From the NCBI RefSeq assembly GCF_900167415.1, contig NZ_FUWU01000008.1, positions 1 through 64,000 of the forward strand: DNA of 64,000 nt, in the 5' to 3' direction. Each line of letters begins with the position of its first letter. Within the stretch, counting starts at the first letter, position 1. This document shows, in pieces, positions 1 through 64,000 of the stretch. The position numbers were made by a program, and so were the translations under genes. A model generated the notes under the pieces. The model made no database searches. It saw only the letters and a list, made by a program, of their open reading frames with translations, and was not told the origin of the DNA. The DNA comes from Fibrobacter intestinalis. GTDB lineage: Bacteria > Fibrobacterota > Fibrobacteria > Fibrobacterales > Fibrobacteraceae.

Positions 1-128
1 GGGGACGAGAAGAAGGTGATATAATCGCCTGCCGAAGAATTGCTAAACGTCTCAAGGATGGCGGGGCTTCGTTGGATCTCATCGCGAATGTTTCCGGCCT
101 TTCCGAAGAAGAAATCCAAAGCCTGTAA
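1..128 (+). CDS. C-terminal end of an Rpn-family (PD-(D/E)XK) nuclease, partial
   Basis: Only the last 41 codons are in the window (frame starts at base 3; stop TAA 126-128). The peptide begins GREEGD and ends GLSEEEIQSL. This is the usual tail of Rpn recombination-promoting nuclease/putative transposase proteins: a charged GREEG coiled-coil stretch followed by a short helix-turn-helix-like end (LIANVSGLSEEEI). The catalytic domain lies upstream of the window and cannot be judged. A strong hairpin terminator follows at 154-178. The next gene encodes a protein with the same tail, so the pair looks related by duplication. Family assignment rests on the tail alone. Confidence 0.6.
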   Translation, partial: GREEGDIIACRRIAKRLKDGGASLDLIANVSGLSEEEIQSL

Positions 129-153
129 AAAGCTGTCTTGACTTTACAAATTC

Positions 154-178
154 AGCCCCGCCTCGTGCGGGGCTTTTG
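154..178 (+). terminator. Rho-independent terminator after the Rpn-family gene
   Basis: Perfect 8-bp stem AGCCCCGC (154-161) / GCGGGGCT (167-174), loop CTCGT, then TTTTG. It lies 26 bases after the stop codon. Confidence 0.85.
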
Positions 179-231
179 AAAGTTCTTTTTTGAACCGAAA
201 GACTTTGTGAAGTTTTTCAGTTAGCCTTTTC

Positions 232-239
232 TATATTTG
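232..239 (+). promoter_or_regulatory. TATATTTG promoter box for the Rpn-tail gene
   Basis: TATATTTG at 232-239 matches the Bacteroidota -7 consensus TAnnTTTG. A TTTG lies 24 bases further upstream. With the start codon at 279 and an AGAGG ribosome site at 266-270, this box would give a leader of about 35 nt. It lies after the terminator of the preceding gene, so the small gene probably has its own promoter. Confidence 0.5.
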
Positions 240-278
240 AAGAAGCTGCTCCCGAAAGAAGAGAAAGAGGAATTCAAA

Positions 279-563
279 ATGGACTTCATCAAGACATCCA
301 AAGCCTACGGCTACGAGACCATCGCCGACGCCGAAGAGAAGGCCCTCGCCGCAAAATACGAGGAAGGGCGCGACGAAGGCATCGGAATCGGATTTGAAAA
401 GGGTCGTGACGAAGGTATCGGGATTGGCATGGAAAGGGGACGGGAAGAAGGCGACTTGAATGCCCGACGCGAAATGGCGAAAGGTTTCCGCGATGCAGGT
501 GTTCCTGTAAATATCATCGCCCGGCAGACCGGCCTTTCCGAAGAAGAAATCCGGAATTTGTAA
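279..563 (+). CDS. Free-standing Rpn C-terminal-tail protein (94 aa)
   Basis: The protein consists of a short N-terminal helix (MDFIKTSKAYGYETIADAEE), two copies of a 13-residue RDEGIGIG-type unit, a GREEGD segment and the closing GLSEEEIRNL. It matches the tail of the preceding gene closely (GREEGD...GLSEEEIxxL). No nuclease domain is present. The start is ATG 279, chosen because AGAGG lies at 266-270 with 8-nt spacing; a TTG at 237 would be in frame but overlaps the promoter box. In enterobacterial Rpn systems a small C-terminal protein (RpnS), translated from an internal start, inhibits the full nuclease. A separate gene carrying only that tail could play the same role, but it could equally be a decayed copy. 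Function is unproven. Confidence 0.6.
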   Translation: MDFIKTSKAYGYETIADAEEKALAAKYEEGRDEGIGIGFEKGRDEGIGIGMERGREEGDLNARREMAKGFRDAGVPVNIIARQTGLSEEEIRNL

Positions 564-614
564 TTCACATTTTCAAATCCAAGCCTCGCCTCGAGCGTTT
601 TTTTTGTAAATACG

Positions 615-647
615 AAAAAGCCCGCCTTAAAAAAGGCGGACTCTTTT
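615..647. terminator. Bidirectional hairpin terminator
   Basis: Stem CCGCCTT (622-628) / AAGGCGG (633-639) with an A-rich loop, an A-tract upstream and CTCTTTT downstream. It serves the Rpn-tail gene on the plus strand. Confidence 0.75.
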
Positions 648-658
648 AGAAATCAGGA

Positions 659-724
659 GAACTTCGGAAGGAAACATCTACTTGTTCCGCCGGCAAAGCC
701 TTTGCGAACCTTTCGCCGAAGTTC
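659..724. other. Foldable intergenic segment (three-way-junction-like)
   Basis: A 9-bp perfect inverted repeat, GAACTTCGG (659-667) / CCGAAGTTC (716-724), encloses two smaller hairpins: GGAAaCA/TGTTCC (670-688) and GCAAA/TTTGC (693-705). It lies between the terminator at 615-647 and cvfB at 867, in about 200 bases without a gene. No known RNA family is recognised; it could be a small RNA or a chance fold. Confidence 0.3.
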
Positions 725-866
725 TTGACCGATTACAATACCAATTTACTTAAACTTCTTTGTTCTTTCAAGGAAAAAAAGCGTGTTCCATAGACCACGA
801 TAGCATATTCCATGTTGGAAGAAATTTTGTTTGCCGTCCTTTTTCTATTTTTGGCTTGAGGTTTAT

Positions 867-1760
867 ATGCACATTGGACATTTTGAATACGCCCGGGTCG
901 AAGACGTGAAGCCGCAAGGATTTTATTTAGAAGTAGAAAGCGGAGGACGAGTTCTTTTGCCCGGTTCCAAAGCCCCCGAAGGATTGCAGGAAGGCGACGA
1001 ATTAGAAGTGTTCATTTATGTCGATAACGAAGGCCGTCCAATAGCAACCATACAAAAGCCCTATGCGACCGTCGGCGAGTTTGCCGTTCTGGAAGTCAAG
1101 GACGTCAATGAAGTCGGCGCTTTTTTGGACTGGGGCTTGGACAAGGATCTTTTTTTGCCTTACAAGCAGCAACTCGGAAAACTTCTGCCCGGAGATCGCT
1201 GCGTGGTCTATATTTTAGAAGACGAACGCACGGCTCGCATTGTCGCCACGGAAAAAATCAAAGCGTTTATCGACAGGGATACGCGGGATTTGCACATTTC
1301 CCAAAAAGTCGATCTGGCGGTCTATGATGTCGCTGAAGATTACGTCGATTTTCTGGTAAACTATCGTTATACGGGTCGATTGCATCTGAATTCTTTCATT
1401 CAGGACACTTTTGAAATCGGAGATTGCGGAGTGGGCTACATTCAAAATATCCGCGAAGACGGCGGTCTTTCCATCAGCCTGAAACCTGTGGGCTACCACG
1501 CGACGATGGATGCCGCAGACGACATCATTCAAAAGTTGGAAGAGGCTGGCGGTTCACTTCCCTATTCCGACAACAGCTCGCCCGAAGAAATCCAGCAGGA
1601 GTTCGGCGTTTCCAAAAAGGCGTTTAAAAAAATCATCGGCGGACTCTTCCGCCAAGGGCGCATTTTTATCGGGAACGACGGCATCCGTCTTGCACCTAAA
1701 AAAGAAAATCGGCGATTTTCCCATCAAAAGCCGCGTAAAAATTTTCACAAAAACTCTTAA
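867..1760 (+). CDS. cvfB: S1-domain RNA-binding protein, CvfB family
   Basis: A 297-aa protein of the CvfB/YitL type. Successive S1-like OB folds run from residue 1 to about 215, beginning with the segment around YARVEDVKPQGFYLEVE and including GAFLDWGLDKDLFLP, where the acidic-glycine turn of S1 domains is clear. A winged-helix end follows (about 225-285, SPEEIQQEFGVSKKAFKK...GRIFI). The last 20 residues are strongly basic. Family members bind RNA and influence virulence-factor and ribosome-related expression in firmicutes; the role here is unknown. ATG 867 is preferred over an in-frame ATG at 831 because GAGG (858-861) is correctly spaced and the family N-terminus begins here. The GH5 gene follows after 12 bases, so they are probably cotranscribed. 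Confidence 0.85.
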   Translation: MHIGHFEYARVEDVKPQGFYLEVESGGRVLLPGSKAPEGLQEGDELEVFIYVDNEGRPIATIQKPYATVGEFAVLEVKDVNEVGAFLDWGLDKDLFLPYKQQLGKLLPGDRCVVYILEDERTARIVATEKIKAFIDRDTRDLHISQKVDLAVYDVAEDYVDFLVNYRYTGRLHLNSFIQDTFEIGDCGVGYIQNIREDGGLSISLKPVGYHATMDAADDIIQKLEEAGGSLPYSDNSSPEEIQQEFGVSKKAFKKIIGGLFRQGRIFIGNDGIRLAPKKENRRFSHQKPRKNFHKNS

Positions 1761-1772
1761 TCGGAGAAAAAT

Positions 1773-2786
1773 ATGCTTTCGTTAAAAAATGGCATCAACC
1801 TAGGCGGATGGCTTTCGCAATGCGATTATTCAATCCATCGGTACGAGACCTTTATTACAGAAAACGATTACAAGCAGATTGCAGTCTGGAATTTCGACCA
1901 TGTTCGGGTTCCATTCGATTTTAATCTTATCGAAGACGAGTCCGGAAACGATATTCCCGCCCACTGGAAATATCTGGACAACGCCGTCCGCTGGGGAAAA
2001 AAGTTCGGATTGAACGTCATTCTGGATTTGCACAAAACCGCGGGTTATGATTTTAACGATTTCGGAAACAATGAAAAAAATTGCCTATTTGACGACGAAA
2101 AATTGCAGGAACGCTTTTTGAATCTGTGGAACAAGGTTTCTAAACGCTATGCCGAAGAATCTCACGTCGTTTTAGAATTGCTGAACGAAGTCACCGATTT
2201 GGATTTTATCGAACCATGGAACAAGTTGATTGTCCGGGCGGTTCAAGTCATTCGCCAGAACACCGATGCTCCAATTATCTATGGCGGCGTCTGCTGGAAC
2301 AGTGCTTCTTTTGTACAAAATCTGGTTGTGCCTCCGTCCCAAAACATCATCTACACGTTTCATTTGTATGAACCGCTTTTGTTCACGCATCAGAAAGCCG
2401 GCTGGGTAGAAGCCCTCAAAGATTCGCCGAGCATTCCTTTTACAGAAGACATTCAGTTCTTCCGTGAAAAGTCCAGAGACCTCGGTTATATGGGCGAAAA
2501 CATTTTGAAGACAAAATCCTCCCGAATGGGAACAGAATTTTTTGAAGATTTTTTGAAAAACGCGCTGGCCGCGGCAAAGGCGAACGGCGTTCCGCTCTAT
2601 TGCGGAGAATTCGGCGTTATCGACAAAGCCGATCCCCAAGAAACGGTCAAATGGTTCCGCGACGTTTTGAACGTTTTTGACAAACACGATATCGGACACG
2701 CCATTTGGAGCTATAAGGACATGGATTTCGGTTTGACAAACCCGCATTACGAACCTCTTCGCCGGTATCTTTTTTCAAGACGATAA
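1773..2786 (+). CDS. Glycoside hydrolase family 5 enzyme, no signal peptide
   Basis: A 337-aa single-domain (beta/alpha)8 GH5 enzyme. Landmarks in order: NLGGWLS (9-15), HVRVPFD (43-49), LDLHKTAG (84-91), acid/base Glu139 in LELLNEV, FHLYEP (196-201), nucleophile Glu279 in YCGEFG, and WSYKDMDFG near the end. These are the expected conserved GH5 positions. The substrate cannot be told from sequence; endoglucanase or beta-glucosidase-like activity on short beta-glucans is plausible. The N-terminus starts directly with the fold, so the enzyme is predicted cytoplasmic and may act on imported cello-oligosaccharides (inference). GGAG lies at 1762-1765, six to ten bases before ATG 1773. Confidence 0.9.
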   Translation: MLSLKNGINLGGWLSQCDYSIHRYETFITENDYKQIAVWNFDHVRVPFDFNLIEDESGNDIPAHWKYLDNAVRWGKKFGLNVILDLHKTAGYDFNDFGNNEKNCLFDDEKLQERFLNLWNKVSKRYAEESHVVLELLNEVTDLDFIEPWNKLIVRAVQVIRQNTDAPIIYGGVCWNSASFVQNLVVPPSQNIIYTFHLYEPLLFTHQKAGWVEALKDSPSIPFTEDIQFFREKSRDLGYMGENILKTKSSRMGTEFFEDFLKNALAAAKANGVPLYCGEFGVIDKADPQETVKWFRDVLNVFDKHDIGHAIWSYKDMDFGLTNPHYEPLRRYLFSRR

Positions 2787-2899
2787 CCTTTTTTAACGTC
2801 AAATGACGCGTCTTCTGACCGTCCTTACTTTCAGTTACTTCACTTCATTAAATCCCAAATACGAACTGAATCCTAGCATATACATTGCTAGAGTTAAAT

Positions 2900-3664
2900 T
2901 CACATCTTCGTCTCCGGCTTTGTAATGTCGTGCCTCTTTTTGCACTCTGAATAGACAGTATCATCTTGAATTTTATCAGTAGATATTTGCGGCGCAACTT
3001 TTGCTATAACTTCAGGCAATTTCATGCAGACTTTATAAAAGGTGTCCGATTGTCCCGTAACAATGCAGTAAAATTGATCTATGCTTACTCGGCGAATTCT
3101 TTTATGGTGGACTTTTTGCTTGTCAACGGATGTTTCCCAGATTATGTTTTGAGAATCGTTTGCAATAGCTTCGACAAGATAGCAGGCGCAATCATCGTCA
3201 TTGCATAATTGTTGTTGCATTTTTTTGTGCGTTCTTTCGGCACTGGAACTATTCATTGTATTGTGCTTGTTTTTCATTTCCACATAAATTGTATGCACGA
3301 GTTCATCGCTTTCTTTGTTTGGAGCGAAATAAAGACCCGCCGGATTTTTAAATATCACGTCCCAACCGCCATTTTTCCCATTTGGCGGCACGGTGCATTT
3401 TTCCATATACTTGAAAATGTGCTGATGAAAATAGCCAATGTAATTGTTGTTTGTCTTGTCCCTTTGTCGAGTTATTTCATTGTTGATTAATTCTTGCCAT
3501 GGAATTCCGTATAAAGCCTTGTCGAATGCAAATTTTACAGGATCGATGATGTTTTTGTTAAAATCTTTCAATGACATCGATTTAAGGGATTCCCTGTAAT
3601 TTTCGATGGTTCTGCGTACATGGTTTTCAAAATCATTTTCTGAAATAAAATCCAAATCCCACAT
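2900..3664 (-). CDS. Type II restriction endonuclease, Eco47II-like
   Basis: A 254-aa protein resembling the Eco47II family (PF09553), whose studied members cut GGNCC. The N-terminus WDLDFISENDFENHV, the RQRDKTNNNYIGYFHQ stretch (67-81) and the core around D102 (GGWDVIF) and E129-x-K131 (YVEMKNKHNTMNSSS) fit a PD-(D/E)XK active site. ATG 3664 is chosen because GAGG (3672-3675) precedes it at 7-nt spacing; a TTG at 3670 is also in frame. It lies directly downstream of the methyltransferase pieces on the same strand, giving an M-then-R operon. Recognition of GGNCC or a related site is inferred from family only. Confidence 0.75.
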   Translation of the reverse strand: MWDLDFISENDFENHVRRTIENYRESLKSMSLKDFNKNIIDPVKFAFDKALYGIPWQELINNEITRQRDKTNNNYIGYFHQHIFKYMEKCTVPPNGKNGGWDVIFKNPAGLYFAPNKESDELVHTIYVEMKNKHNTMNSSSAERTHKKMQQQLCNDDDCACYLVEAIANDSQNIIWETSVDKQKVHHKRIRRVSIDQFYCIVTGQSDTFYKVCMKLPEVIAKVAPQISTDKIQDDTVYSECKKRHDITKPETKM

Positions 3665-3666
3665 GG

Positions 3667-3945
3667 TCAAACCTCTTTCAGAACTTTTGCGATTTGAATA
3701 CCGATGTCCTTTGCTAAATTGACCGGAACGGCGTTGCCGACTTGCTTGTATTGCTCCATCAATTTACCCGCAAATTTCCAATTGTCAGGGAAAGACTGGA
3801 AACGGGCATTTTCACGAACACTAAATGGGCGAACTTCCAGAGGGTGGCACCTGTCCGTCTGCTTCATTCCGGGATTTGTGAGAACTGCCAACGAAGGCTC
3901 GTTCAAACTTATTCTGCGTAAAATTCCGGTCCTTCCGCCTTCCAT
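3667..3945 (-). CDS. C5-cytosine methyltransferase, C-terminal part (motifs IX-X)
   Basis: A 92-aa ORF carrying the C-terminal motifs of a C5 DNA methyltransferase: the motif IX region (RPFSVRENARFQSFPDNW, residues 39-56) and motif X (QVGNAVPVNLAKDIG, 68-82). It is in the same frame as the upstream ORF 3949-4704 and separated from it only by TAG (3949-3951) and one codon. The ATG at 3945 is therefore the first possible restart site. Either it is reinitiated after the upstream stop and the halves assemble, as in the two-subunit M.AquI, or it is the dead 3' end of a gene with a nonsense mutation. Its TGA (3667-3669) lies just before the endonuclease start. Confidence 0.65.
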   Translation of the reverse strand: MEGGRTGILRRISLNEPSLAVLTNPGMKQTDRCHPLEVRPFSVRENARFQSFPDNWKFAGKLMEQYKQVGNAVPVNLAKDIGIQIAKVLKEV

Positions 3946-3948
3946 TTC

Positions 3949-4704
3949 CTAGCAGGTTTTCATATACTGTTTTGCAATTTCAGGATCAATGTCCCGCCAA
4001 TATCCGCCCGGTGGAACTAGTTCAAAGACCTTCTCCTTGGCCTCTGAGTATCTCGCGCAATGGTCTTTGTCCGGATTGAGATCGAGTTTGACATCTTTTA
4101 AGACAGGCTTGTATTTATGAGGTTTCGGAAACTCGAATTTCACCTTTGCAGCCAAATCTTTACGAATGCCGACTGTAATCAAGCGTTCCCTTTTTTGGGG
4201 ATTGTTGTAATCCCAAGCATTTAATACTTGGTGAAAAGTCACGTATCCTGCATCTTCAAAAATGTTCAGAATGGTATGGTAGGTTTTTCCCTTGTCGTGA
4301 GATAAGATTCCCTTTACATTTTCAAAAAGGAACATCTTGGGCTGCAGTTTATGCAAAAACGTCGCATAGTGATAAAACATCGTTCCGCGGACATCTTCAA
4401 GCCCGAGCCTTGTCCCTGCGTAGCTAAAACTTTGGCATGGAGCTCCGCCAGACAACAAATCAAGTTCATTTCGCTTGATCTTGAATTCTTTTGTCAAATC
4501 CCGTTCTGCGACTTTGGCAACATCTTCGCACAGAACGTTCCAGTCGGGACGATTGCTTTTTAGAGTCTCGGCGGCAGCCTTGTTAAATTCTACTAGTCCA
4601 ATATGATCAAAGCCCGCTTTTTCAAGGCCTATCACCAAACCGCCGGTTCCTGCAAACAGTTCAATAGACTTGAATCGTTTTGCCTTGCTTTTTTGCGTCG
4701 CCAT
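3949..4704 (-). CDS. C5-cytosine DNA methyltransferase, N-terminal part (motifs I-VIII)
   Basis: A 251-aa ORF with motif I (ELFAGTGGL, 15-23), motif IV with the catalytic Cys90 (GGAPCQSFSYAG), motif VI (FENVKG, 128-133) and motif VIII (QKRERLITVGIR, 170-181), then the beginning of the target-recognition region. It ends at TAG 3949-3951, directly before the highly conserved C-terminal part. With the downstream 92-aa ORF it makes a normal-length (about 345 aa) type II m5C methyltransferase. It should protect the site cut by the neighbouring Eco47II-like nuclease. GGAG precedes ATG 4704 at suitable spacing. If the stop is real and not bypassed, this half alone lacks motifs IX-X and would be inactive. 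Confidence 0.85.
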   Translation of the reverse strand: MATQKSKAKRFKSIELFAGTGGLVIGLEKAGFDHIGLVEFNKAAAETLKSNRPDWNVLCEDVAKVAERDLTKEFKIKRNELDLLSGGAPCQSFSYAGTRLGLEDVRGTMFYHYATFLHKLQPKMFLFENVKGILSHDKGKTYHTILNIFEDAGYVTFHQVLNAWDYNNPQKRERLITVGIRKDLAAKVKFEFPKPHKYKPVLKDVKLDLNPDKDHCARYSEAKEKVFELVPPGGYWRDIDPEIAKQYMKTC

Positions 4705-4843
4705 TTTCGCTCCGTCTTGAAAGTGAACGAGTCCACTCTCGTTGGAGCATCAACAGGACATTTCATGGAATCAACAACACGCACGCCCCTGTACAAATAG
4801 CACAAGAGACAATACGCCCATATACGGTATAGGCATTGCGAGT

Positions 4844-4897
4844 TTCGTCTTATTCCTTGTATCTGAAAGTGTCGAGTTTTCTAGCCAAGAACAAGAG
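4844..4897. repeat. Foldback repeat, copy 1
   Basis: About 80% identical to 5127-5181. Both begin TTCGTCTTA and share GTCGAG and TTTCTAGCC. The ends are partly complementary (CTTATTC... / ...GAACAAG), so the element folds back imperfectly. Confidence 0.6.
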
Positions 4898-5126
4898 TTA
4901 AACTCTGGATGCGAGTTTGCTCTCATTCAGGCATAGTATCACGGATTTTAAGAAAAAGGCGTGAAGTTGAATGCGTTTACCAGCTAGAGGCTCTCGACTG
5001 CCCGATACAAATAAACACAAACAACTCACGCCCCCAAAGGCCGTTGCGCTCATTCGGCAATTCTAAAAAGAAATAGCCACATAGCAAAACGATGCGGCAA
5101 GCTAAAGCCGGTCGCAGACGTGAGCG

Positions 5127-5181
5127 TTCGTCTTACTCTCTATATCTGGAAATTGTCGAGATTTCTAGCCGAGAATAAGAG
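5127..5181. repeat. Foldback repeat, copy 2
   Basis: Second copy of the repeat at 4844-4897. Outer arms CTTACTCTC / GAGAATAAG pair with one mismatch, and inner arms CTGGAAAT / ATTTCTAG pair with one G-T wobble around TGTCGAG. Copies are 283 bp apart in the same orientation. Confidence 0.6.
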
Positions 5182-5369
5182 AAAACCCTATTTTCATATT
5201 GAAATATAGATTTTTTCTATTCAAAAGCAGCCGCCGGAATATATAGAGCATTTGTATTTCTTCGGATGGAATTTCCTTGCCAAAAGAAACACGACTTCCA
5301 GATGAAAAAACTAGGCTTATACGACAACAAATCTTTTTGCTCCCGAATTTCTTTACGCCATTCCTCCAT

Positions 5370-6194
5370 TTATGGAATATAGAATCGCACTTTTAGGTTA
5401 GAAAATTTTTTTGCAATGTCATAAGCTTTGTAGGCAATCTCATCTGTCTGCTCGTCATTTTCGGCAACAGGAATGCAAAGAGTTTGTACTTCAGGGAAAC
5501 GTTTACAGAAAATTTTAAATTGTTCTATAAAGAACTTTTTGTTCCAGAGGCACGAAATGGCTCTAACCCTTAAATACGCCGTAGATGTATTCGGCTCCAT
5601 TTCGAAAATAAACCACGAAGGATGATTTCTTCCATCTTTATTTGTCAGCCAAAGATCGGAGTCCTCTAACCCATCTTCAAAATCGGCAAGCCAACGAAGA
5701 GCCTTCTGATTATACTTTTCCATTGAGGCATAAAGTTTATCGTTCATCAGAACTTGAGAAAAGGGATCATTTATGGCATTCTGCAATCCGTAAGCAAATG
5801 AACCCATCGTATGTTTGGCAAAATGTTCAAAACCTGGCAAATCATTTAAGCGAATCGGCTTTTTGCAAATGAAATCCGTTCCATAAACGCCATAATTTTC
5901 ATTTTCAAAAGCTTCAATTTCTTCGACTTGCGTATAGCACCACAAATAGAAATCTTTTTGTCTATGACCTCTTTGTTTCATTCCAACAATCAGATAAACT
6001 CGTTCGCCTTTTAATTTTAGGCAATCCCTCTTTTTTGAAACGGTAATACCATAGTCGCTCACAGCATATTTCAGCATATCGACCGATTCCAAATGCGGCG
6101 TGTGATGGCAAGCCACAAAGTCCGCCTGATTTTCTTTAATGAGATAAGGCGCGTCGATAATGGACTTTCCAAAACGCAAGTGCGAAGTCGTCAT
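5370..6194 (-). pseudogene. Chimeric ORF: PFOR-derived N-terminus fused to an unknown protein
   Basis: The first 44 residues (MTTSHLRFGKSIIDAPYL... to ...DMLKYA) are almost identical to an internal part of the PFOR at 19363-22938. They are encoded by the 209-bp duplication 6064-6272. After KYA the reading frame runs into about 230 residues of an unrelated protein (from VSDYGITV to the end) with no recognised family; it is soluble-looking, with many aromatic residues and no signal or membrane segment. No ribosome site precedes ATG 6194, which is simply an internal PFOR methionine. The most likely history is that the duplication replaced the 5' end of a hypothetical gene, leaving a truncated ORF. 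Expression is doubtful; a functional fusion is possible but less likely. Confidence 0.5.
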
Positions 6195-6272
6195 GGAGCC
6201 GGACTTTTTGGAGTCGTAAACGAAATAGCCCTGAGCATAATTGTCGGTTTCGTTGCCGATAATCTTGATGGA
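6064..6272 (-). repeat. 209-bp duplicated fragment of the PFOR gene
   Basis: Aligns without gaps to 21413-21621, an internal piece of the PFOR gene, with 207 of 209 bases identical (differences at 6137 and 6264). Both copies have the same orientation and are 15,349 bp apart. Confidence 0.95.
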
Positions 6273-6274
6273 TT

Positions 6275-6415
6275 GGGCAGGGGGGGGGCGTTCCCCACTG
6301 GCGTGGGTCGGGCTATATTCTGGGGGCGATCGGCTGCGCTAACGCTTGCCGCTCACCTCCCAGAACCAAGCCCCGCTTCGCGGGTCTTGTCCCCAAGGGG
6401 TCACTATCCCTAACG
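6275..6415. repeat. GC-rich palindromic intergenic element
   Basis: A GC-rich island in AT-rich surroundings, starting with a run of nine G (6280-6288). It contains hairpins CCCGC ttc GCGGG (6372-6384) and CCCC aa GGGG (6391-6400) and stretches of alternating G- and C-runs. It sits between the PFOR fragment and the 3' end of the LolA-like gene. It looks like a dispersed intergenic repeat, but no second copy lies in this window. Confidence 0.45.
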
Positions 6416-6459
6416 CAAAAAATAGAGAATGAATGTTCCAAAAGATGTTTGTAGTTCTT

Positions 6460-7098
6460 CTAAAAATCAAATAATCTGTCAGGGAAATTCTTTGAATTAC
6501 GCATTTTAAATATTTCTGTAGTAACAACGGTTTCTGTTCCATTCACATCTACAGATACAATCATTTTTTTAAGGTTGTTATTTACATCATATTCAAATGT
6601 TGTCAATACATCCGCATTATCCTTGGCGGAATGAGTTTTTTCAATGCGGTTGCGTTTGCTGTTATAGAATAAAGAGCCTACTTCGCCTTCAATAAGATAT
6701 AAGTCTTGAGAAATATACTTTGGAGCATTCCATTTACCCGAATCAAGAGGATTAAAGTTTCCGTATGAATATTCCTTAAGTGGTTCTCCGTCGTAGTGAA
6801 CGATTTTGTATTCTCTAGTGGCTAAATCAACAATCTTCATTCTATCGCCATTTACAATGCTTCGCTGATTTAAAAAAGAACTTCTGATTTCCATATAGGA
6901 TTTATTTGTACCTTTATTGACAATATGCATATCTGTTTGACTAGAAGATGTTAAGGTTTTAACCGTTACACGTAAACGAACTTCAATGGAATCTTTGGGT
7001 ATATAATATTCCTTAAGATTTGTTTTAATCTGTTCCAAAGTTAAAGCAAAGGGCTGAGATATAATCAGGGCAATCAAAAAGATAATTTTCTTATACAT
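6460..7098 (-). CDS. Exported LolA-like protein
   Basis: A 212-aa protein with a signal peptide (residues 1-19, ending SQPFA) followed by a beta-rich domain resembling the LolA/outer-membrane-lipoprotein-sorting fold: an N-terminal helix (LTLEQIKTNLKEYY), strands with paired polar/hydrophobic pattern, and the GDRMKIVDL...EYKIVHYDGEPL section typical of such barrels. It is the third gene of the operon after the giant surface protein and the FISUMP lipoprotein. Its ATG lies 5 bases after the FISUMP stop and has AGGA at about 8-nt spacing inside the preceding gene. A chaperone-like role for lipid-modified or hydrophobic neighbours is possible; the fold assignment is by pattern only. Confidence 0.6.
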   Translation of the reverse strand: MYKKIIFLIALIISQPFALTLEQIKTNLKEYYIPKDSIEVRLRVTVKTLTSSSQTDMHIVNKGTNKSYMEIRSSFLNQRSIVNGDRMKIVDLATREYKIVHYDGEPLKEYSYGNFNPLDSGKWNAPKYISQDLYLIEGEVGSLFYNSKRNRIEKTHSAKDNADVLTTFEYDVNNNLKKMIVSVDVNGTETVVTTEIFKMRNSKNFPDRLFDF

Positions 7099-7102
7099 AA
7101 GT

Positions 7103-7786
7103 CTATTCCTTTATACAGCGGATATAATACTTCATTGTTTCTATGCTATGCCCCAATGAAGAAACGCTCATGTAGTTATAACAAACATAGAGTGTATAAA
7201 AATAATCAGAACCGTCTGATTCATTTGTCCAAAAAGAAACATCGATGTTTTCGTTACGGCTTTCTGTTAAATAAGCAAATCCCCCAGCTCTTAAAGACAT
7301 CCCGCATTTGTTGGTATTTATGGTATCTTGTATATTTTCCCAATATCCTGCGGAGAGAACGTTCATTCTATTATCTATTGTAATTAGGAGATTATCATAA
7401 TCATTTGACTTTGGCATACGCCATCCTGCCGGACACAATTGATCTAAATTTTTACCAAGATAGAGTCTTCCATATTTTTCACAATTCTCTGGCAAACTAT
7501 CATAACAAAAGCTACCCGCAGCTTTATAATTTAGGCTTTGCGCCATCCAAACCTGGTCACCAATTGTCGTATATCGATATTCCTGACCATCACGTTCATC
7601 AATGAACGTTCCGCGGTTTGGCATACCATAAATATTTGTTCCTTCTGAAGGACAGGTGGATGCCGCATCAAAACTATCGTCTGCATCAGTTGTGCAGCCA
7701 CTTAGAACAATAGTCAGGATACTAAGTACAGTCACGACTATTATGGCTTTGTGGTTTCTAACCGATTCTGGTGTTACTGAATTCAT
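7103..7786 (-). CDS. FISUMP-domain lipoprotein (Fibrobacter major paralogous domain)
   Basis: A 227-aa lipoprotein: basic N-terminus, hydrophobic segment 14-28 and lipobox LSGC with Cys31. Residues 60-227 form the FISUMP domain (TIGR02145): GQEYRYTTIGDQVWMAQSLN, NCEKYGRLY, LCPAGWRMPKSNDYDNL and a C-terminal RCIKE. The domain is related to the formylglycine-generating/C-type-lectin-like fold and is abundant in Fibrobacter; its ligand is unknown. AGGAG precedes ATG 7786 at good spacing. The gene starts 9 bases after the 3782-aa gene ends, so the two are very probably cotranscribed, and the lipoprotein may be a surface partner of that giant protein (inference). Confidence 0.88.
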   Translation of the reverse strand: MNSVTPESVRNHKAIIVVTVLSILTIVLSGCTTDADDSFDAASTCPSEGTNIYGMPNRGTFIDERDGQEYRYTTIGDQVWMAQSLNYKAAGSFCYDSLPENCEKYGRLYLGKNLDQLCPAGWRMPKSNDYDNLLITIDNRMNVLSAGYWENIQDTINTNKCGMSLRAGGFAYLTESRNENIDVSFWTNESDGSDYFYTLYVCYNYMSVSSLGHSIETMKYYIRCIKE

Positions 7787-7795
7787 AACGAACTC

Positions 7796-10700
7796 CTATC
7801 TGAAGATTTCCCAGGACAGAATCTCATTCCCGCGACGGAGAACAAGGTAACTTCCTGGTGTGAATGTGTAATTTGAAATTGAAACAGAATGTTCGCCCTC
7901 GTTCCATATTCCATTGAACAAAGAGACAAGGGGCATACCAATTGCATTTACCGTTTCTAGTGTATAAGTTCCTTTTTCAGTCACATTCACATAGATTATG
8001 TCGCCATCGACATCAATCAAATCTTCATAAGAGTCCTTTGTCTTAAATTGACTGCTAAACCGTGGTTGAGGTGCGTACCCCCAAAGCAGATTTCCATTTA
8101 AATCCAGAACGACAGCAGAATCTGCTTCAATTAGTTCTACTTCATTTAAATTATGATGCGAGGGATCATCTTCTGCATCAAAACCAACACCCCATCCAGG
8201 GTTGTGAATTTCAAAATTTACGCCATTGCCAAAATCAGTTTTTTCTCCAGGGTTAAGTATGGTATTCGTATAAAGGAACGATACATAGTAGAGATCTCCG
8301 CCTGCACTCATCTTACTTGTAGCGGCAAAAGGGCTACTATAGTAATCAACTTCTTGCTTTCCGCTTGCATCCCGATAATAGTAACGAACTTCAAATCCTT
8401 CAATGGGTGTATCACCAGTATTCTCAGCGAGCATTGTCAAGAGACTTGACTGATTTGAACCAGCCTTAGCATCCTTCGCCAAGACGCGAACGCTCTTACG
8501 TTTCTTTTCTATCGGACCATCGGCATCGTAACAATTCCATTCGTTCAAGAGGATGCCGTCTGCATCCAAAACAGCAATTCCCTTTGCTTCAGCATAAGTG
8601 TCTGTTGCTCCGCCAGCGAAACTGGGATCATCAAGAGCATTCCATGGGAAATAGTAATCTGTACGATGCAATCCTATTTGGGGACCATTACCATAATAAG
8701 GACTTCCATAGGCTGGAATGGGTTCTGTCAGAGACAGTTCTCCGTAATATGTACTTCCTGCATCAGGAATAACGGACATCGGAGCATTGGGATAGAACGA
8801 GACTGCCTGAACAGCCTCGCCTTCTCCATTGTAGTAGTAACGAATACGGACATCCTTGAAACTCGTTCCCGTCAAATTCTGAAGCTGGAATCGGGGTCTT
8901 ACCCAAGTGACATCCCCCTGATTTTCGTAGTGCATTCTTACGATTATACGGGGAGATGGATTCGTCCAGGACGCTTCATCATACCCCATTTGCTCTCCAT
9001 CAATATTAGCACTTGAGCTAGCCAAGGCTAATGCAGCAATTCCAAGGTTGCCAATAGGCTGTATTATAATTTCATTAATGCCCGCTTTCAAATTAATGTT
9101 AAGACCTTCAATTTTTTCGCTTTCCCAGAATCCTGTGGATTTTAACTTATAGGTTCCAACACTTGTTCCATTTACTATTATTTTAACCGAAGACAAATCT
9201 GAAGCGTAATTGCGGTGAAGTATATAGAAACTGTAGTTGTCTGCCTCTACATCAGCCTTCCATGTCATATGGCCTTGATTGTTTGGTGATTTTAGACGAA
9301 GATACGACATTCCAGGAACTGAACAGGACTGGTCTACAATCAAGCCTTCTCTATCAGTCAATGATACTGCTCGAACCGATGCTATATTGACATCTTCTTC
9401 ACTTAAAATTCCCGTAAATATACTCTTTATTTGTTTGTCAGTAAGGGCTGAAGAATAGAATCGTAAATTAGAAATACTGCCAACCGCACTGCGAATATTT
9501 TCGCTCAAAGCACCTATCGAAAGTTTGCCGTTACCCCCATATTGTAAATCGTTGTCTAATGTTATGGTTTCAACGTAATTTCCATTTCTGTAAAGACTGA
9601 CCCTGTCTCCATTGACAACGATTGTCAAGTGTGTGGAGATATTTGCTTCACGAATTGTATTAAAATAGAATGTTTTGGAGCCTACCTTGATAAAATAACG
9701 TGATTTGGAGCCGATTCCAAAACTCCATCCATTTAAGCCGACAAAACTCAAAATAGACGCTTCTAATCCAGGCTTGCCATAGCCAGCATTAAAATAGAAT
9801 TCGAAACTAAATGGTTTTAATGAATCTGTGACACCTAATTTATATAGACTCGTTGCGGCGTCTGATTTTTGATACAAATTGATTCCATATTTTCCGTTCC
9901 ATGGGTTGCTTACTTTAGAAAGTAACATATCCATAGGATAGGGAGTATCTTTGGTCATTAATTCTTGAGCAGTGCTTCCTGTTCCTTCGACCATTGGGTA
10001 CCACAGAACAAGACTCTTTGGGAACGGATAGATTTTTTCGCTTTGCTTGAGGACCTTGTCAAAATTGTGTCCCTTATCTTGAGCAATGACTGCAATAGAA
10101 GCTTTGCATCCTACACATTCAAAAAGTTGTTTCTTGCTGATTTCGAAATCTTGAATTAAAAGGCCGTCTTTCGGAATAGTCCTGCTCTCAATCAAATTTC
10201 CTGCAAAGAAAAGTTCCATTGTAATTGCTTCAAGTCCGCTTCCCGATTCAATAATTTCTGTTTCTACATGAATTTTCTTTTTATCATCATTTTCAACAAC
10301 AGAAACATCGAGTTCCTTAATTTCTGGAGCTACCGAATCCAACTTAACAACGGGGCCTATTTTTTGAATTGTACTGCCATCAAGTCCGTAGTACACAATC
10401 GTTGAATTGTAGGAGGAATCTAACATCTGTAAATCCGAATTACGGATATTCCATATTATTGGATCTGTCGATATTCCTTGATGTTCCGAAGCTACATTGT
10501 CAATAGCAGAAAGCTGCAATAGATAGTTACTTTTCCCTGAACACGGATATGGATATTCGAGCCAACCATTATCGGTTCCCATCCATATGGTGTCCTTGTT
10601 CATTTCTTGACACGATAAATTGACTAATTCCTCTGGGTCTATATTCCTTGGCTCTACATTAGCAGCCTTTTGTGAATCCATAATAAGGAAGGTGGAAAAG

Positions 10701-13700
10701 GTCGGTGTTTCTGCGGACAATTGTACATAAGCGCATTCCTTCTCTGAAGAATTGCATGGTTGTATTTTTTCATCAAGATATGCAGATATTTGTGTTTCTA
10801 AAGGTATAAGTTTCTTTAGCTTATAATCTGGCTTGAATATTTTAACATCAGCGGGTTCTAATTTTTCATCCTTTAATGATTTAATGGGAATAGTCATGCT
10901 TATCGTAGGATATTTGCCTTTAGGAAATTCATGGGACGGCAATACTTCAATAATGGGTCCAACAGGAGCAAGACCATCAAATGTTTCGAATAGCATGTCA
11001 TTATCTATGGTACGAACAGTCACATCTACATCGTTTTCCCAGGAACCCATAGGAAAATCGACCGATACATTACCATACATAGACGTTGCATGACCTATTT
11101 CATTCGCTTTAACAAGTTCACCCATGTGAACGTCTAGCTGACGGTAATATGTCGCTCCTCCTGTTCCTTTATATGTAAGGAAGAAAGAAGTATTCCCCTG
11201 CAATTCATTGACGTTTTTATAAGCGAGAAATTGATATGGATTATCCTTTGAATTTTTGATTTGCGTACCAGTCTTGATTCCGTATCGAACACCATTGTTT
11301 ACATAAGAAAGAACCCAATCTACATTGTCTCCAGGAACCTGACCACGTAAGGTTACAATTTCATCTTCTCTTTCCAGGAAGTCTTCTTTATCCGTACGGC
11401 GAATTTCAAAAAAGTGATCTTCTTCTTTGCCATTCTCTTTTGTTACATAATTTACATCGAAATATTCGTGTTTCCTTAGTGTTGGGTCTATGTCTGTTGG
11501 ACGCTTGTATATTTCTGCATTTTCAACACTTTTTATAAAAGCCCAATCCGTCAATAAAACCGAATTCGCCTCATTCTGACTTACAAATTTTTCTAAGGAA
11601 ACTTCATGATTCAGTGTTTTGCTTGCAAATTGGATATGATCCTTCGAAGGAACATAAGCCAGTTCTTTGGTTTCAAAGGAACCCTCATTGAAGATTTCAC
11701 ATTTACGTTCTTCTTTTTTACATTCACTTTCCCATGATGATGGAGAAACAATTATGGTTCGTTCGCCTGAAGGCCCTTTGTTCGAATGTGAATCTTGATC
11801 AAAATCGATGAAAGGAACCATGTATTCCCATCGTAGAGACGATTTATTCCATTTTATTTCAGATTCGTCTATGCTGATTTTTTTATTTAGTAAATTATTC
11901 ACCTTTAGATTAGGAACGATGTTTTCTGCTGTTTTCTTAGTCAAACCCTTTTCATATTGAGAATCTGTCAATGGATTTCGGATGAATCCGTTCTTCTTAA
12001 TAGCAATAAAATTATCCCAAATGTTATCATTCCATTCGTTCCATCCCGTATGTACATGAGATACGAAACTGTTTTCTCCATAGAAAACATAACCATCAGG
12101 AGCCGTAATTTTTTTGTTTCCCAAATATGGATATTCAACTTCTTGAGAAGATTGGATGATGGCTTTCATATTTGCACTAGTTGCATCGCTTATAGAAACG
12201 GCAGGAGCAACGCTAAATTCAATGTCTAGAGGTAATGTCTTATATCCGTCAAAAATATTATACTCTTCTTCATTTTTTTGATTTTTACTCAAAAAAGTTT
12301 TCGAATTAGATCCTGCGGTTGCTTTAGCTATAAAATGAACTGGATTTGCATCAACATCGGTAAAGAAACGCCATTTAAATAGTGATTTAGAGTGGTTGTT
12401 TGAGGAATTGCCGACTTCTTCGGGAAAAAGCAGCGGGTTTTCAACTTTGTTTTCCATTGGCAACGAAAGTGCTTCAAAAACGGTTATGCCGCCTGAAACA
12501 TCCTTTTTGTTCCATTCGTTACCATCATAATGATGATTTTTTGAGATCCTGGAAAGGTATCCCGAACCATAGAGCGATGAATTTGTAGGGTCAAAACGAA
12601 CATATCGGTTTGCCAGGTTGTTATATCCCCATTTGTAATTTCCTAAAGCAGGTTCCCAATATTCAGAATTTACTGTCAACTTTACAGAAACATCTAAATT
12701 TGTTGTACTCCCACGGTTGTTGCATTTTCCACTATATCTACCACTTCCGTAACCTTTATCTCGATCTGTTGGATAAACTTCCATTTTGAACATATTTTTG
12801 TGAACATCATAGTCTTCCTCTTTCTTGTCGCCAACTGATCCACAAACAAAACTTTTTGAATTTTTAGGTACACAGGTGTTTGGTAATTCTTTGTTGGAGA
12901 AAACAAAATCATCAGATGATTTTTTGAAATTTTTTATTTCATGTTCCCATAAAGGAACTTTTCCCCAATAAGTGTACGAATTATAAATGAAATTATCAAC
13001 TTGAGATGCGTTATAAGCTTTATTCCATATTTTACCCCAATCTAAGTTATGGCTAATCTCTCCAACTTTTTGTCCATCTGAGAACCAATCGGATAGACCT
13101 TTATAAGCACTTATGGGAAAGACTATTACTTTAAGATATATGTCATATTCATGTCCGCTTCCACCAGCATCATAACCAATAACCGTTTGACTATTACCCA
13201 TTTTAAGGGCTTTTGTAACGGCTTCTGAAACTCCATCTTTATTGGAAAATTTTTCCTTACTTAATGTTGCCGTATATACATAAGCCTTATCATTTTCATC
13301 GCACCAAAAATCAAAACCATGTCCTTTAGTTGCCAGTAGTGTAACAATGGCAACTTCGAATTCATTTCTTTGACGATGAATGCCAAGACAAGGTCTATTT
13401 TTCTTATAGACATAAGGATACTGTGTTCCATTGGCAATGTCCCATTGATAGGTAAATGAACGATCTCCTTCTTCAAGCACCTGTGCACTTACATTCGCTT
13501 TCAATAAGTAATCGGGTCTTCCTGTATAACGCCATACATTCGTAGGACCTTCAATAGCTTCGTCCATACGTAAAACCGCAGGGCTTCCATTTTTTGAGTC
13601 GTCTTTTGAAGCCTCTAAAACATTGCCAGCAATATCTAATTGGAATGAATGATATTTCTTGTCAAATATTTTTCCATTTTCATCCTTCGCTACTACATAT

Positions 13701-16700
13701 ACTTTATAGTTGCCGCTTTTCGTCGCAACAAATCCGTTTTCTGTTGACCCGTCCCAACTAACAGAATTTGCCTTGTTGGAGGCCCCCGCAAGGACAAACG
13801 AATTATTCATTAAAGTTTTTATATGGCTTCCTTTCTCATCCTGTATTTCAATGGTCACATAAGCAGACCGTCCGCTGAGTCCAAACTGAAAACCATATTT
13901 TGCTGTGGCAAAAGGAGTCGTTACATCCGATTGATCTAAAAAGTCAATATAATAGTTTTCGAGACTGTTTTCTGAAATTTCAATTTTTGTGTCGTCAAAA
14001 GACAAATACCAAGGCTCACTCTTACTTATTACATTACTTGGATTATTCTTGTCATAAGCAATAACGCTGATTCTGGCGAGTTCTCCACTAGGATATACCT
14101 TGTTTATCAAACCGTTCCAAACGATTTCACCCTTATATTTGTCAAGATTTATGTTATATATTTTTTCAAATTTTCCTTCCACAGATGAAGCGTCAACTAT
14201 AAATCCTGTTTCTGCTTTAAAGCGAATTTTTACATTATTTCCGTTGAGGTCCCATGTTTTAACAGCGTTATAAGCAGGTGTTTCAATGTTCCCGATTTTA
14301 ATAGATTCAACTGTATATGAAAGAGGATTGTCGGAAGTAGAAGGTGTTGTTTTCTCTGTGTCAAAACTTACATTAGAAATTGTATAGTTTAACTTTAATT
14401 GAGGGGGTAAACGTTTTGTTGTTTCGCTATCAACGACAACTCCTTCGGCCGAACCAATCCATTGAATATTCCAAAATTCTTCATTATTGGAGTCCTTTTC
14501 TTTCCATACAGACAACCCTTTTTTGCCTGCTTCAGCGACCGTTGTATAGGGGCAGGTGCTCATGGGGTCAAATGTTGTTTCCAAGGCTCTCGCATAGACA
14601 TTTGGATTTGAAGCAGAAGGTGCTTCTATAATTGCCTTGACATACCAATTCGATGCATCGGGGATATTAGACAGTTCGATGAAGGCGGATTGATTATTCC
14701 CAGCAACATGATGCGTGGGCAAGGTAACTTTTATTTCCGGCTTGCTATCAGGGGTTTCTTCGGAATCATCTACATATACGATTCTTTCCGTGGATACCCA
14801 TTCGCAATTTTCTTCTTTACAGCCTCTTACAGAAAGCTTAATGACATAATCTCCTGCTTCAAGACCATCAACATTCCAAATGGCCAAGTCCCTATCGGAT
14901 GTCGAAGTCTTCAGATCCGAAACAAGATTTGTTATTCTTTCTTCCATCCATTTTGAATCATCATCCCCCAATTTTTTCCACAAAATCTTGATTTCGCCTA
15001 AATTGTCATTTCCATCAATAATTGGATTCGGAGCAATACCTTTGATTAGAACTTGACCATACATGATTTCGTTTAGATTATCATTTGGAAAAGTGATTTG
15101 CGGGTAGCGTTTGCCCATTCCTAAGAAATTAACTTTTTGGGTAAAGTTACCGGCATCATCAAAGCAGCCTAGGTAGATATACCAAAATCCATCCTTTGCA
15201 TTGTTGACAAATTGCTTGTAATCAAATGAATATGAACTTTCTTTGCCGTTTTTGCTATTTGTCTCTAAAGTTTTTATTTCATTCCAGTTGGCGTATCCAT
15301 CATTAATAACAACTTTTGTATAACATATCAAATCCGAACGATTGCGGATGTCGTCATCAATTTGATTAACAAAAGTATTTGCAGGCTTGAGATCTTGTAG
15401 GCTGTTAAAGGCTACACCTCCCAATGCAATTGTCGAGATAATTGGAGCCGTTCTATCCACTTTTATTTTGTCATCAAAGTTTTTTGTTGAAATATTTCCT
15501 GCTTCGTCGGTCAATATAATTGAAAGAGAATAAACCCCATCTTTAATTCTATTTGCATCTGGTTCTATAAATTTAAAACGTTTTTTTGAATCTGTTACAG
15601 AAAAACTAGAAGTATAGGTTTTCTTGTATTTATTCGTTTCATCTTCCAAAACAATGTCTACTAAAATATCTGTTGTTTTTCTTTCCAGTAAATTCTCGAT
15701 AATGTCAAAAGATATCAATAGGGTATCCCTAGAATTTAATGTTATTTTTGCGTCCGTTGATTTTTTACTAAATGATGAAATTTCCGCTTGCTCACTCTTG
15801 TACGAAACAACTTCATTCTGTATATGCGGTGCTATATTATCAACCAATATTGCTTTATGCATGGTTTTGCCGTTTATGCCTTCAATAAACTCACCATTGG
15901 CGTCGAGCACCGTATTCCATGAGGATTTTGCGGAATCCTGAGATACATCTGACAGTAGTTTTGTAATATTGCTATTTGGGTTCGCAAAATCGTAAGCTTG
16001 GACATATAAATCAGCCCAACCATTCCAACTGACATCGCTGCCATTCCATCGAATTAAATAAGAATTTTCTGCGGAATGACTTTTATGAAGTAATTCGACA
16101 ACATCTTTTGTCCCTCTTCGAACGATAAAACTACGAATTCCACGAAGATATTTATCATCTAAGGAGTCAACAACGCCGACAACATCGTTGCTTTTATTAA
16201 GCGATACAGCCTTATCGGATGTATGCAGAATGAAATTTGGCGATGTTGTATCTAAATATACAATGGTTGTCAGATATTGTGTTTGAGGATCAGATCCTTC
16301 TGGCTGAATTTCAATGTTCCATTTTATTAAATATTCACCATCGACTATTGACTTGTTTATTAAAGCGTCTCGTAAAACCGAAGTGAGGTGGAAAGACTCA
16401 TTGTCCTTTGGAGAAACCACAACCGGGATGTTTTCCACCTTGATTTTTCCATCCAAGCCTTCCAAGGACAATTCTGCCTTGGTAACTACAAAAGGATATC
16501 CCAGATTATTTACATATGCACGAACAGTATCAAGTTTTGAAATTGTAGCATAGGACTTAGGCCAATTTTCTTCAATCAGGGGATCTGTTGCCTGCCAGAA
16601 AAATGCAAATTTGTGATGGTTTTTTCTGCCAATTTTATTTGTTATGAATATATTGACAATGTTTGGTCCATCCTCCTCTACGCCACCTTCTAAACCAATT

Positions 16701-19144
16701 CCCGCTTTTTCAGCATAAGTTCTCGGTCTAAAGGTAAACAGGCCGTCTTTTTGTACGGGATTTCCAGAAAGTTTTTCATTGTATGAATATTGTTCATTTG
16801 TGCCAACGTAAACGGCCCATTCATTTTCATTTGAATGTTCAAAAATAAATTGGACCTTCGTGTTAAAATCAATTTTAATAGAATTGAACTGGTCTGGTTG
16901 ATAGTCATCGATCTGAAACTGAATTTCTTCTATAGCTCCGGTTGTGTATATTGGCTTGTAATTATAATAATGAACTTTTCGATAGCCGTTTGTATAATCA
17001 ACATTTTTAAAAGTAAACTCTTGCGATGTTGATTCTGAATTGAAACTAATTTGATTAAGATTATTCAAATTATATGTTGCTAAGGGTTTCTCGTTCGGAC
17101 TTAACCATTTCTCTAAGTCTGCGTATGAATATATGTCGTTGTTATCTGTTGTTCTACTAAAAACAAGTGGTATGATTTTCTTATCATTCATCACCGTAGC
17201 TATTGAAACATGGGGTGTACCAAAAAGCATCTTTTCCATATCATTGTATGGTACAGAATGTTCTTTATTACGGTAATCGTTGAATTTTGCAGTATTTTCT
17301 TTTTTATCGATAGCCTTTTTCAAAGCAATGTATTTTGCTATTTCTAGCTGATTCGTCTTGGCTATAGCGTCTTTCATTTTTAAATTCATATCTGTAATCA
17401 AAGCGACATTTGTGGCAAATTGGGCCGCTTTACAAGCTTTTTCTGCCGCAGGAGTGAGTGCATTTGCTATAAGACATCCCGCGGTTAAGCCGACATCTAT
17501 ATCCTTACGAAGATTTTCCAGTTCTCCGATGTCTTCAACAAGTTCCAAATACTCCTTAATACTTTCGTAATTTCCGCTGTTCTTTTTTACATAGTCGTTT
17601 AAAGAATAGCCGATACGAGCAACATTTGCTTCCTTAAAGGCTAGGACATTTTTTCCCAAAGCGCTATATGATGGCACCTCAAATGTTCCGTCATCAAAAA
17701 AGTTCAAGGAGTAATTAGAGAGACTCCCCGCTAGTATATTTCTGCCGGTCCTTAATTTTTCGGATATTTCATTGACATCTGAAACTAATTTGGAAATATC
17801 TGTAGAATACTCTTCGATGAATGTCGAGAACAGCTCATTCTTATATTCATCAGGCAAGTATTTGCTAAGAGTTGATACTATAGTCCAAATAGAACTGGCA
17901 ATATTTTCTTTATTGTATTTTAATTTTGAAAGCGTGGATATATCTCTTGCATATCCTACAATGTCGCCACCATATTCTCCGTACGCAGATGATAGTTTAT
18001 TAGCAAAATCTTTAAGTTCGGTTGATGCTATTCCATTGGCCGCATCTTCTGCAATTTTTTTCAAATCATCTTCATTTGCAGGAATTCCGTATTCATTTGC
18101 TGCATTTGCTATTGCCGTCTTGAATGCTGATTCTATTTTTTGCTTGTTGATATGATTTTTTTGCTGATTAGCAAAATCAGACAAAGTCCTTCGACCATTT
18201 CCAAGAGTTGGCAACCCATAAGAGAATACTATGTTGTAGTCAGGATGGGCGAACCCATTCATTTGAGGCATTATGTTCAGAAGCTGTAGACTTCCAATAT
18301 TCTCTTCAGCAACTTCAATCAATTTGTCCTTTTCTAAAACTTTTTTATATACATTGTCATTGAGATCCGCATCTTGTGCGAGATATAGCATAGATGCTTT
18401 ATATTTCTTAAAATTATCAAGTGCTGGACTTACCGCTTCTGCCGCACTACCAGGATCTTGAGCAATCCCAATAACGGCTTCTTTGACTAAAGAAATTAAT
18501 ATTTCTTGCAATTGACCAACACCGCCAACTAAGTAAGCGGTCAAAATAATTGGGATTAGTTTTGTATAATCCGAAATAGACTTTATTTTATCAAGCTCTC
18601 TAGAACCATTCAAGAGAACTTGATCAGCAAAACCCGAACCTTCATGAGGCGTATTGAAAAATATTACATTTTCAATTTCGCCTTTATATTTGCTGCTTTG
18701 AATATATTCACGAACTGCAAGACCTGCAACACCTTCCGAAATAATAACAAATTTAAAAGGGATTAAATCTGGATTTGTTTTTTTTAGGTCGGCTAATTTT
18801 TTGCCATTTTTTTTCAATGAAACGACCTTTGCATTCTTTGTATTTGCAAACCAGTTAATCGTTGCTTTATTAAATATGGAATTATCTCCAATAAATAGTT
18901 CATTCGCTGCTTCGGAAGGCGTGTTTGCCATGCTATATGAGTGACAATAGACATATGAATCATCTCCCATGGAAAGATTTTTCTTGATGCCGAGATTATC
19001 CCAAGTGACATCTGAAGTAGATGTACATAAGTCTGATGCATCCAACATAATGAAAATTTTTGATGGATTTGGTTCGACAACCGATCCCAATGCAATGGAT
19101 GTCATTATCAAAATTAGAATCAAAACAAATTTATGATTTTTCAT
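7796..19144 (-). CDS. 3782-aa secreted surface protein with hydrolase-like, LamG and carbohydrate-binding-like domains
   Basis: A signal peptide (1-20) leads into an alpha/beta-hydrolase-like domain (about 25-330) with SEGVAG (136-141) where lipases have GHSxGG, so glycine replaces the nucleophile serine, and NTPHEGSG (164-171). Long beta-sandwich stretches follow, including a FlgD-like Ig unit near 1795. A LamG/concanavalin-like domain spans about 3040-3240, a CBM6/35-like domain 3250-3380, and two CBM3-like domains 3400-3536 and 3550-3695. The last 80 residues (GTYTLE... GEHSVSI ... GSYLVLRRG) resemble a type IX secretion sorting domain. ATG 19144 is chosen because the signal peptide starts here; the frame is open to 19285 but that part lies in the terminator region. 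It is first in a three-gene operon and clearly AT-rich. It probably mediates adhesion to or handling of plant polymer; catalytic activity is doubtful. Confidence 0.8.
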   Translation of the reverse strand: MKNHKFVLILILIMTSIALGSVVEPNPSKIFIMLDASDLCTSTSDVTWDNLGIKKNLSMGDDSYVYCHSYSMANTPSEAANELFIGDNSIFNKATINWFANTKNAKVVSLKKNGKKLADLKKTNPDLIPFKFVIISEGVAGLAVREYIQSSKYKGEIENVIFFNTPHEGSGFADQVLLNGSRELDKIKSISDYTKLIPIILTAYLVGGVGQLQEILISLVKEAVIGIAQDPGSAAEAVSPALDNFKKYKASMLYLAQDADLNDNVYKKVLEKDKLIEVAEENIGSLQLLNIMPQMNGFAHPDYNIVFSYGLPTLGNGRRTLSDFANQQKNHINKQKIESAFKTAIANAANEYGIPANEDDLKKIAEDAANGIASTELKDFANKLSSAYGEYGGDIVGYARDISTLSKLKYNKENIASSIWTIVSTLSKYLPDEYKNELFSTFIEEYSTDISKLVSDVNEISEKLRTGRNILAGSLSNYSLNFFDDGTFEVPSYSALGKNVLAFKEANVARIGYSLNDYVKKNSGNYESIKEYLELVEDIGELENLRKDIDVGLTAGCLIANALTPAAEKACKAAQFATNVALITDMNLKMKDAIAKTNQLEIAKYIALKKAIDKKENTAKFNDYRNKEHSVPYNDMEKMLFGTPHVSIATVMNDKKIIPLVFSRTTDNNDIYSYADLEKWLSPNEKPLATYNLNNLNQISFNSESTSQEFTFKNVDYTNGYRKVHYYNYKPIYTTGAIEEIQFQIDDYQPDQFNSIKIDFNTKVQFIFEHSNENEWAVYVGTNEQYSYNEKLSGNPVQKDGLFTFRPRTYAEKAGIGLEGGVEEDGPNIVNIFITNKIGRKNHHKFAFFWQATDPLIEENWPKSYATISKLDTVRAYVNNLGYPFVVTKAELSLEGLDGKIKVENIPVVVSPKDNESFHLTSVLRDALINKSIVDGEYLIKWNIEIQPEGSDPQTQYLTTIVYLDTTSPNFILHTSDKAVSLNKSNDVVGVVDSLDDKYLRGIRSFIVRRGTKDVVELLHKSHSAENSYLIRWNGSDVSWNGWADLYVQAYDFANPNSNITKLLSDVSQDSAKSSWNTVLDANGEFIEGINGKTMHKAILVDNIAPHIQNEVVSYKSEQAEISSFSKKSTDAKITLNSRDTLLISFDIIENLLERKTTDILVDIVLEDETNKYKKTYTSSFSVTDSKKRFKFIEPDANRIKDGVYSLSIILTDEAGNISTKNFDDKIKVDRTAPIISTIALGGVAFNSLQDLKPANTFVNQIDDDIRNRSDLICYTKVVINDGYANWNEIKTLETNSKNGKESSYSFDYKQFVNNAKDGFWYIYLGCFDDAGNFTQKVNFLGMGKRYPQITFPNDNLNEIMYGQVLIKGIAPNPIIDGNDNLGEIKILWKKLGDDDSKWMEERITNLVSDLKTSTSDRDLAIWNVDGLEAGDYVIKLSVRGCKEENCEWVSTERIVYVDDSEETPDSKPEIKVTLPTHHVAGNNQSAFIELSNIPDASNWYVKAIIEAPSASNPNVYARALETTFDPMSTCPYTTVAEAGKKGLSVWKEKDSNNEEFWNIQWIGSAEGVVVDSETTKRLPPQLKLNYTISNVSFDTEKTTPSTSDNPLSYTVESIKIGNIETPAYNAVKTWDLNGNNVKIRFKAETGFIVDASSVEGKFEKIYNINLDKYKGEIVWNGLINKVYPSGELARISVIAYDKNNPSNVISKSEPWYLSFDDTKIEISENSLENYYIDFLDQSDVTTPFATAKYGFQFGLSGRSAYVTIEIQDEKGSHIKTLMNNSFVLAGASNKANSVSWDGSTENGFVATKSGNYKVYVVAKDENGKIFDKKYHSFQLDIAGNVLEASKDDSKNGSPAVLRMDEAIEGPTNVWRYTGRPDYLLKANVSAQVLEEGDRSFTYQWDIANGTQYPYVYKKNRPCLGIHRQRNEFEVAIVTLLATKGHGFDFWCDENDKAYVYTATLSKEKFSNKDGVSEAVTKALKMGNSQTVIGYDAGGSGHEYDIYLKVIVFPISAYKGLSDWFSDGQKVGEISHNLDWGKIWNKAYNASQVDNFIYNSYTYWGKVPLWEHEIKNFKKSSDDFVFSNKELPNTCVPKNSKSFVCGSVGDKKEEDYDVHKNMFKMEVYPTDRDKGYGSGRYSGKCNNRGSTTNLDVSVKLTVNSEYWEPALGNYKWGYNNLANRYVRFDPTNSSLYGSGYLSRISKNHHYDGNEWNKKDVSGGITVFEALSLPMENKVENPLLFPEEVGNSSNNHSKSLFKWRFFTDVDANPVHFIAKATAGSNSKTFLSKNQKNEEEYNIFDGYKTLPLDIEFSVAPAVSISDATSANMKAIIQSSQEVEYPYLGNKKITAPDGYVFYGENSFVSHVHTGWNEWNDNIWDNFIAIKKNGFIRNPLTDSQYEKGLTKKTAENIVPNLKVNNLLNKKISIDESEIKWNKSSLRWEYMVPFIDFDQDSHSNKGPSGERTIIVSPSSWESECKKEERKCEIFNEGSFETKELAYVPSKDHIQFASKTLNHEVSLEKFVSQNEANSVLLTDWAFIKSVENAEIYKRPTDIDPTLRKHEYFDVNYVTKENGKEEDHFFEIRRTDKEDFLEREDEIVTLRGQVPGDNVDWVLSYVNNGVRYGIKTGTQIKNSKDNPYQFLAYKNVNELQGNTSFFLTYKGTGGATYYRQLDVHMGELVKANEIGHATSMYGNVSVDFPMGSWENDVDVTVRTIDNDMLFETFDGLAPVGPIIEVLPSHEFPKGKYPTISMTIPIKSLKDEKLEPADVKIFKPDYKLKKLIPLETQISAYLDEKIQPCNSSEKECAYVQLSAETPTFSTFLIMDSQKAANVEPRNIDPEELVNLSCQEMNKDTIWMGTDNGWLEYPYPCSGKSNYLLQLSAIDNVASEHQGISTDPIIWNIRNSDLQMLDSSYNSTIVYYGLDGSTIQKIGPVVKLDSVAPEIKELDVSVVENDDKKKIHVETEIIESGSGLEAITMELFFAGNLIESRTIPKDGLLIQDFEISKKQLFECVGCKASIAVIAQDKGHNFDKVLKQSEKIYPFPKSLVLWYPMVEGTGSTAQELMTKDTPYPMDMLLSKVSNPWNGKYGINLYQKSDAATSLYKLGVTDSLKPFSFEFYFNAGYGKPGLEASILSFVGLNGWSFGIGSKSRYFIKVGSKTFYFNTIREANISTHLTIVVNGDRVSLYRNGNYVETITLDNDLQYGGNGKLSIGALSENIRSAVGSISNLRFYSSALTDKQIKSIFTGILSEEDVNIASVRAVSLTDREGLIVDQSCSVPGMSYLRLKSPNNQGHMTWKADVEADNYSFYILHRNYASDLSSVKIIVNGTSVGTYKLKSTGFWESEKIEGLNINLKAGINEIIIQPIGNLGIAALALASSSANIDGEQMGYDEASWTNPSPRIIVRMHYENQGDVTWVRPRFQLQNLTGTSFKDVRIRYYYNGEGEAVQAVSFYPNAPMSVIPDAGSTYYGELSLTEPIPAYGSPYYGNGPQIGLHRTDYYFPWNALDDPSFAGGATDTYAEAKGIAVLDADGILLNEWNCYDADGPIEKKRKSVRVLAKDAKAGSNQSSLLTMLAENTGDTPIEGFEVRYYYRDASGKQEVDYYSSPFAATSKMSAGGDLYYVSFLYTNTILNPGEKTDFGNGVNFEIHNPGWGVGFDAEDDPSHHNLNEVELIEADSAVVLDLNGNLLWGYAPQPRFSSQFKTKDSYEDLIDVDGDIIYVNVTEKGTYTLETVNAIGMPLVSLFNGIWNEGEHSVSISNYTFTPGSYLVLRRGNEILSWEIFR

Positions 19145-19173
19145 TTTTTTATAAGTGTGTTTTTTTAGCGGCA

Positions 19174-19181
19174 CAAATATA
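19174..19181 (-). promoter_or_regulatory. TATATTTG promoter box for the giant-protein operon
   Basis: TATATTTG read on the minus strand, 29 bases before ATG 19144. No ribosome binding site is visible before that ATG; the leader is A/T-only just upstream. Confidence 0.5.
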
Positions 19182-19270
19182 GAAAAAAGTTGTTTTTTTG
19201 AAAAATTTTGGCAGGCATTACACATATGCGTAATTTTTTTTAACGAATGTTTGAGCGGTTTATGAAAATC

Positions 19271-19307
19271 AAAACACCCCGCCACTTTTTGAGTGACGGG
19301 GCGTTTT
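19271..19307 (-). terminator. Rho-independent terminator after the PFOR gene
   Basis: An 11-bp stem CGCCCCGTCAC / GTGGCGGGGTG on the minus strand (19303-19293 with 19285-19275), one G-T and one mismatched pair, flanked by AAAA and TTTT. Confidence 0.85.
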
Positions 19308-19362
19308 CATCAGGTCAGGATCCTTCGCGACCAACGGTCGCTTAGGATGACGCATCAACCGC

Positions 19363-22300
19363 TTACAGGCTGATCAACCCTTCCGTATCCTTAGACATTG
19401 CGTCATAGAAGGCATAACGTGCGTCCACTTCCTTCTGGAGATCTTCAGCGAGCTTCTGCGCGACTTCGGGTTTTGAACGGGTCAAAGCCTTGAAGCGGTT
19501 CTCGGTGTAGATGTATTCCTTCACCGGAATGGTCGGCTTCTTGGAATCGAGGATCAGCGGGGCCTTGCCTTCTGCGGCGAGTGCCGGGTTGTAACGCAAA
19601 AGCGTCCAGTAGCCGGAATCCACCGCCATCTTCTGGTGAGCGAGCTGGTTGTTCAAATCGAAACCATGGTTGATGCACGGACAATAGGCGATGATGAGCG
19701 AAGGACCGTCATGCGCTTCCGCTTCCTGGAAGACCTTCAGCGTCTGCGCATCGTTTGCACCGATGGCCACGCGACCCACATAAACGTTCTTGTAGCTCAT
19801 TGCAATAAGCCCCAAGTCCTTTTTACCGGCGCGCTTTCCTGCAGCGGCAAAGAGGGCGACTGCGCCACGGTTTGTCGATTTGGATGCCTGTCCACCCGTA
19901 TTGGAATACACTTCGGTGTCGAGCACGAGGATATTGACATTTTCTCCGGTTGCCATCACATGGTCGAGTCCACCGTAGCCGATATCATAAGCCCAGCCAT
20001 CGCCTCCGATAATCCATACGGATTTTTTGACCAGATAGTCGGCGAATTCGTCCGCCAATGTTTTGGCATCGTCGCTGCCGATTTTCTGAAGTTCCGCCTT
20101 CAACTTGGCGACATTTTCACGCTGAGCCTGGATGCCGGCTTCGTCTTTTTGCTCCTGCGTTTTCAATGCGTTAACGAGGTCGGCAGGAAGCTTGTCTGCG
20201 AGGGAGTCCAAAAGATCCACCGCCTGTTTTGCATGCTTGGAAACGCCGAGGCGCAAGCCTAAACCAAATTCGGCATTGTCTTCAAAGAGGCTGTTCGCCC
20301 AAGCAGGGCCGCGTCCGTCCTTGTTCTTTGCCCAAGGAGTCGTCGGGAGGTTGCCGCCGTAGATGGAAGAGCAGCCTGTCGCATTTGCGACGACCATGCG
20401 GTCACCGAAAAGCTGGCTTACCAAACGGACGTAAGGCGTTTCGCCGCAGCCCGCGCAAGAGCCGCTAAATTCAAAGAGCGGTTCCAGAAGCATCGCCTGC
20501 TTGACTAGGCTCTTATTGACCTGGGTGCGGTCAAATTCCGGGAGATCCACAAAGAAGTCCCAGCACTTGCCTTCCTGCACTTTAATGGGAGCCTGCGGAA
20601 CCATATTGATGGCTTTCTTGGTTTCGTCGGTTTTGTCCTTGCCGATGCAAGCCTGCGTGCAAACGCCGCAGCCCGTACAGTCGTAACTGGAAACGGAAAG
20701 GGTGAACATCGGCTTTTCGGAACCCGCAAGCTTGTAGCCCTTTGCCGCCACGGATTTGAATCCTTCTGGCGCATTGGCGAGTGCGGATTCGTCCACAACT
20801 TTGATACGGATCGCTGCATGCGGGCAGACCATCGCACACTTGCCGCACTGTACACAGACGTCCGGATTCCAGCTAGGAATCGCCAAAGCGAGGTCGCGCT
20901 TTTCATATTTGGTCGTGCCCGTCGGGAACACGCCATCCACCGGCATTTTCGAGACGGGCAGTTTTTCGCCGTTGCCGCGGATGATTTCCGCAGTGACTTC
21001 GTTCACGAACTGCGGGGCGTCGCCGTGAATGGCTTCGCGGAACTCCGTTTTGCTCGTTACCGCATTCGGCACTTTGACTTCGTGGAGGTTCGCGAGAGAG
21101 GCGTCGATTGCGTCCCAGTTTTTCTGAACGACTTCCATGCCTTTCTTGGCATAGGTTTTTTCCGCATACTTCTTGATGTATTTGATGGCGGTATCTGCAT
21201 CCAAAACGTTGCCGAGCTTGCTGAAGAAGCAAGTCTGCATGACGGTATTGATCCGGCGTCCCATTCCCGTTTTCGCAGCGACGGCATAGGCATCAATGAC
21301 ATACACCTTGAGATGCTTGGCAATAATCGCTTCTTGTACGGGGCGAGGGAAAGTGTCCCACACGGTTTCAGCAGAATGCGGCGTGTTCACGAGGAATGTC
21401 GCCCCATCCTTCGCATATTTCAGCATATCGACCGATTCCAAATGCGGCGTGTGATGGCAAGCCACAAAGTCCGCCTGATTTTCTTCAATGAGATAAGGCG
21501 CGTCGATAATGGACTTTCCAAAACGCAAGTGCGAAGTCGTCATGGAGCCGGACTTTTTGGAGTCGTAAACGAAATAGCCCTGAGCATAATTGTCGGTTTC
21601 GTTGCCGATAATTTTGATGGAGTTCTTGTTGGCGCCGACAGTGCCATCGGAACCCAGACCGAAGAACATCGCCTGGAAGAAGTCGCTTTCGAGCTTGAAA
21701 TTCGGATCGACATCCAAACTGGTGTGGCAAACGTCATCGTTGATGCCCACCGTGAAGCGGGTTTTCGGGGAAGCCTTGGCGAGTTCGTCAAAAATCGCTT
21801 TGACCATCGCCGGCGTAAATTCCTTGGAAGAAAGGCCGTAACGCCCGCCGATAATCGACGGAAGCGCAATTTCGCCTTTCATCGCTGCACCGGAAATCGC
21901 CGTGATCACATCTTCGAGAAGCGGCTCGCCTGCGGAACCCGGTTCCTTGGAACGGTCGAGGACGGCAATTTTCTTTGCGGTTTTAGGCAGAGCGGCGACA
22001 AGCTGTTCCGAGGGGAACGGACGATACAGGCGCACAATCAGCACGCCGAGCTTTTCACCCTTCTTATTCAGATAGGCGACCGTATCCTTGATGGTGGAAG
22101 CGGCCGAGCCCATCACGACGATGACGCGTTCCGCATCGGCGGCCCCGACATAATCCACCAGATGATACTGGCGACCGGTAAAGCTCGCCACTTTGTCCAT
22201 ATATTTTTGGACGATTGCCGGATACGCTTCGTAATATTTATTGACCGTTTCGCGACCCTGGAAATAGACGTCCGGGTTCTGGGCTGTTCCGCGCATGGTC

Positions 22301-22938
22301 GGACGATCCGGAGTCAGCGCGCGTTCGCGGCAAGCCTTGACATATTTTTCATCAATGACCTGACGAATGACGCCGTCTTCGAGAGATTCGATTTTCATCA
22401 CTTCGTGCGAAGTACGGAAACCGTCAAAGAAATGCATCGTCGGGATTCTGCCTTCCAGAGTGGAAGCGTGGGCGACGAGCGCCAAGTCCTGGCATTCCTG
22501 TACGGAAGAAGAGCTCAGCATGGCAAAGCCCGTCTGGCGGCAGGCCATCACGTCGGAATGGTCGCCAAAAATAGAAAGGCCCTGCGCGGCAAGCGAGCGG
22601 GCTGTTACATGGAAAACCGTCGGGGTGAGTTCACCCGCAATCTTGTACATATTCGGAATCATCAGGAGAAGGCCCTGAGATGCCGTAAAGGTGGTCGTCA
22701 AAGCTCCCGCCTGAAGTGCTCCGTGCACCGTTCCTGCGGCACCGCCTTCGGACTGCATTTCAAACACGCGGGGAACTTGGCCCCAGATATTCTTTTTACC
22801 TGCCGCACTCCAGTTGTCCGCATGCTCGGCCATCGGGCTAGACGGGGTAATCGGATAGATAGCGGCGACTTCGCTTACTTGAAAAGCTACGTTGGCGGTG
22901 GCTTCGTTACCGTCAACGGCAATCATCTTTTTTGCCAT
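19363..22938 (-). CDS. nifJ: Pyruvate:ferredoxin (flavodoxin) oxidoreductase
   Basis: A 1191-aa single-chain PFOR converting pyruvate and CoA to acetyl-CoA, CO2 and reduced ferredoxin. It shows the usual domain order: pyrimidine-binding domain with YPITPSSPMAEH near residue 30; transketolase C-like and gamma domains (GSDGTVGANKNS, MTTSHLRFG); two 4Fe-4S motifs CVQCGKCAMVCP (about 690) and CTGCGVCTQAC (about 750); the proximal-cluster start GSCAGCGETPYV (about 826); and the thiamine-diphosphate segment IGGDGWAYDIGYGG (about 976) with LDTEVYSNTGGQ (about 1004). Length is normal for the family. ATG 22938 is used because the conserved MAKKMIAVDGNEA start follows; an in-frame ATG at 22974 lacks support. 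It is monocistronic, ended by the hairpin at 19271-19307. A 209-bp internal piece is duplicated at 6064-6272. Confidence 0.97.
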   Translation of the reverse strand: MAKKMIAVDGNEATANVAFQVSEVAAIYPITPSSPMAEHADNWSAAGKKNIWGQVPRVFEMQSEGGAAGTVHGALQAGALTTTFTASQGLLLMIPNMYKIAGELTPTVFHVTARSLAAQGLSIFGDHSDVMACRQTGFAMLSSSSVQECQDLALVAHASTLEGRIPTMHFFDGFRTSHEVMKIESLEDGVIRQVIDEKYVKACRERALTPDRPTMRGTAQNPDVYFQGRETVNKYYEAYPAIVQKYMDKVASFTGRQYHLVDYVGAADAERVIVVMGSAASTIKDTVAYLNKKGEKLGVLIVRLYRPFPSEQLVAALPKTAKKIAVLDRSKEPGSAGEPLLEDVITAISGAAMKGEIALPSIIGGRYGLSSKEFTPAMVKAIFDELAKASPKTRFTVGINDDVCHTSLDVDPNFKLESDFFQAMFFGLGSDGTVGANKNSIKIIGNETDNYAQGYFVYDSKKSGSMTTSHLRFGKSIIDAPYLIEENQADFVACHHTPHLESVDMLKYAKDGATFLVNTPHSAETVWDTFPRPVQEAIIAKHLKVYVIDAYAVAAKTGMGRRINTVMQTCFFSKLGNVLDADTAIKYIKKYAEKTYAKKGMEVVQKNWDAIDASLANLHEVKVPNAVTSKTEFREAIHGDAPQFVNEVTAEIIRGNGEKLPVSKMPVDGVFPTGTTKYEKRDLALAIPSWNPDVCVQCGKCAMVCPHAAIRIKVVDESALANAPEGFKSVAAKGYKLAGSEKPMFTLSVSSYDCTGCGVCTQACIGKDKTDETKKAINMVPQAPIKVQEGKCWDFFVDLPEFDRTQVNKSLVKQAMLLEPLFEFSGSCAGCGETPYVRLVSQLFGDRMVVANATGCSSIYGGNLPTTPWAKNKDGRGPAWANSLFEDNAEFGLGLRLGVSKHAKQAVDLLDSLADKLPADLVNALKTQEQKDEAGIQAQRENVAKLKAELQKIGSDDAKTLADEFADYLVKKSVWIIGGDGWAYDIGYGGLDHVMATGENVNILVLDTEVYSNTGGQASKSTNRGAVALFAAAGKRAGKKDLGLIAMSYKNVYVGRVAIGANDAQTLKVFQEAEAHDGPSLIIAYCPCINHGFDLNNQLAHQKMAVDSGYWTLLRYNPALAAEGKAPLILDSKKPTIPVKEYIYTENRFKALTRSKPEVAQKLAEDLQKEVDARYAFYDAMSKDTEGLISL
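21413..21621 (-). repeat. PFOR-gene segment duplicated at 6064-6272
   Basis: Source copy of the 209-bp duplication (207/209 identical). It lies within an intact reading frame, so this copy is presumably the original. Confidence 0.95.
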
Positions 22939-23169
22939 AGGTAGGATACTCCAAAAATTAAGTAAACATCTCAACGCATCGTTTTCGAGATATTCTGGGC
23001 ATAAAACTACATTTTATTCGACGCTAAATGCGGGAAAAAATCAAAAAAAAGGATAAAAGAACTTTTCCTGCGACTTGGATAGCTGACAAAAACGGCAAGA
23101 AAAGAGGTGAAACCGCCCAAAGCAAAGCACTTGCTGTTTTAAAAAGCCCATATTAAATCCGGATTTTAT

Positions 23170-23177
23170 TATATTGG
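23170..23177 (+). promoter_or_regulatory. TATATTGG promoter box
   Basis: TATATTGG 20 bases before ATG 23198, which also has GGAG at 23184-23187. It is one of the recurrent TATATT boxes in this window. Confidence 0.4.
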
Positions 23178-23197
23178 CAAAACGGAGAACAACAAAA

Positions 23198-23527
23198 ATG
23201 AAGGATTTTGCAAGAGAATACCACGCCAAACACCTGGGCAACTGCGCAATGTCCGTTGCCGCCGCCTGGCTGAACGCCCATGAAAGCGACCCTTCCGAAG
23301 TCGAAAAATTTAAAACCTGCGGTGCGGGGCGTGCTCCCGACGGCCTGTGCGGAGCACTTTACGCCGCCACGCAATTCATGCCCGAAAAAAAGGATGCCAT
23401 TGTTCAGGAATTCAGCCGGGTTGCCCAAGGAACTCTTTGCAAGGAGATTCGCAGCAAGACCAATATGACCTGCAATGACCGGGTCGCCCTTGCCGCCGAA
23501 ATCCTTTCGCATCTCGAAGAAAAATAA
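23198..23527 (+). CDS. C_GCAxxG_C_C family protein
   Basis: A 109-aa cysteine-motif protein. It shows LGNCAMSVAAAW (the C-x-x-S helix), KTCGAGRAPDGLCGALYAA (the family signature with Cys-Gly and the CGALYA element) and later single cysteines (TLCKEI, NMTCNDR). Members of TIGR01909/DV_1555 are small putative redox or metal proteins of unknown function found mainly in anaerobes. ATG 23198 has a good GGAG site; an upstream in-frame ATG at 23174 overlaps the promoter box. The TatD-like gene follows at once. Confidence 0.8.
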   Translation: MKDFAREYHAKHLGNCAMSVAAAWLNAHESDPSEVEKFKTCGAGRAPDGLCGALYAATQFMPEKKDAIVQEFSRVAQGTLCKEIRSKTNMTCNDRVALAAEILSHLEEK

Positions 23528-23537
23528 CCTGTTCGAT

Positions 23538-24248
23538 TTGCTCGATTTTCACATTCACATCGCGCGACTTCCCCGCCCGGAAGAAATTTCCCGAGCGCTC
23601 GTCCGTCGTGGCTATAAGGCTGTTCTTGTCGCCTGCGAGCCCTGGGAATGGGAAAGAATCGAAGCGTTGCTTCCTCTATGGAAAGATTCGGCGATTCCCT
23701 GTTTTGGCATACACCCGATGATCGCTGCGAATTTGAATCGGGAAGAACTTGCCGCCTTGCGCTCCCTGCTGCACAAATACCCGCAGGCCTTTGTCGGGGA
23801 ATGCGGACTGGACAAGCGTTTCCCCGGCTATGCGCCCGGAGAAATCCAAGAAAGCGTATTTCAAACCCAAGCGGAAATGGCTCTGGAAATGCAACGCCCG
23901 CTGATGCTCCACTCGGTCGGCGATTCGCGTCGCCTTTTGAAAATTCTCGAAGGAGCTGGATTTTCGCCAACTTGCGGACAGCCGATTTTTCACCGATTTT
24001 CTGGCGATGCGGAAATCGTCAAACGGGCGCTGGCGTTGAATGCGCTATTTTCCTTGCATTTAGACAGTTTTCGCAAAAAATCCTTTTGTCGCGCGCTCCC
24101 GCTCATCCCGGCAGAGAGAATCCGCTTTGAAACCGACGCCGACGAAAGTTTTTTGATGCCCAGCCCCGAAGCCCTGGAAAGCAACTTGCAGGAATGCGTT
24201 CGGCGTTTTGAATGGCTAAAAATGGAACGAGATTCCGAAAACCTCTGA
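23538..24248 (+). CDS. TatD-family metal-dependent hydrolase
   Basis: About 236 aa. The metal-binding residues of TatD-type nucleases are present: DFHIH (the first H-x-H), GECGLD (bridging Glu), LMLHSVGD (His), IFHRFSG (His) and FETDADE (Asp). Family members are TIM-barrel deoxyribonucleases or related phosphoesterases. The start is uncertain: TTG 23538 gives the typical short N-terminus (M-L-D-F-H-I-H), whereas ATG 23475 would add 21 poorly conserved residues and overlap the preceding gene by 53 bases. No strong ribosome site is visible for either, and translational coupling is possible. At about 236 aa it is slightly shorter than most TatD proteins (about 260). Confidence 0.8.
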   Translation: MLDFHIHIARLPRPEEISRALVRRGYKAVLVACEPWEWERIEALLPLWKDSAIPCFGIHPMIAANLNREELAALRSLLHKYPQAFVGECGLDKRFPGYAPGEIQESVFQTQAEMALEMQRPLMLHSVGDSRRLLKILEGAGFSPTCGQPIFHRFSGDAEIVKRALALNALFSLHLDSFRKKSFCRALPLIPAERIRFETDADESFLMPSPEALESNLQECVRRFEWLKMERDSENL

Positions 24249-24432
24249 ATTCGTTTAGATATTCGCGAAATTTGCCTCTTTTTAATTTCGGCAACGCTGA
24301 AAAACTTTTCTTCTTCTGTTTTGGCGATGAAAAGCGCTTTTAAAGCAAACGCTCCTCCGAACGAATTAAACGCAAAGACAAAATTGTACCGCCAAAATTC
24401 ACGAAATTTGGGCTTTTTCGCTGTTTTTTTGA

Positions 24433-24440
24433 TAGATTTA
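24433..24440 (+). promoter_or_regulatory. TAGATTTA promoter box directly before rel
   Basis: TAGATTTA ends 4 bases before ATG 24445 and no ribosome site is present. This spacing would place transcription start at or next to the ATG (leaderless). Confidence 0.4.
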
Positions 24441-24444
24441 GGGT

Positions 24445-26592
24445 ATGCCAACGGAAATTTTGCAACCGACACAAGAACATATTATTCATGTGCTGATGAA
24501 AAAGAACCCCGCCCTTGACGAGGGAATGCTTCGGAATGCCGTAGCGTTTATATCCGATGCGCACAAGGGACAATTTCGCAAAAGTGGAATGCCCTACACG
24601 GAACATCCCTACGAAGTCGCCAAAATCATAGCCGAAATGAAACTCGACACCTCTTCGGTACTTGCGGGATTATTGCACGATGTCGTCGAAGACACTCCGC
24701 ACACTCTTGAAGAAATCAAATCCCGATTTGGCGAAGACGCCGCCTTTATGGTAGATGCCGTAACAAAAATTTCCGCCGTGCAAAAGCAGGGAAATAAAAT
24801 CGAGCAGAAGGCGGAAACCTATCGCAAATTCATCAGCGCGATGGCAAAGGACCCGCGGGTCATCATGATTAAAATTGCGGACCGCCTGCACAATATGCGG
24901 ACCCTGCAATACATGAAACCCGAGAAGCGCAAAATTATCGCTCAGGAAACCCTCGACATCTACACGCCGCTCACCCACCGTTTTGGACTTTACCAGTTCA
25001 AATCCGAATTGGAAGATCTGGCTTTTAAATACCTGAATCCGGTCGAATACAAGCGGGTCGTCGATCACCTTCTTTCTACAAAGGAAGAGCGCGAACGCTA
25101 TATCAAATCGGTGGTGGGCCCGCTCCAGATCAAAATGGCGTTGGAAGATTTTGACTGCGTTATCCAAGGGCGCACCAAGAACATCTACAGCATCTACGGG
25201 AAAACCCTGAGCCGCAACTGCTCGCTGGATGAAATTTTTGACATTTTCTCCATTCGCATTATTGTAGAAACCATTCCCGAATGCTACCAGGCACTCGGTT
25301 ACGTGCACAATCTCTGGACGCCCCTGCAAGGGCTTTTCAAGGACTACATCGCAACGCCGAAACCGAATCTTTACCAGAGTATTCATACGACGGTCATCGG
25401 GCCGGAAAATAAAATGGTCGAAGTGCAAATCCGCACGAAGGACATGGACTTGACCGCTGAAAAGGGCTTTGCGGCGCATTGGGCTTACAAGCTCGAGACG
25501 CAGAGAAGCGGTGAAGAGCTCGAATGGATCGACCGTCTTGCCAAATTACAGGCGGAAATTCCGGATTCCGTGGAATATCTGAACTTTTTGCGCGTCGATT
25601 TGAAAAACGAAGGCGTTACCGTATTCACTCCGAAAGGCGACTCCATTGAACTTCCTGAAGGGAGTACGATTCTCGACTTTGCCTTTGCCGTTCACACGGA
25701 ACTCGGTTTGCATTGCGTGGGTGCGCGCATCAACAACGACGTGATTAGTGCGACGAAAGTCGTCCCCAACGGCGCCACCATTCAAATACTCATCAACCAT
25801 AACCAGAGCCCGAGCCCGGAATGGCTAGAAATCGTCCGCACCGAAAAGGCGAAGCAGGAACTCCGCCGCTGGATGCGCACAAGCATTGCCAAGGAAGCGC
25901 AAACCCTCGGCAAGGAGCTGTGGCAACGGGAATTGCGGGTTTTCAAAATCCAGAAGCACGAAGAACAGCCGAAACCCGAAGAAATCTGCGAATTTTTCAA
26001 AGTAAAGAATATCGAGGAATTTTATGACAGGCTTGGACTCGGCAATATGGAACTTTCCGAGCTTGCCCGCTTCATTCAAAAAATCCACCCGGAAAAATTC
26101 CAGGAAGCCGATCCGGAATCGCCCGTGAAACTTTTCGTGACCAACCAGGCGGATGAATCCCAGCTGCCCGTGGAAGTCGGCAATGAATCGAGCCTTCTTA
26201 TCCACTTTGCCAGTTGCTGTTCCCCGATTCCCGGAGAGCCGATTGTCGGAGCGCTGATGCCGAAACACGGCATTGAAGTCCACCGTAAAGACTGCACGCG
26301 TCTTTTGAACATCCCCGAAACCCGCCGGATTTCCATGGAATGGAACAGCGATTCCAAAAAGGAGTTTTCTGTGCATTTAAAAGTGGACACCGACGACCGC
26401 AAGGGCATTACCGCCGAAATTTTGGACGAAATGAACAAGGCGAAGGTTTTTATTGAGCGGATGAGCGTCGTTTCTGCCAAAAAGGCAGGACGGATTCGTC
26501 TTGTTTTCCGCATTGCCCGCCGGGACATTTTGGAACGCCTGATGGAATCCCTCCGCAAAATTTCAGGAGTTCGCGAGGTAACACGCCTATGA
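24445..26592 (+). CDS. rel: Bifunctional (p)ppGpp synthetase/hydrolase, RelA/SpoT type
   Basis: A 715-aa full-length Rel enzyme that makes and degrades the stringent-response alarmone. The N-terminal HD hydrolase is intact (His54 in YTEHP, HDVVED at 78-83, IKIADRLHNMRTL). The synthetase domain has RTKNIYSIYGKT, YQSIHTTVIG and EVQIRTKDMDLTAEKGFAAHW. The TGS domain is near 390-450 (VFTPKGDSIELPEGST), followed by the helical/zinc-finger region with CCSPIPGEPIVG and HRKDCTRL, and a C-terminal ACT domain (about 640-710). Both activities should be functional. The next gene overlaps its stop codon (ATGA at 26589), so at least two genes are cotranscribed. Confidence 0.96.
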   Translation: MPTEILQPTQEHIIHVLMKKNPALDEGMLRNAVAFISDAHKGQFRKSGMPYTEHPYEVAKIIAEMKLDTSSVLAGLLHDVVEDTPHTLEEIKSRFGEDAAFMVDAVTKISAVQKQGNKIEQKAETYRKFISAMAKDPRVIMIKIADRLHNMRTLQYMKPEKRKIIAQETLDIYTPLTHRFGLYQFKSELEDLAFKYLNPVEYKRVVDHLLSTKEERERYIKSVVGPLQIKMALEDFDCVIQGRTKNIYSIYGKTLSRNCSLDEIFDIFSIRIIVETIPECYQALGYVHNLWTPLQGLFKDYIATPKPNLYQSIHTTVIGPENKMVEVQIRTKDMDLTAEKGFAAHWAYKLETQRSGEELEWIDRLAKLQAEIPDSVEYLNFLRVDLKNEGVTVFTPKGDSIELPEGSTILDFAFAVHTELGLHCVGARINNDVISATKVVPNGATIQILINHNQSPSPEWLEIVRTEKAKQELRRWMRTSIAKEAQTLGKELWQRELRVFKIQKHEEQPKPEEICEFFKVKNIEEFYDRLGLGNMELSELARFIQKIHPEKFQEADPESPVKLFVTNQADESQLPVEVGNESSLLIHFASCCSPIPGEPIVGALMPKHGIEVHRKDCTRLLNIPETRRISMEWNSDSKKEFSVHLKVDTDDRKGITAEILDEMNKAKVFIERMSVVSAKKAGRIRLVFRIARRDILERLMESLRKISGVREVTRL

Positions 26593-27173
26593 TGACACTC
26601 ACCCATCCCGTTGAAGACCAGACCGTCCGCAATCGGGCGTTCAACTGCCGAATGCGCAACCGCCGATACGAGGAAGTTTTTTACGCTTTCTGCGCGCTCT
26701 CCCCTTTGATGACGCAGACCAATGTGAGCGATCGACGCGAATGGTTTGCCGCCATCGGTGAAAAAATCGCCGTTTGTGAAACGACGCTCGAAGCCTGTCT
26801 GGAATATGCGCAGGCTTCCGTCTTTTTTGGCAAGCTTGAAAAAATCGGGCACTACTCCTCGGAAAATCCCCGCGGCATTTTGCAAGAAGAGCTGCTGCTC
26901 GTGTATTTTTTGAGCGAACTGCAATCGACAACCCGCTATCTGCTTTCGCGCATTGAAATGGACAAGGAATTGCAGAATATGGATTCTAAAATGGAAGCCA
27001 ACAAAAACGGTGCCTACGTTTTCGGATTCATTTCCAATATGCATAAAAATCTGAACGCCTTGAACCTCGCGACGGAAAAGGAATTTCGCGATTTGCACTC
27101 GCACATTAAAACGCGTTTTGAAATCGGGAACGAACTTTTCGGCGTTTTGCAAGAAGTGCAGCATTTCTATTAA
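26589..27173 (+). CDS. Unknown protein between rel and nuoA
   Basis: A 194-aa soluble, mostly helical protein with no family I recognise. Visible features: a basic start (RNRAFNCRMRNRRYEE), helices with leucine-rich faces (LLLVYFLSELQSTTRYLLSRIE) and a C-terminal helical segment (NALNLATEKEFRDLHSHI). There is no signal peptide, membrane segment or metal motif. It overlaps the rel stop by 4 bases and nuoA starts 12 bases after its end, so it joins rel to the nuo operon transcriptionally. A role in complex I assembly or stress control would be a guess. Confidence 0.7.
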   Translation: MMTLTHPVEDQTVRNRAFNCRMRNRRYEEVFYAFCALSPLMTQTNVSDRREWFAAIGEKIAVCETTLEACLEYAQASVFFGKLEKIGHYSSENPRGILQEELLLVYFLSELQSTTRYLLSRIEMDKELQNMDSKMEANKNGAYVFGFISNMHKNLNALNLATEKEFRDLHSHIKTRFEIGNELFGVLQEVQHFY

Positions 27174-27185
27174 TCGAAGGTGATT

Positions 27186-27572
27186 ATGCAGCTTTCCGAA
27201 TACTTTATCCTCATTTTCTTCCTTTTTCTAGGAATTGTCGTCGCCGGTGGAGCCGTCATTTTCGGCAAGATTCTAGGGCCGAAATCCAAGGAAACCAAAA
27301 ATAAATTTGCGCCTTATGAATGCGGAATGCAAACCGTCGGGAACGCGCGAATCCAATTCAAAGTCGGCTACTATCTTTTTGCGCTCCTGTTTTTGATTTT
27401 CGATATCGAAGCGCTTTTTCTGTTTCCCGTTCTTGTCCACTTCAAGGCGATTGTCGGCGGGGAAACCATCCTTTCGCCTGTCATCGTCGCCATCGACCTC
27501 GTCGTATTTTTGGCGATACTCGTCTGCGGACTTGCCTACGCTTGGAATAAAGGAATCCTCAAATGGGAATAA
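27186..27572 (+). CDS. nuoA: NADH-quinone oxidoreductase subunit A (NuoA)
   Basis: A 128-aa membrane subunit of complex I with three transmembrane helices. It has the family signature KNKFAPYECGMQTVG (the conserved Glu-Cys-Gly loop), ARIQFKVGYYLFALLFLIFDIE and a third helix near the C-terminus. ATG 27186 is used, with AAGG at 27177-27180; a GTG at 27180 overlaps that site. First gene of the nuo cluster; its end overlaps nuoBC by 10 bases. Confidence 0.93.
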   Translation: MQLSEYFILIFFLFLGIVVAGGAVIFGKILGPKSKETKNKFAPYECGMQTVGNARIQFKVGYYLFALLFLIFDIEALFLFPVLVHFKAIVGGETILSPVIVAIDLVVFLAILVCGLAYAWNKGILKWE

Positions 27573-28816
27573 TCAATTACTTGCCCAAAATTCTCGACCC
27601 GGTTCCCGGCGGAAAAAAAATCGTGGACGCCCTAGACTATGTAGTGAACTGGGCGCACGCCAATTCCCTTTGGCCTTTGACCTACGGCACCAGCTGCTGC
27701 GCCATTGAAATGATGTCCGCATCCATGGCCCGCTACGATATCGCCAGGTTCGGCTCCGAAGTTTTCCGCGCTTCCCCACGGCAAGCGGATCTTTTTATTT
27801 TGGCCGGAACGATTACAGAAAGAATGGCTCCCGCCATCCAGATGCTCTGGGAGCAAATTCCGGGCCCCAAATACGCTATCGGCATGGGAGCGTGTACCAT
27901 TTCGGGTGGACCTTTTTATTACAACAATTACTCCGTCGTCCGCGGCGCGGCCAGCATCATTCCCGTTGACGTTTTTATTCCCGGATGTCCGCCCAGACCG
28001 GAAGCGCTTTTCCATGGACTTTTAAAGCTCCGGGAAAAAATTCGGCAGGAAACCTACCGTCACCCGTGGCACGAAGGCGACATCGATTCCACGGATCTGG
28101 GGAACCGTTTTGCCGAAGCAAAGAAAGCCTGGGAGGCTTTGGAAAAAATCAAGGACGAGGAAATGGCGGAAGCCCGGGCGCATTTCAAAGAGCGGAATCC
28201 CGATTACAAATCCGACTATCGTCCGACCCGCATCGTAAAGGAAACCTTTCCGGAAGTTCCCTACCGGGCAAGAAAACAGCAAGGACTTTCGCAAAAAGAA
28301 CTTTTTGGCATTGCGCAGGAGAAATTCCAAGGCGTTTCGCTTTACGGGCTGGAAGTTTCGGACGAGGCTTTTGCCGCCATGGAATCCGATACGCCGCTGG
28401 ATATTCTGGTTTCCAGAGAAGACTATTTGACTCTCGCCGAATTTTTGAAAAACGATCCGAGAACGCAGATGGATTATCTGATTGACGTGACCGCCGTCGA
28501 TTGGAAGGACCACTTCGATTTGATCGCCCAGCTGATGAGTTCAGAAAAAGGCCATAAGATTTTTCTGCGCCTTTCGCTTCCGAAGGACGATTCCATTCCC
28601 GAAGAGAAACGGGCGAAGAGTATTTTGGCTTCCGCTCCGTCGCTTTCCAAGCTGTATTTAGGGGCGAACTGGAAAGAACGCGAAGTCTTTGATATGTTCG
28701 GCATCGCCTTTGAAGGGCACGACGACCTGCGCCGGATTTTTTTGGACGAAGATTTTCCGGGCTATCCTCTTCGCAAGGATTTTACGCACCCGCACATCAT
28801 TTCGAGGGAGGGCTAA
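27563..28816 (+). CDS. nuoBC: NuoB-NuoC fusion protein of complex I
   Basis: 417 aa. Residues 1-160 are NuoB: the N2 4Fe-4S ligands are Cys45 and Cys46 (YGTSCCAIEMM), Cys111 (GACTISGG) and Cys142 (IPGCPPRPEAL). Residues about 160-235 are a highly charged, probably helical linker. Residues about 236-417 are NuoC, with REVFDMFGIAFEGHDDLRR and FPGYPLRKDFTHPH. Both parts sit in one uninterrupted frame with no internal start signal. NuoCD and NuoBCD fusions are well known; a B-C fusion with a separate NuoD is less usual. The protein connects the quinone-reduction site to the peripheral arm. Confidence 0.93.
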   Translation: MGIINYLPKILDPVPGGKKIVDALDYVVNWAHANSLWPLTYGTSCCAIEMMSASMARYDIARFGSEVFRASPRQADLFILAGTITERMAPAIQMLWEQIPGPKYAIGMGACTISGGPFYYNNYSVVRGAASIIPVDVFIPGCPPRPEALFHGLLKLREKIRQETYRHPWHEGDIDSTDLGNRFAEAKKAWEALEKIKDEEMAEARAHFKERNPDYKSDYRPTRIVKETFPEVPYRARKQQGLSQKELFGIAQEKFQGVSLYGLEVSDEAFAAMESDTPLDILVSREDYLTLAEFLKNDPRTQMDYLIDVTAVDWKDHFDLIAQLMSSEKGHKIFLRLSLPKDDSIPEEKRAKSILASAPSLSKLYLGANWKEREVFDMFGIAFEGHDDLRRIFLDEDFPGYPLRKDFTHPHIISREG

Positions 28817-29956
28817 ATGGAAGAACTATTCAACCTTCCCGGATTCAAGGAAGTTTTCAAGGACCCGAACAGCGAAGAATTTATTGTGAACATGGGTCCG
28901 CAGCATCCCAGCACGCATGGGGCTTTGCGTTTGCAGCTGCGTCTGGACGGCGAAAACATCATCGAGGTCGTGCCGCATCTGGGCTACATCCATCGGGGAC
29001 TCGAAAAACAGGCGGAAAGCCAAAATTATCTGCAATACATTCACCTTTCCGACCGGCAGGATTACCTGACCGCAATCCAAAATAATCTGGGAGTCTGTCT
29101 GGCTTTGGAAAAGGGGATGCAGATTGGAGTTCCCGAACGGGGCGAGTACATTCGGGTGATGATGGCGGAACTCGGGCGTATTGCGTCGCATCTGGTTTTC
29201 TACGGCTGCTTCGGCGGCGATTTGGGCGGCCAGACGCCTCTAATCTACGGCTTTAAAGAACGGGAAATGATCCACGATATTTTCGACGAGCAGACCGGTT
29301 CCCGCCTGACGACCAACTTTTTCCGACCGGGCGGTTCCCGCTACGACGTGACGGATACGTTCATTCCCAGAGTCAAGGATTTTCTGGAAAAGCTGAAGCC
29401 CGCCATGGAGGATTACGAAAGACTGCTCAGCACGAATCTGGTTGTTCTGGAGCGCACACAGGGAATTGGCGTGCTTTCCAAAAAGGACGCGCTTGCATTC
29501 GGATGTTCCGGCCCTGTCGCCCGCGCTTCGGGAGTAAATTACGACGTCCGCAAAAACGACCCTTATGGCATTTACGACACATTCGACTTCCAAGTGCCGA
29601 TTCGTACCGAAGGTGACTGCTACGCCCGTTACCAGGTGCGCATCGCCGAAATCCACGAGTCGATGAAGATTCTGGAGCAGTGCATTTCCCGCTTTCCCGA
29701 AGGGCCGTGGCGCAGTAAGGAAAAGCCCGTTCGACTTCCGGCGGGCAGCTATTATGCGGCGAGCGAAACGGCGAAGGGACTCTATGCGACCTATGTGGTT
29801 GCCACTTCCGGAGACAAGCCTTACCGCATCCATACGCGCGGCCCTAGCTTTGCGAATCTTTCCGCTTTAAACACGATGGTCAAAGGGCATAAAGTAGCAG
29901 ACCTGGTGGCCGTCATGGCGACCCTCGACCCCGTTATTCCCGAAATCGATAGGTAA
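28817..29956 (+). CDS. nuoD: NADH-quinone oxidoreductase subunit D (NuoD)
   Basis: A 379-aa, 49-kDa-type subunit lining the quinone site. It has VNMGPQHPSTHGALRL (residues about 25-40), PHLGYIHRGLEK, the RIASHLVFYG and LTTNFFRPGG segments, and the C-terminal LDPVIPEIDR. The start ATG directly follows the nuoBC stop. Length is typical. It acts with NuoB, C and I at the cytoplasmic side of the membrane. Confidence 0.96.
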   Translation: MEELFNLPGFKEVFKDPNSEEFIVNMGPQHPSTHGALRLQLRLDGENIIEVVPHLGYIHRGLEKQAESQNYLQYIHLSDRQDYLTAIQNNLGVCLALEKGMQIGVPERGEYIRVMMAELGRIASHLVFYGCFGGDLGGQTPLIYGFKEREMIHDIFDEQTGSRLTTNFFRPGGSRYDVTDTFIPRVKDFLEKLKPAMEDYERLLSTNLVVLERTQGIGVLSKKDALAFGCSGPVARASGVNYDVRKNDPYGIYDTFDFQVPIRTEGDCYARYQVRIAEIHESMKILEQCISRFPEGPWRSKEKPVRLPAGSYYAASETAKGLYATYVVATSGDKPYRIHTRGPSFANLSALNTMVKGHKVADLVAVMATLDPVIPEIDR

Positions 29957-29959
29957 ACG

Positions 29960-31042
29960 ATGACTCCGTCTATTACAAATCCGATTGGCGACTTTGTTCG
30001 GGCGAACATTCCCATTCCGGAACTCGCCTACCTGATTAACGCCCTGCTGTGTATCTGCGCAATTTGCACGGTGGCTTTTGGAAGCGCAATGGTGCTGGTT
30101 TACATGGAACGCAAGGTATGCGCCCACGTCCAATGCCGTCTGGGTCCCATGCGACTCGGCTTTCACGGCTGCATCCAGACTGTCGCCGATACGATCAAGC
30201 TCATTTTCAAAGAGGTCTATGCTCCCGGCGGCGCGGACAAGATTCTTTACTACATGGCTCCGATGGTCATTCTCGTTGCGCCCTTTATGGCTCTCACGAT
30301 GATTCCTTTTGGCCCGTCCCTGCAAGTCGCCGACATTCCCGTCGCCGTGCCGCTGATCATTGCGGTAAACGGTTTCGGCATTTTGGGAATTCTGCTTGGC
30401 GGCTGGTCGTCGAACAACAAATATTCCCTTTTGGGTTCGCTCCGTTCCGGAGCCCAGATGATAAGCTATGAAATTTCATATTCCCTCGTCCTTCTCTTTA
30501 TTGTGATGCTCGCCGGTTCCGCAAGCCTTCGCGATATTACGCTAAGCCAGCAAGGAACCCTTATCGACTGGTGGATTTTCAAAGCGCCCGTCATCGGGAT
30601 TATCGCTTTTGTCATGTTCCTCATCAGCTCTTCCGCGGAACTGAACCGCGCGCCTTTTGACATCGTCGAAGCCGAACAGGAATTGACCGGCGGCTACCAC
30701 ACGGAATACAATGGCACCGCTTTTGCCATGTTCTACCTCGCCGAATACATCAACCTGGTGACGACTTCCTCTTTGGCGACTGTCTTTTTCTTTGGCGGGT
30801 ATCTGCCTCCCTGCATCGGAATCGCCGCTATCGATAGCATTTTGAACATGGTTCCCGGCGTCGTCTGGTTCTTTGCCAAAGTAGTCGTGATGATTTGGAT
30901 TTACATGATGCTCCGTTGGACATTCGTGCGCCCGCGCGTGGACCAGCTGATGAGTCTGGAATGGAAATTCCTCTTGCCCGTGAATCTGATTCTTCTAATT
31001 CTCGGTGCCGTCTTTATCTCTTTCGGATGGATTATCAAATGA
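29960..31042 (+). CDS. nuoH: NADH-quinone oxidoreductase subunit H (NuoH)
   Basis: A 360-aa polytopic membrane subunit (about eight helices) that forms the quinone chamber with NuoB and NuoD. Signatures: ERKVCAHVQCRLGPMRLGFHG, ADTIKLIFKE near residues 75-85, and NRAPFDIVEAEQELTGGYHTEY with the acidic residues expected for the E-channel. Three bases separate it from nuoD, and its TGA overlaps the nuoI start (ATGA). Confidence 0.95.
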   Translation: MTPSITNPIGDFVRANIPIPELAYLINALLCICAICTVAFGSAMVLVYMERKVCAHVQCRLGPMRLGFHGCIQTVADTIKLIFKEVYAPGGADKILYYMAPMVILVAPFMALTMIPFGPSLQVADIPVAVPLIIAVNGFGILGILLGGWSSNNKYSLLGSLRSGAQMISYEISYSLVLLFIVMLAGSASLRDITLSQQGTLIDWWIFKAPVIGIIAFVMFLISSSAELNRAPFDIVEAEQELTGGYHTEYNGTAFAMFYLAEYINLVTTSSLATVFFFGGYLPPCIGIAAIDSILNMVPGVVWFFAKVVVMIWIYMMLRWTFVRPRVDQLMSLEWKFLLPVNLILLILGAVFISFGWIIK

Positions 31043-31479
31043 ACCGCTATTTTAAACGCATTCTCCAGTCCGCCAGTTTTTTCAAAGGACTTTCCGTCAC
31101 CCTGAAATATTTTTTTCAACCCAAGCGGATTGTGACCGAACAATATCCGGAAAACAGGGACACTCTTCGCATGTATTCCCGTTTCCGTGGACGGTTGGAA
31201 ATGATTGAGGATGAAAACGGCGAGAACAAGTGCACCGCCTGTGGGATGTGCGAAAGGAATTGCCCGAACGGAAGCATCAGCGTTTTGCCGACGAAGAATA
31301 TCGCCGGGAAAAAAGTTCTCGGGCGTTATATTTATCGGCTGGACACCTGCACGCAATGCGGACTTTGCGTCGAAAGTTGCCCATTTGGCGCGATTCGCAT
31401 GAATCAGGAATTTGAACTCGCCGAATTTGACCGCAGCCGTTTTGAAATGAAATTGAACCAGAAGGAGGGGCGAGCATGA
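31039..31479 (+). CDS. nuoI: NADH-quinone oxidoreductase subunit I (NuoI), two 4Fe-4S clusters
   Basis: A 146-aa ferredoxin-like subunit carrying clusters N6a and N6b: CTACGMCERNCP and CTQCGLCVESCP, each with the fourth Cys-Pro. The frame is open further upstream to 30895, but ATG 31039 is right: it overlaps the nuoH stop as ATGA and begins the family's N-terminal amphipathic region (MNRYFKRIL). In complexes without NuoE/F/G this subunit is the likely entry point for electrons from ferredoxin. Confidence 0.95.
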   Translation: MNRYFKRILQSASFFKGLSVTLKYFFQPKRIVTEQYPENRDTLRMYSRFRGRLEMIEDENGENKCTACGMCERNCPNGSISVLPTKNIAGKKVLGRYIYRLDTCTQCGLCVESCPFGAIRMNQEFELAEFDRSRFEMKLNQKEGRA

Positions 31480-32018
31480 GTCTTATTTCCGACGCGCTCT
31501 TTTCGGACATCGTTTTTTATGTGGTCGCCGCCGCGATGATTCTTTCGGCAATTATCACGATTACGGCAAAAAACCTGTTGCAGAGCGCCGTGTTTCTGAT
31601 TGTTTCCTTTATCGGAACGGCGATTCTCTATTTGATACTCCATGCGGAATTTATCGCGATGGCGCAAATTATGGTTTATGCGGGAGGCGTCGTCATCTTT
31701 GTGATATTCACCATCCTTTTGACAAGCCATCTGGGAGAGGCGACGCTGAATATCAAACTGCCAAGAAATTTTATCGCCCTCGCTATCGCTGGCGGACTTC
31801 TGTTCACCGTGGTTCGTTTTTTGCTAAAAGCGAAAGACATCCAGACCGCTTTGCCGGGTGCCCATAGCGATTACGCTTCCCTTCCGCAGCTCGCCCTGCG
31901 CCTGCTCTCCTCGGATCCTTCTGGTTTTTTGATTCCTTTTGAACTCGTGAGCTTTATTTTATTGGTGACACTCATCTGCGCCATTACCATTGCGCGCAAA
32001 CTCAAGGGGGAAGAATGA
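31476..32018 (+). CDS. nuoJ: NADH-quinone oxidoreductase subunit J (NuoJ)
   Basis: A 180-aa membrane subunit with five predicted helices. The conserved AEFIAMAQIMVYAGGVVIF segment (about 50-68) is present, including the pi-bulge helix. The start overlaps the nuoI stop by 4 bases and its stop overlaps nuoK by 4 bases, showing tight coupling. Confidence 0.93.
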   Translation: MSLISDALFSDIVFYVVAAAMILSAIITITAKNLLQSAVFLIVSFIGTAILYLILHAEFIAMAQIMVYAGGVVIFVIFTILLTSHLGEATLNIKLPRNFIALAIAGGLLFTVVRFLLKAKDIQTALPGAHSDYASLPQLALRLLSSDPSGFLIPFELVSFILLVTLICAITIARKLKGEE

Positions 32019-32320
32019 CCCTCGAAAACTGCCTGATACTTTCCTTTATTCTTTTCGCTATCGGCATCTGCGGCGTACTTCGCCAACGGCACATGGTCGG
32101 CATGCTGATTTCGATTGAAATCATGCTCAATGCGGCGAATATGAATTTCATTTCTTTTGCGTATTTCAGGGCCGCGGATGCCACCGCCGGAGCCGTGTTC
32201 AGCATTTTTGTCATCGCGCTCACCGCCTGCGAAATGGCGATTGCTTTGGCGATCGTCGTCAGCATGTACCGTCGCCATCACAGTTTGGACGTCAACCAAT
32301 TGAGGGATCTCCATGAATGA
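32015..32320 (+). CDS. nuoK: NADH-quinone oxidoreductase subunit K (NuoK)
   Basis: A 101-aa subunit with three transmembrane helices. It has the two conserved membrane glutamates (MLISIEIMLNAANMNF and LTACEMAIALAIV) that form part of the proton path in complex I. It overlaps both neighbours (nuoJ by 4 bases, nuoL by 8). Confidence 0.94.
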   Translation: MTLENCLILSFILFAIGICGVLRQRHMVGMLISIEIMLNAANMNFISFAYFRAADATAGAVFSIFVIALTACEMAIALAIVVSMYRRHHSLDVNQLRDLHE

Positions 32321-34226
32321 ATTTCTGATTTCCCATAGTTACTGGATTCTTCTTTTTCCGTTGATCGGGTTTCTGGTGAACGGCTTGATTCTTGCCAAAA
32401 ATCACCGCAAGGCGGCAGGAACTCTTTCCGTCGTCCTTTCGGGGTTTTCAATGCTCTATGCGATCGCCTTGGTCGTCGCCTATTTCGCCGGAAACGCACC
32501 GCAGGCGATTGTCGCTTGGAAATTTCCCTTTCTCGCATTTTCTAAAACCCTGATTGCCGAAGCCGCCTTTTTGCTGGATCCGCTTTCGGCCATGATGGTT
32601 TTTGTCGTGACCGTCATCGCTTTCTTTGTGAACATTTACAGCCTGGGCTATATGCGCGAGGATCGGGCGGAAGGGCGATTCTTTGCGCTGCTTTCCTTTT
32701 TCACGTTTTCCATGCTCGGCCTTGTGGTTGCGACGGGGCTTTTTCAGATGTATTTCTTTTGGGAACTGGTCGGCATCGCAAGCTATTTGCTCATCGGTTT
32801 TTGGTATGAACGTCCCCGTGCCGTGGCCGCGTCAAAGCAAGCGTTTATTGTGACCCGCTTTGCGGACAGCTTTTTTCTGCTAGGCATTGTCATTGTAACT
32901 TATGTCGTCAAATCGTTCCATTTCGGCGTGCTGAATATCGTCCAGCCCGAAATGATGACGGGAACTATTTCCCTTGGATTCTGGGATGTTTCCGCCCGGG
33001 ACGCCCTTCTCTTCGGTTCCGTTCTGATTTTTATCGGCGGCTGGGGAAAGAGCGCCATGTTCCCCTTGCACATCTGGCTTCCGAACGCCATGGAAGGTCC
33101 GACACCTGTTTCCTCCATCATCCATTCCGCAACGATGGTTGTCGCCGGTGTTTATCTGGTCGCGAGGATGTTCCCGTTTTTTGCCTCTTGCGAAGGCACA
33201 CTGGAAATTGTCGGCACCGTCGGAGCGTTCACGGCGATTTTTGCAGCGGTTATCGCATGCACGCAAAAAGATATCAAGCGGATTCTCGCCTACTCGACCC
33301 TTTCGCAACTCGGCTATATGATGTTCGGGCTTGGAGTTTCGGCAACCGCAGCGGCGAGCTTCCACGTTTTCAACCACGCCTTTTTCAAGTGCATGCTCTT
33401 CCTGGTCGCCGGCTCCCTGATCCACCAAGTGGAAACGAACGATTTGGACAAAATGGGCGGACTCCGCAAAAAAATGCCGTTCACTTATATCGCCGCCCTC
33501 ATCGCGTGCCTTTCCATTTCGGGCATTCCGCCGTTTTCGGGATTCTTCTCCAAAGATGAAATCCTTTCGGGCGCAATCGCCTCCGGCCATCCGTTTATTT
33601 TTGCGGTCGGCTTTGTCACCAGCGCGCTGACGGCTTTCTACATGTTCCGCTTTTTCTTCCTCGCTTTCCACGGGAAGCCTCGCGCCGACCTTTCCCACGC
33701 GAAGGAGGATTTCGCAATGACCTTGCCTATCGTGTGTCTTGCCGTTCCATCGTTTTTCAGCGGATTCCTTTGCCGCGGGTTCTTTGAAAAATTCTTCGAC
33801 AGTTCCGCTGCGCACCTACCGGAAACCGCCTCCTCTTTGACTCCCTACGTTCCTTATCTGGCAACCGGAGCCGGCATTTTGGGAATCGCCGTGGCATGGG
33901 TCCTTTACGCCAGCCCGAAAACGAATATCTCCCGTGCGCTGGATTCCACAAACCGGTCCGCGCTTTACAAAACCGTCTATCACAAGTTCTACTTCGACGA
34001 AGGCTATTACGCATTCACCCGCCAGTTTATTTTCCGGGGAGTCGCCGCCTGCGCACGAGCTTTTGAAGATTACGTCATCGGCGGGATTCTCAAGCTGGTC
34101 ACGTCCGTAGTCCACTTTGCCGGAACGCTTGTCCGCGAAATGCAGACGGGCTACCTTTCCATCTACATCGGCACGCTTATCGTCGGCGTCATCCTGTGGC
34201 GTTACCTCGGCGGACTTCCCATCTAA
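32313..34226 (+). CDS. nuoL: NADH-quinone oxidoreductase subunit L (NuoL), antiporter-like
   Basis: A 637-aa antiporter-like proton-pumping subunit with about sixteen helices and a long C-terminal lateral helix. Recognisable parts: FFWELVGIASYLLIGFWY with the key Glu, GKSAMFPLHIWLPNAMEGPTP with the key Lys, SATMVVAGVYLVARM, and KDIKRILAYSTLSQLGYM. Its length and the C-terminal extension distinguish it from NuoM and NuoN. Confidence 0.95.
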   Translation: MNEFLISHSYWILLFPLIGFLVNGLILAKNHRKAAGTLSVVLSGFSMLYAIALVVAYFAGNAPQAIVAWKFPFLAFSKTLIAEAAFLLDPLSAMMVFVVTVIAFFVNIYSLGYMREDRAEGRFFALLSFFTFSMLGLVVATGLFQMYFFWELVGIASYLLIGFWYERPRAVAASKQAFIVTRFADSFFLLGIVIVTYVVKSFHFGVLNIVQPEMMTGTISLGFWDVSARDALLFGSVLIFIGGWGKSAMFPLHIWLPNAMEGPTPVSSIIHSATMVVAGVYLVARMFPFFASCEGTLEIVGTVGAFTAIFAAVIACTQKDIKRILAYSTLSQLGYMMFGLGVSATAAASFHVFNHAFFKCMLFLVAGSLIHQVETNDLDKMGGLRKKMPFTYIAALIACLSISGIPPFSGFFSKDEILSGAIASGHPFIFAVGFVTSALTAFYMFRFFFLAFHGKPRADLSHAKEDFAMTLPIVCLAVPSFFSGFLCRGFFEKFFDSSAAHLPETASSLTPYVPYLATGAGILGIAVAWVLYASPKTNISRALDSTNRSALYKTVYHKFYFDEGYYAFTRQFIFRGVAACARAFEDYVIGGILKLVTSVVHFAGTLVREMQTGYLSIYIGTLIVGVILWRYLGGLPI

Positions 34227-34235
34227 AGGTTTAGT

Positions 34236-35747
34236 ATGATTAGCACAGTCCTTTTCAATTCCATCTGGATTCTGCCGCTCGTTGCGGTTCTTGTATGCGC
34301 ACCGATTTCCCGAAAGCATACCGCCCTAATCAAACGGATTCATCTGCTATTCGCCGGAATCTCGCTGGCCATCGCCTCGTGGCTCGTTTTTCACACGTAC
34401 TCGCTGACCATGCCGCTCGGCATTCCCGAAGGCAACAAGCCCTTTCTCCAATTTCTGACGGATTTTGAATGGCTCCCGGCGATTCACGCCCATTACACGA
34501 TGGCAACCGACGCTCTCGGCATTCTCCTCGTCTTTTTGACGGCCGTCATCGTCTTCACGGGAATGCTCGCCAGCTGGAAAGTGGACAAGCAGCAGAAGGA
34601 ATTTTTCGCGCTGATGCAGCTTTTGGGCACCGCGGTTTACGGCGTATTCATGAGCTTCGACCTGGTCCTCTTCTTTGTGTTCTACGAAATGGAAGCCCTT
34701 TGCATGTATCTGATGATTGCGGGCTGGGGAACGGGCAACAAGGATTACGGAGGCAAAAAACTCACGCTGACGCTGGCGCTCGGTTCCGCCATGGTGCTTT
34801 CAACCCTGTTCGGCATTTTTATCGAAAGCGGAGCAACAACTTGGAACATCGTCGAACTCGCCGACGTGAAGCTTCCGATGAATTTCCAGATGTGGGCGTT
34901 CCCGATGCTCTTCATGGGGTTTGCCGTTTCGGGTTCTCTTTTTCCGTTCCATTTCTGGTCGCCGGACGGTCACGCTTCCGCTCCGACGGCCGTTTCCATG
35001 CTCGCCGCTGGCGTGATGATGAAAATGGGTCCCTTCGCTTGCCTTCGGATCGCCATCTATTTGATGCCGGAAGCCGCCCGAATTTACCTGCCCTACATCG
35101 CCGTGCTCGTCATCTTCAATGTCGCGGTGGCCTGCTTTATCGCCATGCGCCACAAGGACCTCAAATACATCACGGCATACAGCTCCATTTCTCACCTGGG
35201 TCTTATCTTTTTGGGACTCGTGGCTGCGACCCCTTTGGCATTCCGGGGAGCCGCATTGCAAATGCTTTCCCACGGATTTCTGACGGGACTTTTCTTTGCG
35301 AGCATCGGCATGATTTACGGTCGCACCCACACCCGCAACATCGATGAAATGGGCGGACTCATGCGCATCATGCCATTCCTCGGCGTAGCCTTCACCATCG
35401 CCGGATTTGCGGGACTCGGACTTCCCGGGCTTTCGGGCTTCGTCGCCGAAACATCCATTTTTATCGGCAGCTTCCAAAGCCCCGTTCCGCATATTCGAGT
35501 CATCACCATTCTGGGAATCCTTTCGATTACGGCTACAGCGGTCTATATTCTGCAAACCGCCAACCGGATGCTTTCCGGACCCGTCCGCTTCGAACAATTC
35601 AAAAAACTTCCCGATGCGGATTGGACCGAAAAAGTCGCTCTGATCATCATCACACTCTGCCTTTTGGGAATCGGACTCTTCCCCGGCTGGATTTCGGAAT
35701 TTCTCGACACGGCCATCGCTCCCATCTACGCCAACCTGATGAGGTAA
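34236..35747 (+). CDS. nuoM: NADH-quinone oxidoreductase subunit M (NuoM), antiporter-like
   Basis: A 503-aa antiporter-like subunit. The loop FVFYEMEALCMYLMIAGWG holds the conserved glutamate, followed by LFPFHFWSPDGHASAPTAVS, KDLKYITAYSSISHLG and GLPGLSGFVAE. Nine bases follow nuoL, with a recognisable AAGG before ATG. It pumps protons in the membrane arm. Confidence 0.94.
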   Translation: MISTVLFNSIWILPLVAVLVCAPISRKHTALIKRIHLLFAGISLAIASWLVFHTYSLTMPLGIPEGNKPFLQFLTDFEWLPAIHAHYTMATDALGILLVFLTAVIVFTGMLASWKVDKQQKEFFALMQLLGTAVYGVFMSFDLVLFFVFYEMEALCMYLMIAGWGTGNKDYGGKKLTLTLALGSAMVLSTLFGIFIESGATTWNIVELADVKLPMNFQMWAFPMLFMGFAVSGSLFPFHFWSPDGHASAPTAVSMLAAGVMMKMGPFACLRIAIYLMPEAARIYLPYIAVLVIFNVAVACFIAMRHKDLKYITAYSSISHLGLIFLGLVAATPLAFRGAALQMLSHGFLTGLFFASIGMIYGRTHTRNIDEMGGLMRIMPFLGVAFTIAGFAGLGLPGLSGFVAETSIFIGSFQSPVPHIRVITILGILSITATAVYILQTANRMLSGPVRFEQFKKLPDADWTEKVALIIITLCLLGIGLFPGWISEFLDTAIAPIYANLMR

Positions 35748-35751
35748 AATC

Positions 35752-37176
35752 ATGACAACTTTTATTTTACCCGATATTCTGCTTTTGCTTTTTCCTTTTG
35801 CCGTCGTCACGCTGCATTTGCTCCTTCCGAAAAAACGCCAGCTGCCGTTCGTCTTTTCCGTTCTGTTTTTCGGTGGCGTTTTCATTTTGCTCAACTCGCT
35901 TCTGGTCGGGGGAACGCAGACTTTCCTTTCCAACTGGAAAATCGACAGCTTTGGCATTCTCATGCGGGAAGTCCTTGTGATGGGCACGCTGCTCGCCCTG
36001 CTTTTTGCCAAAGACTACTTTGACCACCCTGCCGACGGAAAGCCCCAACTGCACCAGTTTCCGGAATTTTCCGCCGCCATCGCCGCCGCCACCTTTGGAG
36101 GGTTCATCGTCGTATCCGCAGACGAACTGCTCTCTCTCTTTTTGGGACTCGAACTCGCCACGCTCCCGATGTATGCGCTCACCGCGTGGAACAAGGCCGA
36201 TCCGCAAGGCTCCGAAGCCGGCACCAAATACATTTTGATGGGAAGCGTCGCCACGGCATTTGAATTGTTCGGACTCAGTTACCTGTATGGATTTTCGGGC
36301 AGCATGCGCTTTGACGGCATCGCCCAGGCCGTCGCCGAAAGCCCGATGGATCCCCTGCTCTGGATTTCCGCCCTCTTCCTTTTTTGCGGAATCGGATTCA
36401 AGCTCACCCTCTTCCCCTTTCACACCTGGGCTCCCGACGTCTATGAAGGCGCGCCCACTCCCGTCACCGCCGCTTTGGCTGTCACCAGCAAGACCATCGC
36501 CATCGCTTTCGTCGCCGTCCTCGTTTACGGTCCTCTCTCCGCCATTCACGACGCATTGATTCCCTTCCTTTCCGTCCTCGCCGGAGTTACGATTCTCGCC
36601 GGCGGGCTGGGTGCGCTCAAGCAATCTCGCCTACGCCGCTTCATGGCCTACAGTTCCATCTCGCAGGCCGGATACATTCTCGTCGCCTTGATCGGTCCCG
36701 AAACCACAGCGAAAACGGCGCTTGTCTTTTACCTTTTCCTCTACGCGCTTTCCAATTATCTGGCGTTTTTCGTTTTCGGCATCATCGGGCAAAAGCGTCC
36801 GGAAAGCTTCCACTCCCTCGCCGGCCTTTCCAAGGAATGCCCGAGTCTGGCCGTCGCCACGGCCATCGCCGCGTTCAGCCTCGCTGGAATCCCGCCACTC
36901 GCCGGATTCGTCGGCAAATTCTTCCTCTTTGAAAGTGCCGCCCACTCCCACGCCTACTTCATCATCGCCTTCGCCTGCATCAACAACGTGATAGCGCTTT
37001 ACTACTACCTGCAACTGGTGAAAAGCGCCTGGGTGGACTCGCCGGACGAAAACCTCGCCCCGATAGCCATCAACCGGCGGCAAAAGATCTGCGTCGTCCT
37101 TCTCACGGCCAGCGTCCTCCTCGTCGGCGTCCTTCCTTTCCTCAGCACGAATATCCAAAGCGTTCTCGGAAGCTGA
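35752..37176 (+). CDS. nuoN: NADH-quinone oxidoreductase subunit N (NuoN), antiporter-like
   Basis: A 474-aa antiporter-like subunit with the marks of the family: LGLELATLPMYALTAWN, KLTLFPFHTWAPDVYEGAPT, RRFMAYSSISQAGYI and SLAGIPPLAGFVGK. It is the last gene of the cluster. No nuoE, nuoF or nuoG lies here or nearby in the window, so the complex lacks the NADH-oxidising module unless those genes are elsewhere. Confidence 0.95.
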   Translation: MTTFILPDILLLLFPFAVVTLHLLLPKKRQLPFVFSVLFFGGVFILLNSLLVGGTQTFLSNWKIDSFGILMREVLVMGTLLALLFAKDYFDHPADGKPQLHQFPEFSAAIAAATFGGFIVVSADELLSLFLGLELATLPMYALTAWNKADPQGSEAGTKYILMGSVATAFELFGLSYLYGFSGSMRFDGIAQAVAESPMDPLLWISALFLFCGIGFKLTLFPFHTWAPDVYEGAPTPVTAALAVTSKTIAIAFVAVLVYGPLSAIHDALIPFLSVLAGVTILAGGLGALKQSRLRRFMAYSSISQAGYILVALIGPETTAKTALVFYLFLYALSNYLAFFVFGIIGQKRPESFHSLAGLSKECPSLAVATAIAAFSLAGIPPLAGFVGKFFLFESAAHSHAYFIIAFACINNVIALYYYLQLVKSAWVDSPDENLAPIAINRRQKICVVLLTASVLLVGVLPFLSTNIQSVLGS

Positions 37177-37180
37177 ACGG

Positions 37181-37212
37181 AAAAATCCGACTCCGGTTCC
37201 GGCTTTTTAGAA
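37181..37212 (+). terminator. Weak candidate terminator after nuoN
   Basis: AAAAA ... CCG loop CGG ... TTTTT, with the T-run pairing with the A-run; the GC part of the stem is only 3 bp. It is weaker than the other terminators here. Confidence 0.35.
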
Positions 37213-37251
37213 TCAAAGCCAAAAGGAAATCAAAAGGAACTTTTTGAAAAG

Positions 37252-37380
37252 TCGGGCGTGCCCCGGCGGCAAAAGGCAAAATGAAAATTTTCACGCCGCC
37301 GGGTCGGCGAGCTGCGGGCTACCCGTTGGTCGGTGCTATGCACTGGCGCATCCGCGCCACCCTCCGCATGCCTCACGCAA
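37252..37380 (-). repeat. Dispersed GC-rich intergenic repeat, copy A
   Basis: On the minus strand it reads TGCGTGAGGcatgCG-GAGGGTGGCGC, ATGCGCCAGTGC, CACCGACCAACGG, GTAGCCCGCAGC and ends GGGCACGCCC. The same ordered blocks occur on the plus strand at 44015-44117. Copy A has an added hairpin (GGCGGC...GCCGCC) near its end. It lies between the converging nuoN and xth genes. Confidence 0.7.
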
Positions 37381-37407
37381 AAATGCAAAGGCGCCATCGC
37401 GCCAAAC

Positions 37408-38211
37408 CTATTCCTGCTTTTCCGTAGAAATCGGAGGAAAAGGCATTTCCAAATCCACGCTAATCGGGCAATGATCCGAACCGAGCACTTCGGTGTAAAT
37501 TTGCGCATCGCTCACATTTTGCGAAAGCCCCGCATCCACAAAAGCGTAGTCGATTCGCCAACCGACATTCCGCGCCCTAGAGTTCGCCCGATTCGACCAC
37601 CAGGTGTAAGTGTCCCGCGCATCCGGGTGCAGAGTACGGAAAGTATCTTCAAATCCGGCGGCAATGTATTTGTCTATCCAGGCGCGCTCCACCGGCAAAA
37701 AACCGCTCACGTTTTCATTTTCGGCGGGACGCGCGATATCCATCTCCGTGTGGCAGGTGTTGTAATCGCCCAAAGTCACCACGTGGCGTCCCCGCTTTAT
37801 CCAGCTCAGACAATTATCCAGAAACGCATCGTAGAAACGGAGCTTGTAATCCACCCGGTCTTCGCCCTGACCGCCATTGGGAAAATAGATGGAGTTCAAG
37901 ACCCAATCCGGGAACACCAGTTGAACCACGCGACCTTCTTCGTCGAACTCATCAATCCCGAATCCATACTCCACGGAGTCCGGTTCTATCTGGCTTAAAA
38001 TCGCCGTTCCGCTGTAACCCTTTTTCTTTTGACAGGAATTCCAGTAGCAGAAATAGCCTTCCGGAGCGACGATGCTTTCCGGGACCTGTTCTTTTTCGGC
38101 CCGGATTTCCTGCAAGCAGAGAAGTTCCGGTCGGGTTTGGTTGAACCAATCGGCGAATCCTTTTTTCTCTGCGGAACGGATGCCGTTTACATTCCAACTA
38201 TAAATGCGCAT
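37408..38211 (-). CDS. xth: Exodeoxyribonuclease III
   Basis: A 267-aa AP endonuclease/3'-5' exonuclease of the ExoIII (EEP) superfamily, acting in base-excision repair. Landmarks: SWNVNGIRSAEKKG (5-18), LCLQEIRAEKEQVP with the metal-binding Glu, YSGTAILSQIEP, FPNGGQGEDRVDYKL, GDYNTCHTEMDIARP, WRIDYAFVD and the catalytic GSDHCPI near the C-terminus. All expected catalytic positions are present and the length is normal. A TATCTTTT box (38217-38224) ends 5 bases before ATG 38211 and there is no ribosome site, so the message may be leaderless. It converges with nuoN across the intergenic repeat. Confidence 0.95.
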   Translation of the reverse strand: MRIYSWNVNGIRSAEKKGFADWFNQTRPELLCLQEIRAEKEQVPESIVAPEGYFCYWNSCQKKKGYSGTAILSQIEPDSVEYGFGIDEFDEEGRVVQLVFPDWVLNSIYFPNGGQGEDRVDYKLRFYDAFLDNCLSWIKRGRHVVTLGDYNTCHTEMDIARPAENENVSGFLPVERAWIDKYIAAGFEDTFRTLHPDARDTYTWWSNRANSRARNVGWRIDYAFVDAGLSQNVSDAQIYTEVLGSDHCPISVDLEMPFPPISTEKQE

Positions 38212-38216
38212 GGCGC

Positions 38217-38224
38217 AAAAGATA
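38217..38224 (-). promoter_or_regulatory. TATCTTTT box directly before xth
   Basis: Read on the minus strand, 5 bases before ATG 38211; a less perfect member of the TATATT-box series. Confidence 0.3.
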
Positions 38225-38281
38225 GATTATTCAAATCCAAAAAGGGAATCCGCCGACACCAGTTTCAGACAGGCGTTACCA

Positions 38282-40556
38282 ATTACGCGCAGTTCTCGCG
38301 GCCAATGCCTTCCAGCCTTCCCAAAACGGATACAGGCTTCCCACCGAAGCCGAGTGGACCTTTGCCGCCCAAAACATCGCTTTCAGTCCCCAAAAATCCT
38401 AGAATTCTTCCAACTCCAGTGATTCGCTGCACCCGGTCTGCACCAGCGACCTCAAGGCGGTTCTTTGCGACATGGCGGGCAACGCCATGGAATGGGTAAA
38501 CGATTTCTTGGGAGCGTTCCAGGACTCGAGCGTCTCCAACTTTATCGGCTCCCCCGACGGCGGTGCCATCGGTATGCGAATTCTCAAAGGGGGCCGCTTC
38601 CGTTCCAGCGCATCGAATATGCACATCTATTCGCGGGGAGACGTTTATACCGTCACTTCTTCGACCAAAGCGGACTACGTGGGCTTTCGCCTGGCTCTAG
38701 GACCGATTCCGGACGGAAATTCCTTTGATGCGGAAAAGCCGAACTCTTCGACGGCCAAAGCTCTAGCTTCTTCCCAAGAACTCAAACTGAAAGTGGGAAC
38801 GACTCTGGCGCGACTTGCCTTTCGCGACGATGAAATCGGAAAAATTGTCGTTGTCGAATACGCCATCGGTTCCAACAGTTTTTTTGAAATACAAACGAAA
38901 AGCGAACCCTACCACCCGAATATTTCCCCGAATGGGCAATGGATTGCCTACACGACACTCCCCGAAGGCATTTCCGGATTTAACTCGCTCTATGTACAAC
39001 CGTTCAACGCTGCCGACACCAGCGTCTTCCTTTACTCGCAAACTTCCGCCGCTGAATCCCGTTGGAAAATCCAAGGCGGAGACACGCTGATCTATTTTGC
39101 AACCGACGGCGGAGACAATACAAACGAAACCCCATTTTTCAAAGGGAAAACGGCAGCGGTTTCATTTTCAAAAAAGAATTTTGACGAAGAAATTTTGCTT
39201 TTCAATGGCTCTTATCATGGCGGAATTTCGGACGACGGCTCTCTCGCGGTAACGGGAGCCAAATTGCTGCGCGCCCATATCGGCGGAAACGATACGGTCT
39301 GGTATCATGGAGAACAGGCCTGCAACGTTTCGCTCGCTCCGGATTCCACAAAACGCGTGCTCTTTCTGGATTTCGGAGGCAAGACCGGTCGAGAATTTGT
39401 CAGCAAGAATTACACCCCGCACGAATACATTCTAATCGCGGACAGTACGGGAAAACTCGTCCAGGCGATTCCCGCTCCCGACGGTTACACCTTCGACCAT
39501 ACCGAATGGACGAACGTTCCCGACCTGATTGTCGCCACTTTGGTCAATGCAGACGGCGGGCATTCCCGAATTGTCCTTGTGGATACTCGGGATTCCAGCG
39601 TGCTCCACCTTGTCGAAGGAAACGAACTTTGGCATCCTTCCCTTTGGGTTTCTCCTAACCGGAACCGCCTGCCATCCGACAAATATGCCGCGGACAGCCT
39701 GGGCATCTATATGACGGAAACATCGAGCATCGGCAGCCGCATCATGAAGGTGAAAATGGATCTGTTCTGGACAAACAGAGCTAAAGCGCAAATCGCCATT
39801 ACAGGATCATCCCGAACTTTTGCGGGCGTGGATCCGGCTCTGCTCACGACGACCGGAAACACCGAAGCTTTCAACTATTCCTATTCCGGCCAAGATATGG
39901 CGGCGACCGAATTCCTTATCGCCAACTACTACCTGCCACTCGAAAAACTGAAAACGCTTGTCATCGCTTTGGATTTGGATCGCTGGAGCTATACCGACGA
40001 AGCATTCCAGACACTCTACAACGAAGTTCCAGGCTACATCTATGACGAGCGGCATGATTTTTTGGCAAAACGGCGTACCTTCCAATATGGCGGAAGTCGT
40101 GCTGGACAATATCCTAAACGAATACAACTTTTACAGCCATCATAATGGACTTTATCGCTCCATAACGGCCGGATACAGCGACACGCCGGAAATCACTTTT
40201 AGGAATTATGACACGAAAGCCGCCCAATTCAACCAGGAAAAATTGCTTTCCATTATCGATTTGGCCTACAGCTACGGAGTGAATGTCGTCGGCGTCATTT
40301 TCCGCAATCCCCGCGCTATATTTCAAACGGGACGTGGGGGCGTTACGGACCATCCCTCGAAGACGCCAAAATCCTGCTGAATTTTGTCAATTCCCTTGCC
40401 CGCCAAAAAAGCAATTTTTACGTGCTGGACGAATATAAAAACGGGAAAAACGACTACTCCATGCAGGTTTTTGCGAACGACGACCATCTGAATTTGCTCG
40501 GTGCCGAAAAATTGACCGTTCGATTGGATTCCCTTCTGCAAAAAATTCCGCAATAA
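38282..40556 (+). pseudogene. Decayed TIGR02171-type Fibrobacter paralogous family gene
   Basis: The remnant reads through the end of a formylglycine-generating/sulfatase-modifying domain (GYRLPTEAEWTFAA, DMAGNAMEWVNDF, NFIGSPDGG, TKADYVGFRLALG), a beta-propeller-like middle (HPNISPNGQWIAYTT) and an SGNH-like end (ITGSSRTFAGVDP). That is the layout of family TIGR02171. At least three lesions are visible: TAG at 38400-38402, an extra T in the run 40058-40063, and a missing base near 40332. Correcting these restores a frame ending QKIPQ at 40556. The N-terminal signal sequence and the first part of the domain are absent or unrecognisable upstream. The largest intact frame is 38472-40145. The gene is almost certainly non-functional unless the lesions are sequencing errors. 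Confidence 0.75.
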
Positions 40557-40621
40557 ACTTTCCCGCCAGCCCGAAATGCGAAATTTTTCTTTTTTCACAA
40601 GCGTTTTGCAAAAGCTGTAAT

Positions 40622-40629
40622 TATATTAG
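40622..40629 (+). promoter_or_regulatory. TATATTAG box directly before a lipoprotein gene
   Basis: Ends 4 bases before ATG 40634; no ribosome binding site fits between them, so a leaderless transcript is suggested. Confidence 0.4.
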
Positions 40630-40633
40630 CTTC

Positions 40634-41221
40634 ATGAAGTTTCGATTTGTACTAGGAATCAGCGTTTCTTTATTATTGCTTACCGCCTGCGGCGGAACCT
40701 CTGACGGCAGCAATCTGGAAGTTCCCGATAATATGCCACCGGCGTGCCGAGAAATCGATTTTGTAGAGCAGCCCGATATGCGGGAGCTCTGCGGAGTCCG
40801 GACGGTTCGCTTCAAATCCTACCGCAACATCGCCAAGGAACGCTATCTGGTCAATCCCAAAGACGCCAAAATCGTTCAAGCGAACGGAAAAACGGAATTG
40901 CGCATTCCCGGCAACTTCCCCATCGAACTCAACGGCCAAATTGTCCAGGATATCCATTTTGACCAGAATACGCGCCTGAAAAAAATTTCCAACCGTTACG
41001 AATATCACGAAGGCTATAAAAATGCCAGCCACAAACGCAAAGACCGCATCCGGGCATTCAAATTGACAATCCCGACGGATGTCGGTACGGAATACGAATA
41101 CTGCTTCCGCATTCCCGAAAAAATGGGCAACGAAAGAACCCGCAATCAGGCCATGGGAAACCGCCTCGAAGAAATGTCCTGCGAGGATTTTACCTTTTTA
41201 GCCAGCCAAAAGAAAAAATAA
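40634..41221 (+). CDS. Putative lipoprotein of unknown function
   Basis: A 195-aa protein with a signal peptide and lipobox LTAC (Cys19), followed by a Gly/Ser spacer. The mature part has four further cysteines (ACREID, ELCGVR, YEYCFRI, MSCEDF) that could form disulfides, and a basic KNASHKRKDRIR patch. No family is recognised. It stands alone, with its own TATATTAG box upstream and a good terminator at 41278-41299 downstream. It is probably anchored in the outer membrane of the periplasm. Confidence 0.75.
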   Translation: MKFRFVLGISVSLLLLTACGGTSDGSNLEVPDNMPPACREIDFVEQPDMRELCGVRTVRFKSYRNIAKERYLVNPKDAKIVQANGKTELRIPGNFPIELNGQIVQDIHFDQNTRLKKISNRYEYHEGYKNASHKRKDRIRAFKLTIPTDVGTEYEYCFRIPEKMGNERTRNQAMGNRLEEMSCEDFTFLASQKKK

Positions 41222-41277
41222 ATTAGAGGCCAGAGGTTAGTCGAAAGTCAAGAACGCTTGAAGGTGAAAAATAGGAG

Positions 41278-41299
41278 AAGCGGCGGAGTGCCGCTTTTT
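41278..41299 (+). terminator. Rho-independent terminator
   Basis: Perfect 7-bp stem AAGCGGC (41278-41284) / GCCGCTT (41290-41296) followed by T-run to 41299; it ends the lipoprotein gene transcript. Confidence 0.85.
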
Positions 41300-41328
41300 C
41301 AAGAAGGAATTTTAGTGGATGCCTAAAA

Positions 41329-42090
41329 TCAAATAGGATTGTCAAAATCTACAAAGGTGGCTGGAATTTTCAATTCTCGCTCTATTTTTTCTGCCAGCGC
41401 ACGTACACCAAAAATTTCGGTGCGATGATGCCCGCAGTTAATCAAATTAAAACGGCCTTCTTCGCAAGCAATGGGAACCGCTTCCTTGATTTCACCCGTG
41501 ATAAAGGCCTCGCAGCCCAAGCGAATCGCTTCATCCATCCCGCTGGCCCCGCTGCCGCTGCAAATGCCGACCCGCTTGATTTTTTCAGAGCCAAATAGAA
41601 ACGCATTTTGTACGCCGTGTTCAAAAGCGGCGTTCGCCCTGTCTAAAAATTCCTGTTTGGAAATGGCAAAATCCCATTCCGCAATCACCCCGACGCGTTT
41701 TTCGCCCTCTTGCATAAACCCCTGAACGGGATTCATTTGCATCGCTTTGGCAATCAAAGCGTTATTTCCGATTTCCGGGTGCGCATCTAGAGGGAGATGG
41801 AAGCCGTAAAGGGAAATGCCATGCCGAAAAAGCCGCCCCAGCCGTTCGCCGTAACGCCCCACCGGAATGCGGGATTCGTTTTTCCAAAATCCGTTCGGAT
41901 GGTGTACCAAAATGCAGTCCGCGTTTCTTTCTATCGCCGCATCGATTAGCGCATCCCGAAAGCTGACCCCGGTAACAACCCGCGAAATCCGCGACGAGGC
42001 TTCCACGCAAAGCCCATTCGTACAATAGTCCTGAAATGCCGCAGGCTCCAGCAATTCATCCAGCCATTTTGAAAAATTTTGCAATTCCAT
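41329..42090 (-). CDS. Nif3-like dinuclear metal-centre protein (DUF34)
   Basis: A 253-aa member of the NIF3/YbgI family. The N-terminus FSKWLDELLEPAAFQDYCTNGLCVE corresponds to the conserved start (DNxGL). LVHHPNGFWKN contains the metal-binding His pair, FHLPLDAHPEIGNN the next His/Asp motif, and the C-terminal INCGHHRTEIFGVRAL the closing His-x-x-x-Glu ligands. Such proteins form hexameric toroids with two metals per subunit. They have been linked to GTP cyclohydrolase-like or damaged-metabolite roles, but the true function is unsettled. A TAAATT sequence lies just upstream of ATG 42090. It is divergent from metK. Confidence 0.9.
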   Translation of the reverse strand: MELQNFSKWLDELLEPAAFQDYCTNGLCVEASSRISRVVTGVSFRDALIDAAIERNADCILVHHPNGFWKNESRIPVGRYGERLGRLFRHGISLYGFHLPLDAHPEIGNNALIAKAMQMNPVQGFMQEGEKRVGVIAEWDFAISKQEFLDRANAAFEHGVQNAFLFGSEKIKRVGICSGSGASGMDEAIRLGCEAFITGEIKEAVPIACEEGRFNLINCGHHRTEIFGVRALAEKIERELKIPATFVDFDNPI

Positions 42091-42192
42091 GCGTTAAATT
42101 TAGCGTAAAATCACCCGATTTGATAAAACTTTTCCCTTGTTTTTGCGTATTTAAGAGTTTTTGTTTAAAATGGCCGCCACCCATTGCCACAA

Positions 42193-42222
42193 TCTATGCG
42201 TTTTTCTACATTTACGCATAGA
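42193..42222. promoter_or_regulatory. Inverted repeat in the metK leader region
   Basis: Perfect 9-bp inverted repeat TCTATGCGT (42193-42201) / ACGCATAGA (42214-42222) with a 12-base spacer, ending 16 bases before ATG 42239 and just before the ribosome site. It could be an operator or an RNA hairpin affecting metK translation. No SAM-riboswitch core is recognised. Confidence 0.45.
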
Positions 42223-42238
42223 ACAATAAAGGAATACT

Positions 42239-43432
42239 ATGGCTCACTATCTGTTTACTTCTGAATCCGTATCCAAAGGCCACCCGGACAAAGTCGCCGA
42301 CCAAATTTCCGACGCCATTCTCGATGCGGCGCTCGCCGCCGACAAAAACAGCCGCGTCGCTTGCGAAACCCTGGTCAATACGGGACTTGTTGTCATCTCC
42401 GGAGAAATTACGACCCGGGCCGAACTCGACTACCAGGCGCTGGCCAGAAAAACGATTGAAAATATCGGCTACAACGATTCGGAACTCGGCTTTGACGCCA
42501 AAGGCTGCGCGGTCATCGTCGCCGTGGACAAGCAGTCGCCGGACATCGCCCAAGGTGTTGACGCCAAAGCTGCCGTCGGCAAGGAAGAAGACAAGCAGGG
42601 CGCAGGCGACCAAGGAATGATGTTCGGCTACGCCGTCAATGAAACTCCGGAACTGATGCCGTTGCCGATTTCCCTCGCCCACAAATTGATGGAAGAAATC
42701 CAGAATCTGCGCGAATCGGGTGCCATTCCATGGCTGCGCCCGGACGCCAAAAGCCAAGTCACCGTCGAATACGATGAAGAGAACAAACCTGTTCGAGTGG
42801 ATACCGTTGTCATCAGTACGCAGCACGCTGCCTCTTTCAAAGGCAAGGAGCTTTCGCACGACCAGATTCAAAAGACCATCGTGAGCCAATTGATTAAAAA
42901 GGTAATCCCGGCAAAACTTCTGGATAAAAATACCCGTTTTTTGGTGAACCCGACGGGAAAATTCGTCATCGGAGGACCGCACGGCGACTGCGGACTGACC
43001 GGGCGTAAAATCATCGTGGACACTTACGGCGGCATGGGACGGCACGGCGGCGGAGCTTTCAGCGGAAAAGATCCGAGCAAAGTGGACCGCTCCGGTGCTT
43101 ATGCGGCTCGTTATGTCGCCAAGAACATTGTCGCAGCGGGAATCGCCGATCGCGCCGAAGTCCAACTCGCTTACGCCATCGGTTATTCAAAACCGGTTTC
43201 CATTCTGGTCAATACTTTTGGCACGGGAAAAATTGCCGATTCAAAAATCGAAGACATCGTCAAAAAAGTTTTTGACCTTTCCCCCGCAGGAATCGTCGAA
43301 ATGCTCGATCTGAAAAAGCCCGGCTACATCGATACTGCAGCACTTGGGCATTTCGGGCGCACCGGAAAACGCTTCACTTGGGAAAAGACGGACAAAGCGG
43401 CTCTGCTCAAAAAGATGGTAAAAGCCTGCTAG
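42239..43432 (+). CDS. metK: S-adenosylmethionine synthetase
   Basis: A 397-aa MetK making SAM from methionine and ATP in the cytoplasm. It has [20 protein letters not shown] (N-terminal ATP-binding region), [26 protein letters not shown] (the signature hexapeptide region), [20 protein letters not shown] and [16 protein letters not shown] (the second signature with catalytic Lys/Asp residues). Length is standard. AAAGGA lies about 5 bases before ATG. A strong terminator follows at 43440-43466, so it is monocistronic. Confidence 0.97.
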
Positions 43433-43439
43433 ACTTTCG

Positions 43440-43466
43440 GGATTCCGTTCGGCGGAATCCTTTTTT
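43440..43466 (+). terminator. Rho-independent terminator after metK
   Basis: Perfect 8-bp stem GGATTCCG (43440-43447) / CGGAATCC (43453-43460) followed by six T. Confidence 0.9.
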
Positions 43467-43811
43467 GATGGATGCCATTCGATTTTTCTCAAAAAATTGT
43501 TCCTGTCCTAAAGAGAAATTTCTGCGAAAACGGGGTGCCGAGAATGGTTATCCATTACCAACCGGCTCTTTCTCTGCGTCGGCCACGGCAAAAAATGCAA
43601 CCACACCAGCAGAAAGAATGGCCTTTCGGTTTGCATACAAATTCTTTTCCGCAAAAATTTTTCGGAAATTATAGACAATCATCCACCAAATACTCGCAAT
43701 TAAAATTTTTCCGCAAGAGTGAACTTTTTTCAAATGGAGCATTTTCTTTCACAAGTAGAAGTCGGTTATCAGTTTTCGGTTATCAGTTTCAACTCCCAAC
43801 CGGTTGCTGCC

Positions 43812-43892
43812 CTTCGACAGGCTCAGGGACCGGTTGTCGAAGCACTGCAGCCGCTGGTTGCTGAGCCTGTCGAAGCACTGCAGCCGTTGGTT
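43812..43892. repeat. Inverted-repeat element with tandem GTCGAAGCACTGCAGCCG units
   Basis: CTTCGACAGGCTCAG (43812-43826) and CTGAGCCTGTCGAAG (43861-43875) are perfect 15-bp inverted repeats. The unit TGTCGAAGCACTGCAGCCG occurs twice (43835 and 43868), 33 bases apart, followed by GTTGGTT or CTGGTTG. Similar CTTCGACAGGCTCAG palindromes are widespread in unrelated bacterial genomes. Confidence 0.75.
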
Positions 43893-44014
43893 AGTGCACC
43901 TCGGCAAGCTCGGTAACCACTTGTCGAACTAGTCGAAAGGTGGTCCTTGAAGGGCGGCTTTATTCTTTCTGTAAAAGCATTCCTGTTTCATCGGAAAAGT
44001 TTCTTTTAGGCTTT

Positions 44015-44117
44015 TGCGTGAGGTACGCGAAGGGTGGCGCAGTTTTGATGCGCCAGCGCGAAGCGCCGACCAGCGGTAAGCCCGTAGCACACCGACCGCC
44101 AACGGCAGGGCACGCCC
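44015..44117 (+). repeat. Dispersed GC-rich intergenic repeat, copy B
   Basis: Plus-strand counterpart of 37252-37380: TGCGTGAGGtacgCG, AGGGTGGCGC, ATGCGCCAGCGC, CGCCGACCAGCGG, AAGCCCGTAGC and GGGCACGCCC in the same order. It lies beyond the 3' end of the outer-membrane protein gene, which is on the opposite strand. Confidence 0.7.
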
Positions 44118-44191
44118 AAGAATCCGAAATTTCGCAAGCAATGCCAGCAAGAACAAAAAACGGGCCAGTCTCCCGCAGCAAAATTTCCGTT

Positions 44192-45151
44192 TCAAAACTT
44201 TCGACTTATCACAAACATAATCATCGACAGCATCCACTCGTGCCCGGTCCGTTCCTGCAGAAGTTCCTGGTTGCTTTCATAGCGGACGTTTCGGTATTTA
44301 CGGTTGCGGGAAACGACCGTCATCAGCATTCCCGCCCAATTTTCGTTCAACTTGACGGCAAGCCGAGGAGTGACATGGATGCGCTTGAACTCCGGGTCGT
44401 AGGGATCATAGACAGCATCATAATCGGACTTGTGCATAATCCCTTGAACGCCATAGGAGACCATCGCCATGGGAAAATGCGCAAACGGCAAAAGGCAAAT
44501 GAACGTCGCCCCGTATTGCCAGCTGTAACCGTTTGCGGCAATCTCCGTCCCCACTTTCCAGACTTCCCCGTCGTCCGCACCCGTATAGCGCATGTAAGTC
44601 AAAGTCGCTCCCGGTTTCAGAATCCATTTCGTCCAGGCGGTCTTGGGAAGGAACGCCATCAGCGGGATGGAAAGCGTCGCATGGTAGTTCACGCCCAAAA
44701 GGAATCGCGTCATGAACGCATCGCAATCGTAGTCCTTTTTTTCCGGATTGTAGGTTCCCATGAAAGTCGCTACGCTCCCATAGTTGATGGCCGTGCTGAC
44801 GTTCCCTTGAACGCCCACTTCCAAAAGGTGCAAGAATTCAAAGGAGAGGTCGCTCCGAATCCCGAGCCCGAACAAAAAAAGATCCCCGTTCAAAGAAGCC
44901 TTGGGCGTTATCCACTTCCCAAAATCCCGCTGCGCCCGCAAGCTCGTATTCCAACCCATGGGCGACGCCGTGAGAAAAAAGGGCCACTTGTGCAGGGATT
45001 CCGAATTGCGCAAGGACTGGTGCGGCAAGAAAATGCCTACAAAGGAAAAGCGGTTTTCCAGCTCCGTTTTCCACGAAGAAGAATCGGCACCCTCCGCGGC
45101 AAATAAAATGGTCGCCCAGAGCAGGACTATCAAACAAAAGCGAAAACGCAT
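44192..45151 (-). CDS. Putative outer-membrane beta-barrel protein
   Basis: A 319-aa protein: signal peptide (1-21, RFRFCLIVLLWATILFAA), then alternating amphipathic strands typical of an outer-membrane barrel (for example SLNGDLFLFGLGIRSDLSF, LHLLEVGVQGNVSTAINYG, GATLTYMRYTG), ending with the strand WMLSMIMFVISRKF, whose terminal aromatic supports outer-membrane insertion. No family is recognised. ATG 45151 is chosen because the signal peptide begins there; an in-frame ATG at 45232 overlaps the divergent gene. A TATATTGG box (45163-45170) and GGAAG precede it. Confidence 0.7.
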   Translation of the reverse strand: MRFRFCLIVLLWATILFAAEGADSSSWKTELENRFSFVGIFLPHQSLRNSESLHKWPFFLTASPMGWNTSLRAQRDFGKWITPKASLNGDLFLFGLGIRSDLSFEFLHLLEVGVQGNVSTAINYGSVATFMGTYNPEKKDYDCDAFMTRFLLGVNYHATLSIPLMAFLPKTAWTKWILKPGATLTYMRYTGADDGEVWKVGTEIAANGYSWQYGATFICLLPFAHFPMAMVSYGVQGIMHKSDYDAVYDPYDPEFKRIHVTPRLAVKLNENWAGMLMTVVSRNRKYRNVRYESNQELLQERTGHEWMLSMIMFVISRKF

Positions 45152-45162
45152 AAAACAGGCTT

Positions 45163-45170
45163 CCAATATA
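45163..45170 (-). promoter_or_regulatory. TATATTGG box before the outer-membrane protein gene
   Basis: Minus-strand TATATTGG, 11 bases before ATG 45151. The oppositely oriented TATATTCC box of the divergent gene lies 33 bases away. Confidence 0.35.
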
Positions 45171-45202
45171 CAAAAACAGATGGCTGCCCGCCGAAGAAAA
45201 CC

Positions 45203-45210
45203 TATATTCC
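45203..45210 (+). promoter_or_regulatory. TATATTCC box before the zinc-ribbon gene
   Basis: Ends 4 bases before ATG 45215; there is no ribosome site, so a leaderless transcript is suggested. Confidence 0.4.
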
Positions 45211-45214
45211 GACT

Positions 45215-45457
45215 ATGAAAATTTGTCCTCATTGCGGCGCCGAGTTGAAAGACAAGGCGACATTTTGCAAAGAATGCGGCAGCGATACCGAAACCGGCTG
45301 GAAAGAGGGGGCCGAATTTGTGGACTTGGAGACTCCCGATTACGATGAAATTGTAGAGAACGAATTTGGCAAGCGAAATCGCTGGAGTTCAAAAATCGCT
45401 TCGCTTTTCGTCGTCGGCATTTTGCTTTTCGCCTTCGTCCTCGCCTTTATTTTTTGA
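45215..45457 (+). CDS. Small zinc-ribbon protein with C-terminal membrane anchor
   Basis: 80 aa. An N-terminal zinc ribbon (CPHCGAELKDKATFCKECG, residues 4-22) binds one zinc through two CxxC knuckles. An acidic linker (30-50) leads to a C-terminal transmembrane helix (about 60-79, ASLFVVGILLFAFVLAFIF). It is probably tail-anchored in the inner membrane with the ribbon in the cytoplasm. Function is unknown. It converges with the histidine kinase gene, overlapping its end by 11 bases. Confidence 0.8.
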   Translation: MKICPHCGAELKDKATFCKECGSDTETGWKEGAEFVDLETPDYDEIVENEFGKRNRWSSKIASLFVVGILLFAFVLAFIF

Positions 45458-48400
45458 ACGTTTTCAGTTTCTGCAAGATGGCTTCTGCCGATTCAAAATC
45501 GAAATCCTCGACCGCTTTTTCCAAAAGACGAATAAAATCCATTCTGGCTTCGTCAAATCGGATGTGGGACACGGTTTTGATAGCGGCGCGGCAACTAGAC
45601 GGAATAGCGTCTCGGACGGCAGATTCCAACATTTGAATCGCTTTGTCCAATTTTTCTTCCGCATCCGGATCGTCCACCAGTTTTTCATTTTGTTCACCGA
45701 TACACTCCGCAGCTAGCGGAATCGCTTTGCGCAGGCGTTCAATGATGGTTTGCAAGTTCTTATTCAAAGCGGACCACGGCGTAAACTTCAATTCTTCACT
45801 CTCATTCGTAATCTGCGCTTCGATTTTGGCAAAAGCGGCCTGCAAAGCGGAGCATCCGATAGTTCCCGTTATGCCCTTGAGCGTATGCGCCATACGGACG
45901 CTGTTTTCCCTGTCGCCATTTTGAATCAACTCTTGAATTTCGGTCACGTAGCCATCGAAATTTTCCACAAACCGGCGAATGACTTTCAGGTATATCGCCT
46001 TGTTGCCCGCAGAATGGTACAGTCCAAGAGAAACGTCGAGGTCGGGAATCTTTTCAAAAAGGGAAAGGAAAGGATCCTTGGGCGAGACGGACGCCGAATT
46101 TTCCGTTTCGTCATTTTCCACGGGAGCCGTTTCTTCACAAGGAATCCAGCGGGCGATTTCTTTGTAAAGTTCCGTCGGATCAATGGGTTTTGTAACGTGC
46201 GCATTTAAACCGGCGGCAAGGCTTTTTTCCTTGTCCCCTTGCAAAGCGTAAGCGCTCATGGCGATAATGGGAAGATCCTTCTTTTCGGCATCGGGCAAAG
46301 CGCGAATCAAACGCGTCGCTTCAAAGCCGTCCATAATGGGCATCTGCAAGTCCATCAGCACGAGGACGTAAGAATTCTTTTTGAGAGCTTCCAGGCCCTC
46401 CTTGCCGTTGTTCGCCACATCCACATCCAAACCGACGCGCGTCAAAAGCTCGACGGCGAGTTCCTGGTTCAAAATATTGTCTTCTACCAGCAGGACTTTG
46501 CTTAGTTTGAACCGGTAAGCATCCTGCGCCCGCGGCTTCACAGAAAATTCCTTCTCCACGGGAGAGAATCCCAAAGTTTCTTCCAAGGCGTTTTGGAAAT
46601 CGGAGAGCAAAAAGGGCTTGGGCAAATAATTCAATCCAGCCGCTCGAGCAGCCTGCAAACGGGATTCATCATTTTTCATGCCAATCCCTAAAATCGGCGG
46701 CAACGCCATTCCTTTATTTTTCAGATGCTCGACAAAGCGGTCGGCGGGAGTGTCGTCGGCATCCCAGGAAAGAACAAACGCATCGTAAAATCCACTTCCC
46801 CGTTCTTGAATCTTTTCTTCCGCGTCCTCGGCCAAACCACTCGCATCGACCTGCAAATTCAAATCTTCGCACATCTTTTCGAGAATGGAACGGGAACAAG
46901 AATTCGAATCCAACAGCAGGAGCCGCTTCCCTTGCAAGGGAGAAGGTTTAGCCATTTCTTCCGGCTCTTCCGCCATGTCGAATGTGAGCGTAAAATAAAA
47001 TTCGCTTCCCATTCCAGCTTCGCTGCGAACCTGCAAATTTCCGCCCATCAGTTCCACAAGGGAACGCGAAATCGCCAGCCCCAGTCCTGTTCCTCCGTAT
47101 TTCCGGGTCGTAGAGCCTTCTGCCTGGGAGAACATCTGGAAAAGTTTTGCGGTCTGCTCCGGAGTCATGCCGATTCCAGAATCCACGACCCCAACCCAAA
47201 TCGTGACTTGGGAAGCCTCTTGCTTGACGACTTCCATTTTAAGGAGCACCTGCCCTTTTTCGGTAAATTTTTCCGCATTGTTGATCAGATTGATAAGAAT
47301 CTGGGAAAAATGCAAGGGGTCGCCCAGAATGCGCTTGGGAATTCTAGAATCGATGTCGGCCAAAAGCTCGATGGATTTTCTCGCGATGCGGACAACGGTA
47401 ATCGACAGCACGTTGGAAACGCACTCCCGCAAATCAAACGGGATATGCTCCAGTTCCTGTTTTTTTGCTTCGATTTTGGAATAATCCAAGATATTGTTGA
47501 TTATGCCCAGAAGGGATTTTGCCGCATAGGAAATGCGATCCAGATAATGTTCCTGCTGCGGGTTCAGCTCGGTAGAAAGAACCAGATCCGACATCCCGAT
47601 GATCGCGTTCATCGGTGTGCGGATTTCGTGGCTCATATTCGCCAAAAATTCACTCTTCGCCCGGGTCGCATCCTTCGCTTCCTGCTCGGCGCGCATAATG
47701 GGCGTAATGTCCGTAAGGAAAAAGAGATATCCCATCTCGCTCGAATCTTTGGAACGCAAGACGGACCCTTCGCCCCGGCACCAAATCCGTTTTCCATTAG
47801 GGAGCATCACTTCAAAATTTTCATTCCACAAAGCCCCGCTTTCCAAAGCCGCCAGCGGTTTTTCCAAAATCGTCCGCGAAATACCGATGGAAGGCAAATC
47901 GTCATAGAAGACGCCGACAAGTTGATCCCTGCGGATATTGAAAAGCTCGCAAATCCTTTTCGAAACGTAAATTATCTTCATGCTGTTGTCGAAAATGATA
48001 ATCGTATTTTGGGAAGACTCCATAATGGAATCCAAAATGGATTCTTTCTGAACCGCCGAAGTTTCATCCGATACCAAAAAGAGATAGCGCACCGAGGCAT
48101 CGTCTTCCAGCAGCAAATTGAAAGAGACGTTCCACCAGAGGATTTTCCCGTCATTCCTCTGCACGACGATTTCATGCGACCCGATTTCGCTGGCCTGCGG
48201 TGCCGCCGTTTTTTGCGCATTCAGTACAAAGTCCTTGAACTCCGGATTGGGAATGATGTCCCACAGGATTTTTCCCTGCAAATCGTGCCAGTCGTCTCCG
48301 CCTCGGACATTGGCGATATTGGAACTCGCCCGCAAAACGCGAAAATGGTTGTCCGTCAAAATCAGAGAAAAATACTTGCTTCCCAAAATCGCATCGAAGA

Positions 48401-49397
48401 GAGAGCTCGAATTGGTGCTGTCCGTCAAATCTTTGGAAATCATCCGACGGAACAAAATCTGGCTGACAATGATTGTCATCACAATTAAAAAGAGAATGCA
48501 GATGCCCGAAAACAGGGTGAAATTCCACATCTTCTGGCTGAAAAGCGAAGCCGTCTTGTTTTGCGGAACAATATGCACCAGGTGAAACGGCAATTTATTG
48601 ACGGGCGCGAGCAACGCCATATATTGCCGACCGTCTTTATCTTTCAATTCAAAATTGACTACGCCCGAGCTCGAAAGCGTGTCCACGTCGTATAAATTCC
48701 GAACGGGTTCCAAAAGGGCGTGGACACTGTCCAGCGTAATATCGCCAAGACTTGTGCGATACGGAAAATAGGTGCACACGCTGTCCGTTTCATTATTTAA
48801 AAGAACAGTCACGCCCCCGCTCTCTTTAGCAAGCGCAGAAATCGTCGAACGAAAATCGTTTACATCTATATCTTCCGCAATCACACCCCGAATGCGATTC
48901 TGCCGTTTCCACACGGGCAAAGACAAAGTGAGCACCCGACGCTCCGCGCTAAAATTCCAATTCGGACCAGAATAGGCGAAACCCTTGTTGCGGCTGGATT
49001 CCAAAAACCAGGATTTAGTACGAAACTCCGGATGGTCCGGGTCCCCACCGCGATACCCCTTGGCGCTGACGAACGCCCCGTCCGCCCCTCCGTAATAGAC
49101 ATCGACTACATTTTGCTTTTTGCATTCCGCTAAAAGCGACGCGCGCAAATTGGACGGCAGACGATGCGCAATTTTTCCATGAAACCGCTGAAAAGGAACC
49201 GCATAAAAAGAAACCTTTTCTTCAAAGGACTGCGCCATCTGCTGCAAAACCTTGCCGGATTCCGAATAGGCGTTTTCAAATAAAAACGAGCGCATATAGG
49301 CGGTAAAAACGATAAAGCCTATAAGCATCGCAATCAAAACGGGAAATGTATAAATCCAAATAATCCGGGAACTTAAAGCACGCTTCGTACTCATCAA
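45447..49397 (-). CDS. Hybrid sensor histidine kinase with two receivers and an Hpt domain
   Basis: 1316 aa. An N-terminal membrane helix (about 12-32), a periplasmic Cache/PDC-like sensor (about 35-290) and a second helix (about 293-315) are followed by two PAS domains (about 330-445 and 455-570). HisKA has MSHEIRTPMNAIIG with His near 589; the ATPase has INNAEKFTEKGQ and GTGLGLAISRSL. The first receiver (about 826-940) is degenerate: FVLSWDADDTPAD has Ser where the phosphoacceptor Asp is expected. The second (about 966-1085) is intact (VEDNILNQ, LMDLQMPIMDG, TKPID). The C-terminal Hpt domain has AHTLKGITG near 1170. It is a full phosphorelay protein. The HD-GYP regulator gene overlaps its start by 4 bases and precedes it in the same operon, making it the likely partner. 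Confidence 0.93.
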   Translation of the reverse strand: MMSTKRALSSRIIWIYTFPVLIAMLIGFIVFTAYMRSFLFENAYSESGKVLQQMAQSFEEKVSFYAVPFQRFHGKIAHRLPSNLRASLLAECKKQNVVDVYYGGADGAFVSAKGYRGGDPDHPEFRTKSWFLESSRNKGFAYSGPNWNFSAERRVLTLSLPVWKRQNRIRGVIAEDIDVNDFRSTISALAKESGGVTVLLNNETDSVCTYFPYRTSLGDITLDSVHALLEPVRNLYDVDTLSSSGVVNFELKDKDGRQYMALLAPVNKLPFHLVHIVPQNKTASLFSQKMWNFTLFSGICILFLIVMTIIVSQILFRRMISKDLTDSTNSSSLFDAILGSKYFSLILTDNHFRVLRASSNIANVRGGDDWHDLQGKILWDIIPNPEFKDFVLNAQKTAAPQASEIGSHEIVVQRNDGKILWWNVSFNLLLEDDASVRYLFLVSDETSAVQKESILDSIMESSQNTIIIFDNSMKIIYVSKRICELFNIRRDQLVGVFYDDLPSIGISRTILEKPLAALESGALWNENFEVMLPNGKRIWCRGEGSVLRSKDSSEMGYLFFLTDITPIMRAEQEAKDATRAKSEFLANMSHEIRTPMNAIIGMSDLVLSTELNPQQEHYLDRISYAAKSLLGIINNILDYSKIEAKKQELEHIPFDLRECVSNVLSITVVRIARKSIELLADIDSRIPKRILGDPLHFSQILINLINNAEKFTEKGQVLLKMEVVKQEASQVTIWVGVVDSGIGMTPEQTAKLFQMFSQAEGSTTRKYGGTGLGLAISRSLVELMGGNLQVRSEAGMGSEFYFTLTFDMAEEPEEMAKPSPLQGKRLLLLDSNSCSRSILEKMCEDLNLQVDASGLAEDAEEKIQERGSGFYDAFVLSWDADDTPADRFVEHLKNKGMALPPILGIGMKNDESRLQAARAAGLNYLPKPFLLSDFQNALEETLGFSPVEKEFSVKPRAQDAYRFKLSKVLLVEDNILNQELAVELLTRVGLDVDVANNGKEGLEALKKNSYVLVLMDLQMPIMDGFEATRLIRALPDAEKKDLPIIAMSAYALQGDKEKSLAAGLNAHVTKPIDPTELYKEIARWIPCEETAPVENDETENSASVSPKDPFLSLFEKIPDLDVSLGLYHSAGNKAIYLKVIRRFVENFDGYVTEIQELIQNGDRENSVRMAHTLKGITGTIGCSALQAAFAKIEAQITNESEELKFTPWSALNKNLQTIIERLRKAIPLAAECIGEQNEKLVDDPDAEEKLDKAIQMLESAVRDAIPSSCRAAIKTVSHIRFDEARMDFIRLLEKAVEDFDFESAEAILQKLKTFKK

Positions 49398-50482
49398 TCA
49401 GCAAAACCTTTATACAGTTCGGGAAGATCGTCCGCAAAAGATTCAAACGCGCGAACGACTTCTGGGTCAAAATGCGTGCCGCTGCCTTCGCGAATAATGC
49501 GAACGGATTCTTCGTGAGAAAGCGCATTTTTATAGACCCGCTTGGAAACCAGCGCGTCATAGACGTCGGCAACGGCCATCATGCGGGCGCAAAGCGGGAT
49601 GGCATTCCCAGAAAGCCCCAGCGGATATCCCGAACCGTCCCATTTTTCATGGTGAAATTTCGCAATGTTGGCGGCAATGATAACCATCGGATTGTTATTC
49701 AATTCCTGCGTAGCGGAAAGCAGCACCTGATAACCCAAAATCGTGTGCTTCTTCATCATCATCCGCTCTTCCAAAGAAAGCGCTCCCGTTTTCCGCAAAA
49801 TATCGTCCGGAATGCCGACTTTGCCGATATCGTGAAGAGGTGCCGCAATCGCATACTCTTCAATGGTTTCTTCATCCGGCAATTCCTTTTTGAACGCGTC
49901 GTATTGGCTCATGACTTGAGCGAGCTTTTTCACAATCATCTGCGTGCGTCGCAAATGCGTGCCGGTTTCATTGTCGCGGAATTCCGCAAGAGCGCCAAGA
50001 CTCGTCAGCATCACCTGCAAAGTCTTTTGCAAATCCTTGGTCTTTTGAGAAAGCTGGACGGTGCGTTCATCCACCAAATCCAAAAGGCGATCCCGAAAAA
50101 ACTTGCGTTCCAGATGATTGCGAATGCGCAAGCGCAGCAGGCCCTGATTAAAAGGCTTGGTCACATAGTCGTCCGCCCCCAAGGAAAGCCCCTTCATTTC
50201 GCTGTCGCTTTCCGCCTGGGCGGTTAAAAAGATGACGGGGATATTTTTGCAGGAAGGAATTTCGCGCAAACGGCGAAATGTTTCGTAGCCGTCCATTTCC
50301 GGCATCATCACATCCAGAAGAATCAAATCCGGCAGACTGCGTTCCGCCAATTCAAGCGCGCGCTTTCCGCTTAAAGCGACGTGGACGTCGTAATTTTCCT
50401 GTTCCAAAACCCCAACCAAAACCTCGATGTTCGGTTTCGTATCATCTACGACTAAAATTTGGGGTCTGCTTTTATCTTCCAT
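49394..50482 (-). CDS. Response regulator with HD-GYP phosphodiesterase domain
   Basis: A 362-aa RpfG-like protein. The receiver domain (8-125) has VVDDTKPN, phosphoacceptor Asp57 in LILLDVMMPEMDG, and Lys109 in YVTKPF. After a coiled-coil linker (about 126-160) comes an HD-GYP domain with His217-Asp218 (PLHDIGKVGIPD), KKHT, FHHEKWDGSGYP (GYP at 285-287) and a later DVYDALVSKR motif. All key residues are present, so cyclic-di-GMP hydrolysis controlled by phosphorylation is expected. It is first in the operon with the hybrid kinase. A TAGATTAT box ends 6 bases before ATG 50482 and no ribosome site is visible. Confidence 0.95.
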   Translation of the reverse strand: MEDKSRPQILVVDDTKPNIEVLVGVLEQENYDVHVALSGKRALELAERSLPDLILLDVMMPEMDGYETFRRLREIPSCKNIPVIFLTAQAESDSEMKGLSLGADDYVTKPFNQGLLRLRIRNHLERKFFRDRLLDLVDERTVQLSQKTKDLQKTLQVMLTSLGALAEFRDNETGTHLRRTQMIVKKLAQVMSQYDAFKKELPDEETIEEYAIAAPLHDIGKVGIPDDILRKTGALSLEERMMMKKHTILGYQVLLSATQELNNNPMVIIAANIAKFHHEKWDGSGYPLGLSGNAIPLCARMMAVADVYDALVSKRVYKNALSHEESVRIIREGSGTHFDPEVVRAFESFADDLPELYKGFAD

Positions 50483-50488
50483 ATAGGA

Positions 50489-50496
50489 ATAATCTA
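50489..50496 (-). promoter_or_regulatory. TAGATTAT box directly before the HD-GYP regulator gene
   Basis: Minus-strand TAGATTAT, 6 bases before ATG 50482; consistent with a leaderless message. Confidence 0.4.
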
Positions 50497-50553
50497 TTCT
50501 ATTTTAATACAAAATAGCTAAAGGTTAGTACAACATGGAATAGTAAAAAAGGC

Positions 50554-52167
50554 TTACAAATCCTTGATGACCATAATCCCGCTTCTTCCGATTTTTGGAA
50601 ACGGTTTCATTCCCTCGCCGCCCTTGCCGCTATCAAGCACATCGAGCAGTTCGCCTTCCGAAGAATACAAATGCAATTCCCACGGACCTGCCGGCGTATT
50701 GAAATACCCGGAATTTTTCTGCACGTTGCGTTGGAAACTCCTGTTCAGACGATCCGTGACGCTGCGGGCCTGCACGAGGGAAACGTCGGCAAGAGTCCAG
50801 CCGATGTCGCTTCCGCCCATGTCAAAAATCAACACGGCGTTTTCGTCCGTCGGCTCCTTCATCGTGAACTTCCAGCTGAAATCCTGCCAGCTCGTCGAAA
50901 GATCCAAAAAACGACCGTTCGCGTAAGGGACGTATTCTTTGGTCGCCCGCTTGATGTCCACATTCAATGTGCGCGGCCTGTCGGCCTTGGCCCGCATACT
51001 GAAAACGTAAGTGACGCCGTTGCGCAAAGAAAAGCTCTGCCGAAACTGCAAATTCCAGGATTCTTTGCCCGAATCCACAATGCCGAAATGGACGACGCCG
51101 TTTTTAACATTCGCATTCGCCTTGCCTCCCCAGAAATCCGCAGTCCATCCGTCCAAACCGTCCTTGAAATCGCCATTGGCAATGAGGTTGCGGCCTCTGT
51201 CCGAAACCCCGGTCGAAAAATCCGCATTTTGAATAAACGCCGGAATGACACTCGTATTCTGGATGCCCAAAGGACTGTCCACGCAGACTTCCCTGCCCCA
51301 GCCGACGAGGGTGTTGAAAGAACCGTGCGTCGTCATGTCCATCTCGGGACTGTCGAAATTTCCCGGTCCCCAACTCCACGACAACCAGCCGATTTCCAAA
51401 CGTTCCGCTTCCGCCATGATGAATTTATACGGAATTTCCCGAGCACCATTCACGGCAACAGGCGCAAATTCTCCGATAATCAACGGCAGATTGCGGGACA
51501 CCGATTCTTCCAAAACTCCCGTGATGCGTTCCCGGACCGTCGCATAGCCCGTCTTTTCCGGATTGTGCCGTTCCGTGGGCCACCACATGTGGATGTCAAA
51601 AATCAAATTGTGTTCCGGATCGGACGACAAAAGTCGCGCACCCTGTTCCAGAATATTTTTAGAATTCTGTCCCCAGTTGTCCGCATCGACAATCAATGGA
51701 ACCCGAATCCCCGCAGCCCGCATCCGCGTTACCGCCGAAGTGTAAGCTTCGTAAAATTCTTCGCCGCTTTCCTCTTCGCCGCCCACTTCGTTTCCGATAT
51801 TGACCAGCAGATATTCCTGATGGTCCTGTATCAGCTGGACGGCATCTTCCCGCGTCCAGAAGTTTACCAATTCCGGCAAGCGTGTCCACTGCCCCGTCGC
51901 ATCGTGGAGTTCCACAATCGGAATCATGCTATTGACAATGCTTTCATCGACAATGTGGTACAAATCCGAAATCCGCCCGTGCATATTCCATACGATACGG
52001 ACGCAGTTCGCACCCGTCTTGGCGATTTCCGGAATGGACTTTCCTTCGCGATCCGTCCAAATGAACATGTGGTTCACGCCGCGAAGTATGACTTTTTCAT
52101 TGTCCTTGGTATAAAGGAAGCGCCCCTGAACAAAAAAGCCCGGTTTTGAATTATTGACAGATTCCAT
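50554..52167 (-). CDS. GH5 enzyme with a CBM4_9-like domain, no signal peptide
   Basis: 537 aa. The GH5 catalytic domain covers residues about 10-310: LRGVNHMFIW (28-37), GANCVRIVW (52-60), acid/base Glu127 in VNIGNEVGG, FDIHMWWP (190-197) and nucleophile Glu233 in LIIGEFAPV. A jelly-roll carbohydrate-binding domain follows (about 325-465, NLIANGDFKDGLDGW, ending ADVSLVQA), then a short C-terminal unit (WELHLYSSEGELL...GIMVIKDL). The fold suits beta-mannanase or endoglucanase activity. ATG 52167 is preferred to TTG 52182 because AAAGG is 8 bases upstream. No signal peptide is present with either start, which is odd for an enzyme with a binding domain. It could leave by another route, or the true N-terminus could be missing. 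Confidence 0.88.
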   Translation of the reverse strand: MESVNNSKPGFFVQGRFLYTKDNEKVILRGVNHMFIWTDREGKSIPEIAKTGANCVRIVWNMHGRISDLYHIVDESIVNSMIPIVELHDATGQWTRLPELVNFWTREDAVQLIQDHQEYLLVNIGNEVGGEEESGEEFYEAYTSAVTRMRAAGIRVPLIVDADNWGQNSKNILEQGARLLSSDPEHNLIFDIHMWWPTERHNPEKTGYATVRERITGVLEESVSRNLPLIIGEFAPVAVNGAREIPYKFIMAEAERLEIGWLSWSWGPGNFDSPEMDMTTHGSFNTLVGWGREVCVDSPLGIQNTSVIPAFIQNADFSTGVSDRGRNLIANGDFKDGLDGWTADFWGGKANANVKNGVVHFGIVDSGKESWNLQFRQSFSLRNGVTYVFSMRAKADRPRTLNVDIKRATKEYVPYANGRFLDLSTSWQDFSWKFTMKEPTDENAVLIFDMGGSDIGWTLADVSLVQARSVTDRLNRSFQRNVQKNSGYFNTPAGPWELHLYSSEGELLDVLDSGKGGEGMKPFPKIGRSGIMVIKDL

Positions 52168-52334
52168 CTGAACACCTTTCAAAAAAAATTGATTCCTTGC
52201 TCAAAATAAGAAAAAAAAGTCGGAACGTTCAAAGGAATTTCACGTCGGCTTTAAAAATCGAAGCGCGGACGAACATGTCGCCCGCAATCCGGGATTTTCC
52301 TATTCGCAAACGGGAAAATCGACCGTCGTTTGAA

Positions 52335-52775
52335 TCAATTCGATTGGGATTCGAACGCGTATTTCTCGCGATAATAGCTCAACATATCGTCCGCATTGCG
52401 GAACGCTCCCCGTTTGACGGCGCTGCGCACTTCGGGATCCGTACGCACCAGCTTGCGAAGACGCGAATCAATGTCCCGGAAAAAGAGTTCATTGGAGGCC
52501 TGATCGATGTTGTGCTGGGAATAATTCAAGTGGTAACGGCGTTCCAGCATCTGGAAAAGATCCGTCTGGCACTGGTTATCGGGCGGATTCCTTTTGAGAA
52601 TGGGCTCGTAGCATTGGGAAATATAGGACTGCTTCATGCTGACAATCATATTGTCAATCTTCGGGATGTTGCGCGAACTGTCCGAATGGGTGGCAAGCTC
52701 CGCTTTGGGCAAAGAAGAGGAACAGGCGACAAAAATAGCCGCAAAACCAATGACAGCAATCCAACGACCAAACAT
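52335..52775 (-). CDS. Putative lipoprotein of unknown function
   Basis: A 146-aa protein with a short signal peptide and lipobox FVAC (Cys18) followed by a Ser run. The mature part is mainly helical (KIDNMIVSMKQSYISQCYEP, NIDQASNELFFRDIDSRLRK) and has two further cysteines (SQCYEP, NQCQTD). No family is recognised. ATG 52775 has an ideal TAGGAG site six bases upstream, so the longer frame starting at 52826 is rejected. Confidence 0.75.
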   Translation of the reverse strand: MFGRWIAVIGFAAIFVACSSSLPKAELATHSDSSRNIPKIDNMIVSMKQSYISQCYEPILKRNPPDNQCQTDLFQMLERRYHLNYSQHNIDQASNELFFRDIDSRLRKLVRTDPEVRSAVKRGAFRNADDMLSYYREKYAFESQSN

Positions 52776-52856
52776 GAAAACTCCTATGTAATTTTCCCAG
52801 CCCGCACTAAAGTTACCTAATTCCAACCAAATTTAGGGGCATCTTTTTGTGAATTT

Positions 52857-54230
52857 TCACTTACCAGAAAGGAACCAAGTGATGGGATTCACAACTGTAT
52901 AACGAATATTACCCAATTTTTTCTTGCCTCGGGCATCTACAAAACCCGTCACCAAATGAACGTGCGGTCCCGTCGTATGTCCCGTCGTTCCCACAGTGGC
53001 CACCGGATCTCCCCGCATGACGTTCTGCCCGTCCAAATAGAGCAGCTGATTGCAGTGCATAAAAAGAATCACCCGATTTTTATCGGCGATGCCAATAACG
53101 ACTCCCCCGCGTTCGTCTTGAAATGTCCAAGCCTTGCCGCTGAAAGGTGCGAGGATTCTCGCTCCGGGACGACTGGCGACATCCCACGCCGGATGCTTGC
53201 GATTTTTAGACGTCGCTTTCGGATAATAGGCTTCCGTCACGTAGGCAATCGAATCGGCGATAAGCCCCGTGAAATAATTCCAGGCGGGAGCGATCAAATC
53301 GTATTCGGGATTGCGCAAACTGTCCGGTATCGAGAAACGGACGGAAACTCCCGCGGGCGGAATGCGCAGAGAATTCTTTCTCCAGGAATCGGCGGGGAAT
53401 CCATTTTTCTCCAGAGTTTCCGCGATGTAGGAATCCAAAATTTCAGCGTTCGTCACCAAGGCGGAAAAACGCCCGACCGCATAACGGGCAATTCTTTCCA
53501 GTGGCTCCTTCCCGTCAAAAACGTAATCAAAATAGGGAGCTTCGGCGTAAACAAGCATTTCGGACTTGATATTCCTGGAAAGCGGAAGCTGCTCCGCCCA
53601 TTCGGAAGAGATAAAAAAAGGAACTGCGGCGGCCAAAACGCAAAAAAGAGGGAAAAAACGGCGAAAGAATCGCGGCCATCCATCCAGGACATTTTCACGG
53701 AGAATGCGAATTTTCAAAAACGAAAGGAACGTCGCCGCAGCCAAAGACGCATCGGACTCAACGTCCTCTACAGAAACAAAGCCTCTTTCGACGGAGTTCC
53801 TAACCGCAGAATGCAAGGCAGGAAAACGTTTTTTGGGTGGCAGCGGCGCACACCACCAGAAAAACTGGGGAGGAAAAGGGGCAAAGGAATTTAGAGCGGA
53901 TAAAAGTTCGTCGGAGAGCGGCTCCCGGCCTTGAGAAAAAACAAGAAGAATACGCATGGAAAAAAGCAACGAGGCAATTTCGCCTTCAAATCCTTTCCGG
54001 AATACGACAAAGATATTTTTCGCTTCGTTCTTCTGCTGCCGAACTCGACATTTTTCCAAAAACGCTTTTGGAGAGCCTTCTAGCGGCGAATATTCGACAA
54101 AAAGAAAAGGCGCAGTCCCGCAAAAGGATTGCGCAAAATTCTCTAGCCGCTCGCAGCGAAAGTTTTTCGGAACGATGACGCCCACGAGCGATCCTTGGGC
54201 GATCAACGAATCGAGCACCTTGCGCTGCAT
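52857..54230 (-). CDS. M23-family metallopeptidase with a transmembrane segment
   Basis: 457 aa. The N-terminal half (1-190) is an unrecognised, probably cytoplasmic region. One transmembrane helix lies near 200-218 (FFPLFCVLAAAVPFFIS). The C-terminal periplasmic LytM/M23 domain has HPAWDVA (about 345, His and Asp zinc ligands), DERGGVVIGI, VMRGDPVATVGTTGHTTGPHVHL (His-x-His ligand near 420) and a proline-rich end. All catalytic residues are present, so it could cleave peptidoglycan cross-links or act in envelope remodelling. The upstream gene (54241-54678) ends 10 bases before its start, so the two form an operon. The fusion of a cytoplasmic region to a peptidase is unusual. Confidence 0.85.
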   Translation of the reverse strand: MQRKVLDSLIAQGSLVGVIVPKNFRCERLENFAQSFCGTAPFLFVEYSPLEGSPKAFLEKCRVRQQKNEAKNIFVVFRKGFEGEIASLLFSMRILLVFSQGREPLSDELLSALNSFAPFPPQFFWWCAPLPPKKRFPALHSAVRNSVERGFVSVEDVESDASLAAATFLSFLKIRILRENVLDGWPRFFRRFFPLFCVLAAAVPFFISSEWAEQLPLSRNIKSEMLVYAEAPYFDYVFDGKEPLERIARYAVGRFSALVTNAEILDSYIAETLEKNGFPADSWRKNSLRIPPAGVSVRFSIPDSLRNPEYDLIAPAWNYFTGLIADSIAYVTEAYYPKATSKNRKHPAWDVASRPGARILAPFSGKAWTFQDERGGVVIGIADKNRVILFMHCNQLLYLDGQNVMRGDPVATVGTTGHTTGPHVHLVTGFVDARGKKKLGNIRYTVVNPITWFLSGK

Positions 54231-54240
54231 GGCACTACGC

Positions 54241-54678
54241 TTAAAGGCTTTCTACCGTTTTCTTGACGAACATCTTGCAAGCACCGCGCGGATAAGTGTG
54301 GATCTGCGGCGGCGCAGCGACAAATCTGTCGATGGCCGTATAGAGCTCTTCTGAAGAGGCGTTCGGGGCGATAATCATTTCCTGACCACGCAAAGCACTG
54401 CGGCCTTTGAGCGGTTCTACACGACGAGAGCGGCTGACAACGGCAAGCGGAACCATTTCCAAAACGGGAAGCAGCCCGAAATAACGGAAAAGGCTAAAAT
54501 TCTTTTGCCACGTAAAACGTTCAACAAGAAGACCGAAAGTATTTTCCGGAACGCCCTTGGCCTGCAAAAACGCTTCGCCGGACATGGTTACCAATTCATG
54601 ATTGGTCGGAAAATTGTTTACAAAAGCGGCATTGTCGCCTTTCAGGTAAATATCATCGCAAAGGAAAACAAATTTCAT
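54241..54678 (-). CDS. Unknown protein upstream of the M23 peptidase
   Basis: A 145-aa soluble protein with no recognised family. It starts as a small alpha/beta fold (MKFVFLCDDIYLKGDNAAFV) and continues with helices and strands (VPLAVVSRSRRVEPLKGR), ending with a basic ACKMFVKKTVESL. There is no signal peptide. Operon partner of the peptidase gene, 10 bases apart; a role in the same process is possible but unproven. Confidence 0.65.
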   Translation of the reverse strand: MKFVFLCDDIYLKGDNAAFVNNFPTNHELVTMSGEAFLQAKGVPENTFGLLVERFTWQKNFSLFRYFGLLPVLEMVPLAVVSRSRRVEPLKGRSALRGQEMIIAPNASSEELYTAIDRFVAAPPQIHTYPRGACKMFVKKTVESL

Positions 54679-54961
54679 ATAAGATCCCGTTGTTGAACAA
54701 ATGTCGCGCTTAAAATAGATAAAATTCCCCTTTTTGTCATCACAAAGCGTCCCATTCGCATATTTATCCCACCAACATTATTTTTTTCTGTCCACACTTG
54801 TTTTTCTTTTTGGAGACAATCCTTCGACATGCCATAGCATAACTTGTTGAAAATCAACGAGTTAAAATCAAAAAAGCGTTTTTTCTTTAAATTTTGGGCC
54901 TATTCAAATTCTTTTTTGCGCTATCAAAATCGAAAATTCTTCACATTTTCTTTGTCCAAGA

Positions 54962-55055
54962 CCGTTCAAATAACTTTATATTTGGTAAAGTTCGCCCATT
55001 TTTGGCATTTTGCATAAAACCGGCGAAACATAGGATGAGAAGTGGTTTTGAACGG
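54962..55055. promoter_or_regulatory. Inverted repeat flanking the repeat-protein promoter box
   Basis: Perfect 9-bp inverted repeat CCGTTCAAA (54962-54970) / TTTGAACGG (55047-55055), separated by 76 bases that include TATATTTG. It could be paired operator half-sites or a leader stem. Confidence 0.35.
54977..54984 (+). promoter_or_regulatory. TATATTTG promoter box for the 2429-aa repeat protein
   Basis: TATATTTG with a TTTG 22 bases upstream (near 54951), close to the Bacteroidota -33/-7 arrangement. It would give a leader of roughly 120 nt before ATG 55114. Confidence 0.5.
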
Positions 55056-55113
55056 TTCAACCGCACAAGGCGGTTCGCCGACATTAAACCATGAGGTCTA
55101 TTGGAGTTCATAA

Positions 55114-58100
55114 ATGATTCGAAAGAAATCAGTGTCCCTATTCTTGGCCGCAGGTCTGCTGTCCTCGGTCGTTTTTGCACAAGATGAAGCCCAACCGGCG
55201 GCGGCAGAAAACAATCCGCCGTCCCTAAACGGAATTCCGGGCGAATCCATCCAGGAAGGCGGAAAGTTCGCGCCCATCAAGCTTGACGACTTTGTCAGCG
55301 ATCCTGAAGATCCTCCTGCTAAATTACGTTGGAACATCTCTGGAAACAAGCAACTCCAAGTAAAAGAATCCAATCATGTGGTCTCGATCACAGTGCCCGA
55401 CCAATATTGGAACGGTTCAGAAGATTTGACATTTACTGTCACAGACACCAAGGGCGCGTCAAGTTCCGAAACCGTGACGTTCTCGGTGGAATCCGTCAAT
55501 AACCCGCCTGAAGTTTCCAAAATCCCCGATCAGACCATCGACGAAGGCAAGACCTTCACTCCCATCAAGCTTGACGATTATGTAAAAGACCCCGACCATC
55601 CGAAAGACCAGATTACCTGGGAATACGAGATGACGCAGACCGCCAAAGACCAGGCGGAGGGCGAACTGACCGTCGATATCACCAAAGATCGCATCGCCAA
55701 CATCGTCGTTCCGGACGCCCATTGGTACGGTGCCTACAAGATTACCTTTATTGCGACCGATGCCGAATACGCTTCGGCAAAAACCTCGGCGAACTTTACC
55801 GTTCGCCCGATAAACGATCCGCCCATCGTCCAGAAAGCTCCAGACCAGACCATCAACGAGAAGGAGCAGTTCGAAGCCATCAATCTTTCCGACTTGGTCA
55901 GCGATGTCGATGACGACGTGTCGAAAATCAAATGGACCGTCTCCGGCGGAAAAGACCTCAAGGTCAAAATCGACAAATACAACGTAGCGGAAGTCATCAT
56001 TCCCAATGAAAACTGGAATGGACCGACCGAAACGTTTACCTTTACGGCAACCGACCCGCACGGCGCAAGCGCAAGCTTTAAAACCGCTTTCACGGTAAAA
56101 TCCGTCAATGACGCTCCGGAATTTGTGGACCAGATTCCCGACCAGACCATTGCGGAAAAGCAGCAGTTCAAGCCGATCGAATTGGAAAAATACATCAAGG
56201 ATCCGGATCACAAGTTCGAACAATTGAAATGGGAATTTTCCGGCAACAAGGATTTGAAAGTCCAGCTAAACGGCAAGACCGCTAAAATTCTGATTCCAAA
56301 TGCTTTCTGGAACGGTTCGGAATCCATCACGTTCAAGGCGACCGACCCCGAAGGGGCCAGTGCCGAAACCCAGGCGACCTTTACTGTCGAATCCGTCAAC
56401 GACGTGCCAAAATTTGTCAAACAGATTCCCGCGCAGACCATCGACGAAAAGAAGCAGTTCGCCGCCATCCATCTGGATGAATTTGTCAAGGACGACGACC
56501 ATAAAAACGCCGAGCTTTCCTGGGAATTCGAAGTCAAGTCCGTCGGCAAGGAACCGGAATCCGGTCCGCTGAACATCAATATCGACGACAAGCACGTCGC
56601 TAAAATCGAAATTCCCGACACCTACTGGAATGGTTCCGCCATCGCGACATTCAAAGTGACCGACCCCGAAGGTGCCGAAGCCAAGCAGGATGTCAAGCTT
56701 TCCGTCCGTTCCATCAATGATTTGCCGGTGTTTAAAAAGATTCCCGACCAGACCATTGAAGAAAAAGCGGAATTTGACGGATTCTCCCTGGACGATTTCC
56801 TTTCTGATCCGGATCACGATATTTCCCAGCTGAAAATTTCCGTTTCTGGAAACAAGAGCCTGAAAGTCAATATCGACAACAACCGCAATGTCACCATTAA
56901 ACAGCCGACCGAAATTTGGAACGGCACGGAAAACATCACCTTTACGGCAACCGATCCCGAAAACGGCAAAGCTTCGACGACGGTCAAATTCTCCGTGACT
57001 TCTGTAAACGATCCGCCGGTCATGAAGGACATTCCGAGCCAGACCATTCAAGAAAAGGAACAGTTCAAGCCGATTGAACTCGACAAGTTTGTAAGCGATC
57101 TCGACCACCCGAACGACAAGCTCAAATGGACGATTTCCGGCAACAAGGATATTCAGGTCAAGCTGGACAACAACCGCAAAGCGACTCTCGTTCTGCCGAA
57201 TAAATACTGGAACGGCTCCGAAGCCATCACATTCAAAGTGACCGACCCCGAAGGGGCTTCTGACGAACGCACGGTTCAATTCACTGTCGAATCGGTGAAT
57301 GACGCGCCGGAATTTGTCAAGGACATCCCGGACCAGAAAATCCAGGAAAAAGCGCAGTTCAAGCCCATCAATTTGGGAGAACTCATCAAGGATCCGGATC
57401 ACAAACTGACCGACCTGACTCTGAACATCGACGTGAAAGCCGCGCCGGGTTCGCCGAAAGGCACGCAAGCGGAATTGCAAGTGAACGTGGACGCCAAAAT
57501 GGTCGCCACCATCGCGATTCCGAACAAATACTGGAATGGTTCCAATGTGGTGACGTTCAGCGTTACCGACCCGGAAGGAGCCAAGGCAATCAAGTCCGCC
57601 ACCTTTACCGTAGAATCCATTAACGATGCTCCGGTTCTCAAGGAAATCAAGTCGCAGACCATCGCCGAAAAAGCCCAGTTTGCGCCCATCAACCTCGCCG
57701 AACTCACCGACGACCCGGATCACGCTTTTGAAAAACTCAAATGGAGCATCACGGGCAACAAAGACTTGAACGTCAATATCAATAAGGCCGGCGAAGCGAC
57801 CGTCGCCATTCCGAATCAGCTCTGGAACGGTTCTGAAAAAATCACGTTCACCGTTACCGACCCGGAAGGAGCCAGCGCCAAGCAGACCGCCGTCTTTACG
57901 GTCACCTCCGTCAACGATCCGCCGGTCATGAAGGACATTCCGAGCCAGACCATCAAGGAAAAACAGGAATTTAAGACGATAGACCTCAACAGCTATGTTT
58001 CGGATCTTGACCATCCGAACGAAAAGCTCAAGTGGAATATCACGGGCAACAAGGAACTCAAATTCAAGGTGGATACCAAGCATCAGCTTTCCATCATCAT

Positions 58101-61100
58101 CCCGAATAAATACTGGCACGGTTCCGAAACGTTCAACATCGAAGTTTCCGACCCGGAAGGAGCCAAGGATTCCCGCAAGGTCACGTTCACGGTCGAATCG
58201 GTAAACGACGCACCGGAATTCACCAAAAAGATCAACAACCAGTCCATCGACGAAAAGAAAGCCTTCGCTCCGATCAAACTGTTTGAAATCGTCAAGGACC
58301 CGGATCACAAGACTTCGGAACTGACCTGGAACTTTGACGTGAAAGCGGCGCCGGGTTCGCCGAAGGGATACAAGCCCGGACTCAAGGTGAATATGGATCC
58401 CAAGACCGGAACCGCCACAGTCGTCGCTCCCGACGTCTATTGGAACGGCTCCGATGAAATCACGTTCACCGCAACCGACCCGGAAGGAGCCAAAGTCTCC
58501 CAAAAGGCTCTCTTCACCATCAAGTCCATCAACGACAAGCCTGTATTCAAAAAGATTAACGACCAGATTATCATGGAAAAGGAAGAGTTCAAGGATATCA
58601 ATCTTGCCGAACTCGTTTCTGACCCCGACGATGCCTTTAAGACTCTCAAGTGGACCATCACGGGCAACAAGGATCTGAAGGTCAGCATTTCCAAGGATGG
58701 AGTCGCTTCCATCAAGACGCCGAACAAACTCTGGAACGGCACGGAAAAAGTGACCTTCCAAGTGAGCGACCCGCAAGGCGCTACGGAAAAGCAGACAGTC
58801 CAGTTCACGGCAAAATCCGTGAACGATCCACCGGTCATGAAAGACATCCCGAACCAGACCATCAAGGAAAAACAGGAATTTAAACCCATCGACCTCAACA
58901 ACTACGTTTCGGATCTCGATCATCCGATGAACAAACTCAAGTGGACGATCACCGGGAACAAATTCCTGAAGTTCAAGATTTCTCCGGACCACAAACTCTC
59001 CGCCGAAGTGCCGAACAAGTTCTGGAACGGTACCGAAACTATCACGCTGACGGCGACGGACCCGGAAGGCGCCAAGGATTCCCGCAGCGTCACCTTTGAA
59101 GTGATTTCTGTAAATGACCCGCCGGTATTTGCCCGCGAAATCAAGAGCCAGACCATCGACGAAAAGAAGCAATTCGCCGCTATCAATTTGGATGAGCTGG
59201 TTCAGGATCCCGACCACAAGAAGACGGATCTCCAGTGGACCGCCGTCGTCAAGGACGCTTCCGCCAAAGCTCCTGCGCCGAAAAAAGGGAAGAAGGGCAA
59301 AGCCGCTCCGCAAGCAAGCGAAGAATCTTCGAAGAATGGGCTGACCGTGGAAATCGACAACAATCACGTCGCCCGCATCATGATTCCGAATACTTACTGG
59401 AACGGTTCGGCAAATATCACGTTTACCGTTTCCGACCCGGAAGGTGCCAAGGCTTCGTCCAGCGCGCTCTTTACCGTGCGCTCGATTAACGACCTGCCGA
59501 TGATTTCGGCCAACGCCCCGAAGGGTGAAACCATCCGTGAAGGCGGCAAATTCAAGACCATCGATTTGTCCTCCCTCGCCACGGACGCAGACCATCCGGC
59601 CAAGCAGCTCAAGTGGAGCTTCAATGGCAACCGCCAGCTGCAAGTCGCTTTGAACAAGGACAACACCGTCCAAATCAAGACGCCGAATGCACAATGGCAT
59701 GGTAAAGAAAGCATCACATTTACCGTCACCGATCCGGAAGGCGGCAAGGCCAGCCACAAGATGGACTTCGTCGTCACCGAAGTGAACGATCCGCCAGTCC
59801 TTTCCAAGATTCCGAGCCAGAAAATCAAGGAAAAGGAATTATTCAAGCAAATTGCACTCGACGAATTCGTGAAGGACCCGGACAATAAACCGTCCGAAAT
59901 GAAGTGGACCGTTTCCGGCAATAAATACCTGAAAGCGGAAATCACATCTGCCAGAAAGCTCGTCGTTTCGGCTCCGAACAAATACTTCTGGTGCAAGCCC
60001 GACACTCTGACATTGACTGTAAAAGATCCGCAAGGAGCTTCGGCGACAACAGCCATCGTCTATGAAATCGTTTCGGTAAACGACGCGCCCGTGATGAAGG
60101 ACATCCCGTCCCAGTCCATCAAGGAAAAGGCCCAGTTCAAAACCATTCCTCTCGATAGCTATGTTCATGATGCCGACCATCGCAGCAACCAGCTGAAATG
60201 GACAGCCGTCGTGAAGAAAGCCGACGCAGCACCCGCTCCCGCTCCCAAAAAGAAAGCTTCGAGAGGCAAAAAAGGCAAGAAGGGCAAGGCGCAGAAGGAA
60301 GAGCCGACTGCTGAAGAAAAGAAGGACGAAAACGATTTGACCGTAACGATTGACGACAAGCACGTCGCCCATCTGAATATCCCCAACGCGTTCTGGAATG
60401 GCAAACGGACAATCACATTTACCGTCACCGACCCGGAAGGAGCCAAGGATTCCAAGACGGCGACCTTCGAAGTCGTTTCAGTAAACGACCCGCCCACTCT
60501 TGCCAAAATTCCGAACCAGAAGATTAAGGAAAAGGAACATTTCGCTCCGATCGACCTGCTCCCGCTTGTCAAGGATCCGGACCATCCGACCTCGGCGTTG
60601 AAATTTGAAGTGTCGCAGCCGCGCAGCCTCAAGGCTTCGATCAATGCGAAAAAGCAACTCGTCGTTTCGACTCCGGACAAATACTGGAACGGTTCCGAAA
60701 AAATCACTTTGACGGTGACCGACCCCGAAGGCGGAAGAGCATCTCAGCAAGTGCAGTTTGATGTGACTCCGGTAAACGACGCACCTGTCGTCAAGGCGAT
60801 TCCGAACCAGAAAATCAAGGAAAAGGAACGCTTTGAACCCATCGATCTCTCCAAGTTCGTGAACGACCCGGACAACCGCCCCAATGAAATCAAGTGGAGC
60901 GTCTCGAGCAATAAGGAACTGCAAGTCAAAATCACCGGTGCCCGCGTACAAATCGCCGTCCCGAATGACCACTGGAACGGCTCGGAAAAGCTGACCTTTA
61001 CAGCGACCGACCCGGCTGGGGCTTCGGCAAGCGCAACGGCGACGTTCACGGCGACCCCGGTGAACGACCCGCCCCACTTCAACAAGCTTCCGCCGCAGAC

Positions 61101-62403
61101 CATCAAGGAAAAGGAAGAGTTCAAGCCGATTGATCTGGCGAAACTCGTCGTGGACCCGGACAACAAGGCTTCCGAAATGCGCTGGACGCTCGACGACGGC
61201 GAACCCGCACAAAAGGACAAACGCGGTCGCATGGGCAAAGCCAAACGCCCGACAGTCAAGCACCCGCTTTCCTATGACCTCTCCGACGCAGGCGTTCTCA
61301 CCGTAAATATTCCGAACGAATACTGGAACGGCAAGGACAAAATCAAGGTCAATGCCTACGACCCGGCCGGCGAAAAAGCTTCGCTTGATATCGAATTCAT
61401 CGTCAAGCCAGTAAACGACCCGCCAGTTCTTTCCAAAATCCCGGACATGGTGACTAATGAAGGAACCAAGTTCAAGCCCATCAAGCTCGACCAATTCGTC
61501 AAGGATCCGGACAACAAACCGCACGAACTCCACTGGACCGCATCTGGCAACCGTCACCTCGAAGTGATGATAACCGGTGGCCGCGAAGCGGTTGTCCGCC
61601 CGAATCGTGCCGACTGGTACGGCAAGGAAACGGTGACCTTTATCGTGAAGGATCCGGCAGGCGCAACGGCCAAAACCGCTGTAAACTTTGAAGTGAAGCA
61701 CGTCAATGCGGTTCCGGAAATCCGTCCGATTCGCGACGTGACGATGAAGGAAGACGCGAACAATGGCGTTCTCGCCGTCCTCAAGCTCGACCAATTCGTC
61801 CGCGACCGCGACAACAGCTTCAATGAACTCAAGTGGGATATTTCCGGCAACAAGAAGCTGGTCATCGACCATGACAAGGCCCGCAACATCGTGACCATCA
61901 AACAGCCCTACGAAAACTGGAACGGTCCTACAGAAACGATCACCTTCAAAGTGACCGACCCGGAAGGCGCCAGTGCCAAGACTTCCGCCAAGTTTACCGT
62001 AACCGCGGTGAATGACGCACCGGTAGCCCTCTCCAAGTCCTACCAGACCAAGGAAGGGGAAAAACTGGTCGTCAATGCAAAAGAAGGCCTGCTCAACGGA
62101 GCCTACGACCCAGATGGAAAACTCGACGCGACGGTCTCCCTCGTTCGTCGCCCGCAGAACGGAAAAGTGGAACTCAACGCCAAAGACGGCTCCTTCACTT
62201 ACACTCCGAACAAGGGCTTCTACGGTCTTGACGAATTCGGATTCAAACTGACCGATCGCGAAGGCGCGTCCTCCAAAGTGGAAACCGCGGAAATCAACGT
62301 GAACTTCAAAATGAAGGACATTCGCGGCGGAGAACCGGCAGCAGCTCCCAAGCCCGCAGCCAACGACAACGATAAAAAGAAGAACAAGCGTCGCCGCCGT
62401 TAA
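55114..62403 (+). CDS. 2429-aa secreted protein with 23 cadherin/Ig-like tandem repeats
   Basis: A signal peptide (1-23, ending VVFAQ) is followed by 22 repeats of roughly 92-125 aa and one terminal repeat of the Tandem-95/VCBS type (KEGEKLVVNAKEGLLN...GFYGLDEFGFKLTDREG). Each repeat has the pattern VNDPPVMKDIPSQTI, then a Glu-Lys segment, KLKWTISGNK, a YWNGSE loop and TDPEGA; Asp-rich loops suggest calcium binding. Every third repeat carries an extra insert, giving a higher-order period of about 900-980 bp. Inserts in later repeats are Lys/Ala/Pro-rich. The C-terminus is polybasic (KKKNKRRRR) and shows no sorting domain or anchor. GGAG lies about 9 bases before ATG 55114. It is likely a surface or envelope adhesin; the ligand is unknown. 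A strong terminator follows. Confidence 0.88.
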   Translation: MIRKKSVSLFLAAGLLSSVVFAQDEAQPAAAENNPPSLNGIPGESIQEGGKFAPIKLDDFVSDPEDPPAKLRWNISGNKQLQVKESNHVVSITVPDQYWNGSEDLTFTVTDTKGASSSETVTFSVESVNNPPEVSKIPDQTIDEGKTFTPIKLDDYVKDPDHPKDQITWEYEMTQTAKDQAEGELTVDITKDRIANIVVPDAHWYGAYKITFIATDAEYASAKTSANFTVRPINDPPIVQKAPDQTINEKEQFEAINLSDLVSDVDDDVSKIKWTVSGGKDLKVKIDKYNVAEVIIPNENWNGPTETFTFTATDPHGASASFKTAFTVKSVNDAPEFVDQIPDQTIAEKQQFKPIELEKYIKDPDHKFEQLKWEFSGNKDLKVQLNGKTAKILIPNAFWNGSESITFKATDPEGASAETQATFTVESVNDVPKFVKQIPAQTIDEKKQFAAIHLDEFVKDDDHKNAELSWEFEVKSVGKEPESGPLNINIDDKHVAKIEIPDTYWNGSAIATFKVTDPEGAEAKQDVKLSVRSINDLPVFKKIPDQTIEEKAEFDGFSLDDFLSDPDHDISQLKISVSGNKSLKVNIDNNRNVTIKQPTEIWNGTENITFTATDPENGKASTTVKFSVTSVNDPPVMKDIPSQTIQEKEQFKPIELDKFVSDLDHPNDKLKWTISGNKDIQVKLDNNRKATLVLPNKYWNGSEAITFKVTDPEGASDERTVQFTVESVNDAPEFVKDIPDQKIQEKAQFKPINLGELIKDPDHKLTDLTLNIDVKAAPGSPKGTQAELQVNVDAKMVATIAIPNKYWNGSNVVTFSVTDPEGAKAIKSATFTVESINDAPVLKEIKSQTIAEKAQFAPINLAELTDDPDHAFEKLKWSITGNKDLNVNINKAGEATVAIPNQLWNGSEKITFTVTDPEGASAKQTAVFTVTSVNDPPVMKDIPSQTIKEKQEFKTIDLNSYVSDLDHPNEKLKWNITGNKELKFKVDTKHQLSIIIPNKYWHGSETFNIEVSDPEGAKDSRKVTFTVESVNDAPEFTKKINNQSIDEKKAFAPIKLFEIVKDPDHKTSELTWNFDVKAAPGSPKGYKPGLKVNMDPKTGTATVVAPDVYWNGSDEITFTATDPEGAKVSQKALFTIKSINDKPVFKKINDQIIMEKEEFKDINLAELVSDPDDAFKTLKWTITGNKDLKVSISKDGVASIKTPNKLWNGTEKVTFQVSDPQGATEKQTVQFTAKSVNDPPVMKDIPNQTIKEKQEFKPIDLNNYVSDLDHPMNKLKWTITGNKFLKFKISPDHKLSAEVPNKFWNGTETITLTATDPEGAKDSRSVTFEVISVNDPPVFAREIKSQTIDEKKQFAAINLDELVQDPDHKKTDLQWTAVVKDASAKAPAPKKGKKGKAAPQASEESSKNGLTVEIDNNHVARIMIPNTYWNGSANITFTVSDPEGAKASSSALFTVRSINDLPMISANAPKGETIREGGKFKTIDLSSLATDADHPAKQLKWSFNGNRQLQVALNKDNTVQIKTPNAQWHGKESITFTVTDPEGGKASHKMDFVVTEVNDPPVLSKIPSQKIKEKELFKQIALDEFVKDPDNKPSEMKWTVSGNKYLKAEITSARKLVVSAPNKYFWCKPDTLTLTVKDPQGASATTAIVYEIVSVNDAPVMKDIPSQSIKEKAQFKTIPLDSYVHDADHRSNQLKWTAVVKKADAAPAPAPKKKASRGKKGKKGKAQKEEPTAEEKKDENDLTVTIDDKHVAHLNIPNAFWNGKRTITFTVTDPEGAKDSKTATFEVVSVNDPPTLAKIPNQKIKEKEHFAPIDLLPLVKDPDHPTSALKFEVSQPRSLKASINAKKQLVVSTPDKYWNGSEKITLTVTDPEGGRASQQVQFDVTPVNDAPVVKAIPNQKIKEKERFEPIDLSKFVNDPDNRPNEIKWSVSSNKELQVKITGARVQIAVPNDHWNGSEKLTFTATDPAGASASATATFTATPVNDPPHFNKLPPQTIKEKEEFKPIDLAKLVVDPDNKASEMRWTLDDGEPAQKDKRGRMGKAKRPTVKHPLSYDLSDAGVLTVNIPNEYWNGKDKIKVNAYDPAGEKASLDIEFIVKPVNDPPVLSKIPDMVTNEGTKFKPIKLDQFVKDPDNKPHELHWTASGNRHLEVMITGGREAVVRPNRADWYGKETVTFIVKDPAGATAKTAVNFEVKHVNAVPEIRPIRDVTMKEDANNGVLAVLKLDQFVRDRDNSFNELKWDISGNKKLVIDHDKARNIVTIKQPYENWNGPTETITFKVTDPEGASAKTSAKFTVTAVNDAPVALSKSYQTKEGEKLVVNAKEGLLNGAYDPDGKLDATVSLVRRPQNGKVELNAKDGSFTYTPNKGFYGLDEFGFKLTDREGASSKVETAEINVNFKMKDIRGGEPAAAPKPAANDNDKKKNKRRRR

Positions 62404-62415
62404 GCCGGAACTTTT

Positions 62416-62457
62416 CAAAAAAAGCTTTCCAAGGACTTTCTTGGGGAGCTTTTTTTG
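62416..62457 (+). terminator. Rho-independent terminator after the repeat protein
   Basis: Long stem AAAAAAAGCT...CCAAG / CTTGG...AGCTTTTTTT around GACTTT, with two small internal mismatches. Confidence 0.85.
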
Positions 62458-62459
62458 TT

Positions 62460-62467
62460 TATATTTC
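62460..62467 (+). promoter_or_regulatory. TATATTTC promoter box
   Basis: TATATTTC directly after the terminator and 22 bases before ATG 62490, with GAGGA as ribosome site in between. Confidence 0.45.
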
Positions 62468-62489
62468 AAAAAAACAATGCGAGGAATCC

Positions 62490-63008
62490 ATGAAAAAACG
62501 TTTAATTTTATCTGCAATCACCCTGTCGGCTTTTCTCTTCTCCGCCTGCTCTTCGAGCAGCAGCAGCGACAAGTCCCTTGCCGAAGAATGTGAAGCAGGC
62601 GTCTCTGAAAAATGTTTGGAAAGCGCAATCTGGAATATGAACGCGTTCTACACCCCGGAAGGAGCCATCTACAGACAGCTCTCGAATCCGACAACCCTTA
62701 CCTTTGAAAAATCGGGCGAATTCGAAATCAAATACTCCACCGATCCGAAAATCCAGAATGACGGAAACGGCATTCTCGGGGCCGAAGATATCGGAACCTG
62801 GACTCTCAACGGTTCGACCCTGACTTTGAACTTCACCGTCGGAACGGAAACGCACGAACTCCCCATCACGACAAATGCGACGGTCACGACGACGCCAACG
62901 GGAGAAATCCAGCTGAATCTCGGCGGCATTTTCGTCCACAATCTCGCTTTCAGCAAAAACGAAGCCGCCTATTTAACAGAAATCTTCACCGGCATCGAAA
63001 GAAATTAA
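62490..63008 (+). CDS. Putative lipoprotein with calycin-like or beta-rich domain
   Basis: A 172-aa protein: signal peptide and lipobox FSAC (Cys20) with a Ser-rich spacer, then a cysteine pair (LAEECEAGVSEKCLE) and a beta-rich domain. The pattern LTFEKSGEFEIKYS ... GTWTLNGSTLTLNF ... IQLNLGG resembles the lipocalin-like 'META/DUF' lipoproteins that measure small strands around Gly-Thr-Trp. No precise family is claimed. GAGGA precedes ATG. A terminator follows at 63025-63060. Confidence 0.75.
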   Translation: MKKRLILSAITLSAFLFSACSSSSSSDKSLAEECEAGVSEKCLESAIWNMNAFYTPEGAIYRQLSNPTTLTFEKSGEFEIKYSTDPKIQNDGNGILGAEDIGTWTLNGSTLTLNFTVGTETHELPITTNATVTTTPTGEIQLNLGGIFVHNLAFSKNEAAYLTEIFTGIERN

Positions 63009-63024
63009 CATTCTCATTTTTCAA

Positions 63025-63060
63025 ACAAGGCTTCCGACCGGAGGCCTTTTCTTTTTTTCC
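63025..63060 (+). terminator. Rho-independent terminator
   Basis: Stem AAGGCTTCCG / CGGAGGCCTT around AC, one mismatch, followed by a long T-run. Confidence 0.85.
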
Positions 63061-63107
63061 ATTTTGAAAATTCTCTTTTCTTGGATGCGCTCAGTCCAAA
63101 AAACGCC

Positions 63108-63115
63108 TAGATTAC
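63108..63115 (+). promoter_or_regulatory. TAGATTAC promoter box before valS
   Basis: TAGATTAC 16 bases before ATG 63132; there is no clear ribosome site. Confidence 0.35.
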
Positions 63116-63131
63116 TAAATTTCTTCCCACT

Positions 63132-64000
63132 ATGGAATCTCGTTATAATTCTTCTGAAGTTGAAGCCCGCTGGCACAAGACCTGGGCAGAAAAAAACAGT
63201 TTTGCTCCCAGCGGAAAAGGCGAACCGTTCTCTATCGTCATTCCGCCGCCCAACGTAACCGGCGCCCTGCACCTGGGCCACGCTTTGAACGACACCCTTC
63301 AAGACATTCTCGTACGCTACCGCCGTAAGACAGGCCGCGACACTTTGTGGATTCCCGGAACCGACCACGCCGGCATCGCCACCCAAGCCGTTGTGGAAAA
63401 ACGTCTTTTTCAGGACGAACACAAGACCCGCCACGATATTGGCCGGGAAGCGCTGGTGGAACGCATCTGGAAATGGAAGGACGAATACGAAGCTCGCATC
63501 ACCAAGCAGCTCAAGAGCCTCGGTGTGAGTTGCGACTGGAGCCGTCAGCGTTTTACTCTGGATCCGGTGTGCGCCAAGGCCGTGCGTCATGCGTTTTTCA
63601 ATTTGTTCAAAAAGGGTCTGATTTACCGCGGGAAACGGCTGGTGAACTGGGACACCAAACTCCAGACCGCCGTCGCCGACGACGAAATCTATCACGAACA
63701 CGTGAAAGGGCATTTCTGGACTTTCAAATATCCTTTGGCCGACGGTTCGGGATTTATCCCTGTTTCCACCACGCGCCCGGAAACCATCATGGGCGACACC
63801 GCTCTCGCCGTCCACCCCACGGACGAACGCTACGCCAAGTTCATCGGCAAAATGCTGAAAGTTCCTTTCGTGAATCGGGAAATTCCGGTCATCGCCGACG
63901 CGATTCTTGTGGACAAGGACTTTGGCACCGGCTCCGTGAAGGTGACCCCGGCCCACGATCCCAACGACTACGCCACCGGGCTTCGCCACAAGCTTCCCAT
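63132..64000 (+). CDS. valS: Valyl-tRNA synthetase, 5' part
   Basis: The first 289 codons of ValS, which charges tRNA-Val with valine; the gene runs off the window end. Recognisable are the class I signature PPPNVTGALHLGHAL (HLGH variant of HIGH, about 40-54), WIPGTDHAGIATQAVVEK, LGVSCDWSRQRFT, GLIYRGKRLVNWDTKLQTAVADDE, and in the editing domain STTRPETIMGDTALAVHP and VKVTPAHDPNDY. ATG 63132 begins the family N-terminus (MESRYNSSEVEARWHKTW). The C-terminal catalytic KMSKS part lies outside. Confidence 0.96.
   Translation, partial: MESRYNSSEVEARWHKTWAEKNSFAPSGKGEPFSIVIPPPNVTGALHLGHALNDTLQDILVRYRRKTGRDTLWIPGTDHAGIATQAVVEKRLFQDEHKTRHDIGREALVERIWKWKDEYEARITKQLKSLGVSCDWSRQRFTLDPVCAKAVRHAFFNLFKKGLIYRGKRLVNWDTKLQTAVADDEIYHEHVKGHFWTFKYPLADGSGFIPVSTTRPETIMGDTALAVHPTDERYAKFIGKMLKVPFVNREIPVIADAILVDKDFGTGSVKVTPAHDPNDYATGLRHKLP

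Follow-up and report, generated by a model that had tools for sequence, protein, structure and literature searches.

The first bases of the stretch analysed here (the window: 64,000 nt, bases 1-64000 of contig C34 in G000, a genome of 3.29 Mb in 116 contigs) place a short open reading frame (ORF) of 94 aa behind the tail of an rpn gene, and raise the question of whether the inhibitor of an Rpn nuclease can be kept as a gene of its own and, if so, which nuclease it would restrain. In the RpnL/RpnS gene-within-gene toxin-antitoxin system (PMC10327210) the inhibitor lies inside the toxin gene, whereas the putative inhibitor of the window lies outside; common to both are the tail fold, the four-residue repeats, the internal ribosome site and, probably, an internal promoter. 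The initial annotation proposed that the inhibitor had become a separate gene, which holds in so far as we recover a detached RpnS-type gene, but is not without precedent, as a separate rpnS downstream of rpn has been described in E. coli for rpnE/ypaA and for rpnC (PMC10327210). A non-exhaustive literature search returned nothing on the Rpn family in Fibrobacter.

The tail that closes at position 128 is indeed of Rpn type (frame 3-125, stop 126-128; TIGR01784, E=6.2e-4), and its nuclease part is out of view because contig C34 starts at window base 1, inside this upstream gene. Nuclease-domain matches in G000 comprise five complete genes and five 5' fragments reaching contig ends; on the opposite side stand 3' fragments with some nuclease domain (C28 and C37), two contig-cut tails (the end of C32 and window 1-125) and, as the fifth partner in this count, the gene preceding the C114 free-standing copy, which falls off the assembly. 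This five-to-five balance suggests that G000 carries about ten full-length genes, one of which would end at window 1-125. The assertion that the first tail is closed by a terminator of its own is matched by a strong hairpin (140-192; -21.6 kcal/mol, z -4.1), which is nevertheless missing from the list of the terminator scan, probably because just four T follow it.

The 94-aa frame (ATG at 279, coding 279-560, stop codon 561-563) had been described as consisting solely of an Rpn tail, and the profile and structure searches agree: TIGR01784 aligned at profile positions 197-272 of 273, that is, the tail only (E=2.4e-7, with a score below the curated cut-off, 52.1 bits), and the best PDB match by sequence was E. 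coli RpnA-S (7TH0, E=7.8e-4). A profile search found no N-terminal Rpn nuclease domain in the frame, and none is attached to it because the stop-to-stop frame spans just 112 codons; it is homologous to Rpn nucleases in their C-terminal (RpnS) portion only. In the predicted model of the protein, residues 57-93 (the head) have a pLDDT of 81-87 and the remainder is poor. Foldseek ranked 7TH0 first for the modelled head (TM 0.77 by target, E only 0.1), and the two superpose at 0.8 Å over 38 columns with 45% identity; as modelled, the protein possesses in these residues the compact three-helix head of RpnA-S. The head is preceded by seven repeats, with one to eight (counted by hand) among the g1 relatives. 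A chance ORF was also considered and ruled out by the TIGR01784 and 7TH0 matches, together with 20 same-genome matches at E<=1e-3 (itself included). Judged from its sequence, 279-563 is a real detached rpnS-type gene with a ribosome site, a box and an intact tail (Table 1). Searches of 50,697 phage records and 72,556 plasmid records at E<=1e-3 found no copies of the kind that a counter-defence reading would require.

Table 1. Features of the rpn block at the start of the window, and sites of a palindrome-rich element at other loci
Feature	Position	Strand	Remarks
3' end of upstream rpn reading frame, head type RRIAKRLKDGGASLDLIANVSGLSEEEIQSL	1..128	+	nuclease part beyond contig start
G+C-rich hairpin GCCCCGC..GCGGGGC then TTTT, terminator-like	140..192	+	between the two genes
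TATATTTG box, probable promoter element from interior of full-length rpn genes	232..239	+	TATATTT[GA] invariance
AGAGG ribosome-binding site, 8 nt before ATG	266..270	+	GAG codon invariance
Free-standing rpnS-like gene, 94 aa	279..563	+	linker 279-368; seven four-residue repeats 369-452; C-terminal head 453-560
Right edge of rpn block; synteny with related genomes resumes	603..727	+	hairpin CCGCC..GGCGG 622-639 and conserved intergenic stretch
Palindrome-rich element sites	L105:2100-2190; L106:2130-2220; L108 (minus strand); L116; L131; L132

The AGAGG ribosome site reported for this frame was confirmed, and so was the presence of a TATATTTG box; the latter, however, is not specific to the frame. 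The nucleotide match between the window ORF and full-length genes starts at ~223, just 5' of the box, so that what had been read as the ORF's promoter element belongs to the coding part of the parent gene (F-[LIV]-Y-L-K). Across 25 distinct contexts taken from full-length genes (8 in the window's genus and 17 in Fibrobacter, identical ones having been dropped beforehand; C37 and C28 are cut by contig ends and the L167 frame is shortened), TATATTT[GA] is invariant despite rare codons, the glutamate at the ribosome site is always encoded by GAG, and the internal ATG is always present (each 25/25). The first box codon changes amino acid yet always keeps TA (CTA for 5/5 Leu, ATA for 12/12 Ile, GTA for 8/8 Val), and is followed by TAT (25/25) and then by TTG (19) or TTA (6). 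In the window ORFs these codons account for 4.8% (CTA), 12.1% (ATA), 14.5% (GTA), 56.9% (TAT), 31.4% (TTG and TTA together) and 13.8% (GAG) of their own amino acids, frequencies whose products overstate the case for conservation because the copies are related. The conservation of the box and of GAG suggests an internal promoter and an internal start within rpn genes, and this comparative evidence argues for selection of the internal box and ribosome site at the nucleotide level; for E. coli rpn, both an internal promoter and an internal start have been demonstrated (PMC10327210).

Outside rpn, TATATTT[GA] was found upstream of ORFs 9 times in sense versus once in antisense orientation (168 segments, p=0.02), a modest strand bias that was tested after the motif had been seen. 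Within the window, TAnnTTTG was not enriched upstream of genes (3/37 ORFs), and a scan for sigma-70-type promoters returned none on the + strand ahead of the 94-aa ORF; the ORF sets used for codon usage and promoter counts followed a simple longest-ORF rule. The box is missing from the free-standing copies of G005, G030, two in G040, and L098 and L104 (the latter two from another subfamily), and hence is not universal; some of the box-less copies sit right behind another reading frame.

In G000 the window tail segment recurs at the C-terminal end of full-length Rpn proteins, of which the single one examined has a PF04754 domain (E=7.5e-16), and, detached, on several contigs. Free tails are intact on C114 and on C22 (behind a complete rpn gene), and C45 carries one with an intact frame, preceded by a gene from a different Rpn subfamily (PF12784); C22 and C45 are the loci in G000 where a complete rpn and a free tail stand together. 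In G005, a complete genome, a free tail precedes a full rpn gene, and the similarity of this tail begins at the ribosome site. As for the suggested check of other genomes, detached tails occur across Fibrobacteraceae in at least three Rpn subfamilies. A linker search over 80 Fibrobacter genomes gave 33 matches, 19 of them long frames and 14 short, spread over 22 genomes. Short frames alone were found in 8 of the 22, and since G036 has a nuclease-only ORF adjoining its tail, seven are left (7/22 denotes tails without a full frame of the same subfamily, as a linker query would miss distant nuclease-only ORFs). The free-tail loci of G023, G065 and G069 have their left flank in common with the full-rpn locus of G092, the nuclease part being lost and the tail intact, which on sequence grounds indicates that some Fibrobacter genomes retain tails after nuclease loss. 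Close full-length counterparts elsewhere exist for the free heads of G040 (second copy, 40/45), G030 (34/42) and G090 (31/39), and are lacking for those of G036 (best 18/38), G065 (29/45) and G069 (29/45). A contig search with the Fibrobacter-type tail as query returned 17 loci, all from Fibrobacter, and one with the window-type tail returned no relative. In several Fibrobacter genomes we also observed, between the TATATTTG box and the tail, a short palindrome-rich element (GACGCC..GGCGTC CGCGGCGGCGGCTCGGTAATA AAAATATGC..GCATATTT); in G040 and G036 it interrupts an rpn gene, leaving one ORF with the nuclease alone and another with the tail, and it is absent from the window.

As for the partner of the window copy, the statement that the same tail is repeated was accurate in that both are Rpn tails, but these are only 54% identical over 41 residues and of different head type, so that the window gene did not arise by recent copying of its upstream neighbour. 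Six nuclease-bearing tails in G000 share one head type (ALKNNGASLDLIANVSG), and the C31 tail and the tail at the end of C32 each have one of their own. The free copies of the window and of C22 have in common a head (27/31) that is not of the ALKNNGASLDLIANVSG type, and the C114 free copy has the head of the window 1-125 tail (29/31). Among the nuclease-borne tails of G000 in the comparison, the best match to the window head reaches 18/31, and the nearest head on an Rpn nuclease is that of the full-length gene in G005 (25/31). Repeat number (hand count) is unequal in 4/4 complete Fibrobacteraceae cis pairs (C22, C45, G005 and G020): 8 versus 2 in C22 and 4 versus 1 in G005, with one more in the free copy of C45 and G020. 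In E. coli, the free copy of rpnE/ypaA differs from the in-gene tail in both repeat number and head at 11/11 readable of 12 two-gene loci (K-12 plus 11, picked among 40 listed of 5,371 matching records; L204 was unreadable, and a further locus with a single gene, L211, served for contrast). These loci hold just six distinct length pairs, and because in-gene and free lengths do not overlap, shuffling of partners is unable to test the pairing.

The likeness to E. coli thus extends to a small separate Rpn-tail gene directly downstream of rpn and to in-gene and free tails that differ in head and repeat number; unlike the window copy, rpnE/ypaA (RpnE, RpnES') belongs to another Rpn subfamily and phylum, and the nuclease part of the window's neighbour is unassembled in comparison with rpnE. 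Moreover, each E. coli downstream copy groups with the gene that precedes it (PMC10327210), whereas for the window copy the closest match is the free copy of C22.

These observations bear on one alternative, namely that the free tail is an extra, independently expressed copy that restrains its own upstream nuclease. Its location directly downstream would fit such a role, as would the fact that E. coli RpnES' is made (PMC10327210) and that the two heads are the same in the G005 pair (31/31) and nearly so in the G020 pair. The C45 pair stands at 20/31 and the heads of the C22 pair are visibly different (below the 17/31 reporting limit); the divergence of the window pair, the C22 pair (at most 18/31 to any nuclease-borne tail) and the unequal repeat numbers in both phyla all argue against it, as a single added repeat in E. 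coli RpnC abolished inhibition (PMC10327210). From the repeat mismatches and this one-repeat effect we infer that most free tails do not restrain the adjacent nuclease, and we consider this alternative improbable. Harder to dismiss, though still unlikely in our view, is that the gene is the decaying debris of a tandem rpn duplication followed by deletion of the nuclease, intact only through its youth. In agreement with decay, the C41 copy is truncated, the C32 copy has lost its ATG, the downstream copy of G092 carries an in-frame stop, and E. coli ypaA is labelled a pseudogene in RefSeq. Furthermore, a search out to 1.5 kb from the orthologous flanking gene found no tail in any of the five other genomes of the window's genus (in four of which similarity to the window resumes only at ~603-665), and the rpn block is thus, among those compared, particular to G000 at that site.

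The pattern of substitutions between free copies, however, argues against decay: the window and C22 copies differ at 13/40 synonymous and 9/143 non-synonymous sites (Fisher p=5e-5), and the Fibrobacter free-free pairs have the same sign (G069/G040c, p=1e-6; G023/G040b, p=4e-10). These codon comparisons show purifying selection on the free-standing copies, although some of the synonymous changes may have arisen before detachment or through gene conversion with full-length genes (against the full gene of C32, the linker of the window copy has just 1 synonymous and 2 non-synonymous changes). The ribosome site and ATG are also retained across differing left junctions, including that of G005, which starts exactly at the ribosome site. 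Of the two properties on which the initial annotation had staked its proposal, purifying selection is therefore seen in free-free comparisons, but the locus is not conserved (0/5 other genomes of the genus). Least probable to us is that the free tail serves as a store that recombines into rpn through the shared linker and switches its tail type. The near-invariant linker with heads that vary between loci is what such a store would produce, and the single-gene E. coli haplotype L211 has the ypaA head on rpnE; no switching is seen among close relatives at the window locus, however, and a store of this kind is compatible with antitoxin function.

We therefore favour, with a probability of roughly 0.6, the reading that 279-563 is a detached rpnS gene whose product is an expressed antitoxin, probably non-cognate to its neighbour. 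A segment inside an rpn gene (internal promoter box, ribosome site, ATG and tail) would have been duplicated downstream and would probably be transcribed and translated independently. By analogy with E. coli (PMC10327210), the 94-aa protein could block an Rpn nuclease by using its repeat helix and head to pair with the tail of that enzyme. Because the window head differs from the upstream tail, it may act as an orphan antitoxin on other tail-matched Rpn proteins (resident elsewhere or incoming), and its antitoxin function would most likely be directed towards a nuclease other than its neighbour. Against the detached-antitoxin reading, G000 has four other downstream copies of the subfamily, of which one is broken (C41) and one decayed (C32), and all five related genomes lack the block next to the orthologous flanking gene. 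Orphan antitoxins and orphan immunity genes are inhibitors kept without, or mismatched to, a resident toxin, and their likeness to the window copy is one of analogy.

On this detached-antitoxin reading, the RpnL/RpnS system, with free-standing antitoxin genes, is carried into Fibrobacterota, and the rule of mismatch is seen in two phyla. If the detached antitoxins are indeed non-cognate, repeat number and head type could be read as a code for the Rpn that a cell withstands. More speculatively, and in our opinion doubtfully, detached rpnS genes may be out of register with the adjacent nuclease across phyla, since a copy in register and with its own transcription would neutralise the toxin permanently, leaving just the non-cognate copies to persist; they would then constitute an orphan repertoire, with occasional tail switching via the linker, directed at Rpn nucleases of other loci or strains.

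The annotation of such genes calls for caution, as free-standing tail ORFs get called pseudogenes or incomplete genes: ypaA of E. coli K-12 (L200:7817-8002) is a RefSeq pseudogene though its protein is reported to be made (PMC10327210), and the majority of the further two-gene records read from E. coli label its counterpart incomplete. To the right of the rpn block, the intergenic stretch 650-727 is similar in four of the five related genomes and precedes a gene (~867-1760) which we take to encode an S1-type RNA-binding protein; Rfam gave nothing above threshold for 650-727 and a search for known RNAs in window 1-1000 just two sub-threshold matches, and the stretch is possibly a small RNA or a leader. 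Further downstream, three minus-strand ORFs (256, 92 and 251 aa; window 2900-4704) resemble, on visual inspection, genes for a restriction endonuclease and for a DNA cytosine methyltransferase, broken by a frameshift or stop. Finally, contigs C27 and C108 of G000 (bases 1-1972, L023 and L024) carry an Rpn tail at identical coordinates (326-472), and their shared start possibly represents a duplicated or collapsed region of the assembly.

Follow-up and report, generated by a model that had tools for sequence, protein, structure and literature searches.

Arrays of protein domains can grow by duplications that copy more than one domain in a single step; the unit comprises seven domains in nebulin, four in fibronectin III arrays, and five in cadherins (PMC1553488). 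In arrays that grew this way, the autocorrelation of the sequence peaks at a distance of several domains, and most of the duplication involves central domains (PMC1553488). The array of 23 domains described here, from Fibrobacter intestinalis, appears to be a bacterial instance of this known process. It differs from the nebulin, fibronectin III, and cadherin arrays in being bacterial, in its unit of three domains, in its great apparent age, and in its nearly constant number of repeats; the unit of three and the unusually strict conservation set it apart. A search of the literature on higher-order Ig repeats in bacteria and on titin super-repeats found nothing.

The individual repeats are of a described type. 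They have the same type and length as those of the tandem-95 (NF012211) and Big_9 (PF17963; 571 bits) models, but these models are silent on the features found in Fibrobacter: an insert in every third repeat, and a number and phase of repeats conserved across the order. In fold, the best matches are cadherin ectodomains (6vg1, 3q2w), which have similar acidic residues at the domain junctions, though only ca. 13–18% identity to the Fibrobacter repeats. Calcium binding and homophilic adhesion are cadherin traits, and in the Fibrobacter protein they are at most putative. The extender repeats of RTX adhesins (6xi1), which also form a bacterial tandem chain of beta-sandwiches, match the fold with 17% identity. 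Unlike the RTX adhesins, the Fibrobacter protein has an apparent Sec-type signal peptide, and a Pfam scan of its 2429 amino acids matched no RTX family; it does not have the combination that defines an RTX adhesin (RTX nonapeptide repeats, a type I secretion signal, and no Sec signal peptide). Nor does it have the C-terminal TIGR04183 domain of Fibrobacter type IX secretion cargo – the NCBIfam scan gave no match to this sorting domain, and the C-terminus is just a short K/R tail. No ligand or anchor domains were found in the Pfam and NCBIfam scans. In F. succinogenes S85, a protein with cadherin domains, FSU_2932 (317.9 kDa), has been observed on cells grown on cellulose (PMC4619616). Identity with this protein was considered and not adopted, as its mass fits neither the 23-repeat (about 256–271 kDa) nor the 20-repeat (about 236–240 kDa) members of the family described below.

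Architecture of the repeat gene

The stretch analysed (the window) consists of 64,000 nucleotides of contig NZ_FUWU01000008.1. The repeat gene (55114..62403, forward strand) is an intact ORF of 2429 aa encoding a signal peptide, 23 tandem Big_9/cadherin-like (tandem-95) repeats, and a K/R-rich C-terminal tail. By eye, the N-terminus resembles a Sec-type signal peptide; the C-terminus is a run of K/R residues in a short tail. The first-pass annotation, made from the letters of the window and its open reading frames, had read 23 repeats, and this number was obtained both by splitting at motifs and with a profile built from the repeats. The tandem-95 model scores 643 bits over 23 stretches (curated cut-off 90 bits), and Big_9, a bacterial Ig domain, scores 570.7 bits (gathering score 23.6); Cadherin_5 is also matched by the repeats. 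Tandem Repeats Finder reported no repeats in this gene, because single repeats (ca. 300 bp) are too diverged and the program's longest period, 500, is shorter than the 900-bp block. The named relatives with a matching protein belong to Fibrobacter, together with Fibrobacteraceae MAGs.

Seven of the repeats, numbered from zero, contain an insert in the alignment: r1 (55630..55653, ca. 8 aa), r4 (56533..56556, ca. 8 aa), r7 (57433..57462, ca. 10 aa), r10 (58339..58371, ca. 11 aa), r13 (59248..59328, ca. 27 aa, rich in Lys, Pro, and Ala), r16 (60211..60324, ca. 38 aa, Lys-rich), and r19 (61195..61254, ca. 20 aa, basic), all on the forward strand. The end given for r10 is that of its first 11 residues and leaves out a separate one-residue gap column. 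All seven positions lie within ca. 10 bp of those first annotated, and the chance of seven inserts among 23 repeats falling at an exact step of three is 2e-5.

A second proposed marker of phase fared less well. Repeats r2, r5, r8, r11, and r14 do start with INDxP in the window protein, as had been annotated, but in a neighbouring genus (45 sequences) INDxP is found at r2, 3, 5, 6, 9, 12, and 14 and is absent at r8 and r11. INDxP is thus a weak marker, and its use as a general marker of phase was dropped.

Opposite the repeat gene, on the reverse strand, are two long open frames, 56266–59757 (1163 aa) and 60478–62517 (679 aa). A long antisense frame is also present in one sister-family locus. 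These frames are probably a by-product of codon use.

Sequence similarity with a period of three repeats

Repeats were compared with each other after the insert columns had been removed. Self-alignment, which by showing no excess of similarity at a distance of three repeats would have refuted the first-pass annotation, did show such an excess: mean protein identity was 49.1% at lag 3, compared to 42.9, 44.2, 43.5, and 44.2% at lags 1, 2, 4, and 5, and mean DNA identity was 58.9%, compared to 53.8, 55.2, 54.8, and 54.7%. When the order of the repeats was shuffled, this excess was reached in 0 of 20,000 trials for protein and for DNA alike (p<=5e-5, a value that treats the repeats without regard to their relatedness). 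Excess similarity was also looked for at periods 2, 4, 5, and 7, and none was found; period 6 gave a small excess, as is expected of a multiple of 3.

The similarity is concentrated in r1–r13 (55495..59484, forward strand). Averaged over 56 orthologs, identity within this part of the array was 55.6% at lag 3, fell to 52.6 and 49.5% at lags 6 and 9, and was ca. 44–46% otherwise. The lag-3 excess appears separately in deep lineages. In r14–r22 (59485..62307, forward strand) the inserts hold the phase of three, but the lag-3 excess was not significant (p=0.26, averaged over the 56 orthologs); in the C-terminal part of the sister-family array it was borderline (p about 0.05). A tree of position consensuses clustered {2,5,8,11}, {1,4,7,10,13}, and {6,9,12}, while among the C-terminal consensus repeats phase is hinted at only by the pairs 14/17 and 15/18 (15/18 with 20). 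In a tree of single repeats, just 9 of 22 positions were monophyletic, probably because the sequences are short and some conversion has occurred, and this tree was not used as evidence.

The three-domain periodicity of insert and sequence is real, and the peak at lag 3 in r1–r13, which is not significant in r14–r22, is the pattern of a domain array grown by multi-domain units. The first-pass annotation had proposed a block of three repeated seven times. Its period of three is upheld, and so is the growth of r1–r13 by blocks, with about four blocks well supported. The sevenfold count does not stand as proposed: seven blocks are possible but unproven, because r14–r22 keep the phase only by the spacing of their inserts and by the weak pairs 14/17 and 15/18. 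With no significant lag-3 excess there, r14–r22 may have had another history.

Per pair of repeats, exact DNA tracts of at least 24 bp occur ca. 3 times as often at lag 3 as at lags 1, 2, 4, and 5. They vary between lineages, and the longest is 56 bp. This suggests small gene conversions between repeats of the same phase, and such conversion may sustain part of the lag-3 signal. In two loci, L005 and L006, r9 and r16 have 39- and 48-bp exact DNA tracts in common where the window protein differs; these look like ectopic gene conversion across phases.

The period of three could instead have been kept mainly by structural selection or by same-phase gene conversion, with growth not chiefly by three-domain blocks. 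The inserts of r16 and r19, which hold the phase where lag-3 similarity has been lost, are consistent with this, as is the preference of the lineage-specific exact tracts for lag 3. Nevertheless, it is an unlikely account. Outside the insert, whole-domain similarity tracks phase throughout r1–r13, in the N-terminal half of the domain as well as in the C-terminal one, and the tree of positions groups by phase. Conversion favours partners that are already similar, so it presupposes the phase pattern that it would have to explain. The loss of r8–r10 in one clade, described below, is a change by a unit of three repeats, which also argues against maintenance alone.

The reading that probably holds is that the gene encodes a conserved exported filament that grew by three-domain duplications before the order diversified and was then nearly frozen. 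The middle of the array (about r1–r13) would have grown by tandem three-domain duplication through unequal recombination. The array would then have changed little, probably through selection on its length and register, and later events would have been ectopic gene conversions on a small scale and a single loss, in register, of r8–r10.

Conservation of repeat number

The family search covered 111 genomes, with one genome per species, so that counts compare species. Matches were found in 94 of these, though some of the 94 match only another, partly similar protein and the true orthologs are fewer. In genus g4 (G008–G019), 0 of 12 genomes had a match, several of them being >90% complete; the gene may be missing from this genus.

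Among 73 distinct full-length family proteins, 56 have 23 repeats, 17 have 20, and there is no other number, with the caveat that distinct proteins are not independent events and one genus supplies most of them. Each repeat position has a characteristic length in the 73 proteins, and all 56 distinct 23-repeat orthologs have the same count and the same insert positions. The sister family of the order contributed 2 proteins, each with 23 repeats and with its inserts, too, in r1, r4, r7, r10, r13, r16, and r19. Where residues at lag 3 are identical, their codons agree in 54% of cases, compared to a chance expectation of 47%, so the copies are close to saturated at silent sites. Judged from these comparisons, the amplification is ancient, because the count and insert positions are common to the family and its sister family and the silent sites are so diverged. 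Rapid change of repeat number between species was not seen.

Rapid variation is what is usually assumed of long repeat proteins in bacteria. In contrast, 23 domains and a three-domain phase have been kept here across two families of the order.

It is very improbable that the protein is a variable adhesin in which recombination alters the number of repeats from strain to strain, a length variation that the first-pass annotation had raised as possible. The repeats are cadherin-like, one clade has 20 of them, exact tracts reach 56 bp, and FSU_2932 of F. succinogenes S85, with its cadherin domains, was observed on cells grown on cellulose (PMC4619616), though its mass misfits the family. Against this, the 73 distinct proteins have only 23 or 20 repeats and the sister family has 23, the copies have diverged and their silent sites are close to saturation, and no binding domain, T9SS domain, or other anchor domain was found. 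A nearly constant number of repeats is unlike variable adhesins. The label "adhesin-like" given to the protein at first was drawn from domain type alone.

Absence of three repeats from one clade

The sole observed change in domain number removes exactly one period. The block r8–r10 (57619..58527, forward strand) is absent from the 20-repeat clade: by position profiles, in 17 of 17 sequences, all 340 repeats of the short proteins assign in order to positions of the long form, with r8–r10 missing. In a tree built from the repeat protein itself rather than from independent markers, a single clade with support 1.0 unites the 17 short proteins and is nested among 23-repeat proteins. The two most divergent members of the family have 23 repeats.

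The deletion junction is near the r7/r8 and r10/r11 boundaries. The first repeat past it resembles r8 and r11 to about the same degree, so similarity does not fix the exact point. Early match boundaries had suggested a clean r10/r13 chimera; this was ruled out, the loss being that of r8–r10.

The simplest account is that one block of three repeats was lost once, in register. The absence of exactly r8–r10 from one clade shows that a block of three has also been a unit of recombination and change; one loss event is insufficient by itself to show selection for register. That 20 repeats is the older state and r8–r10 a later gain in other lineages is scarcely credible: r8, r9, and r10 resemble r11, r12, and r13 (62, 66, and 56% within genus), as expected of a block duplicated late, but the 20-repeat clade is nested in 23-repeat lineages, the divergent family members and the sister family have 23, and parallel gains would be needed. 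The 23- and 20-domain proteins offer a natural comparison for selection on domain number and register.

Predicted structure and possible role

An AlphaFold2 model of r6–r13, made with 26 orthologs (mean pLDDT 85, pTM 0.35), consists of beta-sandwich domains. In the insert-bearing repeats a lengthened beta-hairpin holds the insert; in r13, where the insert is long, the tip of the insert is disordered. Cadherins are the nearest solved structures to the model, with the RTX-adhesin extender repeats lower down. Certain Asn, Asp, and Glu residues are invariant and reappear in every repeat of r6–r13, and by analogy with cadherins the conserved acidic residues at the domain junctions are candidate calcium sites. 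Net charge rises along the chain, from a mean of about −5 to −8 per repeat in the first six to about −2 to +3 in r13–r21, the region of the longest, lysine-rich inserts. This rise, which reaches about 0 to +3 near the C-terminal end, is also seen in the orthologs and in the sister family.

If the model is taken as a guide, the acidic residues at the junctions would bind calcium, making the chain stiff, and one domain in three would present an elongated beta-hairpin, which is long and rich in lysine in the domains nearer the C-terminus. The regularly spaced basic loops and the basic tail could then make electrostatic contacts. The exported filament is suggested, with low to moderate confidence, to be a structural fibre of the envelope or surface with a nearly fixed length, and with similar reserve such a role is a better guess than that of an adhesin. 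This functional step is weak, because the Pfam and NCBIfam scans gave neither an anchor nor a ligand domain and localisation data for the protein were not found. The protein is nonetheless a candidate for a conserved envelope fibre in Fibrobacter.

Each domain would add ca. 4–4.5 nm to the chain. As a tentative extension, the protein may be a molecular ruler of fixed length – an envelope fibre of ca. 100 nm, with basic hairpin loops spaced at the three-domain period and a length that can change only by whole periods. If so, selection allowing only whole-period change would account for there being 23 or 20 repeats and nothing between.

Genomic neighbourhood

The repeat gene is adjoined in 85 loci by a divergently transcribed conserved gene of 145 aa (54241..54678, reverse strand), which is 59–90% identical in relatives; a Pfam family was sought for it and none matched. 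Next to this is a gene for an M23 peptidase (52857..54230, reverse strand), and the two are conserved neighbours of the repeat gene in much of the family. The lipoprotein gene and valS downstream are nearly confined to the genus of the window. Also near the repeat gene is a gene for a GH5 cellulase with a CBM_4_9 domain (50554–52182, reverse strand), which is kept in three close named relatives with long flanks.
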